Of a DNA stretch of 64,000 nucleotides, positions 1 to 64,000 are shown piece after piece. A program made the position numbers and the translations under genes. Within the stretch, counting starts at the first letter, position 1. Every line of letters starts with the position of its first letter. This DNA is from Filosporella fistucella (Eukaryota > Ascomycota > Leotiomycetes > Helotiales). Where the stretch lies: contig JAQJZZ010000005.1 of NCBI GenBank assembly GCA_030077755.1, forward strand, positions 2,108,001-2,172,000, read 5' to 3'. Below the pieces are notes generated by a model. That model saw nothing but the letters and a program-made list of their open reading frames with translations. It ran no database searches and was not told the DNA's origin.

Positions 1-999
1 AACTCCCTTCTTCTGCATCGCAAAAGCTTCCTTCACAGACTCAACTCCCTTCCCAGCAATCAATGGTTCAGGAGCAGCAACAAAAACACCTTTCTCCATC
101 GCATCTCCCAAAAAGTCTCTATAAATAGCCTTCCCAACCTCCGTGTCTTTCAAGCTTCCTCCTAATACAAAACTCGATCTTACATCCTCGGGCCAACCAG
201 TTGGAGCATCAGGCCTCCCTGTCCTAGCCACAAATTTCTTTCCATCGCTCTTCCTGACAATCTCTGCGCACATCATAGCACATTCATCTCCATTTCCTGC
301 ACTAGATTGATGTCCCACCGCCAGAGCACCAGCACATTTCTTTCCCCTCAGCGCAGCGATAATATCCTCCACAACAGTCTCACTCTTGTAGTCAAAAGCC
401 TGACTTGCACCAAGTTTCTTGACATACTCGTTGTTCTTCGGCGAACAAGTGGTGATAACTTCATACCCCGCTGCTCTCGCCAACTGGATCCCGTTACTAC
501 CCACACTTGTTCCTCCAGACCAGACAATAACCGTCTCTCCTCTCTCTTTTCGCTCAAAAGTAGGAAGTTGAAGACCAAGCCAGTTCTTATCGAATAATCC
601 TACAGCAGCAGTCGATAATCCAAGAGGCAACACACAAGCCTCTTCAAAAGACATTCGATCCGGGATCTTGCTCACGATATTTCCAGCTATCTTCACATAT
701 TCTTGCGCGGCTCCAACAAAGGTGAGTCCTACGACTCTATCTCCTACTTTAAGATCGGTAATTTCGGAGCCGACGGAATGGATTATGCCTGCTGCGTCGT
801 AGGTAGGTACGAATGGGAAAGTGAGATTTGGGAAGAAATTAGTGCCTGCTTCTTGCATGACCCAATCGACGGGGTTGATGGCTAGAGCTTTGTTCTGAAT
901 TATGATTTCGTTGGGGCCTGCGGTTGGAAAGGGTTGTTCTTGGGTGGTGAGAGGTGCTTTGTCGGTTGCAACGATGGCGGCGTGGTTGACAGGTGGCAT
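1..999 (-). CDS. Zinc-type alcohol dehydrogenase/enoyl reductase (MDR family), 3' end cut by window
   Basis: A single uninterrupted frame of 333 codons starts at the ATG at 999-997 and runs off the left edge, so the C-terminus is missing. The N-terminus reads MPPVNHAAIVATDKAPL and contains NPVDWVMQEAG at about residues 40-50, the GroES-like catalytic-domain signature of the ToxD/CipB-type medium-chain reductases of fungi. A glycine-rich nucleotide loop (SGGTSVGSNGIQLARAAG) sits near residues 155-172, as expected for NAD(P)H binding. Members reduce or oxidise quinones, enones or alcohols; many sit in secondary-metabolite clusters, but nothing nearby supports that here. The catalytic zinc ligands of classical alcohol dehydrogenases are not evident, so a zinc-independent enoyl or quinone reductase is more likely. 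The exact substrate cannot be read from the sequence. Confidence 0.85.
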   Translation of the reverse strand, partial: MPPVNHAAIVATDKAPLTTQEQPFPTAGPNEIIIQNKALAINPVDWVMQEAGTNFFPNLTFPFVPTYDAAGIIHSVGSEITDLKVGDRVVGLTFVGAAQEYVKIAGNIVSKIPDRMSFEEACVLPLGLSTAAVGLFDKNWLGLQLPTFERKERGETVIVWSGGTSVGSNGIQLARAAGYEVITTCSPKNNEYVKKLGASQAFDYKSETVVEDIIAALRGKKCAGALAVGHQSSAGNGDECAMMCAEIVRKSDGKKFVARTGRPDAPTGWPEDVRSSFVLGGSLKDTEVGKAIYRDFLGDAMEKGVFVAAPEPLIAGKGVESVKEAFAMQKKGV

Positions 1000-1742
1000 T
1001 TTGTCGGATTTTGGTTGGAAGACAGGCTTTTGGATAATATTTTAAGATGAGAGTATTGATTGTTAGTCTGGGATATAATCGTTCTTATATTCTGACCACC
1101 AGAAATCTTACCCCACTTCACTTGACTCGATGATCTTCACCACATCCACGCATAATACGCGTACCCATTAAATCTTACGTTCGATGTATTCAATGAATCA
1201 TGACTGCTCCAAAGTCCGAGTTCTAGTTGAATACTTAATGATTTGACCTAGGAGATAAGTAGTTTATCACCGCTATTTAATGTATCGCATGAGCCGATAT
1301 ACGAATCGTGGTTAGCGTGCACCTCTTTTAGGTTGACGCTAACCTCGCATCGTATTCAGGGGCAGAAGCGAAGGATATTGATGCTTATTTTTGAGGCTGG
1401 AAGGAATGAGTCTTGAGGTCATTAATTTGAGGCAATATAATGTATGGGTATGAATGAGGATACGTTTCATCCCAAGGGAGTGATCCAGATGTTTGACGAG
1501 AAAACGGTGCTGCGAAGTAGGGAATATCGTCATGGCGGGAATCGAAATACAACTCATCAACACTTGAGAGCGACAGCACAGGAATATGGGATTTGGGCTC
1601 AGATCTTGAGGAACAGAAGTTGTAAGAATGATTTCATTACTTCATCACTATCATCTATCATAATAAATCAGATCACATTACCACCACCACCTGTCTCTCC
1701 CTTCCCTCCTCACAATCTTCGAACCGGAAAGCTTCACCCCAT
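1000..1742. other. Gene-free stretch
   Basis: This lies upstream of the oxidoreductase and downstream of the transporter, both on the minus strand. It should hold the oxidoreductase promoter and the transporter 3' UTR. I see no coding signal or repeat. Confidence 0.5.
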
Positions 1743-3643
1743 CTAGGCTTTTTCAGCCCCTCTTTTCTCATCCACAACCTTCAAGATCCTCCCTTGCTTA
1801 TCAACCTTAACCTTCTTCTTTTCCAGACTAAATCTGACCGGATGTTTATTCTGAAAGATCTCCGTCAATTCTTCCAGCGTCCTATTCTTCGTCTCCACAA
1901 AACACCAGTAGATAAATGCAAACTCAAACAAATCCCAGAATATAAACAGGAAATAGTATTTCCAGCCCGCGCCGGTGAATGCGATACCAGTTACAAATGT
2001 ATTGTAGAAGGAAGCAATGTTGACCCAGAAATTATAGAAACCCATTCCTTTGGCACGTGATTGATAGCGCAGAACTTCGACTGGATATAACGCTTGAAGA
2101 GGTGTGTACCCAGCGGAAATTATGAAGCCGAAGATGAAAATGAATGCTATTTCGGCTTTGGACGCAGCTGAGGAGCGAGCAAGCATTACACCTGCAGCAT
2201 CTGTGTAGACGTTCGTTGCGTTGATGGCGATGATGATACAGAAGATACCAACGATCATGCCGGTTGAGACGAGCAGTTGGGGTCGACGGCCCCATTTATC
2301 CGTGAAGATCGCACCGATGACTGCGCCGCCGAAGGAGACGACATTTTGGCAACCATTATAGAGAAGCCGGGTGTGGTTGTCTGTGATGCCGGCGCCTTGG
2401 AGCATTTGTGGGTAGTAGTATGAGACCGGGCCATTACCTGACCATTGACCGAAGAAGGCCTGTGTATGTTAGAAGAGGGATTTGTGAGAGTGAATAGAAT
2501 GGAAACCTTACCATGGCGACGACTAGCATTGTTCTGTAGCGAGCTTCGCGTGAGTTGAATAACTCGCGGTAATCCCACCACCGCTTGTCAGAGCCAGTGA
2601 CTGAAATGTCCTCTGAGAAATGTTAGTTTTTGGATGGATATGAATAATTGAAAGTGTACGTACCCAACATCTCTTTATATTCAAGTTGGACAATTGGCGA
2701 GTTGCGATCGCCTTCACCGTGATACTTAGCTATGGTATCAAGAGCCTCCTCAACACGTCTGTTGGCAATGAGCCATCTTGGAGTCTATACTATATCAGAA
2801 ACAGCCATACATTCAAGAAAACTTATACACACCTCTGGGAGCCAAAGGGAGAATATCAAAACAATGCCCGAGAACGTCATCTGAAGCCAGATGGGAATTC
2901 TCCAGGAATTGTTCCCTGCAATTGTCGATGTTCCGTAAGGAACAAAAGTACCTGGAATGCCACCAATGAACCAGAACGTATTGTAGAAACCAGTCATGAT
3001 ACCACGATAAGAAGGATGAGCCATCTCGGAAACATATGCTGGACCGGCTGAGGCTGAAATTGCAACACCGAAACCAAGAATGAATCTTCCGACCATAAAC
3101 TGGGCAAGATCTGTGCAAGGTGCTTGGATACATGTTCCGATGATGATGATGAGAGCACCAATGAACATTCCCCAGCGACGACCTCGGAAATCAGTAGCAG
3201 GACCTGCGGCAAAAGAACCGACTAGGTTACCAATTGTGTAGATGGCGTATACGATACCGGTCGATGGAGTTCCACCATCGATAGGGAAGCCGAAGTATGT
3301 ACGATATTGAGAGTAACTGTTGATAGCACCCATGAGAGATCCATCGTAACCGTTGATACAGGAATTGAATGTTGCGACGAATAGACACAAGTAGAGCTAT
3401 CTCAGAGTTAGCCATGGTATCATTAATGTTGGACTAGATATGAACACATACCAGAAACATTGACTTGGTAAACAAACTAGGCTTTTGTGCAGCAGTGGCA
3501 TGACTGAGGGCTGCATTGTCGACTAGTTTGGTGATGCCTTCTGCCTTGTCACTATCACTAAGGTGTGCCTGAGAAGGTTCTTGAGGAGATTCGGGAGTGA
3601 AGGTCCCACTATTGATGGGAGTCAAAGCATGTTCATGCTCCAT
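1743..3643 (-). CDS. MFS sugar transporter (sugar porter, lactose-permease-like)
   Basis: Five exons give a 564-residue protein: 3643-3452, 3396-2833, 2784-2664, 2612-2512 and 2459-1743. All four introns (48-55 bp) have GT-AG ends and the frames join exactly. The start MEHEHALTPINSGTF is followed by a hydrophilic cytosolic N-terminus of about 60 residues. Sugar-porter hallmarks follow: NSCINGYDGSLMGAIN in helix 1, a DFRGRRWGM loop, SAGPAYVSEMAHPSYRG, PETPRWL across the second splice junction, and DKWGRRPQL in the second half. The length fits 12 membrane segments. Proteins with these signatures move disaccharides or hexoses with protons across the plasma membrane. Closest resemblance by eye is to fungal lactose/cellodextrin-type permeases; the true sugar is unknown. 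No break is seen. Confidence 0.93.
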
Positions 3644-5013
3644 AGCTGTAGATTTTGGTCATGTATCACTCGAAAGCAATGATGGAGATTGAGCTTGAAT
3701 TGAGATACTGTTTCGACAAAGGGAATAATCCATTATATGTAAAGAAATATACGCCTCATGACTTACATCGAGATAGGTACTCTAGGAAACACGGACCGCG
3801 ATACCTCATGGTGATGGGTCTGGGGGACAAGATCTTGCCATGGGGTATAGCTGAATCAGGCCTTACGAGGAGAAGGTCCCCAGTTGGAGAAGGGAAGTAG
3901 ACTGGATCTCTCGTAAAGTAACATGTGAGAAGAAAAAGACAAACAAAACACCATCGTGAAGATAGGTTCTACCAAGTCCAGTAAAATGTGGGATCAACTG
4001 GTGATTGACGGCGGCCGTTGAAAGCAATACAAATTGGAAAGGTGGAGTGCCTTGTAAAGTAGTGGAGCCGCAACATCTGATGCTTATGTTCGACTGAAAA
4101 CCCATTCAGCGAATGTGATGCTCGATATAAGCATTTCGATGGAGATTAGCAGGGGCATAACGAGTTTGTATGGACTCCGCAGATGCCGGATTCCGAGAAC
4201 GAGGTACGGTCTGCTTTCGGGGTTTGCTGCAGACTGTTACCGAGTACCGCGAGTGGACGAACTGTATACACTTTGACAGCCGATGTCGTCGAATCGATGT
4301 TAATCCAAGTATAAATGTCTTTCGATTCGTGCTGATTCCCCATCACGTGTACCATGGCATGTTTTCCCATGATTCTGCTGGGATCAGCTTTCCGTAGAGT
4401 AAGTATCCATAAGGCTGAGTCATGATCGATAAAATCCAGTCGGGCCGGGACATATGTACCGAGGTACAAGTACATATCGTTTGCCTCTGGAAGATAGGTA
4501 GAATGAAGTCATCCACATGAGTGGAATCTGTCGTGGTTGTTTTGAAGTTGTGTCGAAGGAGGGAGCATTCAGTCAATCATGGTTTAATAGTTGTTGTCCC
4601 AAATCAGGTAGTGCTAGGTAGGAGTATGAAGTTTCAGCGTTTAAGGCCCTAAACCTTGGCGATCAAAGCCTACAGCTTTCGTAGCTAGACGCTGTACCTG
4701 GCGTCACCTGCCACCAATCTATTCTCTGTAACTAGGCCACCTAAAACTTGTTAGCACTGGATACCCAAAAAATCAAGTATGGATCGTATATGAAGAGCAA
4801 AGGAAGGAATCAATAGAGTAGAAGGAAGTGAAACTAAAGCTCCGCTCATTCAATCACGTGATACAGGCAGCAGCTGAGGGCTCAGGCTGAAAAATGTGAC
4901 CATGCAGCCGTCCTCATCGCATCTATCCTTAACAAATGAACCTGTAATCAATCGTTGAGGCCATTCCATTCATACCTTATCAAATCACACGGAAAACCAC
5001 GGCTGATAACAGT
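3644..5013. other. Gene-free stretch
   Basis: This is the upstream region of the transporter (minus) and of the HET pseudogene (plus). Short open frames occur on both strands but none resembles a protein I recognise. I see no repeat or RNA gene. Confidence 0.45.
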
Positions 5014-6755
5014 ATGCCTGACTTTCTGACAAGGTCACTTGACTGGGTCTGGATTGACATCGAGATGCTTGGACATTGGCTTTGGAAATGCGACACTGAG
5101 CATGGAGGAAAATGCCGGAGGTCGATGAATTTGGATCCATCAACTCTAGGTCGAGCAAGCTTACTTATCGACATCAAGAAGTGCCTGGTTGTTGCAAAGC
5201 CAGATTATCGTTCCACATGTTGAGCTATATATGGGGAAATGCGAGTACCCTGGGGGAGTGTAGGGAGAATCTGGAAAGTTTGAGGAAGGAGGATTCGATC
5301 AAGTCTCGTTGGATGGAGTTACTTCCTACAATTAAAGACACTATCGGCTGTGTGGAGCAGCTTGGAATCCCATATCTCTGGTTTGACGCGCTGTGCATTT
5401 TGCAACACGATACTGTATCAAAGCATGACCAGGTCCAGGCCATGGCAGGCATATACGCCAACGCTTATGTGACTATCATTGCTGGGAATAGCTGGGATGC
5501 TGGCCACGGACTTCAAGGTCTTCAAGGGATTCCTGAGCCACGCCAGCTGTCTGCTTTTCTCAAATATGATCTTCAAGAGAACCTTCAGGCATACCAAAGC
5601 ATAGGTATACACACGGATAGACGTTCCAAGGAATGATATTCTCACGTTAAAAAAACATGTTTCAGTATCAACTTGCAATATGGGAGTGCAGTAGCGCTTC
5701 GTGGGATGAATCTTCACTTGCTACGCATAAGTCTTTGGCTGGCTCTCAACATTTATTGGGTATAAGCCCGTGGCAGTCTCGGGTCAAGTTTGCGGATTGG
5801 CCGGACGTTGAGCAATACGTGTATCTACCACACGAGTACACGAGAAGAATACTTGAATGCCATCTCAAGTCTCTTTTCAATAATGAGCTCTTCCTTTCAG
5901 GGCGGCTTCATTGGCGGCCTACCCGCAATGTTCTTTGACGAAGCTCTTCTCTGGTAACTAGGAGAGCTAATACAAATACTATAGTCTCTGAATAAACCCA
6001 GAAGTCTGCCCAATTGGCCTTGGACAAGCTGGGAAGGGGAACTCCAGGTAGAATATCGGATCAGATACTGGAGTCATCTAAACCTCCGCCACGCAAAACT
6101 AGGTGATGGTAAACCACCCCTCAAGGTTTTCAACCTAGTGAAATGGTTCTATGGTAATACATCAGAGGAAAGATTCCCTGTGGCCAACTCCGCTCACACT
6201 TACATTGAAGCTCCTACCAATCGCTCGTTCGAGCTGCCTCCGAGATGGAAAAATATCATTGAAGACATATCCCCCCCCCCCGGATTTACGTTTATGATGG
6301 CGGGCCTAAAAAAAAAAGTAACTGTCCGATATCAAAAATCTTGGATGGAAATCAGTCTCTGATCATCGCAAGATAGCCAGACGTCTAAGTGATATTTTGA
6401 CGTTTACGGAGATACTTCTCTGAGCTTGTTGGGCCTCTCGCGAATCCTGGATAATAGTGGGAGAATGATAGGTCAGTTGAACGAGTTCCTTGCAGAGCCG
6501 ATGGAAAGGTATTCAAAATGATGTAACGTAGAATTGGTCGCCCTTTCAACCGAATTTGACAGACTCAGGCATCCCAATGGCTCTGGCTTGGACACGGCAA
6601 GGCACGAAATATGGCTCGAGGATGGCAATCATATGGGCTGGACTGGTTTGTTTATGGAGCTGCTAGATGCCAGCAAGTTTAGTATATATTACGTAAACTT
6701 TTGCCATGTTCTGTGGATCAAATCGATAAACGGTATTGCTTACTGGAAGGCTTAG
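5014..6755 (+). pseudogene. HET-domain (heterokaryon incompatibility) gene, decayed
   Basis: HET proteins trigger programmed cell death when incompatible hyphae fuse. The family pattern is readable but scattered over several frames. A start-like MPDFLTRSLDWVWIDIEML is followed by CLVVAKPDYR. A frameshift near 5205-5215 leads to LSYIWGNAS, then YLWFDALCILQHD and MAGIYANAYVTIIAG (HET motifs 1-3). Further shifts follow: GGFIGGLPAMFFDEALLW is readable near 5900-5955, and the C-terminal region is recognisable around 6620-6755 (VLWIKSINGIAYWKA). Homopolymers of 11 C (6271-6281) and 10 A (6308-6317) lie inside the former coding region and are likely slip sites. At least three reading-frame changes and several stops rule out an intact protein. 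Sequencing error could explain the homopolymers but not all breaks. Confidence 0.85.
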
Positions 6756-7543
6756 GGAGGGGAGAAAAGAAGCATGAGAGCGTGAAGTGGTTGAAGAGAT
6801 TGACTTGGTCTTAGGCTAGTCTTTAACCTCAATCTACCAGCTCTAGCCCAAGCTAGGCACTACAGAAGAGATACTAATCAGACGAGCGAGCGTTGAGGTC
6901 TTTCGAGATACTCAGGCTGAAGCATATATCGAGATTTGAACTATGTCATAATTCTTACCTAAATAGCTTGGCTAATTGAGTCTTGTTCGCTTTAGACTAC
7001 GAGTGAACAGTTGTATCCAAGTGTTTTTCAATACTCAGGTCTCCTGACGGCCATCGAACAGAGGGAAACGACCGAAGTGGTGAAAGTACTGGACTGAAAT
7101 GATTGATAGTGTGATTAACTGTAACCCTTCTTAGGAACAAATCAAAATTCTGTCTCCCTTCGACTTTACTGCTTGTAATAGTGCAATGGACCTCCTTCAG
7201 AAATACTTGAAAGAGCAACACTGTGAAAGCAACTTCGTAGGCATGAAAGAAACATTTATGGTTCCAACATTGTATATATTTCTCATGACAGCGCCTGTCT
7301 CGGGACGCGGGGGCAAACGTTACCCGAGTATTTCCTCCTGTGCTTCCTTCCTTCCACACTAATCGTGCTAACCTTCACCTCTTTCACGCGGTGTACATCA
7401 TCCTCCACCATCACTCCACACCCACAAACTGTCATGGCAATACGGGATTCGTGGCGGGAGTCTCGCCATCAAGTCCTTTTCCAGTATGCTCACAACGCAT
7501 TTGCGGATACCACTCACAAGACCATATCACTTCCCGCTTATCC
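6756..7543. other. Gene-free stretch
   Basis: It includes the downstream flank of the HET relic and the 3' side of the Spc19 gene. No convincing coding signal is seen on either strand. Confidence 0.4.
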
Positions 7544-8157
7544 TCAAGTAGCAGCAACACTCATTCTCAACTGTCTCTGCCTCTGCTGACTCTGCAACGT
7601 CAACCTCTCAACCACATACCCCAATCTCTCCTTCTTTCCCCTCAATGCCTTCAATCTCAGCACCCTCGCCTCATTCTCTCCACCTCCAGTTTTTAAAGCC
7701 CCTTTCCCATGTACCAATTTATCTAAACTCCTTTGTTTCTTCAGTGAGCCGGACGTACTACCTTCTAACCTTCCAGACAAGAGCTCAGAACGTGCGACGA
7801 GGTTATTTTGTTTACGCTCGAGTTTTGAGATGTAGATTTCCGCGCGAGAGAGGAGTGTTGAGATGGCGGGCGCGAGCTCGGAGGCGAGGGATTCTTGGGC
7901 GGCGGTCAGGGTGGAGGAGGGAGTGAGTTCGAAGTGCTGTGTTTGTTAGTCATTGTGCTCTGTAAGATGGTGTTCGGGAGTGTTGGAGGCGATGGAAAGC
8001 TTACACGTGTAGAGCCTAGGACTTTCTTTAGACGTGGGAAGTCTGATATGCCGCTGTCTAGGATCGAGATACTGGAATCAAGCAGGGACAGAGAACTACG
8101 AAGTGAGGAGACGGAGGCTGAGAGAGAGGTGAGGGATTGCGATGTTGCGGATGACAT
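7544..8157 (-). CDS. SPC19: DASH/Dam1 complex subunit Spc19
   Basis: Two exons, 8157-8005 and 7936-7544, flank a 68-bp intron (GTAAGC...CAG) and give 181 residues. The diagnostic core lies in exon 1: SVSSLRSSLSLLDSSISIL (residues 15-33), then DSGISDFPRLKKVL. It continues across the splice as STR-HFELTPSSTLTAAQES. A coiled-coil-like stretch with LSRAEIYISKLERKQNNLV and SELLSGRLEG follows, with a basic Gln/Arg-rich C-terminus. Spc19 is a fungal-specific outer-kinetochore protein of the ten-subunit DASH ring that couples kinetochores to spindle microtubules. Length and motif order match ascomycete orthologues. The gene is a single-copy housekeeping gene and looks intact. Confidence 0.92.
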
Positions 8158-8595
8158 CTTCTCGTTTTGCCCGTGATATCAAAAGTTTGCGCTCAGTTCA
8201 ATAGCAGGATTCGAGAGAAAAGCGCGTGGTTGAAGATATGTTGTTTGATGGTGGGGTGAAATCCGAATGTCAATATTTTGGTCAACGCGACCGACAAATG
8301 GCAGCACGTGATCGTCACTGGCTCTCCAGTTCCAATTGTCGTTCTACAACAAGATTAACTTCCGTATATTGTATTTCACCGCCGACTTTCGACGATATAG
8401 CCAGCATAATATGTCTGCTAAATCTTCATTTCAAATTTGAGAGATGTTGTGGTAAAATGTTCTTCTAGGTTATCTGTCTAGTATTCCACACCAGGCTTTT
8501 ACCATTAAAATGCAGCAAAACTCCATGTCTATGCGACCTCCGTCTTTATACCCAGAACCTATCTACACTTTCAATTCTTTCCCATAACTGTCACC
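8158..8595. other. Intergenic stretch
   Basis: This is the promoter side of SPC19 and the 3' side of the siroheme synthase gene. I see nothing specific in it. Confidence 0.4.
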
Positions 8596-10372
8596 TCATA
8601 TTATTGCTTCGGGTCTATCTTTGATGACCTCGCCCATTACCAATTCCTCTAAACCAATATCGCCGTCGTCAAATCCTTTGAAACCCTCCTCGACCACCCA
8701 TTTCCTACCCGAATCGCTTCTGTGAAGGACTTCACAAGCATTTCCAAGAACCAGCAATCCTGGTGGTCTTGATCCTTCCTCTTCAATTGCTGCACCAACA
8801 AATTCCAAAGTCGTTCTGATGACTCGCTGATCAGGGCAGCTAGCACGCTCAATCACAGCACATTGTGTGCTTCGCGGCCAAACTTTCCTACTCTTATCTA
8901 TACTACCATCCTCGAGTACTTTCTTTGCCTCGTCAGAATCCCAGGTCGTGAGATCGGCAACTAAAGCATTGATTCGGTGGAGCGCCATAAGAAACACCAC
9001 TGTCCGTGTCTCGACATACTCTGGAGGGACCGTCGGCTTGCCTTTACGACCAGTCCCGGTACAGATAAGGACCTGGTCACTAACTGATCTCTGGGTGGCG
9101 GGGATACCTGCGAATAGCGGCGCACTTAGAGCGCTTGTGATGCCTGGTAGCACGCTTATGGCATCTCCATAACCTTCCTTTCGAAAGTATTCAAATTCCT
9201 CACCCCCACGACCATATATATAAGGATCTCCCTGCTTGAGCCTCAAGACAGTCTTACCTGCTTTCAAGCCAGCAAGGCCCAGCTCGAGTAGTTCTTCTTG
9301 GGCTCTTTCAGCATTGCCGGGAAATTTGCGCGCAATATGTACAGGCGTTCTTCGCGGAATAAGGTCCAGAACGCCAGACGGGACCAACTTATCGGCAAGA
9401 ATCACATCTGCAGTCAATATCGCCTTATGTGTCGCTCTTGTCAATAAATCCGGATGTCCTGGTCCACTTCCTGCTAGTATGATCCTCCCCCGTTTCTCAA
9501 CTTGGTCGAGGTGTGTATTCGCAAGGGGATTTGCAGTCGAGGGGTTTGAAGCGTATGACTTCAGGACTGAGTCAACATCCGAATCGGATATATTTGCCAG
9601 ACGTCGCAAAGGCCAGTATTCGCAGATTTGCGATAGCCATCTTATCCTTCTACTTTTAGCGGCATCCAGATCCGCCTCCGTGACCAGCTTGTTAAAAGTA
9701 GCAGTCTGGTCAATTGATTCTTCCTCATCTAGGTCACCTGCTTGAGCTAGATGCGAAAGGTGATCCTCCTCTTGTATCCGTTTGCGGATCGTACCTAGTC
9801 GTGCACATGCTGTTCCAAGCTGAGGTGGGAGAGAAGAAGCAATTTCTCGTCGGATCCTCGAGGAGAGCTTACATCCTCTGCCATTCGTCGTAACGCCAAT
9901 CTGCAATGGTCCATCGGTATGGGTTGAAAGAAGACTGAAGGTGCAAAGCGTTGGAGCATCTGCCACATTTATTGGAATTCTATTCCGTCTGCAAAGCTGA
10001 GAAATGTGTGCGCCTGGTAGAGATTAGGGGTGAGGATTTCCAGTTGCATTTGGACTCACTTAGCGGATCTCGAGGACCAACTGTCACGAAGACAGCATCA
10101 ACGACGCCCCCGATTTCTTCTCGTCCCAAACGGAGGACATCGCTTTCTTCAAACGACTTCTTCAACCATTTCACCTCCCCGTTGTCTATTCTTTTCTGCA
10201 GGGCATAATGCAACTCTGAGGACTCCGGTGCAATCAGGAGTGGCTTCGCGCCGACCTCGAGAGATTTCGAACATCTTGCTGCTGCCAATGGATTCGAGCC
10301 AATTATTAAATGTATATGGGACGTGGAATCCACAGACGTGAGGAGGGAGGTTTGCACCATGATGATCACCAA
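8596..10372 (-). CDS. MET1: Siroheme synthase: Met8-like dehydrogenase/ferrochelatase fused to uroporphyrin-III C-methyltransferase
   Basis: Two exons, 10372-10060 and 10013-8596, are joined over a 46-bp intron (GTGAGT...CCAG) and give 576 residues. A second in-frame Met four codons in (10360; MVQTSLLTSVD) is an equally good start. The N-terminal third is precorrin-2 dehydrogenase/ferrochelatase-like: an NAD loop IIGSNPLAAARCSKSLE near residue 25, and ISQLCRRNRIPINVADAP across the junction, matching Met8/CysG. The C-terminal part is an SAM-dependent tetrapyrrole methylase with AGSGPGHPDLLTRATHKA and LRLKQGDPYIYGRGGEE. Together these activities turn uroporphyrinogen III into siroheme, the cofactor of sulfite and nitrite reductases. 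In yeast the work is split between MET1 and MET8; the fused form is usual in filamentous ascomycetes. The gene looks intact. Confidence 0.93.
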
Positions 10373-13300
10373 TTTCGACGTCTCTCCGTTCTATTTCAAC
10401 GACCGCAGGGTGGTAATGCAGGCGGACGAGAAGTTGGCTTTATTTGAATAGTTTGTTGAATATCGCGCATTCGAACTACCTTGACAACGATCGATGCTCA
10501 TATATCAACAACACAATCTCCCACCCTCTGCCACGTCGAATAGTGTTTGTCCATGGAGAAGCAATTCCCGGTCAACAGAAGTCATGCCGATAACGCTTTC
10601 CCAGAACAATTTTTTTGTCCCTCACGCCTTATCGGACCAATCATATTTGAGCAATTATAAGGCGCGACCCACCTTTTTTACAACCCCGCGTGCCCGCGGA
10701 ATTTGTCCTTCGTCCCACTTCAACTCTAAACCATTCAAGATCTCAAGATTGTCATCCACTCCATTGTCAAACCCAGTCGAACGCCACATCATCGAGGTTT
10801 CAATTGCAGTCTAGCTAGTCAAGGGGTATCAACTACCTCAGAACCTTGACAACACGTGATTGCTCATCGTATCAGCATTTTTCAACCTTGCTTCGACAAT
10901 TAGTACAATAAGCCCTGCTCATTGCGCGTTTATACCCTTTCCAACCTTTCCCCACTTGCAATTCGAGCGCGTAGCAAAATGTTGCACGGAGTTTCATTAA
11001 CTTCCAAAATTACCGCTGGAATTGAGATATATGGTTTGGGACTTTGTGCCAACTCCTTACGACGCTCAATAAATACACGTCATCCGAGGCTTCTCAATGC
11101 AGTATATACGGGAGGTGCAAATTGCGATGGGAAAATGTGATTCTCTCACCATTTGTGATTTTCTGGAGGCTCGCAAATGGGATCACGTTCAATCGTTGAA
11201 TTCCATAGTCTTCCTTTCCACGACGTCACCTCCAATCCATCCTTTGCTACAAACGTCCCAAGACGCTCGTTTCTTCACTATTAAGAAATATTATTTGATT
11301 TGGAGGCTCGGCACGTTCATGAATCTTGATATAGACATTGTCTATTTGGCTTGGAGTCCTATATTCTCAAATAAGTGATCAGAGCGACATACAGAGGGCG
11401 TGTATGGTTCAATTTTCGAATTCCAAAGGTCTTCGAAATTCATGCGGAAGGTGAAGAATTTGGGAATCGACTATCGTCGTGATGCGGCGGAGAAGCTCCA
11501 GGGCTACGATCTTCTACCATGGAGATCTACATGCAAGGAGTTAATTGGCTGGAAAAGGCTGGAAATCCTCTGTTTCCGTAGATGACCTCTCTGAAAAGTG
11601 GTTTTGTTGTTGAATACGACGCCACAAATTTCATCAGAAGCCAATGTCCTCTAGAGAAAGCCCCCCCTCTAAGAAATCTCTCTGTCGACACCCGATGTAT
11701 TTTGAGCCCCGCCAACATCCGATCGGGGACTATGAAACTGTTGTGCGAGACAGCTGGGTGCGTGCAGTAAGCATGATGCCAAACAATTGTAAACCAGGGC
11801 AACTCAAACTCACAGCTGTCAACGTGTGGTCATATAATTACAAAACATTCTCCTACGGTCTTGACCAGGTGCCATACGAGGTGTGATAGCAAATTTCCTT
11901 TGACAACAACGGCGCCCCTGCAGCTGTGCAATCCACTGCCTGGTGATGGATGAAGTAGAATCAAGCCCAATGAGGCTTTCAGGCATCTGCTCATTAACAT
12001 ACAATCTGTTGGTTCTCAGAAGGGTCATCATCATGGTCTTCTTCGATTTTGGAGACATGGTCATGTATCACTTATGTACAGCGCCTTTTGTGTTGTAGGA
12101 TGGAAACGGTTATGCGTTATGGGTTGTCATCCATCTATAAAAGATGCATAATCACTGGTTGTAAGTAGCTTACTGGACTTTCTAATGTCATCTTCCCTCA
12201 AAAATCAATAACACCGGTATCGTTGGGTCGCCCTTAACAACCTCAGTCGACAAACATCAACGATGTAGTAACACCGAGTTTGATTTATATTCCCTCCGTT
12301 TCGAGTACTACCAGCGTCCCCTTATGTTTTTAGGCGAAATTCTTGCCGTTCTCGAGTATGTAAGGGCAAGTCCTTAAAGATCGTCTTGCACGGCATGTCT
12401 GAGATACCCAAATGGAGCCAGTTTAATGGTCTTCAATTCGGTTTCCATAGTTCTCTGCAACTGCCCTTACTTGGTTCAATATTGTACATATCCCGTTACC
12501 ATATAACTTAGTACTGTGTCCTTCGTGTCCAGCGGTTTCCGAGACTGCTTTTTGGGAAGGAATCGATGATGCCAATTATCTTGGTACCTCGCTTACTTCT
12601 TCATCCCTTGTGACATCGGATCTTGACATAACTTCTACGGCGCCTCGGAACTTGGATATTCTCAAATGCCTGTATATTTCCAAGAGAACAAGCTATTCGA
12701 TCCGTGTAGATTGTCTCTTTCATTAAATTAATAAGTCAATGCCTAAATCCGCTTCTCGCAAAGCCGCGAGTACTTCATAAGCATCAAGTCATCAGGCCCT
12801 CCCAATTCCCTTTCCCTTGTCGTTTCAAGGTTTCCCCACAAAAGCCACAATCAGCCATTCAAAAGTCTCCGCTTGCGGGGAATAGATTACAGAACCAAAC
12901 GTCGTGTTTATATGGGTTTTCTAATCCTTTAGCCTAATGGTCGGCTGAGGATCAAACGCATGAATGTTATAGCCGCTAAAGCTTAACAGCAAATCTGTAC
13001 CCCACGTTAATATATAAATGGTCCGAAACGTCACGAGGAAATTGATATAGGCAGGGACATGGTCGAGTGACCTAGAACGGTGGATTGAGGTTGATATCAG
13101 CTCGCTTATCTGCATTCTCCTGAATTCATCCTTCTCGACCGACGAGCAGAAATTTGCTTCCCCTGGAGCCGAGTAGGTAGATGTGATAGAATGAAATTTC
13201 ATTTTACAACTAGTTTGACGGAGCTGTTTGAGATATAAACTTCGACACCATCGTATAGGAGAGTGTGCACAGCCAAGTCGTTTGCAACTGCTGCTCCACG

Positions 13301-13525
13301 TTGGAAGATTTTAAGTGTCAAAAACAAATTCATTCAGGATGGTGACGGATTGATGGCGACACCAGCTCCGTCTCGGATGTCTGCCCTCCATTCGGGATAT
13401 GGCTGATCATTTTTGATATTAGCCATGTTTCCCTTGGCCTCAGCTGTACGTATATATAAGTACATCAACACATATCTATACATCAGTCTTCGTTCAATTC
13501 AAGCTCAGTTTAACAGTCCGCCAAC
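10373..13525. other. Gene-poor 3.1-kb stretch
   Basis: Only short open frames occur on either strand, none with a recognisable motif, start context or splice partners. I found no transposase or reverse-transcriptase remnant by eye and no obvious terminal repeats. The right end (about 13200-13525) is the promoter region of the xylanase gene. Confidence 0.45.
13419..13460 (+). promoter_or_regulatory. Candidate xylanase promoter elements (XlnR-type site and TATA box)
   Basis: TTAGCC at 13419-13424 is the complement of GGCTAA, the core recognised by the xylanase activator XlnR/Xyr1 in several ascomycetes. A TATATATAAG stretch at 13451-13460 lies about 70 bp before the xylanase ATG. Both are at sensible distances for an inducible xylanase promoter. 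The six-base site can occur by chance, so the regulatory role is inference. Confidence 0.4.
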
Positions 13526-14255
<730 letters not shown>

Positions 14256-14647
14256 GAGAGGAAAATTGTATATAGGTGCTAGCTATGTTGGCGATTTTGA
14301 AATTGAGTTGTAGTTGGGGGAATTGGATGGAGAAAATGTATATTGTAGTACATATGAAGGCAGTCCACAACACGAAAAAGTTGTCATTCATGTGCAAGTT
14401 TTCTATCGTTCTCCAGTATTCAAGCTCGTGTGTTGTTCTAGGTTATTGTCTCGTGGAAGAATACGGGGGGAGTTGTATTCACCTGCCATATGCTGGTACT
14501 TTATACCTTCAAATATGTGTAGATACACATGCCGACAGAAAGTGGCGTTTCTCGCCGGAGAAAAATAGTGATTAGAAGAAGGGCCCTACAGCAAAGTATA
14601 TCTATAGCAGCAAGCCGCTCAGCCATTTTCAAAGAAACATATCGTCA
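14256..14647. other. Convergent intergenic stretch
   Basis: The 3' ends of the xylanase (plus) and the Vps62-family gene (minus) face each other here. I see no further feature. Confidence 0.4.
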
Positions 14648-15775
14648 TCAATACTTCCCAATCCAAGGATTCTGAGTTGCTGGCGCCGCAGCTCCATTGA
14701 TATCCGCCTTGACAAAAACATGCAACAAGTCAGACGCCACCAGCAAAATCGGATCATTCAACAAAACCACTGCATCTTTTCCCAACGCAGCTTTAATAAA
14801 TTCCCCTAATGTTTTAGCATCCATATTGATCGTCGTGCCCTCTGGTCCCCATCGATACGGATATCCCACCCATTTCGGAACCACATACTCATCTGGTGTG
14901 CCTTTCAACCACTCCGCACCTACCACCTCATATTTGTCTGCACACTTCAACCGGAATCCCCCATCTGCAGTACTATTCAACAACTCAAATTTCAACCCAA
15001 CAGGTATCCCTAACACTTTCCTCTCCTCAGTGAAATTCGGCCCCGCAGAAGGGAAATTCGCATGCCCGTTCAAACTAGCATATACCACCGGATGATCATC
15101 CTCCAGGCGAAACTGTTTGGCGATCGCAGCTTTATCATATACGATATTCTTTCCATGGGCACTTAATATCAATGCAATCATCTCCTTACTCGCATTATCA
15201 AGCCTTACAGCGACATATTCCCAATCTCCAACATGTTCACCTAGAGGTGCTAAATTGATATCTCCCTGATTCTTCGGTTTGTCGAGCACAAGGCTCGCGA
15301 ATCGAGCTGTGCCATGTCCGTTGTAGGCTGAGAAGAACCAGAATTGAATATCGGTATAAGACAGCTTCGGGTCCCAGAATGCGTTTATATATGCTTTCGC
15401 GGTATCGAAGTTACCGGTCTTGACGCTTTCTTCGATGTTGAAGTAGTATCGCGTTCCTTCCTTAGGACCTTGTGGTAGCTGATCAGCAGAGGGGTGGGAA
15501 ATGTTGGGCGATTGAGCGTTAGGAGAGCTGTCGACGAGAGTGCAGTGTGAGAGAAACCATTCGACGGAGCAGTTTAGATATTTTTCGTCGGGATGTAGTT
15601 GGAGAATGGGAGCGTATTTTGCGATTGCTGCCTCGAGGTCTGCTTTTGTGAGCGGCGGTGGCATGGTTGGTGATGTGACTGGAGCTGTTACTGGCTGCAC
15701 AGTCGTTTCTGGTGCTTTTGGTGTTGTTGTCGCAGGTTTTGACTTCAACTTGAAGCAGTTCTTTAGGGACGACAT
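14648..15775 (-). CDS. Vps62-family (DUF946-like) protein
   Basis: A single exon of 375 residues starts at MSSLKNCFKLKSKP (15775). A further in-frame Met at 15853 would add 26 residues, but the family-like start is the inner one. After a Thr/Pro-rich linker (residues about 15-45) the Vps62 domain begins with AIAKYAPILQLHPDEKYLNC and continues with VEWFLSHC, GTRYYFNI, IQFWFFSAYNGHGTARF, EHVGDWEYVAVRLD, VVYASLNGHANFPSAG and KWVGYPYRWGPEGTTI. The HPDEKY and GDWEYV motifs define the family. Yeast Vps62 was named for a vacuolar sorting phenotype, but the biochemical role is unknown. No signal peptide or membrane span is evident. The gene is intact. Confidence 0.85.
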   Translation of the reverse strand: MSSLKNCFKLKSKPATTTPKAPETTVQPVTAPVTSPTMPPPLTKADLEAAIAKYAPILQLHPDEKYLNCSVEWFLSHCTLVDSSPNAQSPNISHPSADQLPQGPKEGTRYYFNIEESVKTGNFDTAKAYINAFWDPKLSYTDIQFWFFSAYNGHGTARFASLVLDKPKNQGDINLAPLGEHVGDWEYVAVRLDNASKEMIALILSAHGKNIVYDKAAIAKQFRLEDDHPVVYASLNGHANFPSAGPNFTEERKVLGIPVGLKFELLNSTADGGFRLKCADKYEVVGAEWLKGTPDEYVVPKWVGYPYRWGPEGTTINMDAKTLGEFIKAALGKDAVVLLNDPILLVASDLLHVFVKADINGAAAPATQNPWIGKY

Positions 15776-16166
15776 GATGAGTGCCGGGCGACAGAAATGT
15801 TTTTGAGATCGGGCTCGACATCTTTTTATGAGGAAATGGTCGGGGTCAATCATGAGACAAGGCGTTCAGCTGATGCTCAGCCTTGTGAGCAGAAGCTATG
15901 GAGGGCAATATGATTGGTGGGGCTGACACACATGTCTGGGATTGACTGCATGAGTGGCGGATGGCTGGCTGTATGTCGTCGGATCCGGTGACGAGGCTTG
16001 AAGCTGAAAGCGTGATAGCCTGGTATTCGTCAATGCATATTTCAGGGGAGTGGAAAGTTGCACGTGAGATAATTATCAATGGAGAAGACCCTCTCGCAAA
16101 ATGAATCGCTTGGCAACATGATATTGCACTATCATGGTATGGAATCAAGTTCATGTAACACATTTA
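15776..16166. other. Intergenic stretch
   Basis: This is upstream of the Vps62-family gene and downstream of the acyl-CoA dehydrogenase-like gene. No clear feature is seen. Confidence 0.35.
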
Positions 16167-18230
16167 TTACAGCTTTGAATGAGCTGTTGAAATCCTTGAA
16201 TATTTGTCCCCATATACGATCCTTTGTTTGATAGCAAGATCAGACTCCCATGATGCAGGGGCGATCGAGATGTCCCTTCCAACAATCCCCTTGTCTTGAA
16301 GAAACTGTGAGCAAATTTGCATAGCAGCAGGGCTCGATTCATCTTCGGCATCAGCGACCAGGAGAACGCCCATAACTATGGCAGCAAGCTGGAAAAGAAG
16401 ATCTCGAGCAGAAGGCAGAAGTTCGTCTGATCCCGCTATCGCGATTTCTCCTTTGGTTTCGTTCCAACTGTAGCGGAGACGATCCTTTTGAGCAGCGAAA
16501 GATTCGATGTCGTTTGTGCTGAGGACTTTGTCGATCCAGCAGTCAAGAGCAAGTACTACTTCATTGCCATTTCTGCCTGTGAGAACCCTCACAGTGTCAC
16601 TCGCCAAGACATCGGTGGTGCCCTCCCATATCGAGTTGACCAAGCAGTCTCTGTATAATCTCGCAATGTTGATTGCCTCGCTCTCACTGTTGTCGAGATA
16701 TCCAACTCCGCCTAGTGACTCCATGCATTCTTGCAGAACATGAGTCGATCTCTTGCACACTGCTCCTTTCAATACCGGAGTCAAAACTCGAAGAAGCAGC
16801 GTAATATCCGCTACATCTGGCCGAAGATGAGAAGCTTGGGACTCTTGACCATCGTCTCCGTGCTCATTGAGGCCGATGAGCCAGGAAACGAAGAAAGTGA
16901 AGAGCATCATGGCGTGATATTCTCCTGTGAGTCTCGCAAGTGTGTTCATGTGTAAGGGATGGTTCTTCAGCATAACTCTTCTCCCCTTTCCTAAACCTAC
17001 TTCCCGAACTCTGGCAAATGATCTAGCGATCGCAAGACCACGTCCTAGATACCCGACCGTCGAAACAGCAGAGTAAAGTCTTGTGATGTTTAAGATCGTA
17101 CTGATTTCTTGTACACCTTGTCCTTCTTTGCCAATCAGATATCCTCGCATACCCTTCAGCTCAAGCTCGGCCGTTGGCAGACTCTTCGTTCCAAACTTGT
17201 TCTTCAAACGCTGGATTGAGATACCATTCAATTCCGTTTCCGTCGGAGAACCAAGTTGGGTGCGTCGCATGGGAGCAAAGAAAGTGCTCAAGCCCCTAGG
17301 AGTCTGAGCAAGAAGAATGGACATTGAAGAATCAGTTGCTGACGAGAACCATTTGAAGCCGTCGATACTCCACTGTCCGAGTGGGAGACCGGTTGCAGAC
17401 AGACCAGTAGAAGAAGGATCATATGTTGCAAGTGTCTCTGTGCCTGAGACATCACTGCCTCCATTGCGCTCTGTCATCCATTGGCCGCTAGTCCATGCGA
17501 AATGGGGATCGCGGGATGTCAGTCGGTCGTAAGCATCTTGCAAGACTGCTCGAGTGGATGAATCGATATCTTTGGAGGCGAGATGTCCTCCAAGGAGTTT
17601 AGCAGCCCCGTCTGTCATTGCGCTCGGACAAGTCACACTTGCGCAGGACCCTGTCCACAAGTGTGTTCTGATACTGATCAGTGGAATGTAGTATCATAAG
17701 GGGGAATATCATACTTGAGGAATTGAACGACCCGAGTATACTGCCCGAACTTTGCTTCATATCCGGCTGCGACAACTCTAGATGGCACGGTTAGCTCAAT
17801 GTTATTGCCAAAGCAGTTGGAAATGCTACCCCTTCTCAATGCCGTATTCTTGCAACTTTCTCCATCCTTCAGTGACAACAAGCTCATTTGATCTGCCTCC
17901 GAATGCATCCCTTCCGTTTCCCTTCAGGTATGGTACATTTTTCTCTGCATCTGTCACCCAGTCTAAGATCTTCTTAGAAACAACCTCTTTTCCAAACTGA
18001 TCGAACTCGGGGGTGATTGATTCGGTAATGCTTTGAGGAAGGAAAACTAAACCGTCATTCAGATGATCAGCTCATTTACACGTGACCCGGTGACCGGATG
18101 GCACTGAGTACTTCTTACAGTTCAACAACCGTCGGAATATATGATCATCTTGAAACTGATTTGAAATGACTGGTAATGGTTGGAAGAAGCCATCGTTTGA
18201 GCTCGATGGTTTGGGTGTGTTCTGTGACAT
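16167..18230 (-). CDS. Acyl-CoA dehydrogenase family protein, AidB-like
   Basis: Four exons (18230-18119, 18046-17830, 17777-17715, 17673-16167) with introns of 72, 52 and 41 bp keep the frame and give 632 residues. The start is MSQNTPKPSSSNDGFFQPLP. The N-terminal helical region (FDQFGKEVVSKKILDWVTD, SNELVVTEGWRKLQEYGI) leads to the FAD/substrate region: HLWTGSCASVTCPSAMTDG, WMTERNGGSDVSGTET and FKWFSSATDSSMSILLAQT. The C-terminal helical bundle has LQECMESLGGVGYLDN and NSIWEGTTDVLASD. This order is that of AidB-type flavoproteins; bacterial AidB is induced by alkylation stress and binds DNA. The fungal substrate is unknown. A GDKYSRI-containing tail closes the protein without a clear PTS1 signal. 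The gene appears intact. Confidence 0.9.
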
Positions 18231-18892
18231 TGTTGCTTTTAGAAGGTGTCTATATGCGAGGTTGCATCTCATGCAACTGGAAAATCCTGTCTTATCTATC
18301 TGATCAAGACGGTAGCCAAATAAGAGACATTAGATGGTCGACTATACACCTGATAGAATTCGTTGATTGCATGTCCTGATGTACAAAGTTGAAGGAGGAG
18401 ACTCTCCGCCTCCCCAGCCGGCTTGAAATACGAAGCCGAGGTCTGTTGACAGGCGACGGCACATGAGATGGTTCTTGCCTAGGTTCTTACATGAAGTGTT
18501 ACGACTTTCGCAACCAGTTGCATCATCTCTCCAATAATCACAGTGTCAATGGCACGACAATCAGTATTTGCTTCCACTTGTTCTTCTGCAATTCTTTGGA
18601 CTCGGAGCTGTTGGTTCTAAACACGTGACATGCTTCCCTTTTACCTACCTCCCTAGATTATTTTAAATCGAATTTGGAGCAACTTGATCTAGAAATATGA
18701 GCAACTATATCCCATCTCTCAAACAATTCACAGTAAAATGTATGCCTTGCAATATTTGTTTGTATTTTGATATGTCCGCTCTAGGTCTCACGTTTCGATA
18801 TCGACGCACAAACAGCGCGACGGGAAACTAGATTCATCTTTCAGATATTAAGATGTCTACATCCACTTGAGGACACAATGTTCAAAGATGCA
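18231..18892. other. Intergenic stretch
   Basis: It contains the promoter side of the AidB-like gene and the 3' flank of the Ldh2-family gene. No repeat or coding signal is seen. Confidence 0.4.
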
Positions 18893-20016
18893 CTACAGGA
18901 AGATCAGAGGTGCCGCCCCAACTCTCTTAGCTTCAGCATTCAATGCCTCAATCTCCGCATCCACGAGCGGAATCCCATCTTTCAGCCTCTCTTCCTGCCG
19001 CAACTGTTCCATTTCACCAGGAAAGAATATCCTGTCCACTCCATGCATCTTGTCTGACCCTACAACTCTCTGATACAAATAATCCATTCTATCCTTGAAG
19101 TCATCCAGACCCATGAACAAATCCGGTTTAATTGCGACTAGAAAATGGCCCACATCCGCCGGCTTTGAGGGGTCATATGGGTTGGTGACATGGCCTGCAA
19201 ATGCTGATCCAGATAGTACACCAGAGAATACATCCATCATTATAGCTAGGGCTGAGCCTTTTGGTCCTCCCATTGGCAACATCACGCCTTCAAGAGCCTT
19301 CTCTGGATCATCCGTCTGCTTACCATCTTTATCTAGAGCCCAGTCGATAGGTATCTTCTCTCCTCTCCTCTTCGCTTTATATATTTTCCCTCTCGCGGCT
19401 ACACTCGGCGCCATGTCGAGTATGAAGGGCGGCGATTCTCCTGCTGGAGCTCCACATGCAATAGGCGACACGCCCATCAGCTTTTGTTTGCCTCCCCAGA
19501 CTGGTAGTGCTGGAGAAGAATTTGTGAAGACAAGACTCATCAGTCCGGCATCCAAAGCTTGCTGGACTATCCATGCAGACATCCCAAAATGATTGGAGTG
19601 CTTGACTGAAACCATACCGATGCCGAATTCTTGAGCCATGGTGATGGCATTTACCATTCCTAGATGAGCGGCGAGAAAGCCGAAGCCATTGTGGCCATCA
19701 ACCTATATTTCTATCAACATAACTACACCCTTACATATGATACATGACCTACTTGGCCCACAACAGGAGTGATCTTTGTATATGTTGGTTTTGCTTTTGC
19801 GTCAAGAACACCTTGTCTTATACGCTCCATATACGAAGGAATTCTATTCATCCCATGAGTATCTACCCCACGCAAATCCGCTTGCACGAGACAATCCGCG
19901 ATGATGACTGCATTTTCTGACAATACTCCATTGCCAACTAGAATGCCTTCGACAAATTTTCGTGCATTGGAATCTGTCACGTTCGTATATTTCGTGGTGT
20001 TCTCCGAGTTGTCCAT
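18893..20016 (-). CDS. Malate/L-lactate dehydrogenase family (Ldh2/MDH2-type) oxidoreductase
   Basis: Two exons, 20016-19753 and 19702-18893, flank a 50-bp intron (GTAGGT...ATAG) and give 357 residues. Family signatures in order: DLRGVDTHGMNRIPSYMERI near residue 50, VDGHNGFGF at the start of exon 2, VKHSNHFGMSAWI, VSPIACGAPAG, and GPKGSALAIMMDVFSGVLSG near residue 230. The catalytic histidine of this family lies in the S-[NC]-H-[FY]-G motif, which is present. Relatives are NAD(P)-dependent dehydrogenases of malate, lactate, ureidoglycolate or sulfolactate, structurally unrelated to classical LDH/MDH. The substrate cannot be assigned. The first Met (MDNSENTTKYTNVTD) has a good upstream context and no alternative. 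The gene is intact. Confidence 0.92.
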
Positions 20017-20356
20017 CTTAGAATGTCAAAATCAACGATGGAGGGGTGAAAATGGCGGGGTAGAGTGAGTTGCACGTGACTGAAAGTTAACCAAAGCTGG
20101 AAGTCAATTTATTTGAAAAAATGTGTAGAAATGTGGAAGAACTTGGGAGTTGGATTGAGAAAAATATAAAACACAGTTGATTTTCAAACAGTATCCGCCT
20201 GTAAACTCACTCGGAGTTTTGCCGTGGTGGGACTGAGCGAATGCGGAAATTCCGCCCAATATCGGGCTTTGACGGGTTTTCATCTGAAGCTCGAACTTCG
20301 CAAGTTGAATTGTCCATTCTACCTTGACCTCACAAACAACCTTGAGATCCTAAAGC
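20017..20356. other. Intergenic stretch
   Basis: This is the promoter side of the Ldh2-family gene. Nothing specific is seen. Confidence 0.35.
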
Positions 20357-21161
20357 TCAAGGGTACCCAGGACGCGCTTCTCCGTCTTCTACAGGACTTT
20401 TCATTTCAGTAGCGTTGTCCAAATCCTGTTGCATCAACGCAACACTGGCTCTCGGGTCACACGAATTATCCACTGTATGCTTCTTCCCATCTCCCGTTGC
20501 GAATAAGTTCTTGAACTCCCAACTGACAACTAAAGTGCCCTCTTCCAAATAAGTAGTAACAACTACCTCCTTGTCTTTCAGTCCAAGAGCTACGTTTTGG
20601 ATTCTAAAATTCGGCTCCATGTTGTATTTCGCCCGGAAGTCGTTCGAAAATTCAGTCGATAGCTCGAGCTTGTATCGTTGAAGAGGACCTGTCGATTTGG
20701 GAAAATGGCAGTGAAGTTTGAAGACTTTGCGTGGGACTAGAAGAATGTGTTTGGAATGAACATAGACTTTGTAGGGGATGTCTTCTTGAACTATCCCACA
20801 CTGATACACTGTTCCTTCAACTTGTGGAGATGTTAGCTATGGTATTGATGTTTTATAGATCAAAATTTCCTGGTGTCAGGGAAAGAATGACTTACAGAGT
20901 ACCGTCATCTGGAATAATGATTGTACACTTGATTCCAGGAGACTGGTATTGAAATAATTCAAGCCGGAAAGACTACACAAGCCAGGAGACGCGAAATAAC
21001 GATCAAGTATGTCTTGAAAAGTATCTGGGGTCTGCAGGCGCGTACCGGTGTGGAAGTCCCTTTCAACAAAGAAATTTACAATCTTGGCTTGTCGCACGAT
21101 GACATAAAGAGATCCATATTTGACAAACGTCTCGGAGCTTTTAGGCGTATCAAAACTCCCT
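20357..21161 (-). CDS. Unknown protein, 5' end unresolved, possibly decaying
   Basis: Two exons can be joined by a good 75-bp intron (GTAAGT...CAAG): 21161-20896 and 20820-20357. The frame reads FVKYGSLYVIVRQAKIVNFF, then FVERDFHTGTRLQTPDTF, then a splice into EGTVYQCGIVQEDIPYKVYV, and ends EDGEARPGYP. About 240 residues are visible. No start codon with a clear context was found; upstream sequence (21165-21330) reads as NAMVRKIVVQCDSRFQ in another frame, so a 5' exon, a frameshift or a truncation is possible. I recognise no domain. It lies directly downstream of the viperin relic in the same orientation and may belong to the same decayed block. Confidence 0.35.
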
Positions 21162-21445
21162 CTGTTTCAATTGTCTGAAAACGGCTGTCACACTGTACCA
21201 CAATCTTGCGGACCATAGCATTAAGATCGTTGATCTCATTCGCCGATGGAATGGGATTAGAATTACAATCTGCTACGGAGAATCGCAGAATTACTGTTTC
21301 AAATCGTGTGAAAATATGGAGAGAAGGATGACATCAGGTCTCAATTCTCAATGCGAGCGGAAAGGAGACTCAAAGTGTTTTTTCGAAACGCAATGTTTTG
21401 AGCTCTGCTTATACAAGCGACCATTTTCGTCCCCATTCTTCCTAA

Positions 21446-22687
21446 CCAATCCAGATCTCTATTTGATGCAGCTCCACAAACATGTGCTTTTTCAGCTGAG
21501 CTATTCCAGTCATAGATCCCTCCTCTTTTTCGAAACTCATCTTGGTCCCACCGAATCTGCTTGATGGCCGTTTGAACACCGATATCGAGAATCGACTCTG
21601 AGAATTTCTCTTCTTCGTCTCCTTTGTCGAGGAATCGCATGTACTCACCAACCAATTAGAACCATCAGCACAAGTCTAGGAAATCACGTCAATCACTTGC
21701 CAGACAGCTACTCGTCATTGCGTTGTTCGATTCCGGAACGAAGCACCTAAGATGCTTATGTCGATTACAGAAATACTCAAAGTGCTCATCAGTGATGACA
21801 AACTTGGTAACATCTCTCTTCCTTTTGTCGTTCTCGTTTTCGCCAACCACGACGAGTACTTGAAAGACCTTCTATCAAAATGGATCCAGCCTCTCAACCT
21901 TTTCTGCCATATTCTCCCCCCAATTCAAAGAGTAAACAACCTTAGGGGGTTAAGTCAGCAAAACCCATCGTCGAGAATTGGGTGCAGAAAACATGCTAGG
22001 GCTGAGAACTTCAAGCACACACCGTGTTGAGCTTGAATTTAACTCCATATCTCTGACACCAGGCCTTAATCTGGAAAAATTTCTCAACATTGTCGAAAGG
22101 CTCTCCAGAAACACGATCTGCACGTCCGATAGCAGCATTTGTTCCTGAATCGAATGAATCGTACGAAATAGTCAGGATATCAACGAGCACGCCGTACTTT
22201 TCCAACCACTTCTCGGTAACTTTGGTTCCATTACTGACGATACTGACACTTTTCAACTTTAGGGTCTCCTTGCAGAATTTGCACAAAGAGCCGAGATACT
22301 TTGGATACAGGAACGGTTCTCCTCCTGCGAAATTCATCTTCTTCATACCAGCTTCAGCAAGTAATCGTAGACCTTCAAATGCTTCTGTGAGGGGAAGCTT
22401 GAAGCTTGAAGTTTCAGTATGGAAGAGAATCCGCATTCAGCGTTGCAGTGGCGGGTGAAATGGTATTTGACACTCGTTGGAATTATATCTCCAGCTTTAG
22501 TGGAATTTTGAGGGGCATTGGTACTTGTGGAAAAGAAGAGCAGAATGACCGTAGCTGTAAGTACAGCGATAACTACGATGTTGATCATGTCGAACAGAAT
22601 GAGGCGTGGGAGTTGCCTTCGCTTGGCCAATTTGATTGAAGTGGGGATTGGGAAGTTTAAGTATTTGAATATGGAACTTTCAAGCAA
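21446..22687 (-). pseudogene. Viperin (RSAD2-like radical SAM) gene, inactivated
   Basis: Viperins convert CTP, or in some lineages other NTPs, to chain-terminating 3'-deoxy-3',4'-didehydro nucleotides that block viral polymerases. An N-terminal hydrophobic segment (NIVVIAVLTATVILLFF) precedes VKYHFTRHCNAECGF, the start of the CxxxCxxC cluster-binding loop. In the next frame it continues as FHTETSSFKLPLTEAFEGLR, NFAGGEPFLYPKYLG (SAM-binding GGEP), SVSIVSNGT, DILTISYDSFD, an intron at about 22019-21937, and VVYSLNWGENM. The C-terminus has CFVPESN, EYMRFLDKGD, KRGGIYDW and the family-typical LDW ending at 21446. Breaks: one base is missing at 22425-22426, destroying the third cluster cysteine, and TGA-TAG stand at 21877-21872 where relatives have Arg-Trp. 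The start is either 22687 or the inner Met at 22588. The terminal stop is also lost. Confidence 0.88.
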
Positions 22688-23102
22688 CTGCGTGTTCGCT
22701 CACCTGCACATCTGTTTGTTGTGCATGTTTGATCCTCCGCATATGATGGGGCTACCTTGTCTGACCATTTCAAGTCAATGAAATACGTCCATAGTGCTAG
22801 CATGGGATTTTTCGCACATGAATGAAACTTGGAATCACTCAGATGAGAGGTTCATACAAGAGAATTCTCGCGCGCTGGGCTTCATGCATGTCTCAAAAAT
22901 TGGAATAGTTTGATATCCTCAAACAGAATACTGCAGTTGAAACAAACAATGCTTCCCAACAAAGTTTCCAGATTATACTACTGCTGCTAGCAGAAGTGGT
23001 CAGCGATTTAGCAAGCCATAAGATCGTGTGACCAAACGGCTGGGAGAGATATTCAATCAACTTTGACGGCAGTGATCCTCTTCTTTCTGAGTTAAGTTGC
23101 AA
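22688..23102. promoter_or_regulatory. Shared head-to-head promoter region of viperin and kinase genes
   Basis: About 0.4-0.5 kb separates the two divergent starts (22687 or 22588 on the minus strand; 23103 on the plus strand). Any common regulation would lie here. I do not recognise a particular factor site. Confidence 0.4.
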
Positions 23103-23827
23103 ATGGTCGAGAAACCAAGTTTCATTTTTGTGTTAGGTATAAATCTGAAGCCTCTTTGGGACAGACCACCATTCCAAGCCATACTAACTACCATAAAGGT
23201 CCACCAGCTCCCGGTAAGGGAACCTTGTGTAAGTTGCTTGCAGAAAAATTCAATGACAAGATTTTCCAACTCTCTGCTGGAGATTACCCTCGACATCTCA
23301 TCCAAAAAAAATATTTGGCACACCAGGCTGACATCGTGGATTCTGTACAATCTGGAGGCACTCGGGAAATTGTCACATGGGAGGTCAATGTGCCACTTTT
23401 AATGAACAAGATCAAAGAGGAGATGCAAAGTGGGAAATTTATCTTCTTGTTGGATGGATTTCCAAGGGACTTGGATTACGACAAGAGGTTCAAAGGAGCT
23501 ACAGAGGCTGAATTTGAGGCAAGCTGTCTCGAGTCAGGATGGTCTATAATTCTGATGAGAAGACAATTGACGATGCCGGATCTTATTATCTCCATATCTT
23601 GTCTTAAGAAGTTGGCAAAAGCAAGGTATCTGACTCGTAAGCGAGGAGATGACAATGAGGATTTGTTCGAAAAGCGGTATCGGGACTATGAGCAACGAGA
23701 TTACATGGTTGTGGGCTTGTTTAAGGACAAATTGATTACTCCAAGTCATCTTGTGCAGATCATCCGTTGGTGCATCGTTCTTGCAGCTAAAATTTTGCTT
23801 ACTCGATATAAACCCACCAGGAACTAA
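23103..23827 (+). pseudogene. UMP/CMP-kinase-like gene, core disturbed
   Basis: Exon 1 (23103-23136) encodes MVEKPSFIFVLG and joins over a 62-bp intron (GTATAA, branch CTAAC, AAAG) to exon 2 from 23199. The joined P-loop reads GPPAPGKGTLCKLLAEKF. It continues with the NMP-binding part (LSAGDYPRHLIQKKYLAHQ), IFLLDGFPRDLDYDKRF, and RKRGDDNEDLFEKRYRDYEQ near the LID. These are adenylate/UMP-CMP kinase family motifs: phosphate transfer from ATP to a nucleoside monophosphate. Between about 23530 and 23630 the open frame is unlike the family, while VYNSDEKTIDD, which fits the expected strand, lies in another frame (23542-23573). The C-terminus is also atypical. The frame is open to 23827, so a shortened product is possible, but loss of function is more likely. 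It would supply nucleotides to viperin. Confidence 0.65.
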
Positions 23828-24390
23828 GTATTGACCATTCCCATCAACGGATTGTCAACATCTTGAATCGGAACTCGGCGTGGAGGAGAATCATGAATCT
23901 TAAGCACCGCTAGAGGAAACCAACCAACTTGCTGTGAGCCAATGACTCTGCACCAGGTGGTCAAACTTTCTTATCGGGGCAAACTGTTTACGTCTATTTG
24001 GGCCTCACGTTTCATTTAACAAACAGAATATGGGGGATAGTACTCGCTATACTTAGCATTATTCTGATACGCTGTGTCCCGTTGCAAAAGATTTCAATCA
24101 CAAGAGGCAGGAAACAAAAATTGGAAGTTCATCTGAGAAATTTACTTTTTGAAATGGGTACACAGGTCTAAATTATTTTCTGCAGGAATACTTGCGATAA
24201 ACAATTTGACTGAAAGTCCACATCCTATTGGGGATCTGAGCACTCCTTCTTGATCCCCTTCAATACCTTATCACAATATCTTACTACAATGCCTGTCCAG
24301 GATCCATCCCCTGGAAATCTACACCTTCCATATGTTGATTTATTGTGAGCAACTGAAGATCTATCTCTTCCTGGTCCTCAAAATCTGGGT
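23828..24390. other. Intergenic stretch
   Basis: This is the convergent 3' flank of the kinase relic and the RING gene. It is AT-rich with no coding signal. Confidence 0.35.
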
Positions 24391-25042
24391 TCACAGCGAG
24401 TTCTTCAGTAATGAAGTCAGGCACACGCTTAACTTTGTATTGAATCGGTATAGGGGGCAATCTGTGAAGTCCTGTAGCCATCGCACAATACATTCAGCGT
24501 GGAAGGAATGTAAGCAAGGAAGTGCTCTCGGTCTACCTATTGCAAGTAAATCCCTGCAGATTCCATAAAGCTCACCATCATGAATTGCATGCGGTTTCAC
24601 AAGGGCGAGAAGCTCTGTATTCCACCCATCAGCAAGCAAGTGACTGCGGAAAACAGGCACTACACCTTCTTCTACCTCTTGAATATGCCTGCTGCAATAA
24701 TTCCGGTGCCATAACAGTTTTCTGCCAGCAATTCTGCGCCGTTGTAACGCATTGAGAATATCCCGCTGCAGTAGCTGTGCTTCCTCAGGAAAAACTCTTT
24801 TCTCGAGATCAGTGCGCATGTCATTGAGCCTCTCTACGGCGGATATCATCATCTCTTCACGTACCACGGCTTGGTATGGTATTACAAGATGTATCGCGAG
24901 CTGATGCCGGATTCGTCGTCGCTTGACAAGGGTGTGGATTGCGATGCCATCTTTGTTCTATCGCATGACCACAAAAAGAGTAGAGCACAATTTGGCGCAA
25001 TGAGAGCAAAGAGGGTGTGATTTTTGACTCGTGGTTAGCCAT
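24391..25042 (-). pseudogene. RING-H2 finger protein with two zinc ligands lost
   Basis: The main frame runs from about 24961 to 24391 and reads LVKRRRIRHQLAIHLVIPYQ, then MMISAVERLNDMRTDLEKRV, then LQRDILNALQRRRIAGRKLL. The RING-H2 region is GELYGICRDLLAIGRPRALP followed by CLHSFHAECIVRWLQDFTDC and PLY. Spacing matches C-x2-C-x(n)-C-x-H-x2-H-x2-C-x(10)-C-x2-C exactly, except that the first and last cysteines are tyrosine (codons at 24567-24565 TAT and 24450-24448 TAC). RING proteins act as E3 ubiquitin ligases, and loss of both ligands should abolish zinc binding. The 5' part is uncertain: a start in another frame (MANHESKITPSLLSLRQ, 25042) could be joined through an acceptor near 24960. Both Cys-to-Tyr changes are G-to-A here, CpA-to-TpA on the other strand. 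Confidence 0.6.
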
Positions 25043-26908
25043 CTCTTTTGGTTGGGACGTTTGATCTGTTGTATTGACTCGTGGTGACTGTCTCTAAGAT
25101 TCTTCGTGTTCAAAGTTCCTGAGCTCTGACGAGCATTGCTATTCTTACCGGGAATATTTAAGAAATAAATGGTTACATTATTGTTCTACGTGACAACATA
25201 GGGCAAAGCCTCAGAAGATAGACTTGAGGTGCACAACAAAGGGAGTCCACGCCTTAAAGGCACTAGATTTATCGCTCCTTTGTCGTATTGTTTTCATGAT
25301 AAAGAATCGTAGAATCTCGAGAAATTAGATATAGGACAAAATTCATGTGCATAAAGCAAGTGCAGTGGCAGCTTCCATGGAAAAATGGAACCAAAAATTC
25401 CACTCAAAAGCACAGACAAGCTTATTATTATAATGTCCATTTTTCCAAAAAAGAATAGCTATCAGCTCAAGTGATTTAACTGGGCGAGGTTTTGTATCCT
25501 AGAGGCTCGTATGATGCATTTGCTAGTATAGAACAGGTGCAAAAGACCTAGGCATGTGAAGTCAGCTCACGCTCGGATAAGTTTGTTTTTCGAAATGCAG
25601 ATTCCAAGGCGGGAATATACAGATCTGTACGATAAGATGTAAGCTGCAAGTTTCTGCAATGTGCCCGGTGGAGGTCCGAGAAGGAAGTGTTGACTCAAGT
25701 AAAAGTCCGAGAACTTTGCCCAGCTTCATTCTGAAGCTTCGGACCCGCAACCCAATAATCGTGAAACAACTATTCATCTGGACTCGGAATTCTAGCTCCC
25801 ACAATCAACCCAAGCACTTGAGTAATTTTGAGGTGTATAGCGAAGGATGTTGGACAGCTTCAATTATAGACGAATATGTCACTCGAACGCCTCCTCGGGC
25901 CGAGCATTGAGGCTGCTCATAACTTGAAAGCCCTTGTTGTCAAATCAAATGTGCCTTGATCCGGGACCAACTCTTTCCAGCACAGCTCAACGGCCAAGCA
26001 TCAGCTGTTGGGAACCAGCATCAGACTATTAGTTGTCAGAATTTTGAACGCCGGATCGTGCATTGGGCTATTGCACGGATGGGGCTAGACTAGCTATCAT
26101 CCTTCGGCTAGGCCTCCAGAACGAGCAAACAATTGTCAGCCGGTAAATGATCGCGGAGAGAAGTTCTCTGCCACCAATTGCTCGAGTTGTGTACAACCTA
26201 AGGTGTGGCCAGAAGAACAATCCGGAGGTTTGAGCGTGGAGTAGGAGGACAGTGCTTCAAGTCTAAGTTGAAGATGGGATAGTAGTTGAAATAGAGTGTA
26301 CGGGGCGCTTTAAGTGTGTTTCGACCGTACATTTTGTCCGTTCTCCCAGGGCTCTTGGCGTACATATTCGCATCCCATTTTTGTATGTGCAAGCCCTTTA
26401 GCGTGCTGCCGTCCCCCCTTAGTGTCCTTCGCTTAATGATCTACATCGTGATTCTCCAAGAACTCGGGATCTTATATGCACTTAGCCATCATGATATGTG
26501 AAGCATCGGAGGCACAGAGCGCTTTAAAAAATACCTATCTGGCATTTAATTTGACTCTATGATTAGCGATTGGTGAGCTGAGATGCACGCGTTTCTTGGA
26601 ACTTGAGCCAAGTTCGGGGCGGACGAGTTTGTAAGAGTGGACTATCTGGCAAAATGAGTTGCCTCGTATTGCTCCAAGTAGGATACAGACGCCGTTGAGT
26701 GCGGTGCTATTCTTACTGCTGATGCACAACCCACAGATGTCAGTGCACTATACCTGCTTTCAAGAATCACACCTCCACTCGGGCACTTCTCCGTGTGGAC
26801 ATGATTATATCAATAGGATATTTAATCTCCCGTACACCCTCCAGTTTGGTTAAGTTTTCTCATCATCACCACTCGTTAGGTTTCAAGTTATTTATTTCGT
26901 CTTTCAAA
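25043..26908. other. Gene-poor 1.9-kb stretch
   Basis: No convincing gene is seen. Its left end is upstream of the RING relic and its right end is the peroxidase promoter and 5' UTR. Confidence 0.4.
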
Positions 26909-28770
26909 ATGAATTTCCTCTGCTCAACTCTGTGTGTTGGCACTTTTTTGGCGCTATTGTCTAGTGTCTACGGTCAAATAGATGGTATCGACCAGAGGGA
27001 TCTGGTTGAAGAAGCAGAACACATTCTGGTTGACAATGCAGGAACAAACTCAGTTCCTTTCGTTGCTGCAGTCTCCCCTTGCAAGAATTATGTTGGATTC
27101 GCACAAGATCCGGAAAACAGAGGGGAGCAGACTAGTGCACAATGGGTTCGATTTGCTTTCCATGACTTTGTAACTCACAGTCAGTCTGCCGGCACCGGGT
27201 ATAGTACCTCCCTTGATAAGTTCCCGATCAAGAATTGACTAAATCTAGTGGGCTGGACGCATCTCTGGGCTTCGAAGCTGACCGAGATGAAAATCGAGGA
27301 CTTTTCGTCAATGACACCATGAAATTCATGGTCAGCGTAAGTTCCATGTTTTGGCCGCAACATGAAGGCGGTTCTGATGAATTCCTAGACTACTTCCGCC
27401 TACATGAGCGTTTCTGACCAGATCAATCTGGTAAATCTTTCTGGCTCGCAGCACATATGTTTCTGACAAACCCAGGGCATATTAGCATCCGTGACTCAGT
27501 GTGGAGGTAATGCTAGGGCAATCCCTTTGCGAGTGGGAAGAATTGATGCTACTGCTGCAGGTCCACCGGGAGTGCCTGGACCTTTCACTCCAATTGAGCC
27601 AACTCTGGCCCAATTCGCCAGTGCTGGCTTCTCACAAACTGAAACCATCGGCTTAGTGTGAGTGGTCCCCTTTCTATGCTGATGAAACCAAAATCCTGAA
27701 AATTTCGAAGTGCTTGTGGTCATTCGCTCGGAGGTGTGCATCGTTCAAACTTCCCGGAGATCGGTATGTAAACTGCGCATGGCCTGTAAAGCACCAGCTG
27801 ATTGACATAGTCGATGAAAGTGCGGTAACAGCTAATAAGTGAGTAACCTAAGCTTCCCATCCTTATCTAAGCTTTTATTGATTGATTCTCTAGTCTCGAC
27901 GGTCGTGTGAACTTTGATACTACGGTTGACGTACTAGACGGCGCTGGAATGACTGGATACCTGGAACAAAGCGGTACCAGAGGTGGCCCCTTGGTCAATA
28001 CACCAAACGCCGATGCTCGCTCTGACTTCCGTCTGTTCAATTCGGATGGCAACGCCACAATCTCAGATCTTGTATCTAATGCTGGCCGCACCTGTGCAGC
28101 TCTTTTCACCAAGATGATCAACACTGTGCCAAATACTGTCACCCTCTCGGATCCAATAACTCCGTTCACCTGGAAAGCAGTTGATATTCAGATGCACATT
28201 TCCAATGGTGGCAGCGTCCGCGTATCTGGTCTCTTCCGGTATCTCGGAACTATGCCTCCTGGCAGAGTTCAGTACAAATTCACGACTAAAAATGGTACTT
28301 CATCTACTACTTTCACTAGCGATCCAGTCTCTGGGACAGGCTGGGGAATCTTCGGGTCCACCACTTATTGGCCATTTGCACGAGCCATTGATACCCTCCC
28401 CGGCACCACTACCCTCAACTTCCAAGGTGTCACTTATCCTATCAATGACCAAATTTTTGTCGTTCCAGGCCAGTCAACTGTCAAAGCAGGAGAGAAGTCT
28501 GTTGAAGTCAAAGCCGCAGTTCTGACATCGCTTACCAGCGGATTGGGTGATATGACCGCGACTCTCTATGTTCCAACCGCACAACAAGGAAGCCAAAGTA
28601 TGAAGATTGTGCCAAAGGAGTATAAGCTACAGGCTTTCACTGTGGTAGGCAAGTATACTTTCTTCAAGGCCAAGACCACGGTTACAAATGTCGAAAATGT
28701 TATTGCTAAAGTGTCAATTGGAGACATTTCAAGTCGGACTGTCAAGACTAAGCTTTTCAAGAACCTTTAA
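26909..28770 (+). CDS. Secreted heme peroxidase, plant/fungal superfamily (class II-like)
   Basis: Seven exons (26909-27198, 27249-27336, 27389-27430, 27476-27657, 27711-27763, 27811-27838, 27894-28770) join in frame to 519 residues. All introns have GT-AG ends. A signal peptide (MNFLCSTLCVGTFLALLSSV) is followed by the distal heme side WVRFAFHDFVTH, with the Arg and His that activate peroxide, the GLDASLGFEADRDENRG segment, and TQCGGNARAIPLRVGRID. The proximal heme-ligand motif is VACGHSLGGVHRSNFPEI. The enzyme should oxidise phenolic or other donors outside the cell with hydrogen peroxide. A C-terminal region of some 200 residues (FTWKAVDIQMHISNGGSVRV onward) extends beyond the catalytic domain and looks beta-rich; I do not recognise it. 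A surface tryptophan for lignin oxidation cannot be judged by eye. The gene is intact. Confidence 0.9.
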
Positions 28771-29271
28771 AGGTCTACTTGAAATGAAATTGCTTTTCCT
28801 TTTGCATAATGAGAATTTGCTTGGACGAACCTGATATCTAATTACAATTACTTGAATAATGACTTTCTATATACCGTGGAAGGTTAGATTTGTGAAGTTC
28901 CATGCGTATGGGCATAGAACAGCCCAGTTTGGGGGTCAGGATCATATGACTCTGGGCAGTTTTACTTTATCTTGATTCCCTCGCCCAGAAGGGATATTTG
29001 GCAGAGATTTGCGCTTTACAGAATGTGGTAGATACTCACCGCCTGTCACGCCCGCCTCACATTTTCGTCAAGTCAAATCACACTCCAAACTTTAAAGATA
29101 ATTATTTATGATTCACGAGCACTTGTCAATGTTTCTTCGCATCTACGCGCAAGATTTAAGACGGTAGCCTTTCTCGACATGGTTTAAGGGGGAGTTGTTC
29201 TGAATACCCGGGGTTACGAGACACACCTTTTCAGACTCAAACAAATGGTGTTTGTCATTCTGCCATGAGGT
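28771..29271. other. Intergenic stretch
   Basis: Peroxidase 3' flank and upstream of the CorA-like gene. Nothing specific is seen. Confidence 0.35.
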
Positions 29272-29591
29272 GTGCCATGGCGCAAAGCTGAGAGGACGGG
29301 AAGCAGACCACGAATCTTAATAAAAACTCAGCCCCAGCCTCGCGGGTTTGATCGTACCGTCCAGAATAGCGGAGAATCAGCTGATGTGAATAGTGTCGTT
29401 CGCAAAGGCATCGGGAGAGACCTCATTGCACGTGCTATACCCTCCCTGCCACCCGAAGCAATCCAGCACATTACTTCTGCCACAAATAGCACAAGCTCTC
29501 AGGTTCTGCTTCCTAATAGCAGGGAAAATGGTTTGTAGATTCCCCTTGCAAGTGCGCAAACTTCGTTTAGGATTTCTGACATACCCTAGAC

Positions 29592-30800
29592 GTTGACTTC
29601 GCAACGAATCATGTGCAGAGCCTTCCCGATTCTAAATTGCCAAATTCCGGAGATGAACCTCAAGTCCAATGGACACCTCTTTATACGTGGTGTTCCCTGC
29701 GGAATGAAATTCCCTCATGTCCAAATAGTGCAATCGTCGTGATCACTGGAGATGATGCACGTCATATAGTGCATCGTCTTACTGGCTTTTATTTCGTCGA
29801 CGGGGAGGGGTTCAGACGATACCAAAGGCTCAGCGACTTTCCACTTTGGATCTTTGTGGACTTATTCTTTCTATTCACAGACTGGAACGGCTTGTGGGCT
29901 TTGACTAGAACCCATATGAATCAACTGAGAAGTGAAGTTTACGGCGAGGCAGTTGGCAAGCCTATTCTAGAGCAGACAAGAGCACTGCACAAGTACATGG
30001 AGGTCATCATACAGAGGAAAGAGTGTCTTGGAGTTCATTTGGAGTCTGTGAACTTATTTGTCTCCGGACTAATAGGATTTTGTGAGCAGGGGAAGAACTT
30101 GAGGGAAGTATCCCAACCACAACCGCCGCCCATTCCACACTTAGACGGAGCCAAGCAGCTCGTAACTCGATTGAAGAAACTTGAAGCTCAATTGAAACAT
30201 CACCAGGCTAGATCTGAGACTATTGTCAGATCAATGGAGAATCTTCTCAGCTTGGTATTTTCATCATATCATCATGTAGCTGAACGCTGACACCAATACC
30301 AGGCATTCAACACTGCAACAGTTTCTCAATCACTGCAAGTCAAAAAACTGAACTATCTAGCTTTGTTGTTTCTACCGCTTAGCTATGTGGCAGTAAGATC
30401 ACAAGGCAACTGGCATTCAGTTTCTGACTCAATTTGATAGACTATTTTTGGTATGACGACTATGACTATCCAGCCCCAATGGTACCCGGTGTACGCTTTT
30501 CCCATCTTGATCGCCACAGTGCTACTCGCTGCTTTTGTTGGCAAAATATTCACCTGGTGGGAGAACTTCCTTCGACGACGACCTATTATAGCTAGACGAA
30601 GACAGCCTAAAGATATTGAGCTCAATAGCATGGCCAGACAAGGTGTTGATATTAAGCTTAGTAGCATGGCCAGAAAAGGTGTTGATGATGAACTTAATAG
30701 CGTGGCCGGGCGGCGTGTTCGGGGTTCGCCGGTTGAGGTACGGCCCTCCACCATCTCAGAACAACAATATATGAGAAGGGATATCTCAGTCGCGACATAG
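29592..30800 (+). CDS. CorA-like membrane protein, N-terminus unresolved
   Basis: Three well-supported exons are 29592 (acceptor CCCTAG)-30254, 30303-30392 and 30441-30800. An upstream exon (about 29272-29538, with SADVNSVVRKGIGRDLIARA) can be joined through a weak GTTTGT donor, but no start Met was found, so the 5' end is open. The protein has a long soluble part with coiled-coil character (AKQLVTRLKKLEAQLKHHQ), then FNTATVSQSLQVKKLNYLAL, a first membrane helix LALLFLPLSYVATIFGM, where the last three residues resemble the GMN signature of CorA magnesium channels, and a second helix YAFPILIATVLLAAFVG. The Asn of GMN is not conserved (GMT). This is the CorA-like layout common in fungal genomes; transport function is unproven. 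The tail holds a 12-residue tandem repeat. Confidence 0.7.
30612..30719 (+). repeat. 36-bp tandem repeat, three units, in the CorA-like coding tail
   Basis: Three in-frame units of 36 bp encode DIELNSMARQGV, DIKLSSMARKGV and DDELNSVAGRRV. The first two are nearly identical and the third is diverged. It lies in the cytosolic C-terminal tail after the second membrane helix. Confidence 0.85.
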
Positions 30801-31340
30801 GTATTATTTTCACAAAGAGAAATTAATGGGTTGGCGCACGCTGATTTGTGACCTCAACTCGATCAATTCTATTCCATTATGTTGTGGTACATCCTTGGGC
30901 GAAACTATAAGTAAGACCCTGAGCTAGAATATTGCATAGCATCTGAAATACAAGAGAATCCAATACCGATACGAAACAATTGCTCTCATCATATGATCGC
31001 TAGGGAAGTCCTCAATATAAATTAGCTAGATGCTAGTGTTTATACTTCTATAAACACCCATAGTTGTAATTGTTAATATAATATTCAATATAGCTTTGCA
31101 TTTAGAGTTGCTTACAAATGGTGCTTCTATTATTGACAAGCTTAGGGAAGGCGCCAATTCAGAAAATTTGATGCAGATAAGTATATAGGAGGAATAATCA
31201 TGATAACAGAACACAACAGATTAAAGAATGCCTTTATTTGACCATTGGTCTACCCAAACTCCGGAGCTTTGAGACTAAAAGCATAAACCCAAAATCAAAA
31301 AACTTGCTACATCATTTCTCTATCATCAACTCCAATTCAT
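30801..31340. other. Convergent intergenic stretch
   Basis: AT-rich sequence between the 3' ends of the CorA-like gene and the unknown 447-residue gene. No coding signal is seen. Confidence 0.4.
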
Positions 31341-32745
31341 CTAATAAAAGTCAACAGCAAGACACTGATTCCCACTCGCAACATCATCACACCCCTCCCC
31401 ACCAACAACATACGCCCTCTTCTGCCCAACCCTCTGATTCAACCAATCAATAGCAGCTTGGTTCGGTCCTCCCAGCCAATTCCCCATCGTACTAGCCAAC
31501 ACCCTGGCTCCATCCCCCGGTCTAATCATGAACGCCTCTTGAGGAGCCTCACTCAACACATCCTCCGTGAATCCATTAATGCGACCACTTCCATCCGTAG
31601 CAGCAATGGTGGCAGCGCCATCACACCCCTGCTCTAGAGAAATATCGCCGTGAGCGGCTTGGTCGTTGTCAGCGCAGATTTGGAACTCGACCCAGGTGGC
31701 GGGAATCTGGGTGCCGCGTTGGACACGGCCTTTAAATGAGGTGGGTAGGGAGATGAATTGGGACTGTCCTGCTCCAAGACGGGCAGACCAGCCGGCATGA
31801 TCGAAGTTTGCCCCCGCGGTGCCATTACCGTTCCAGTAGTTGTCGAAGAAAAAGTATTCTTGCTCGTTGCCGGAGCGATTGGTTAGGACGATACCTGGAC
31901 CGCCGGGGGTAGCGACTTCTTTCGCGGAGAATGTGTTTTCGGCTTCAGCATCAGTCGGAAGATCGAGTGTTGGTGCTTCGGTCTTTGGAACAGCGGAGAA
32001 CATAGTGAAAGGAGGAATGGTTACTTTATCGTCTTTCTTGCCCAATGTCATGGGCATGCTCATCATGTTCATGATACCCATTCCGTCTGCTCCAGGGTAG
32101 GCATTGTCATCACTGTATGTAACTAGCAAATCTTGGTTTCCATGGGCTGCACTAGACTGCTGATTGTCGCTATCATGGCCAACGCTTCCTTGCCATGCTC
32201 CGACTCCGATGTATGTTTGACCATCAGCGAAGGTACGGACTAAGTCCTCAAGTCCTGGGTTGTCTTTGATGGCATCAATTCGTGCCACGTTGCCGTTACC
32301 ATCCAGGTGAACGCAATTCGACAGACGATCGCGAGTGCCTTGGTCTGCGTTGTGCCAGGCATTGTTCATGTCTTGCATGAATCGAGGATCACCCTTGAGA
32401 GTGGAAATGTCGTTGACTTGCATAACAGTCATGTTGCCTCCTGCTCCAACAATGTTTGAAATGTCAATGTAATCATTACCTGCAGAAAATTTAATTAGCC
32501 ATTGTTTTGTTCCAATGCGTCGTTTTAAAGTAAGACTCACCTCCCCATCCGTTCTTGGTGATTTCTGCCTGCTCGCCCTCATGTCCATCGTGCACGGCTA
32601 TAATGGCACCAGAAGATCCATCTGGAGCATTGATAACCCATGTGGTACCAGCTCCTACGACAATATTCTGGTTATTGTTCCAGCCGTGCACCTCGAATTC
32701 TTGATCGTGGCCAGATGCATTATGGATATTGATGTTCTTGGACAT
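31341..32745 (-). CDS. Unknown 447-residue protein, Gly/Asn-rich, no signal peptide
   Basis: Two exons, 32745-32541 and 32479-31341, flank a 61-bp intron (GTGAGT...GCAG) and give 447 residues starting MSKNINIHNASGHDQEFEVH. An upstream in-frame Met (32880) would add 45 residues without domain character. The N-terminal part (WVINAPDGSSGAIIAVHDG) suggests a beta-sandwich, similar in style to lectin-like or aegerolysin-like folds, but no family signature is certain. The C-terminal part contains EYFFFDNYWNGNGTAGANFD, WVEFQICADNDQAAHGDISL and an end with paired cysteines (GEGCDDVASGNQCLAVDFY). There are no membrane segments. It looks intact and well conserved in style, so it is probably a real fungal protein of unknown role. 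Confidence 0.75.
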
Positions 32746-33666
32746 GTTTGAGAGTTGAGTGATTTGTTCAGTAGAAAGATTATAGTTCGAAAAAATGGAT
32801 GAGATGATTGAAAATTGAGAATTGAGAGTTGCTTGTGTGTATGGTATGGGAGAATTTTTTGCACTTGGTGCTACCTTCATAATATATACATTCTGGCTTC
32901 AACTATGGACCAAATCGGTGCAGGAATCTCATGAAGTGACATGTGTAGAGCCTATCTGGTAAGGCTGATAAGCGCTTTCAATCGTGACTTTCGCTTTTGG
33001 ATCCAGTCAAACGTGTCGTTGGGACATGTTCGTGGAGGCTTGGCTTGAGAAGCCTCATGGTATGACGGGGATAGTGTAAGCTGACCAAACCATTGTGATT
33101 GACATGCGGCGTAACGAGTAGCGAGGTAAGCGACACTCTTTATTGCCACTAGCCACTTCCTCATAGGCTCAGAAATGCCCTGTAAGCGACCGTGTATTTG
33201 TGCTTCGCCTGAATGACCCGGACACAGCTGCCTCCTCAGGCAGTGCACTCGAAAGCTTATAAGATTTCGGTCAAAACATGATGCGTGAGCGAATGCGGCA
33301 AAAAGCTAAGAGAGAACTAGAGGCCGGTGGATACATGTATATTTATTTTTAGTCGTACGTCTTACATCTCGTTCGCGTTATTTCGCGTTCCCCATTCTCC
33401 GTAGCGTACCAGCATTAGCTGTTCAGGCTTTTCATTCTTCATCCCCCGCGTGACTGAGTGCATAACATAATGCTATCTTTAAACATGTCCCAACAAACAT
33501 GCTGCGAGAAACTAAACGCAGTCAGTGGGTTGCGCACTCAGGTAAATATCGCAGAAATAATAACAATTGAGCCTTCCCCTAGAGAAATCTCTCATCCTTC
33601 ATTAATGTAACGAAAGAAATATGCTGTCATCGATTGCAGCGGCATCTCTTGCAGAACCATTCGAGA
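32746..33666. other. Gene-free stretch
   Basis: Upstream of the 447-residue gene and downstream of the Ser/Pro-rich gene. No coding signal or repeat is seen. Confidence 0.4.
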
Positions 33667-34821
33667 TTACGAAGTGATAGTTGGGCTTCTCTTCTTGCCG
33701 AAAACTCCTTTTAGAGCATCTCCCATGGCACTGATACTCTTTCTTGGTGTTTTCTTCTTGCGTCCCAAACTTCCATTCTCAATTGTGGTAGTATGTGGTG
33801 CGCTTCCACTCCGAATGTGTAGTTTTCCCTTCAGTATTTGAAATGGGCTCTTCCCGTCGTCATCATCATCAAAGACTGACACCGAATTTGACATCAAGTC
33901 CATGAAGGGTACTGTCGGCACACCAGGAGAGGGTGGGGCAGAATGGCCATAAAGCGGAGAAAGAGGAGACGGGACGAATGATTGAGTGTTGGGACATGGA
34001 GTAGATCGTGTTTTGGATCGACTCTCGGAAGGTGTAGTATGTGCTCTTGAACGGACTGTACAATGTGGCCCTGCTGAATGAGAGTCCACCCGCATTGGCC
34101 AGACTTGATGTGAGAGATGTGATGGGTTTGGAGGATGTAAAAATGTTTGTGGGGACGTTGGAAATGGCGAGTACGTGGTGCGAGGAAGAGTTTGCAGGGA
34201 TATATCTGGAGTCGGGCAATCAGACTGGACTTTGCGTATCGTAGAGGATAAATGAAAGTTTTCTCTGCCCCTCGGAACCGTAAATTCGGGGGATGGTGAA
34301 GATGGGGCATAACTGGAAGGAGACCATTTCGCGTCTTGAAAGCGTAGTGGTGAGCCAGATGATGGATCCACATAAAAGAGAGGAGTATGAAGCGACGAAG
34401 AGTCCTTCACTGGTGTCCAGTATTCATTCCAGATGTCTTCTTCCATGACCGTGAGATCCAAAACTGATGAGCTGAATTCGTGCTTATCCTTCAAAGAAGT
34501 ATCGGAGCCGGAGGAGGCAAATGGATCGTCCATCATGCCAGGATCCGAGCTTTCCGAAGATATGGATAATCGGTTTTGGAGTTTTCTCGAAGTAAGTTGA
34601 CAAGCTTTTGTGCGCCTTTCGACCCCAGTTGGACTCAGTCGACCATGTGCGTATGGCGAATGATGATAATACGGAAGATGCATTTTGGAAAAGACGGCGG
34701 TGTATGGTGAGTTGAGAAGCCAGCCAGTCGACGCGTCGTCGCGAAGAAGTACTGTTATTTCATGGCTGTCGATAGAGGAATCTTCGGCGAGGAATTCAGC
34801 CGGCAAAGGAGACCGTCCCAT
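33667..34821 (-). CDS. Unknown Ser/Pro-rich, probably disordered protein
   Basis: A single exon encodes 384 residues from MGRSPLPAEFLAEDSSIDSH to a basic C-terminus (GRKKKTPRKSISAMGDALKG, FGKKRSPTITS). Long Ser/Pro/Thr stretches (YAPSSPSPEFTVPRG, FVPSPLSPLYGHSAPPSP) and an acidic run of five Asp (VFDDDDDGK) point to a mostly disordered, phosphorylation-prone protein. No enzyme motif, signal peptide or membrane span is seen. The open frame is long, and its biased but regular codon use supports a real gene. Basic clusters at the C-terminus could act as a nuclear signal (inference). Confidence 0.65.
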   Translation of the reverse strand: MGRSPLPAEFLAEDSSIDSHEITVLLRDDASTGWLLNSPYTAVFSKMHLPYYHHSPYAHGRLSPTGVERRTKACQLTSRKLQNRLSISSESSDPGMMDDPFASSGSDTSLKDKHEFSSSVLDLTVMEEDIWNEYWTPVKDSSSLHTPLFYVDPSSGSPLRFQDAKWSPSSYAPSSPSPEFTVPRGRENFHLSSTIRKVQSDCPTPDISLQTLPRTTYSPFPTSPQTFLHPPNPSHLSHQVWPMRVDSHSAGPHCTVRSRAHTTPSESRSKTRSTPCPNTQSFVPSPLSPLYGHSAPPSPGVPTVPFMDLMSNSVSVFDDDDDGKSPFQILKGKLHIRSGSAPHTTTIENGSLGRKKKTPRKSISAMGDALKGVFGKKRSPTITS

Positions 34822-36510
34822 TTTGGATAAAGAATGAAGGAGGGGTAAGATTTCGACTGAGTATCGTTATCGACAAGGAAAGATGTACATAATAGGGCTA
34901 TTGGAAGGGATGAGTTATGAATGTATAGTTTGGAGTAATGGAAGGTTGGTGATTGGGGAAGCACAAACTTTATGTCTATAGGAAGAAGGAATAGCAAGCC
35001 CGTCGTTTGATAGTCGAGTTACGATGTGCAGTATCTGATCGCTAATGCGTCTGCACTCCGTGAGCCACCAATTGTACAATACGAGCAGTCAATTTTCGGA
35101 ATCCAGCCACTCGTAACGAACACCGCGCGCAAACTGTAAGGGCCTCATAGCACTGGATCAGTTCGGTGCGACCATTGGCGAGTTCTAAAACTTGTTCTAG
35201 CTAAATCAGATTCTTCATCTGAGATCGCTGGCAAGGGCAGTTGTGGAAACAACCGATTGCAGTGAACACTTCGAAGATGATATGAGGAAGATCAGTTATT
35301 TTAAAATTCCAGAAATTATTTGAAGCTGGCACAATATCAATTCTCACAAATTCGCAGTAAAGTGCCAGAAATCAAAAACTTTCACCGGCTTTGATACTTG
35401 TGCCGGACGACGATCTTTCCATCTACAAAATTGCCATAACGCTGGAAGCTTCCCGGAAAGTCGAAGAGATATTCAGTGAACAGACGCCACGGAAGCAATT
35501 ATACACCTAGGATGTAGCGATAGGGGGGTTTTGATATGTTTCAGCTGATTTGAGTGTTTGTGGACGTGACTTTCGCCCCCTTGCTTAAAGGCTTCCCTGC
35601 AGAGCTCAGCCACTCTCCCACAATGTCAAAAGAAGCTGACTTTGGGAATGATAGGCAATTTTATGTGATGATTCCGCAGCTACAGCTTCTCTGCAATGCA
35701 GACATTAGAAACAATACCAATGCCCAAGTATTGCAAGGTAAGTATTAACGAGACAATCAAGATATTCGATGATGCAGGCCGCAAGGGGGATAAATTGTAC
35801 AGAAATTCAAAGTGGAGCAAAGAAAATGATAGCATGCAGACGGACTACAGTAGAAACCTAGATTACTCCCGAGCACTTGCAGGTTGGTTTCCCTCTCCCA
35901 CGACTGTGCTCCCGAGGTTGGTCGGATGATGATGTTGATGTTCAATGTTCTAGACTCGAGCAAAGAGGGAAGTTTTCAATGGACTTCAGAAGCGTGTCAC
36001 GGTCCGCCACAACGACACGTGGAGGTCAAATGACTTGTATGACAACGCGTCGCCGCTGCAAAATAATTTAATCACGGAACAACCTCGTTCCTCGTCTTCC
36101 ATCATAATCCTCAATCACTTCTTGAGACTTTCTTGAATGCTCAATCAATAGCGACTCGGAAAGGCGAGAAAAAATCGTGCATCGCGATATGGAACTGGGG
36201 GACAGGAACGCCGGAAGATCGGTCCAGAGCAGCGTGGCGCTATTTCGTCAACCGTCTTCGCGAATAGAGCTAAAAGGGTTGTAATTGGTAAGGGAAACGC
36301 CGTTGGAATCGCTGGATTGTGGCCTAGGTGCCAAAACACGTCACTCTTCAGATACCGATCTAGGATTTATATCTCTTTGCTTTTGATTGAATGTCTAAGT
36401 CCTCCATTTACGACCCCGCTCCTCGTATTTTTCTTTGTCAATTGTGTTTTGGGTCTTGTATTATGCGCAGGACAATTTGTCTGAGAATAGGTTTACCAAA
36501 TGCCCAAGCT
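34822..36510. other. Gene-poor stretch upstream of nitrate reductase relic
   Basis: A short frame at 35623-35748 (MSKEADFGNDRQFYVMIPQL) ends at a GTAAGT-like site and could be an exon, but I cannot find partners. I see no trace of the molybdenum or cytochrome b5 domains of nitrate reductase here. Confidence 0.35.
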
Positions 36511-36584
36511 GCCTCTTCTCAACCTTCAGCCTTTGCTCTCCAAAAACACCGCTGAGTTCCTGTTACCCTCTCATCTCGCACGGA

Positions 36585-37422
36585 ACTCTCGAATGATACC
36601 AGGAAATACACATTATCTCTTCGCTCCTCGACCCCGAAAGTCGGTTTAGAAACATGTCAGCACATTCAATTGGGTTTCAATTTCCGCGATCAGATGCTTT
36701 TCGCTCATACACTCCTACACGACCCAATACAGCCTCCGAAAAAAACGGCTCCTTCGATTTGGTAGTCATGACATATTTCCCAGACGAACGACAGCCTGAG
36801 GGCGCGATGAGTAATATCTTGGACTGCATGCCTATCGGCGAGGAAATCGAGATACGAGGACCTACTAGTGAGACTAAATACCATGGAAACGGCAAATTTA
36901 CAATTGAAGGGAAAGAGAAAGTGTTTAAGAAAGTCAGCTTGGTTCTTGGTGGGAGTGGAGTCACGCCTGGATACGCACTGATTAAGAGGATATTGCAGGA
37001 TGGAGATGATAGGACGGAGATCAGTGCTGTGGATGCTAGTAAGAGTGAGAAAGATAATTTACTAGAGTGGAGATGGATGAGTTCGCGAAGAAGCATGGAA
37101 AGCAGTTCCGCGTGTGCCATGTGCTGAGGCATCCGAGCGAGGAGTGGAAAGGTATGAAGGGATATGTTGATAGAGATATCATCAAAGATAACCTCTTCTC
37201 TCCGAATGACGGAAAGGAGAGTGTGGTGTTATTGTGTGGTCCTCGTAAGTTGCTATCTCACCTTTCCCCCAACCTTGCTATGGCTAGAAAGCTATGTTGG
37301 GGTACTACTTATTTCATCGAAATGACGCTGATACAGTCGCAGCTGCCATGATTCAGAAAGCTGCACTGCTTGCCCTTGAAGACTGGGGATACGAAGAGGT
37401 GAAAAATTGCTTTGGATTCTAG
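36585..37422 (+). pseudogene. Nitrate reductase C-terminal relic (FAD/NAD(P)H domains)
   Basis: Only the flavin reductase part is recognisable. It starts around 36585 with SNDTRKYTLSLRSSTPKVGL, then GLETCQHIQLGF. A one-base deletion in a T run near 36700 moves the frame to RSYTPTRPNTASEKNGSFDL, the FAD-binding motif. SNILDCMPIGEEIEIRGPTS and VSLVLGGSGVTPGYALIKRI (NAD(P)H loop) follow. A second one-base deletion near 37065 shifts to VEMDEFAKKHGKQFRVCHVL and VVLLCGPR. A normal intron (37227-37336, GTAAGT...ACAG) joins to AAMIQKAALLALEDWGYEEV and the family-typical C-terminus KNCFGF-stop. The N-terminal molybdopterin and heme domains are absent, so this is a truncated, frameshifted copy. A functional copy is expected elsewhere. 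Confidence 0.85.
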
Positions 37423-37635
37423 GGATATTGTCAGCAAGGAAGATGCTGAAGTGCGGGGTACATGCAGTTATCGGCATCACTTCTTCTGCTTCTAGCTCCG
37501 TTGAATTCAAAGATCGTCAACATACACATGACATTCGTGGGTATTGCTCCATGGCATTTCCGCCACTTCAAAAACTATGTACATCAAGAATCGAAAAGTA
37601 TCTACAAGAACGCTTTCCTCTCAAACTTCAAGCCC

Positions 37636-39784
<2,149 letters not shown>

Positions 39785-40728
39785 TTAATAAGGCAAAAGT
39801 GTCCACTCCCCCTGATACACCACCAATACTGCCCAAACTCCCACAAACCCCCACAACAGGTACGGAAAACCAGTATCAAACGCATTGATACTTGATCGGA
39901 CGGGTTGTATTTCGGACGACCTCTCAGTCGGATCTGGGAGGGACGAAGAGGGTGTGAGGAGTGGTCGCATGCCATGTCCTCCATACAAGCCCCGAGCAAT
40001 CCCTCTACCAACATGTGGGAAGACTAGTTGGTACACTTTCACGTAGCTTTCTCGGGAAAGCGCCGTGTTGCTTGGGATGGCAGAGTTGTGGTCGTATTTT
40101 CGGATTTGTGAGAATGGGACTTCGACGACACGATCAGTGACCAGATAGGTCTCTTTGACGAACTTTCCATCCGATAGGTAGAGTATGGGTCGTCCTGCTC
40201 TTTCCAAATCCTGATAGAGCTTTTTGATAAAATAGGGGCTGTTGACGCCGTAGAAGAGAGGGTTGTCTATGACGAGAGAGCGAGGTGGTACATCGTTGAT
40301 TGGATTGACTTTCGCTTTTGGAGAAGTTGAGACGATAGGGTGGAAAGCATACATCGCCCACTTCGACAAAGGTGTGTCATCGATAGAGGTAGCCTATGAT
40401 CTATACTTAGTAAATTTAACGAAGGTTCGGGGAAAGCACATACCATGAGACATCGCACAGCAAGATTCTCTTCGCCATGGGCGCTGAAAGGTCGTACGAC
40501 AGTATCCAAAACGAGCAAAGGGTGACCATGAAGCCTTTCTGGAAGAGTAGAGCGGTCAACACCATGAACGCCTACTCTATAGCATTGGACTGGGTTGTAT
40601 TTTGCGGTATGCTTCGCCTCAAGCCGAACGAACATGCCATTGAGAACCATATCTGGAGTTGGTGGATCTGGAGTCAACCTACCAGATCTTGATCCAGCTG
40701 GAGAATAGTTGATAGCTGAGGAGCTCAT
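39785..40728 (-). CDS. Paralogue A of the two-module cluster family, with C-terminal membrane segment
   Basis: Two exons, 40728-40444 and 40393-39785, flank a 50-bp phase-0 intron (GTATGT...ATAG) and give 297 residues. The N-module holds GMFVRLEAK (31-39) and HGHPLLVLD (67-75), ending CLM at the intron. The C-module starts ATSIDDTPLSKW and has PPRSLVIDNP (131-140), AGRPILYLSDGKFVKETYL (161-179) and VPFSQIRKYD (187-196). The last 27 residues contain a hydrophobic stretch, YLLWGFVGVWAVLVVYQ, that could anchor the protein in a membrane; other members lack it. No signal peptide is seen. The same intron position and motif order recur in five further genes up to 58.6 kb. I do not recognise the family; the function is unknown. 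Confidence 0.75.
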
Positions 40729-40901
40729 GACGGATAGCCTCTAGACAAGCAAAGGGGGATGAGATAGATAACTGAAGGTAAAAGCCAGCAAAGCTGCCAG
40801 CGTAGGTCGGCGCTTGAGGGGGAAAATGCAACAGTTGGGAAGGTCAACGACTCGATCTTGGGAAGAGCAGTCGCGTGAAAAAGTGTGAGGCTCAAAAGAT
40901 A

Positions 40902-41545
40902 GGGTTCTTGAAGTACAAGTAGAAGAGTTGTAGAATCCGCGAAGCAAGTCTTCTGTGTTGCGAGTAATCTTGATGTGTGCCGATTCGGGCTCTTGAAGTG
41001 CAGGTAGAGGAGGTGTAAAGCCAGCGATCTAGGTCCCCTCTGTTGCGTTCTGCCGTGTTGTGCTGTGCTTTGAGGACTCAATAGAACTCAAGAAGCTCTT
41101 GGAGTGCAAGTGGAAGAGGTGTAGAAGCGGTGAAACAAGTGTTCAGTGTTGTGTCCTGAACGATGTTGAAGTGTTTGCGCGGTCAATCTTATCAAGAGGA
41201 GACACGCGGAGGAAGTTTGACGACTCAAAAAGACTCAAGAAGGTCTTAAAGTGCAATCGGAAGAGGTTTGAAACCAGTAAAGCAGGTCTTCGCTGTTGTG
41301 ACGTGAGAGTGGTTGAAGTGTTTGTGTTGTCGAGTTGGTTGCCGTGAGTATCACAATATTATCAAGTCTTTTCTTCCAGTTTCGTGATGGTATCTGTCCA
41401 GGATTGCGAAATCAGAAGAAGTATGAGTTTTTGTCCATGAATTCAAGTAGAAAAGGTATGAAGGCAGTGAAGAAAGGTTTGTGGGTTGTGTCGCGAGAGA
41501 TGATGAAGTGTTTGCGTTATCGAGTTGGTTGCCGCAAGTATCAAG
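40902..41545 (-). repeat. Degenerate tandem repeat in the 5' flank of paralogue A
   Basis: Five imperfect units start near 40902, 40990, 41097, 41242 and 41437. Each contains a variant of CTTGAAGTGCAAGTAGAAG followed by AGGTGTAGAA, then a GTGTTGTG-like block. Units 3-5 also share GTTGAAGTGTTTGCG, and units 4-5 share TCGAGTTGGTTGCCG. Unit spacing ranges from about 90 to 195 bp. It lies 170-820 bp upstream of the paralogue A start. Read on the minus strand the units are CA/CT-rich, resembling a fungal 5' leader. Confidence 0.65.
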
Positions 41546-42939
41546 TTATTGTTGAGTCTTCTCCTCCGCTTCAGTGCTATTGCTAGTTCAAAAGGGATTT
41601 ATATTTGCTCTGGGAATCAAAGCGGACTCTTCTATGATTTCGGAGCTAAAGCTAGCAGCCATTATGCCTCGTACCTAATTTATCTGCATCGTGGAAGTGT
41701 CGACAATAGTATCAGTCTATTATTCAGTCGCCTTTTCCGCTTCAGTGCAAGTTTCTGTCCCAAACTGAGTGATCTACGCTTCCAAAACTACCTTGGACCT
41801 ATGAATTCTCAAAATTATTGGAAGTTTTGCTTTGGGGATTATATTTACGCCAAGTATCTGTTCTCGAACCGTCTTGGCACTCCCGGAATCCGAACGGAAC
41901 AAATTTGGATGCGTATCTACGTATCAGAGACATATTGGAGGGTTTTCAAATCGACATCTTAATCCATACCATCAAACCTTCCTCCAGTATTACACTCGTG
42001 AAACAGGTGAGCTATGTTGGAACGGCTTCGAAGTTAAGCCAAATTCTTCACTTCCATTTGGCAGAAGACTAATATTTATAGTCATAGGCCTCGTGTGTTT
42101 CAATACCGTCAAATACTCATATCATCGAAACAGCGTCTTCAAAGTTGCCGGTAGGGCTACACCTACGTGCTGTGATCCCGGACTACCTTCCACTTACATT
42201 TCGATCCCTATACTGTCGAATTATGGTATCGCCCGAGCCTTGAAGCAAGTACCACTACGTAGAACACGCATAATACTAGGCTCCGATTACTTCTCATCCT
42301 AATTTCATCCATGCTGGCGATTAACGACTGTGATCGGTGAACCTCGGTGCCAGCTCTGAATTTGCGAGGGGGGACTTCGCAGTTGTGCTTCGAATGCGGG
42401 AAGGACAGGCTTGACAAACACATCAGCATTGATACCACTATGTTTTCAAGAGTTGGAGACAATAGGAAGAAGGCTTTGGTCTGACGGTTTGCTGAAATAT
42501 CGGGAAGTGCTACTACACACTCTTCTGCTACCCTGATACCCTCTCTGACAATTTGCAGGATGCAAGGCTCGGTATGGGTGGCAAAGATGGGCAGGTTGGA
42601 TTGTCATTGATGCGCCTTCACCACAGAGCCTTTGCGTCAAAATTATTTGCAGCATATCCAGCTCCAGGACCTCCTAGGTCATTCAAATTGTCTAAGTAAA
42701 TACATGAAATCTTATGTGTACATTTAGCAAAGCTTGAACAGCTGAATACAAGAATTTTGCTTGAGTTGGTGAAGAAGAAAATCTGTTGGCATAATCAAAT
42801 GGCATCAATCAGATTAAATGGTGACAAAAAAGCGTCAAGTGATGAACGGAAGGGCCTTCCAGTTCCAAGGTCCGCGGCAGGATCCACCAAACAATATCCT
42901 CAATACCTCCTCGAAAAAGTGACCGCCAGAATGGATCGT
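41546..42939. other. Gene-free stretch between repeats and LPMO gene
   Basis: A frame at 41832-42302 is open for 156 codons but shows no motif, and its composition is unlike the neighbours. I see no other feature. Confidence 0.35.
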
Positions 42940-44038
42940 TTACTGCTGCTCCTGACGCAGGGAATTGAGGAACGCTGCACGGCCACGAGGCTGGACGGAA
43001 GAGGGACCCTCGCAGGCATCGGTATCCTCATCATTGTTGCCGGAAGAGGTTTCGGTGGCTATTGGCGCACTGATAGATGTGCTGCTGCTCGCTGGCGCTG
43101 TGGTGCTGACAGCATTTACAACAGTCGCCATTGAGCTGTTACTGCCACTTCCTCCACTCCAAACAGCTGGACCTGGCATTGGGTACTCCTTGTATCCACC
43201 ATATATGCTGAAGTTGAAGGACGGATCGTCTTTCTTGTAGCCACCTGGGAATTTGATTGTTGGGCCTGGGGTACCGGAACCTCCTCCAGTGACAGTAACC
43301 TGGGCACAGCTGAAAAAGATATTAATATGGAGTAAGATTGTGGAGGGAATGTTTTCTTACGCCATATAGAACTCTGCTTGCCCAGTATGAGCACCGTGAA
43401 CACCGATGTGCTCGGCACGGATAAGGTAGTCACCATCTAAGTGTCGAAGTCAGTCCCCAAATTCTTCATGAACATCTTGTCGCTAAAGGAAGCCCCCTGG
43501 TTCAGGAGGTAGAGATGGCACCAAGTGTGATGATATACATACTGGGAACATCTTTTGGAATTGTAAACTCCACGTTGTCCTTGTCCCACGTACACCAAGC
43601 ATCCGTAGTAAAATCCTTAGTCTTGTCACAAACCCCAGTCTCAAATATCTTAAACCAATCCCCAGCTCCTTCATCGGCTTGTGCAGTAGTGGCCGACTTT
43701 GACATGTACACCAGAGCTGGTCCCGGATGCTGCATGGTAGCACCAACTGCCAACTTGAAAGCTAGCTTTGAGCCAGCAGCAACAGACGCAGTTGATGTTT
43801 TCACGGCAGATTCGAAAGCTCCTTTGTTGCAACGCATCTCAGGCCCGTCCGGGGTAGTATCATCCCGGGTGTTGACCCATTTCGTAGGGTTGTACTTTGC
43901 TGTTCTGGTGTTACTGCGAATGAATTCATTTGACTTGGATGCCACTCCATCATTGATTAAGACGTCGAAGAAGTAATGGGCTTGGACGACAGGAAGAATA
44001 CTTCCCAGGACCGCTGTAGAAAGAGTTGTGAGCTTCAT
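42940..44038 (-). CDS. Secreted lytic polysaccharide monooxygenase, AA9
   Basis: Three exons (44038-43543, 43436-43361, 43309-42940) join in frame to 313 residues. The signal peptide MKLTTLSTAVLGSILPVVQA precedes HYFFDVLINDG, so cleavage exposes the N-terminal copper-binding histidine of the histidine brace. Other AA9 marks are CNKGAF, TMQHPGPALVYMSK (second copper His), GDWFKIFETG, YLIRAEHIGVHGAHTGQAEF, YMACAQVTVTGGGSGTPGP and IKFPGGYKKDDPSFNFSIYG. The enzyme uses copper and peroxide or oxygen to cleave cellulose or hemicellulose oxidatively. A Ser/Thr-rich tail of about 70 residues follows the domain; there is no CBM1. Introns of 51 and 106 bp are typical. Intact. Its place between paralogues A and B seems to be coincidental. 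Confidence 0.93.
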
Positions 44039-46895
44039 GGTGAGGCTGAGTTACTTGTAGAAGAGAAACAAACGAGTGGTGCTAGCCCGTAAATGGATGG
44101 CCAAAATGATCCAAAAAAGAAAAGACTGCTAGAAACGTAAATGAATGTCTTGATTGAGATAATTCGAGAAAGGTATGTTTTGACATCGGGTTCTTATTGA
44201 ACATTTCGGAGTAACGACGGGATTCAAAATCGCCCAGCCCAAGCCAGTAAATGCTCCTGCAATTTGGAGAATCCTCAGCAGATCTCTGATAAAGATCAAA
44301 AGGCTTGGTCATGTTGTCTCATCGTCATCCGTTCTCGTCTGAATATTGCCAACTTGGCTGGCACAGTACCCACCTTGGAAGGATTGAAATGGCGTGTCCC
44401 TTAGTTTTTGACTTGATATCAGAGAAAGTGTTGGCAGGGTGCAAGGGTTGTACTACGTTCTAGATCATGTTTTCCCAATCGAGTTTTTCCACGCTCTCCT
44501 TTTCGGTCCCTTCGCTTACTCTTTTCTTGTTCCAGATTGAGTAACGCCCCGCATTTTAAATCTCTTGATCATTAGCAGATCACTGCTATATCTAGTTTCC
44601 CTCAGTCTACCCCGCCATATATCCCTGAGATTGATTTTGACAGGTCTAGCTAGTCGCACGGGAAGGAACAAGGGCTACTGCCTCCTCGAATCCCTCGTCC
44701 TTGACCTAATAGTTGTTAGATAAATTACCAAGGCAAGGGAAAGAATACAGTGATTAGACTCAGTTAAATACCCTTGCTTTAGGCTTCCGGTGATGTTCAA
44801 CACGCTAGGAACAAAGAAGGAGCGAAAGTTTCACGATACGCCGATAAGCCTTCCCATGTGTAGCTCTCTCCTATCTTCAGGATAACCGAGTTGCTAGGTC
44901 TGCTCAAGTAATTAATTTTCCTGTGTAGCTTGTTTCGGAATGCCTAGTTAGGAAGATACCACTCTGACATGATTCTTAGTCATCTCAAAACGCACTATAC
45001 AATTACTGAAAGCAACGAAATCCAAAACGCCAAGATGATGGAGCACGTTGGCATCTCCACTTTCGGACATGTATCGAATACAAAGCATCTAGCCAGCCTC
45101 TCCTCAATTTTTGAGTACTGTTGAAGATTGGCTTCTGTAAATGCTGATCCTATTGCCACACCGAATGCTAGTTCAAACCCTTCTTAAAATTGATTTTTGA
45201 AGAGAGTTCCAAAGAGAGTGTATTTCATGAATATAGGGTAACACTTCAAGATCAATCAGTTTGCAACACTCACAAATTTGTGTCATTCATATCTATGCAT
45301 CTGAGCTCCATTCCCATCCTCCGCTGTATCTATGAATAGTCCGCACTGGGCGGTTAATCTAGAAGAATCAAAGGACCGTGTCATTACTCAAAAGCTCTGG
45401 CTAAACGTAGACTGGCACCCTGCTCTTCTGATTGCTACGAGTTTTTGGAATAGTTGCAACTTCAGATAACAAAGCTTTGAGATTGACATGTGTGAAAATA
45501 TTCTTGGCAAAAGTCTTGAGCTCCGAACTCTCTAGAACACAACTTTCACATTAAACTTCCTGACCTAGCATTTGATAGAGTGCTTCGAGAGTCATCCTAG
45601 AACAAATTCGGGATAATTAACCTGCGACCCCTGACGAAATACTGCTTTTGCTGAGATGAGCTGCCCAGAGACTTTGAGTATTGGAGCATCGGTCGCTTGG
45701 GTCATTCTTGGCTTTTGCTAGATATTTGTCTTATGAAATGGAAAATAAGGTGAAGCTAGATCTTAATCTATCTTTCTTTAATGATTCGCGTGTAGTTCAT
45801 CTCTTCGCCCGTATTCATTTCTTCTCCATCGGTCCGTTTCACCTCGTCTTTAATTGTCTGTTTCAAGACCAAGCCACCAAAGCTCGAACCATCAGCCCTA
45901 CTTACGTACTTATCCCGAAGCGAGACCCAATCTCATGCTTGCGAAATACTCATTTACCTGATACTGCCATATAAGCTTGAAGCATAAACTTAATCGACAA
46001 GAAACATTTTGTCGCCAACATCTCGGCTTGTTGCCCCGCAAGAGGGTGATTCGATTGAACTGCCATGATCTACTTCTCACCTTTGCACTTACCTTCTCGA
46101 CTTCAAGCTTAATTTATCGAATGCGTGGTTCTTTGGGGATTTTGCAGCTGTCACCCAGTTATTGGAAATTCAGTTCGCTATCGTCGCCGCTATCATTTCC
46201 ACCCCTGCTTTTCGAGTCTCATCCGTTCACTATCCTCGAAGGCCAGAAGGAAAAATTTAGTGATTATCAGTGCCTTATGTGGAGATCCATATGTCAAACT
46301 TTTGTCATTGCGACAGGCTGAAAAGCTATTGTCTCTTGAAGCTGTATGCATTTGAATATGCGGGAGGCTCGCTGTCGCACTTTTGTGGACACTGATTCTT
46401 GAAGACTAACACTTGAGTGGTTCAATAGCTATTCAAGAAAGTCAAAAGCAGCAAAAACAAATCTAGAAGACCAATGGAGCTGGTTGCTGCTCGAACTTGG
46501 CTCAAGGAAGGAAGGAAGGAAGGAAGGAAAAACTGACAACATTTGTTTCTTTACCTTTTGAATCGCAGCCACTTGCACACAATCCAGCTTTTCAGTATAT
46601 TTTTCATTTTTGAATAAGCATGCTAGTGTTTCCGTTCATATCCTAAACTGAGTATATCGAAGCCTCCTTGTAAGCAGCCGCTTCCTCCCATACGCTACCA
46701 CCTTAGCCAGAAACTACTAACCAACACTTCGATATCCAAAGGTTATTCACACCGCAGTCATCTTTGCCATCATCGGAGCCCAGATCTCTCACTGCCGCCA
46801 CTCATTTTCATCGTCACCACTTCTCTCCACTCTCATTATGAGATGTCATTATGGGTTGTATGCTGTGCAGAAAGTTCTCACAAGCCCAGTGCAAG
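44039..46895. other. Gene-poor 2.9-kb stretch
   Basis: The LPMO promoter lies at the left end and the 3' end of paralogue B at the right. Only short patternless frames are present. It includes a small AAGG microsatellite at 46504-46530. Confidence 0.4.
46504..46530. repeat. (AAGG)n microsatellite
   Basis: About six perfect units of AAGG followed by a short A run. Confidence 0.95.
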
Positions 46896-48700
46896 TTACC
46901 ACGGGCCATCTCGAGGATGATTATGATCCTGATTTATCTTTGGTGGGATATCGCTCTCGTCATCATCGTCGCAAGATTCTTGATCCCGCTTACCTAAGAC
47001 TCTCGGAGGAGGTGGAAGTGGTTGTCCTCGACCTTGATCTCGTCCACGAGAGAAGCCATATCCAAAGTGGCCACGACGCATTGCCAATGGAGCCCGTGGC
47101 GGATCAATTCTGCTACTGTGATCTGAGGGCACTGGGGTCACAGGTGTTAAGCCAACTCCTCGGCCATTGGGTACTCTTGACCCCATGGTCCGATGTCCTG
47201 ATTGAGCTCGTGTGCTTGGTCTCAAAGCTGTAGACCGCTGATTTGCTTCCACCCACGACCTTGGGCCTACAGGCAGAGTAAGAGTTGAAGTGGGAGCTTG
47301 TGGTCGTTGCTGAGCCACCAATGTTGGTGCAGGATTTGAGTTTGGCTGGATTTGAGGAACTTGGGGTTCAATGGGGTGTCCAGACAATCTTGGGTGGTGG
47401 AAGTTTGTATGGGAAGTTTGACGACCATGAGAAGGACCAGAGGCTGGGTGTAGTACTGCTGGAGATGGCATCATGTTCTGCGCGGGAACATTAGTGGACA
47501 TCCCAAGCGGAGGGAAATCGAGTTGGGAAGATCTAGGCGGAGGATTGGCGTATCGTGGTGGAGGCGAGCCATAGGTGGTGGGGGAAGAGCCATAGCCTCT
47601 TGAAGAGTGCGGACTTCCCCCTCTCGATGTGTAGGAGATTCCTCGGGGCGATGGAGAACCACCAAATCCTCGACCTCGGCCTCCAGATCCTCCTCTATGA
47701 TGTCCTCCTCTCCCAGTGTTTTGGCCATGATTACTACTAGGTGAGGACTGCTCTTGAGCAATGATCTGAGCTGCCCGAATCCTCGCGGTAGCGTTCACAT
47801 CGGGGAGCCATCTTACACCAGGCGCTGGGTTTCTGATCATACCACGCTCTAGCTTGATACGGATCTTCTCCATTTCAATATCCGATCGTGAACGCAGCTC
47901 TCCCCAGATCTGGCTGGACACACCTTCCTCGATTTTTATGACATGTTTATCGTAGTATTCACCGGCCACTTCTTTGGTGCAACCAAATTGTCGCCTGTAA
48001 ATCTCGATATAACTGTCTCGATTTACACAGGTTTCTTTTGGGATATCAGAACCCGTGGACACATCGTACACTCTCAACTGCTCTAGACGAAGTGGAATCC
48101 ATCGATCGAAGATCAGGTATGTTTCCTTAGCCAAATGTCCTCTGGCAAGATAAATGACGGGTCGGTTGCCTGCCTCGAGCAAATTGTAAGTGGCTTCGCG
48201 CCATTGGTCGTGATATCGACAAGAGGGTTGGTGAATGACCCAAGAACGGGGAGGTACCGAATCAACCGGCTTATAAACAATCGGAGCGTTTGCCGACATT
48301 TTCCTGTACCACTCCATGAGATTCATCCCGTTCACGGATGTGGCCTACACAAGCCTAGTCAATATTTCGTGGCTTCGGATGAACTTTCATGTAGATAACT
48401 TACCATCAAGCAGTATACAGTACTCTCTTGGTGTCCGGTCTCATCGTTCTGTTTTCCCTCGATCTTCATGACCAGAAGAGGATGTCCATGAAGACTCTCC
48501 TCAAGTATTCCACCCTGCTGCGAATTTGGTCCATTGGTAAATCGGACGGGAACCTTTTTGGCCGTTGTCTTAGACTCAAGTCGCACGAATTGTCCAATGC
48601 TGATCTCTTCGGCACTTGGTGGTGGTGGGGTTTTCTTTCCAGCGTGGTTAGGTGCAGAGGTAGTGGGAGTGAAAGTCACAGGAGTGGTGTTGGAAGCCAT
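46896..48700 (-). CDS. Paralogue B of the two-module cluster family, with long RGG-rich tail
   Basis: Two exons, 48700-48404 and 48344-46896, flank a 59-bp phase-0 intron (GTAAGT...GTAG) and give 581 residues. The start MASNTTPVTFTPTTSA is preferred over an open upstream extension that reads like a CA-rich leader. The N-module has IGQFVRLESKTTAKK and ESLHGHPLLVMK, ending YCLM at the intron. The C-module has ATSVNGMNLMEWYRK, PPRSWVIHQP, NRPVIYLARGHLAKETYLIF and LRLEQLRVYD. Beyond residue 220 comes a unique region, then from about 310 an RG/RGG-rich disordered tail (GRGGHHRGGSGGRGRGFGG) and Pro-rich stretches. RGG tails commonly bind RNA or drive condensates, which hints at a nucleic-acid-linked role (inference). 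It is the largest member and looks intact. Confidence 0.78.
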
Positions 48701-48748
48701 CTTGTTTGTATTGGACAATCGAGGGAGCAAAGCGGAAGAGAAAGTGCT

Positions 48749-48816
48749 GTAGCTGTGAAGCTGTGTAAGGGAGTTTGAAGAGGTTGTATGTGGAAAAGTG
48801 TAGCTGTGAAGCTGTG
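48749..48816 (-). repeat. 17-bp direct repeat in the 5' leader of paralogue B
   Basis: GTAGCTGTGAAGCTGTG occurs exactly at 48749-48765 and 48800-48816, 51 bp apart. It lies 49-116 bp upstream of the ATG. On the coding strand it is part of a CA-rich leader containing ACAACCTCTTCAAACTCC, similar to ACACCTCTTCCACTTGC in the repeats upstream of paralogue A. Confidence 0.85.
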
Positions 48817-49700
48817 AAAAGGGGTGTAGATGGAGGAAGTTGTAAGTTGTTGTTGTCTTGTGTTGTGTTGATGTTGTGTTTGGTTTTGAAAGATCGGAGG
48901 TGTGACATGTGGGATAATATTCAAGTCTCTCAAGATTTCGAGAGTCCGGTAAATACACTTAAGAATTCGCGGTCAGGTGAACTAGAGGGGAGTCGGGGGC
49001 TAGCTCTAGAACGAACGAGAGTCAAGCTTAACGTTGAAACAGAAGTAGATGCTGCGAGCAGCGCCGCAGCGGCTTACCTCGTTTCCGCAAAATCCTCAAG
49101 TCGTACATCATTCGTATCGCAATTAATCCCACAGAGACATGAAAGATTTTGAGTCCTCCTATCAGATCCATACCTAGCAGTAAGACATATGTCCGTCCAC
49201 TTGAGCCTGCACACCCATCTTGCTGGTAGCTTTGGAATATTCGTCTTATATGTAAAAAATTCGGATAACATCCACAACTTGAAACACTTACAGCTTCCTG
49301 ATTCACAAAAATAGGTACACTCTACATAATACCATAGAAAGATTTATACAAGTCAATTAATGCTTTGACTCCCTTGCGGAACATGAATGCTATTCTACGA
49401 AGGCTCGGGAGAATGGAGTCTTACATATGCATTCTGATGATCAGTTTGTTAGCAATTCCATGATTCCAAACACTTGCTGTGTGATGTCTCAAGGGTTTGA
49501 AAATCTCTCTGTGATTATTGGAGACGCTGCAATCATTTGATGCTACAAACATATGCAAGCTGAACCAGAGCCTATTCAAAGCCAAGGGGCATTATTCTAT
49601 CTGATTCATGAAACAAGACATGCTTGCCTCACGCTTCATGACAATGTTACAAACACAGCAATAGAGAAACTCGACAACGAGTCTAACTCTTTGTCATCTT

Positions 49701-49890
49701 TCACGAGTTCGAGGCGAACATATCACACGGCGAACTTGTGATAATGTGTTAGAGATATCACCACAAGTGAAATTTTCAAGTATCACAAAAGCTTGAACAC
49801 CTGATGATTTACTCTTTATTAGTTCTCACAAGTTCGTCGTAACCATAGAGAGCGACGAACTTTTGATAATGTGTTAGTAATATGACAAAA
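49701..49890. repeat. Diverged direct duplication, period 125 bp
   Basis: TCACGAGTTC (49701) and TCACAAGTTC (49826) begin two copies that share a block like CGAACTTGTGATAATGTG followed by TTAG (near 49732 and 49857). The rest is diverged. It lies in the upstream region of paralogue C. Confidence 0.6.
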
Positions 49891-50285
49891 CTGGATCTCT
49901 CAGGGATTAAAAGATTTGAGCAGGTAATGAATTACGCTCTGAGACTATCTTCTCACTATTTTATACAGCCTCCCAATATAATTTGACATCTGAAGCATGT
50001 CTCCTTTACCCAAGTTCGAATCTACACATACCAAAACTACGTAGCTCAACTACGCTAGCGTATTTTCCTTTGTTGCAAGCCGGCCGCCTTGGGTCGGAGA
50101 ACGTGAAGTTATATCTAAGCCTCACTTATCTCGATAAGGGAGATCTTGTTCCGATAGTCTCGATAGAGGGCCGCGAAATCGAAGTCAACAAATAATTACT
50201 TGCTGACACAAAAAGCTGCGCATCCTTCTCATCGCGATATTATATTTGTGCTCTTTCTCCAGCTATCTTTTTTGAAAGAAAGAAA

Positions 50286-51747
50286 ATGTCCTCGGCGTCG
50301 AGATATTCAACCTCGAGCAGGTCTGATTATACTCCTCGTCTGGGCATGGCTTTGAGCAAAACTTCAGGATTCTCCCATCAAGGTACGAGCTTCATCCGCC
50401 TGATTCCCGTAAGTATAGTGGGCTCTTGATCTTAATCATGGATTTAGATCGCAATAGAGCATTGCCTCGCTCATCCTCCGAAAACCGTGCAACAATGGTC
50501 ACTCATGCGGTTGGCGGGTTGTCCACAACGATGGATGCTATCCGCGTTTCCTCAATTGAAGCCCCCTTCAAAAAGGAGTCGCAAAAGCCCCCTTCAGCAA
50601 GAAATGCCTCTAAGATTCGTCACAAACAACATCGAGAATCAAGAGATCATGGTAGCCGCTACAGTCCTTACGCGAGACCCTTCAGCGCACCACCAGCTAC
50701 TCACGGGACCCCCAGGATACAAAATTACCATATCTCAAAGGTTCAAGCATCAGGAAATATTTCATCGAACGATTTCAACGGACGAAATCGCGTTCCTCAA
50801 GCGAATAAGATCCCAGGAAGCAAGGAACATGTCATTATGAGCGTTAAAGATGTTGTCGTTGGCACTACTTACAGACTTGAGGCGCGTAAGAAACCCTGGA
50901 TGGTCTATGAGAGATGGGCTCCGTTGTGGGATGTTTCGGAGGAGATCTCTCATGGTCCTCATGGACACGCTTTCTTCGTCTTGAAAGTCATTCCACCAAT
51001 CGCTGGCAAATCTGATGAGCACATGTGTATTTGCACCGTGGTAAGATTTCATTTCATCCCAATCAGCATCTTGCCGTCTAGGAAACTAATGGACAACCAC
51101 CACAGGCAACATCATTCAGAGACTTGTCGCTTCATCAATGGGAAGATGAGCACAAAAATCGGTCAAATCGCAAAGATGTCCACTATTCCATCCCAATCCT
51201 TCCAAAAGATCCAAACCCAAAAGATATTAGGCTTGTCAATCGAATTGAAGATGAGTTGAAGCGTCTAGGTTATCCCATCCTTTACCTCGCAGGCGGCGCC
51301 TTCGCCAAGCAAACATACATCAGTCTCCAAAGAGTTACCGACATTCCACTTTCGAAGCTGAGAATGTTTGATGAGAAATCTTCAATCAAGCATGGAACAC
51401 AATTGGCATTTGATGGATACAAACACCTTTTGTCAGTTCTGAAGATCCAGGGTGATCCAGAGCTTCTATACGGACCACGACTTAAGACTATCGGTAACGT
51501 GGAGTACGACGGCGAGACCAAGATTTCGAAGGCAGAGGAGTGCCACACAGAAATGAAGCTTCTACACTGCGCTATTCCCAACCTGAGTTGTTTCGGAGAT
51601 ATTGAGTGGGCTGGAGATGGTCACAAATACTACGAAAGAGGCGGAGACACAGCATCGAAAGAACAGGAGACTTCTGCTGACTTGGGGGTTGTTGTCAAGA
51701 AGGGAATGATCTTTGGCGATCTGGAGTTTGCTGATTACACTTTGTAA
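50286..51747 (+). CDS. Paralogue C of the two-module cluster family, with long N-terminal extension
   Basis: Three exons: 50286-50382, 50448-51040 and 51106-51747. The frames join to 443 residues. The first intron (GTACGA...TTAG, 65 bp) lies in an extra basic Ser/Arg-rich N-terminal extension of about 180 residues (MSSASRYSTSRSDYTPRLG; SARNASKIRHKQHRESRDHG). The second intron (51041-51105) is at the family position, after MCICTV and before ATSFRDLSLHQWEDEH. The N-module shows VGTTYRLEARKKP and HGPHGHAFFVLK. The C-module shows LGYPILYLAGGAFAKQTYI and IPLSKLRMFDEKSS. A C-terminal stretch (ERGGDTASKEQETSADLGV) follows. No membrane span or signal peptide is seen. Intact; function unknown. Confidence 0.76.
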
Positions 51748-53867
51748 TATTGACAGGTGGATCGAGTTTGTCCGCACGACATCAGGGAGAGGAAATCTTA
51801 TGATTGCGGATTGTTATACATGGTCATGCCCCGAAGGGACACCTGGGTAATTCAAGAGATGTACATATTCACAGCAGATAGAGCCATACAACTTGCTTGT
51901 ACGTCGCTTGGTTTCTATGGCAAAAACAATGTCTTTGCTTCAGAGCCAATGACTGTAGCAGTTCCTTGCACGTAAATTGATCTAAATACCCAGTATCTCC
52001 TCAACGTTGCCTCTTCGAAAATTTAGATCCGCATTCAGATAGTCTTCATTGCTTCTGCCGGTTTTGAGCATCCTTAATGATACAGAGACTGTTGCCTGCG
52101 TGACTACTTAGGCTTCAACAAAAATATACATACATCTTGAATGTGAAGCCAGTCTCAGCACAAAGCGGACGGAAGCAGCAGAGATAAATTGGCCATCAGC
52201 CTTTTGGCTTCCTCTTGAGAAAGCTGCTCAAAATTTTCATTCTGGAGGAAGGAACGAGGCTATCTTCTTGCCTTTTCGAACAGCAACGCCCTATAACGAG
52301 TCAAGAGCCATGGGAAGAAAAAGCTTGAGCACAATCAAAATTAGTACTGTACTTCCCGAACTTCACACTGGAGCCCTGTTGGATCTCTTCTCTGACTGCA
52401 TCGCTAGATAGCCGAGCAGTTTACTCACCAGGGCTAGAGCTTTGCGAAACTCTTCAGCCTGTCGTGAATCTCTCCACCTACTCCGTTCACATGTCGATTC
52501 TACTACCACCCATTTTGAGCTGCATTCACAAACAACTCGACTCGTCGAAAGAGCTTCACATGCGCGAAAGCATTCGAGTAAGGCCTTGTGCCTGTCGGCC
52601 TGTACACCACTGGCAATCCAGGCTCCGCAAGGGCCAAGGTTTCCAACGCAGTAAGTTTGTGATGGCTCCAATAGAAAATATATTATTAACCCTGCTTTAG
52701 AATGATTCTGTGGCGGGGGGCGAGAATATGAGCTTAACACCCCATTGTGGGTTGTTCTGGGCAACGCTGTAGGTTCTTGACTGGGCTACAATATTTTGGT
52801 GCCTATTCAGTTTGATACGCTGTTTTCCATACGATTTTCTTTCGATAATTGCTGATTCATTGCCCGAACTAGATTCGAACACATCAAGTATGCCAAATGA
52901 AAAACATAAGCAGCCAGGGTCTTTGTACCTGTTCATTTCGGTGGAGGGAGTCGACTCCAACTTCACAATACAGAGGTGTCACCAAATACAGATGGAGACA
53001 AAACATGAGACTGGGAGAAGGTGTGGTACGAGAAGTTATGGATGGTAGAACTGGTTTGGGATACTTGGACAAGAAACACTCGAGCCTTGTGCTGCTGCTC
53101 TCGCGAGCAGAGCTCACCTGCCGGCATGAATTCCAAGTCCATGCTGGCAGATCTCTTTAAAGGCGCGAGTTTGGAAGAAGAGCCAATGAGAGATTCTCAA
53201 GGAGTCTGATGATGCTTTAGATTTATGCTGGATAGGGACGTAGAGTTTATAGGGTAATGATTGGGACTGGCTTGCTTCTTCCAACTTCCCAACTTCTTTG
53301 CTTCTCTCAAACCATGCCCAAGAATGACTTCACATATTCCCGGTTATTTCATTTCTTCTCCCATGCGAAGTACGAGAATACGCTTTGCGTATTAATCACC
53401 GAGTCGAGTACCTGTTTCCTTTTCATTTTGCGCGATCCTTTCTGCAGAATTTGACCGTACATGTCACATAACACACGGTACTGAAGAATGAAACAGGGAC
53501 ATCTTTTGCACGCCTCTCAAGTGAAGACGAGAAATCAAAGTTCATCAGCAGTACTCTGCGCAATGGCTCTGATGTATTGCCCTTGCAGCTGTGTAGACAA
53601 TAGGTAAAACAAATAGTGAGAATAGTCTAACAGCGGTAACGACAATATGTTCAAAATCGTCAACAAGTCGAAAAAGCAGAATAGTCTATTGGCACGATTA
53701 GAAGGGGTATTCACTGCATTGACCGTCGCCGTGGCCATCACCATCGTCAATAGACTCAAAAACCTTCTTTCGAAGCAGCTTTCTTCTTCTTTTCTCAAGC
53801 ACATCAAATTGCACAAGAGTACGGAAGAACCACATTACATATAAAATCGACCAGCAGAGCAAGAAAA
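51748..53867. other. Gene-poor 2.1-kb stretch between paralogues C and D
   Basis: Open frames here are short on both strands and none shows the family motifs or a known domain. I looked for a decayed extra copy and did not find one. Confidence 0.4.
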
Positions 53868-54648
53868 ATGGCTTCCGAAAAGCAATCATACCATACACCG
53901 AAGAAGCAAGAGAAGCCTACCTTCAAAGGTAGCCGGGCAGAATTTCCGCCCGATATGAAGGAGATCCTACCAGGTCGGTGCTTCCGGCTTGAGGCAAGGC
54001 GTGCCACAAACGCCATCATGGAGCTGCCGAGCCCAGATTTTAATAAGAAGCAGCAGAACTCCAAGACTGCCCATGCACATCCAGTCTTCGCGCTGGATTT
54101 GGTAAAGCAACCTGCCCAAGATCCATATATCTTCGCGGTGGAGGTGAGTTTCTCTGTGTTCAGACTTTCAGAGCAGAATCTAACTCTCGATCTAGGTTGG
54201 TACTTTTACCAATACCTCACTGGCAGAATGGGAGCAGAAGAGACTGACGGACAAAAAGCTCGAGGGCACGGTCCCAATTTGGAACGCGGGAGAGAGTGGC
54301 CCTGAGGTCACGAAGATCCAGAATCTGCTTCGAGCAGAAGGAAGACTCATCGTTTGCTTGTCCCATGGTAACATGGGTAAGCGTACCTACATTATTTTAT
54401 CCCGGCTGTTGGTAATCCCAGTCAAGAACCTGCGTGTGTACGACGAATTGTCCGTGGTAACCAGTGATGCTCGCATCACACCCACTTGTTTCAACGAGCT
54501 TCGGGAGTTTTTTAAGCTGTCGACACCATCTCTACCACCACAAGCACCAGCAGCAGATCTTCCGACCCATCCACTTCGAACCACAAACAGCTATACTGAG
54601 ATCCTCCAAGAGGAGAAGAAAGATGGGGAGGTTGCCCGCAGCAAGTGA
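53868..54648 (+). CDS. Paralogue D of the two-module cluster family
   Basis: Two exons, 53868-54143 and 54196-54648, flank a 52-bp phase-0 intron (GTGAGT...CTAG) at the family position and give 242 residues. The start is MASEKQSYHTPKKQEKPTF. The N-module has LPGRCFRLEARR and AHAHPVFALDL, ending IFAVE at the intron. The C-module begins VGTFTNTSLAEWEQKRL and has EGRLIVCLSHGNMGKRTYII and IPVKNLRVYDELS. The tail is short (STPSLPPQAPAADLP, then TTNSYTEILQEEKKDGEVAR). It is the smallest and one of the most diverged members: HGHP has become HAHP and the YLxxG core reads CLSHG. The open frame and exact splice sites suggest it is still expressed. Function unknown. Confidence 0.75.
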
Positions 54649-55592
54649 GAGACTTGTAGCAGGCAATTTTTGGGTTCGGAGTGGACCGTACTTCGGCAAC
54701 TATCATACTATACGATGCCAAGTCTGCGAATACAGCTGCGATATCCGGAGAAGGGGAAGAGAAGAAGAATCTCTTTTGTTGTCTATGTAGATTATGGAGT
54801 TTAATGCGTGGGAAGAATGCCCGAGACTGAAAAGAGCTTTGATACTTGATATTTGTCCAATTGCACCTACTCGATACTTCAGATGCTCAAAATACCCTTA
54901 AAAATATGTACAATTGATCAAATCTCAACTTAAAGCTCTTTGCCATTCATCATTGCAGACAAAACACACTTTATTGTTGCGGTGCTTGATGAGAAAGTCT
55001 GGATTGAGCATGTGGCACTTCGTTACTAGCTTTCAATGTGATTGCGGTACTCGATAAGCATGTTTTGAAGGTACGATAGCCGATAAGAAACTTTAGTATT
55101 TTGAGGATGCGGCACTACCACCTCCCTATCGCCCTCGCTTAATTTCAAAGTACCGGAGATATACCTTTCATCTTCAAATTCACCGTCATAGGCTAGTAAA
55201 TCGTGAATTGCCCACTCGGAACAATTCGCGTTCCGCAGCATACTGAGATAATCAGACCCTTCTGTCCTTGACATTTTTGCTTCCAAAAACAACTTGAGCC
55301 AATTCGGGCAACACCGCATCATTTCTCAAAGAACTTCATCGCAGTCTTCGCAAAGCAACTCTTCAACAACCATTGAGTTGCCCTTAATCTTTTTGAGAAT
55401 AGCAGGAAGACTTCAATCCCTTGCCTTCATCTTTCTTGCTCCCGTCAGGATCTTAGTCCTCCAATTTGCCGTCGATCGTCCACTTTCAGAGCAATCTTCC
55501 CAACGACCTTCCTCGACAAAACATCCTCGAGTCATCGATCTCCATCCCACACTTCGACAAAATACACCGTTCCTTCGTCACATAATTTCGAG
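54649..55592. other. Intergenic stretch between paralogues D and E
   Basis: A minus-strand frame of 98 codons (55026-55322; MMRCCPNWLKLFLEAKMSR) is possible as a small gene head-to-head with paralogue E, but has no motif I recognise. Confidence 0.35.
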
Positions 55593-56401
55593 ATGTCTTC
55601 TGGAAGACCAAACGCCATCCAAATCGTCACTGCAGGTCAAACAACCAAAGAGTCGATTGTGCCCGGAATGGTGGCACGCATCGACGCGAGAAAGAATGGC
55701 GGGTTTCAGGAGAAGGAGCCGTTCGGACAGAAGCCTGATATCGAAAAAAGTGCTCACGGGAACTCAAATGTGGTGATGAAGACCATTGGGGGCAAAAACG
55801 GTTTAGAAGTGGTCCTGGCAACGCAAGTTTGATCCAAAAATCCTTTTACACAGCGTCTTCCATTCTGACTTAATCCCAACAGACCTCGACTTTCAATTGG
55901 ATGCCTGCGCAAAAATGGGTCAAACATCGAGTGTCAAGCCAGCACGAATGTTGCCCAGGCTCATGGATCATTGAGCATCCTTCCACAACGTTGAGCCAAG
56001 CACAACAAGCAGCGGTCAATAAAGCATTGGATGAGGAGAGCAATCCAATGTTATTCCCATCGCAAGGAGCATTCTACCTCCAGTCATACTTGTTGCCATA
56101 CGCGCCGGTCAAGGTCCCGATTGAGGCAGTATACCTTTACGATAAAAACCCGACAAGAGTTGTGGGTGGGACACGGATTGGTAGAGAGAGACACTTGAAG
56201 ATACTCAAGAGGCTGCAGCTCAGCGATGATGCCGAAGAGTCGCACGACAGCTACCCGGACCCCGAGCTTGAATACATCCCGCCTCATCTGCAGGCACACG
56301 TCGATGCTGTGGCCAATGCTACTGCTGCTCGCTTGGCGGTAGCCCAGACAATCGTGGCAACTCCAATTATTGCTGCAACTACAGCTCAAAGTCCAACTTA
56401 G
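55593..56401 (+). CDS. Paralogue E of the two-module cluster family, ending at an early in-frame TAG
   Basis: Two exons, 55593-55826 and 55883-56401, flank a 56-bp phase-0 intron (GTTTGA...ACAG) at the family position and give 250 residues. The start is MSSGRPNAIQIVTAGQTT. The N-module has VPGMVARIDARKNG and SAHGNSNVVMK, ending VLATQ. The C-module has TSTFNWMPAQKWVKHR, PGSWIIEHPST, NPMLFPSQGAFYLQSYLLP and VPIEAVYLYDKN. After an Ala-rich stretch the frame stops at TAG 56399-56401, yet stays open in the same frame for another 141 codons to 56827 (NPELPAALLIPPAQDSTSQK; FLQKKKIARRSEAGKTANFG). So either the present stop shortens an older protein of about 392 residues, or the tail is read by some other means. 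It is the most diverged member (HGHP is HGNS). Confidence 0.68.
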
Positions 56402-57648
56402 ATTGCAGCAAATCCCGAGCTCCCAGCTGCGCTGCTCATTCCCCCAGCACAAGACAGTACAAGCCAAAAGCCCAAGTGGCAGGATATCGCTGTAATTGGT
56501 GGTGTGAACCATATTCTTACGGCTCAACCTGTCATCCCACTGAACTTCCTCCAGAAGAAGAAGATCGCCAGACGCAGTGAGGCGGGTAAGACCGCAAATT
56601 TTGGTGATAAGGCAGCTCTAGCTACTACACCAGTAGCGGAGCAGCAGCAGCCAGAAGTCGACGGGCAGAGCATAACTGCAGACAACAGAAACAGATACCA
56701 TGACTTCACCAGAGGTCGACAACACCATGGCATCAGACAATTCTACAACAGAAACAGGGTCTGGTGCTTGGATTTTCTTGTTACTGAGCTCTTGATCGAA
56801 AACCGAGGCGTATCTTCGTGGAATTGAGGCTGCATTCGAGCTGGAGATGGAGCCGGGAGTGGAGGGCTCAGGTCAGATAGATTCATGTAGCTACATGAAT
56901 CTATATTTCTACTCTAATAGATGATCTTGAATAGATAGAGCCCTGTAACTCAATAAATCTTCTTTCCACCATAGACTTCTTTCTGGAATCTTTGTGATCT
57001 GGCCCTTGAAAGCGTGCTTCTATTTCCGTAACTTGTGCTTATTTGCTTCGAACCCAGAATGTGAAGAAGAGTATTTTGCCAGATGGATCCGTGATCCGCT
57101 GCCCCTTATCTTTATGGGCTAGACCAGTAAATTTGGCAATTATCTGGTTTGCTTCATCGAATTCACCGCTCCAGACTAGCGGCAAATGTTGTTGGACTCG
57201 AGATCTGGATAACCCAATCAGGTAATTTTGTAACTCTGAACTCGAGGCATTGGTTCAAAACCAGCACCGCGTTCTATCATGACAACCACTTCCAACGACC
57301 ACTTTCAATCTTCCACAACACAACTTTCCAGCAAAATTCGTTCCCAACAGCATTGAAATTGCAATCCTTCTGATCATAATTCCATTTGACGATCTTCGTT
57401 ACGACGATACCCAATCCTTCTAATCACAATTCCTTTCGACGATCTTCGTTACGACGATACCCACTTCCACTCTTCGCGATTCCTCTTGTCGATCTTTCTT
57501 CCTTACGACAGTACTCAATTCCAATCATCATGCCTCACCAGTTGAGAACGTCTCTACCCCTCTCTCCTCTCCAGCCACCACCTCCTCTTCCGCCGCTCTT
57601 CAACAAAGCTCTTTATCTTCTGCCATTCAGGCGCCCTCTGCTCCCACT
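56402..57648. other. Downstream open extension of paralogue E and leader of paralogue F
   Basis: 56402-56827 continues the frame of paralogue E after its TAG. From about 56828 no coding signal is seen until paralogue F; the right part is a CT/CA-rich leader with a tandem repeat (57365-57464). Confidence 0.5.
57365..57464 (+). repeat. 50-bp tandem duplication in the 5' leader of paralogue F
   Basis: Two adjacent units, 57365-57414 and 57415-57464, differ at about five positions and share the block GACGATCTTCGTTACGACGA. A weaker third trace (TTGTCGATCTTTCTTCC, then TTACGACAGTAC) follows near 57487. They lie 185-285 bp upstream of the ATG. Confidence 0.9.
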
Positions 57649-58596
57649 ATGGTGAGCAAATCACCAACAGTTGACGAGCTTCGCCATGGAATGGTCGTCC
57701 GTCTGGACAGACGTAAAGAACCTGTCGAAACTCAGAATGCCACCGCCAGCACCGGCACCACTCAAGCAACTAACGGCAATCATGGCAAGAATGGCAAGAA
57801 GCCCAGCAAGAAGCAGCTGATGAAGGCTCACCAGGCATTGATGAAGATTATTATGAAGAAGGAGCCGGTGGAGAGCGAAGGCCCGACCTTCAAAGTCTGG
57901 GAGCGAGTCAAGAAGAGCGCACATGGGCACCCAAATATTGTGGTGGATTGGGAGCACACCAATGATGGTGTAGTCGTTTACCTTGCCGGCGTAAGTGTTC
58001 CTTCAAATACAAGCAACAACATATGCTGACTGCAATGACTTTAGTGCTCCGGTTTCAAGGATATGACCTGGAAGGATTGGCCCGAAAGACGAGGCGAGCA
58101 CCCACGCGCACTGGGTTCCATCCCGGTATGGTTTCCAGAGGGAGAACATGATCCTGTCAGCGATGGCAGAATTAACCAGATAGTCGCCGCGGAGAACTTG
58201 TTTATGGTTCGACTCCAACAAGGATATTGGGCGAAGCAGACATTCCTTATGCCAAACTTTCGCGTCCGATCCCCCATAAACAAGGTGTTGCTGTACAACG
58301 AGGAGTCAGACGTTGGAATCGGCTCTAGGGTCGACTGGGAGAGCTATATTAGAATTGCCAATGGCCTAGGCTTTGCAGGCGTTCCAAAAGAGCAGTACAA
58401 CGACGAGTACCTTCACGCGCCATACAACAGCGCACAAGAAAAGACCCAGGCCCAAGCTCAAGCTAAGGCTCTGGCTGAGGCTCAGGTCAAGGCTGAAGCG
58501 AAGACTCAAGCTGAGGCTCATGCTGCGGCAACTGCGGCTCTGGCAGCACCAGCTGGAGTCGTTAGTTATGCCCAAGCCATCAAGAAGGGGTTGTAG
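57649..58596 (+). CDS. Paralogue F of the two-module cluster family, with Ala/Gln-rich tail
   Basis: Two exons, 57649-57990 and 58045-58596, flank a 54-bp phase-0 intron (GTAAGT...TTAG) at the family position and give 297 residues. The start is MVSKSPTVDELRHG. The N-module has GMVVRLDRRKEP, a Lys/Asn/Gly-rich insert (NGNHGKNGKKPSKKQL) and SAHGHPNIVVD, ending VVYLAG. The C-module has CSGFKDMTWKDWPERR, IPVWFPEGEHDP, LFMVRLQQGYWAKQTFLMP and INKVLLYNEESD. The C-terminus is an Ala/Gln/Lys repeat-like tail (AQAQAKALAEAQVKAEAKTQ) ending YAQAIKKGL, probably helical. Upstream Met codons in the leader are out of frame. Intact; function unknown. Confidence 0.75.
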
Positions 58597-61500
58597 ATCA
58601 AGCTCCGACCCTAGCCGGGAGTATTCCAGACATTGTTCTGGTCGTTGGGTTCTCCGCTGTTCGTGCTGATCTTACTTCTGAAGCGGCAAGCAAATGAAGG
58701 TACTTGGTCTTGGGGCACAGGATCATCCAACATCGTGTGTCCTTCGACAAAGTCGTGACTGGATGTTGCGGATCGGCAACTAGCGATTTCGACTCTCCTG
58801 TATATCTCTTTCGACTTTTTACGAAGATTTTCGCTTTCGGCTCGACACGAATTCCGATTTCGATATACACTTCGATGGTTGTGGCGGATGAGCAGTGGTA
58901 TGTGGTGGACGACGGTGAGGGAGGCCAAGGATGGCGAAGCATATGTTGAAGGAGAGAGTATATGGACACCACAGAAGGTGATCCCAGATTTTAGCGTTGT
59001 ACCCCAGAGTATATGGACACCGTGGGCGGGGGTTGGGAGGTGATCCCAGAGTTCATTGTAATGGACAGCATAAAACAAAAAGAGCCAAAAAAAAATAATC
59101 AATAACTCATCAAGCCTCAGGACCACTCGTCCTCATTGATGTAACAAAGTAATCCCTCTTTGTATATATAGCATCATTTATTCCTTCGGCACTGACGCTT
59201 GGTAGAAAATCCTTTGAGTACCTCACTCATGAAATGGCCGAGTACCCGAATGCTCGCATAGAGGAGAGAATCATGTCATTGAGTTAGGGAGGATAAGAGG
59301 TATGTCAAAGCATGGGTAGCCCGTGCTAGCATTTCCCAACGCGTAGGCGAACAGCCGCAGCTGCTTTGCATATTTATTTCCCTCTTATATCATTAATCTT
59401 CCCATTTGCAACATAATGTTGGAAGAGATCGACATCGAAAGGATCGAACCGAGTTCAGGAAAGCAAGAATACGACGCTTCCACAAAGTAAATATGATACA
59501 GAATATTTGGAAAGAACTATCAATATGAAAAGGAAACATGCAAAGCACAGATGTACATTAACAGTTTCTTTGTCTGCTTGTATTCCCAGATGTCAAATTA
59601 CGAGCACCCAGCTGACAGAGGCACGGGGAGCAGAGGCAAGGAGTATTCATGCAAGATTCATGAGCTTAAGTAACCCGTCATTCTGGAGCCTTGAGCCATT
59701 TGGAAAGCCTGAAAGGCTTCCTGCAGCTGAATAGCACAACATCAGCAGTGTAATCCGCAAAACCTCAAGACGTGTCATTCTGAATAGGACAGGGAAATTG
59801 CCCACACAGAACAAACGACGACCTTGACGTTTTAGCCTGGCATGTAAGATCGAGGTGAGCAGTTTCAAACCCCACAGATCATGCGGAGAGTCTGACCTGC
59901 TTAGAAAAGACTTGACTCGGTCTGCTCGCAATGCTATGCAAAGAGCTCGGAAGACTTTTTCCTTGAGACCGTATGAACGACGCTATCGAAACCCTCTCGC
60001 TCCATTGCCAATTCATCTTGACTACAAGAGAATTTGGCCACGAGAAAGAAAATTATCCTTGTGACATGGTAAAAATGCTACCATGAAATTCGCAAGCAAA
60101 TGACCGTCAATATGTGGTCGACAGCTACCAAAGTATCCCGCCTAATAGCTTGGATTTATTCGAAATGGACAATCAAGGTCGTCTGAATGACTCCTTGAGA
60201 CCAAGATATGTAGCCCCTCTGAAAAAGTCATGTGGCTGACGAGGTGGAGAGCTCAAATGCTTGCACCATGTGGGGCACCTACCAAAACAGTGAAGAAAGA
60301 TCCATCGCACTAATGAAGTTCGACGGAAATCGATTTGAAAACACAAAGGCGAAATTCATAAAACTTAAAGAGAAGGATGCAAGTAGCATGTCATAGCATG
60401 TCTATCGGCCAGGCCCCTCGGATTAAAGGCACTGGTCAGCGTTCAACCCAAATACCAACCGGTAGGCTCCCGAATGGCCAATTAGCAATGAAGCTTTTGG
60501 TTAATTGCAAGACAATGTTTGAGTTGCCTTCATCAGTCGAAACCTCAATGGTCATGATTCCTTTCCCAGTGTATAGCTTTTCGTCTTTGTAGTATCTCCT
60601 TGTAAGAACACCGTTGTTACCGTTTTCCTGATAATGGATTAAGGCATTCGAATGGGGTAAGACCTCGAGGTTGGTTCAAGTCGTTGAGAGTCAGGACATA
60701 TGTCCAGGACGTCGGCTTCTTCCTCTCTGTTAGTGGAAACCCATTTCAGTCCATCCTAAGATGGTGTGTCAATTCCATAAATTCGGTATGCATAAGTATT
60801 CAACTCATTCGTCGGCTAGTTTGGCTTTGTCGTCATCTGCGACAAAGAAATGTGTAACTATACTCGCGTGTATACCACACCGTTTTCTCTCATCCAACCA
60901 ACTCCAGTCGGCTTCGTTTCTTGCATACGCGTGGCCAGCTTGAACAGCACATACTGGCAAGATCGTACCTTCCACTGGTGAGACTATATCCTGCTCCTGT
61001 ATAGAACGTATCCCGTCCTGGCGTTCCTGCTTCCTCGGTGGTAGATATCGTTTCCGGCGAGTGTGTGGTAACGTTCTGAGTCTTGGAAGGATTGAGGTCG
61101 AACGACTTCTGTATAAGTTTGAAATGGCAGCGAAACAGATGATTCACAAAGCGGTAATCTTTTCTTATGATTCATTCCTTCAAGACAGGTGCGAATTGGT
61201 TGAATGGCGGGAGTGTCTTTTCGGAGTCAGACAGAGGTTGAGGTTGTATGCTCTCCTCTGATTATGGAAGTAGTGAGGCACGGCAGCTTCCCCTATCCTA
61301 ATAATGCAGACATTCTCCCTTCAAGATCTCAATGTAGGCCTCGGTTGCCTGCTTCAATTGTTGTGGGATGCCATTAAGATAATCGAGTAAGTATCCGAGG
61401 GCTTGCGGAGTCGTCTGCGAGAAAGGCATGGCATTAAGTTAATGCTTGTGTGGAAGCCTGGAGCTTGTAGGATTCGACATTGAGTAGATGATTTGCGATG

Positions 61501-62818
61501 ATCTGACAAGGTTCATTGTGAGCCAATGCAGCAGATGATGGCATAATGCGCATATTGTTGAAGAGAGGGAGGGCTTTTGAGGTAAGAAAGAGTTGTGTCG
61601 GATGCTGGTCCCGCAGCCGAGCTCTAGATTTTGGGCTTGGGTAGATCCCATCACCCTAATTTAGCGACCGTTGCACGTGCCCAATTTGATATTTCAATAG
61701 TATATCTTCAAATAGATATTGTCTCATCGGATCTGGGGGCTTTCCATTAGAATCTTATGGACTCAAATGTCGCCTTTAGGCCACGTTGGTCTCCCAAAAT
61801 GATAGGGGAGAAAAGGCGGCTTCTAATGTAGCTGCAATAGGTAGGCATTTCCAGCCTCTTTTTTCACAAGGTTTTTAAGCGGTAATGGTTTTAAGGGCTA
61901 TTAAAATGATTCTAGGTATTTTTAACAGCATTTTCCCAGCGTTTTGATGTGTTCTATTTTTTAGGTTCAACTGCCGTTCGGTTCCAATTTACCTATCAAA
62001 CTTCCAGCTTAAAATTCCTCACATTCCTTTGTTATGTTACACGGCCTCTGAGTTACTGTCAAGTCTATAATTTGCAATCATGCGTAACGGACGCTTTTTT
62101 GACTGCGATACCCTCAGTTATGACGGGCTTTGTATTCATGATCGCCCTGAATTTCGTTATCGGACTGGCATTACCCCTCAATCAAATATGTTCCATTTGG
62201 TGTTTTTAATCTCATCGTCATGTTGTCTACTACCTGTATTGCGCTAGCGACTAAGCCAATGTCTCAATCAAATAAGCACCTATATGTGCTATTCCAGTTC
62301 CAACAAGTTCAGGCAAGTTATTGCCCCCGGGGAAAGTCCACCTGACTAACCCCAAAGGTCGATCGGTCTTCAATTCGTATTTCATACATACACACTCAAA
62401 CTACTCTTCCAAGTAGTACCACTCCTATATTCGTATATAAATATAGGTTTAATATCACTGCTTCCAGTCATATACGAAGTCGAGATTGAGTGCATCTCAA
62501 CTTTTGGGAGATTTTAGAGTGATGCTTCCTTTATAGCGCCTTTTCCTGAGCATCTATTGGGGTCATGGGTGGTTAAAAGATCGAATGGCACTTAAAACAT
62601 AATACATAATGTATCCTAACTAAGCACCCAGGCATAAGAAGATAGACGTAAGTGCTAGTCATTCTCGAATTCTTATTCTCATATGCCTAGATATCATATG
62701 TCAACTTTGAGCAATAACCCCATAGATTTCAACAGCCATGCCGTATTTAATACTCCTCCCACTACTATTCATTATTCATACAGACTCGAATGCCAATCCA
62801 GCTTGATTGGACTCTGAA
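58597..62818. other. Gene-poor 4.2-kb stretch
   Basis: No gene could be supported. It is AT-rich, especially beyond 61.6 kb. Apart from a direct repeat near 59 kb I see no transposon ends, transposase or reverse transcriptase motif. Confidence 0.45.
58955..59050. repeat. Imperfect direct repeat downstream of paralogue F
   Basis: AGAGTATATGGACACC and a following GTGATCCCAGA occur twice (about 58955-58988 and 59007-59050). The second copy carries a G-rich insertion between the two blocks. Confidence 0.75.
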
Positions 62819-63812
62819 ATGTCGATTCGTCGTGCGTATCTCAGGACATCATAAGCTTTGTATACTAAAGAGCATAGTAAACAAACTTTGCTTCCCTTCT
62901 CAAACCTGACCCATCATAAGACAGTAGGTGCTATCTACAGGGACGAGTAATATCGTCCGGAAGGGCACTCCTTCCGCAGAGAGCCCAATTGCAACACCTC
63001 CCGCAACGCCCATTAAACAAGAGAGAAAACGTCCCAAGTCGGAATACGATGCTGATCTAGATGTCTCGTTCAAAAATGTGGACGATCTTCTAATCCCAAA
63101 GAAGAAAGCTCGCAGGGACGAAACCCCAGAACTATATGAGATACCAGAAGCACCTCCGCGACCGGCAAGAGCTCTGACACCATCCCCACCATCTCCAGCA
63201 GCTTTACGTAGGGAAGAAGTGCGAAAGAAGAAACAATGGAGACAAGACTGGAATAATTGGGTAGACAGAAGTCAATGGGTTTATGATCCAGAGTATAAAC
63301 AGATAATCGGCGATCAAGAGGTCCACAAAACTGATGGTTCGTCTTAACTTTCTGATTTTACATTTCTATATGTACGAGCTAACATATTTCTAGCACAACG
63401 ATATTTTTGCATCACAGATCGCGAAATTAATTGTCTTCCTCACTGGGGATTTAAATACACATCACCTGGCATAGTTGGAGAGAAAGATGGCCGCTCCTAT
63501 CGCGAAGATAAGCTTAAAATTTTAGTATCGAGGAAGATGGCATATTTAGCAGGGGTGCACACGAAAGGAGTTTCAGCAGAGGAATGTTATAAACAAGGAT
63601 GGATATTGTTTCTCGAGGCGTAAGTGCCTGACTCTTTTGAAAGTTCCGCACTTTATCAATATATCCCAAGCCGATCGATCCACTAACAGCAAAATTACAG
63701 ACTTAGCCAAAGGAAAGCAAAGCTTGCTGCAAAGGATCCACCCCGCTACTTGGAGCTCGAGCGTGTCACGATTTTCGAAGGTATAGACGAGTGGTTGAGA
63801 AAAGAAGATTAA
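62819..63812 (+). CDS. Unknown protein with basic nuclear-type N-terminus
   Basis: Four exons can be joined: 62819-62831, 62941-63336, 63394-63619 and 63701-63812, giving 248 residues. Exons 2-4 are firm (GTTCGT...CTAG, then GTAAGT...ACAG). The 13-base first exon (MSIR, donor GTGCGT) is the best start I can find but is less certain. The protein opens RTSNIVRKGTPSAESPIATP, with KQERKRPKSEYD and PKKKARRDETPE as likely nuclear signals and a Pro-rich linker. A conserved-looking C-terminal half follows: QWRQDWNNWVDRSQWVYDPE, YFCITDREINCLPHWGFKYT, KMAYLAGVHTKGVSAEECYK and ITIFEG-like ERVTIFEGIDEWLRKED at the end. I do not recognise the domain. The architecture suggests a nuclear factor of unknown role. 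Confidence 0.72.
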
Positions 63813-64000
63813 AGATTGCCTCTCATACGATTGAGTTTTGCTTCACTACCGCCCTCTGATTACAGAAAAGCAAAATGTTTCTTAATTTCCTAGCAAACTT
63901 ATCTGTTTTAGGTAAAATCTGGTTGAGGATATTCTAGCACTCTAGCGGGAGAGTTTGGGTGAGAATTAGCGTGGAGTCTGGGTTTAAATTATGGGATTTG
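63813..64000. other. Window end, downstream flank
   Basis: 3' flank of the last gene; nothing further is seen. Confidence 0.4.

Follow-up and report, generated by a model that had tools for sequence, protein, structure and literature searches.

Gene Organization of the Locus

The window analyzed here, a 64,000-nt stretch corresponding to positions 2108001–2172000 of contig C4 in a 45.8-Mb assembly of 19 contigs, carries six genes, designated g1 to g6, over a span of 18.8 kb. Six-frame reading of the region from 38 to 60 kb placed all six at the positions given by the original prediction; the minus strand encodes g1 and g2, the plus strand g3 to g6. Every member is coded in two parts that are separated by a single intron in phase 0. 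The splice sites were chosen by eye on sequence alone, with GT...AG borders in each of the six genes, and both exons were open in frame across every gene after predicted splicing. The introns of g1 to g6 measured 50, 59, 65, 52, 56, and 54 nt, and the spliced products 297, 581, 414, 242, 250, and 297 aa, respectively. All six introns fell in a single column of an alignment that was built without intron information. The predicted set of six genes with a phase-0 intron was therefore confirmed throughout, with a correction to the start of g3.

On the minus strand, g1 (39785–40728) is composed of exon 1 (40444–40728), an intron (40394–40443), and exon 2 (39785–40393), and its product contains a hydrophobic segment close to the C-terminus, at residues 269–287. 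The second minus-strand gene, g2 (46896–48700), has exon 1 at 48404–48700, the intron at 48345–48403, and exon 2 at 46896–48344; its product carries a long, low-complexity tail that is rich in RG and has an acidic stretch close to its end, and 13 RG dipeptides were counted over the entire protein. The domain exon of g3 (50286–51747, plus strand) ends at 51040 and is followed by an intron at 51041–51105 and exon 2 at 51106–51747. The start of this gene is uncertain, as the ATG at 50286 is out of the domain-exon frame and would require an extra intron, while the ATG at 50438 is in frame; both are possible. Read from 50438, the domain exon (50438–51040) comprises 201 codons, which gives phase 0, and this start underlies the length of 414 aa.

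The three remaining genes also lie on the plus strand. For g4 (53868–54648), exon 1 (53868–54143), the intron (54144–54195), and exon 2 (54196–54648) were assigned. The corresponding elements of g5 (55593–56401) are located at 55593–55826, 55827–55882, and 55883–56401; its intron has the unusual donor GTTTGA, and its motifs are much altered. In g6 (57649–58596), exon 1 (57649–57990) bears a long Lys/Asn/Gly-rich insert ahead of the HGHP strand, and the intron (57991–58044) is followed by exon 2 (58045–58596) with an Ala/Gln-rich tail.

Neighboring matches included GH53 (37639–38391) and AA9 (43505–44050), and further matches in the window were to sirohaem-synthesis and Vps62 families. Together with the short introns, these represent the gene make-up of a filamentous ascomycete.

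Direct repeats were found upstream of several of the genes. Two overlapping families of degenerate direct repeats (73% and 75% identity) occupy 41069–41576, which is 341–848 nt upstream of the g1 start, and the stretch 41050–41590 that contains them occurs once in the assembly. A 27-nt direct repeat in two copies (89%) lies at 48748–48825, 48–125 nt upstream of the g2 start; a 76-nt direct repeat in two copies (72%) lies at 49686–49886 between the divergent g2 and g3; and a 50-nt tandem repeat in two copies (92%) lies at 57362–57461, 188–287 nt upstream of the g6 start. Every direct-repeat family of at least 26 nt reported in the 38–60 kb region, five in all, is thus situated upstream of g1 (two, overlapping), g2, g3, or g6. 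In contrast to these five families in 22 kb, a count of direct repeats within 500 nt gave one family in 1–38 kb and one in 60–64 kb. This distribution is compatible with a locus that readily undergoes local duplication, with the reservation that the number is small and was noticed post hoc.

Common Origin and Conserved Residues

The relationship among the six genes was evident from genome searches, in which E values of 1.3e-15 (g1–g2), 5.9e-10 (g1–g3), 1.6e-5 (g3–g4), and 5.8e-5 (g5–g6) were obtained. No single-sequence query recovered all five other members; for example, g3 missed g5, and g6 missed g1 and g2. A leave-one-out analysis served as the fairer test: a profile of five members was searched against the 2050 six-frame window segments of at least 20 aa, separately for exon 1 and exon 2. 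The sixth member ranked straight after the five in all six runs for exon 1 and in all six for exon 2. The E values ranged from 2.5e-4 to 1.6e-9 for exon 1 (g1, 2.3e-8; g2, 4.4e-9; g3, 2.5e-4; g4, 1.6e-6; g5, 1.6e-6; g6, 1.6e-9) and from 9e-10 to 2.8e-20 for exon 2 (g1, 2.8e-20; g2, 2.3e-15; g3, 2.4e-15; g4, 2.9e-12; g5, 8.7e-10; g6, 9e-10), and across all runs unrelated segments scored no better than E 0.41. These results, together with the shared intron site, bear out the prediction of six paralogues: g1 to g6 are true paralogues with one common origin at one locus.

Motif counts were made by eye on the alignment. The motif G-x-x-x-R-[LI]-[ED]-x-[RK] was strictly present in all six members. 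HGHP was strict in three, with HGHA, HAHP, and HGNS as variants; YLxxGxxxK[EQ]TY was strict in three and [VI]P[LF]xx[LI]Rx[YF]D in two, with recognizable variants in the remainder. Since three of the four motifs occur partly as variants, the shared motifs described originally were recovered but their consensus was somewhat too uniform. Five residues, G31, R35, H67, W107, and G171 in g1 numbering, are invariant in all members; the start Met is also invariant, by construction, because the g3 sequence had been cut back to start at an internal Met. Identity to g1 ranged from 21 to 36% across the other members, in agreement with the low identity noted at the outset.

Distribution and Divergence of the Family

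Seven exon queries were searched as single sequences against the 45.8-Mb assembly and returned only cluster members and three stray rows, at C9:3350353 (E 0.109), C6:423264 (E 0.767), and C3:1566002 (E 3.05). The first of these overlaps, on the opposite strand, a long ORF that we take to encode a TruD-type pseudouridine synthase. For exon 2, this search yielded no relatives in the rest of the assembly. Exon 1 was represented genome-wide by one query (g2), which matched g1 only, and exon-1 relatives elsewhere are therefore poorly excluded. Within the window, six-member profiles against segments of at least 20 aa yielded no seventh copy or relic (next E values, 2.3 and 6.8). A single-sequence search cannot see relatives at the greatest distances, so that "only here" holds for relatives of ordinary distance: within the limits of this search, the family is confined to one locus in the assembly as regards such relatives, not those as remote as its remotest members.

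A maximum-likelihood tree joined g1 and g2 (97/97) and left the other members without resolved grouping. Because the program gave a warning about meeting long branches (g3/g4 and g5/g6), only the g1 and g2 grouping was used. The end branches measured 1.07–1.91 changes per column, with no recent copy among them. The copies look old, or fast-changing, two alternatives that the tree cannot separate. Because a recent copy was absent, and no seventh copy was seen in the window or, by single-sequence search, in the assembly, the description of the family as "expanding" was not supported.

Searches beyond this genome returned no relatives. The protein-database searches gave 7398 candidates with none at E ≤ 1, and 1053 and 346 candidates with none at E ≤ 10. 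The database missed even the window's own proteins and is thus a poor witness for fungi, so the empty result does not establish lineage restriction. Two short patterns matched 91 stretches in viral contigs and 87 in prokaryote contigs, with no relative in either set.

Domain Searches and Structure Prediction

No credible match of any member was found in Pfam, PHROGs, NCBIfam, or PADLOC, in accordance with the earlier statement that no recognized domain is present. The Pfam search was run at E ≤ 10 with 10 exon pieces and then with the six spliced proteins, and did not assign the members to known families. The rows obtained with exon pieces (FAO_M, 0.2; DUF961, 0.31; Metal_resist, 0.043; Integrase_1, 0.12; IL17R_fnIII_D1, 0.021) and with spliced proteins (Metal_resist, 0.09; Integrase_1, 0.16) were all below the curated cut-offs and involved one piece or member each. 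The NCBIfam row PRK12834 (E 0.011) came from a single member of the six, and none of these Pfam and NCBIfam rows was accepted as real. PADLOC matched none of the six members at E ≤ 1, and in PDB a profile search returned two rows, both weak (E 0.27 and 1.2).

Two structure models were computed from the six sequences only. The first, of g6 read through the intron with exon fragments as the alignment, had a mean pLDDT of 49.7 and a pTM of 0.42, and the second, of exon 2 alone, had 46.2 and 0.37; both are too poor to define a fold. The low-confidence g6 model placed strands at residues 15–19, 96–104, 107–112, 131–134, 158–161, 187–191, 198–200, and 226–228, of which 131–134 straddles residues translated from the intron, and helices at 54–70 (within the g6-only insert), 141–147, 169–181, and 230–239. 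The order of these elements fits, weakly, a single alpha/beta domain formed from both exons. A single domain interrupted by an intron is also a simpler arrangement than two modules. Of the proposed two-module organization, the two exons were present in all six genes, but separate folds were unsupported by models of such quality (pLDDT 50 and 46).

Comparison With DUF6590 and PemK/MazF

The family may be a distant offshoot of a larger superfamily of small fungal domains, a reading that we consider somewhat unlikely. One candidate for the superfamily is DUF6590, and another is an unnamed ascomycete family with the pattern HPVVVL ... TS ... SYV ... IPxxxLRxYD. In DUF6590 (PF20233), a G-x-h-F strand is followed by a variable insert, an RRFVVV strand, a CLxxxTY strand, and then PI and SRINYxKxYTVE strands; by eye, this order resembles that of g1 to g6, including the variable insert after the first strand. 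The introns provide a second likeness. In all five junctions read (L039–L043), the DUF6590 intron adjoins a Cys-Leu strand of the same kind, and when the Cys residues are matched, the g1/g2 intron lies only 4 nt beyond the DUF6590 intron. However, the DUF6590 introns interrupt the codon after the conserved Cys in phase 2, whereas those of g1 and g2 are in phase 0. The nearness of the introns thus speaks mildly for kinship and the phase difference mildly against it.

Profile evidence did not favor this kinship. A DUF6590 profile from ten members of the same genome was compared with the six-member profile by hhalign, a comparison of low power given 6 and 10 sequences, and the probability was 0.1 with a score of 12.2, compared with a mean of 12.7 and a maximum of 17.8 for 40 column-shuffled controls. 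No member gave a DUF6590 row in Pfam, either as exon pieces or as spliced proteins, at E ≤ 10. The two families also differ in distribution: DUF6590 was detected in 22 pieces at E ≤ 1 (21 over the cut-off) spread over six contigs, none of them C4, whereas the g1–g6 family was found at one locus. PDB chains gave no match to the DUF6590 profile at E ≤ 10, and the term DUF6590 was unmentioned in the literature library searched.

PemK/MazF (PF02452) resembles the family in strand order, with a T-S strand coming after an R/H-P-hydrophobic strand, but kinship was not borne out by profile search; like DUF6590, it is a lead rather than a finding. Searching the assembly at E ≤ 10 gave no PF02452 match, whereas hits were obtained in 3 of 14 control genomes, and no PF02452 row was obtained for the members.

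Possible Function and Alternative Explanations

Our tentative preference is that g1 to g6 arose by ancient local duplication and encode intracellular proteins in which the two exons form one domain that acts as a binding scaffold. A single ancestral gene would have given rise to the six by local duplication long ago. The two exons would together build one compact alpha/beta domain, in the order of strands G-x-x-x-R-L-E, HGHPLLVL, and CLMATS, a helix with the invariant Trp, the ILYL segment, and KETYL...VPxxxLRxYD. Unrelated tails would follow the domain, such as the RG-rich tail of g2, the hydrophobic segment of g1, and the Ala/Gln-rich tail of g6. Instead of being an enzyme, the domain may act as a scaffold that binds RNA or another protein, and the copies may have been retained because differing tails and surfaces direct them to different partners or cell places. 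The small number of invariant residues was counted in favor of this overall reading. The suggestion of RNA comes from the tail of g2, one of the six members, and the invariant His and Arg could equally have a catalytic role.

The cellular location bears on whether these are secreted, effector-like proteins of host interaction. Genes for plant-wall-degrading enzymes (GH53 and AA9) lie next to the cluster and within it, which would suit such a role. However, a hydrophobic N-terminus was absent from all six by hydropathy, with a highest 9-residue mean of at most 1.62, a value read with no known signal peptide as a yardstick and with the g3 start uncertain. The RG-rich tail of g2 and the acidic stretch near its end also argue against secretion. 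N-termini that do not resemble secretion signals, together with RG-rich g2, therefore suggest intracellular proteins, and the effector reading appears very unlikely; positive evidence for the originally suggested host interaction was not found. Decay into relics without function is likewise very unlikely. It would account for the much-altered motifs and weak-looking intron donor of g5, but both exons are open and the introns have GT...AG borders in all six genes, and the motifs have been retained across long branches.

A diverging conflict or self-recognition locus of the allorecognition type, with members that differ between strains, would agree with the low identity between copies and with a single locus in which short direct repeats precede four of the six genes. 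Nevertheless, neither Pfam nor PADLOC assigned a defence, NLR, or HET domain to a member, and recent copies are absent. The original suggestion of such a role thus gained no positive evidence, and we regard it as unlikely. Returning to the binding-scaffold reading, its most far-reaching form is a domain without relatives of known structure and with an ancient intron, diversified at one locus into six intracellular binding proteins of a recognition or RNA-level conflict system; this combination should be viewed as quite improbable.

Overall, g1 to g6 make up a real family of six genes at a single locus, unnamed and strongly diverged. Local clusters of unnamed paralogues are common in fungi, and we presume that the local duplicate families of filamentous fungi are the closest parallel; the present cluster is alike in its unnamed paralogues, but its copies are far apart and not recent. 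If the family is a true branch of a known DUF family, the gain would be a family definition only. Strongly diverged local clusters without a named domain are a hiding place of unrecognized domains, and with its six genes, exon borders, and invariant residues delimited here, the kinship of this family could be decided quickly.

A Pfam model search of the assembly identified 22 pieces matching DUF6590 (PF20233), the fungal domain family with which the six paralogues (g1–g6) were compared. The PF20233 matches included the numbered loci L034–L045 on contigs C12, C14, C3, C9, and C15, as well as additional matches without a locus number on C7, C9, C12, and C15. Several of these pieces were grouped near one another on C12, C14, C9, and C7. 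The DUF6590 intron was in phase 2, within the codon following a conserved cysteine, at all five junctions read.

In a repeat search of the window, four members of the six-gene family had short direct repeats, degenerate in sequence, on their upstream side (41069–41576, 48748–48825, 49686–49886, and 57362–57461), and fewer comparable repeats were detected in the remainder of the window. Three tandem units of 36 nt were also found at 30612–30719; these are possibly coding repeats, because the unit length is a multiple of three.

Among the neighboring genes, each identified by family match over one stretch, a GH53 gene (37636–38391, minus strand) adjoins g1, and an AA9 (LPMO) gene (43502–44050, minus strand) lies between g1 and g2. 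An ORF at 23096–23827 (plus strand) matched adenylate kinase in the family search (PF00406; E value, 1.1e-15).
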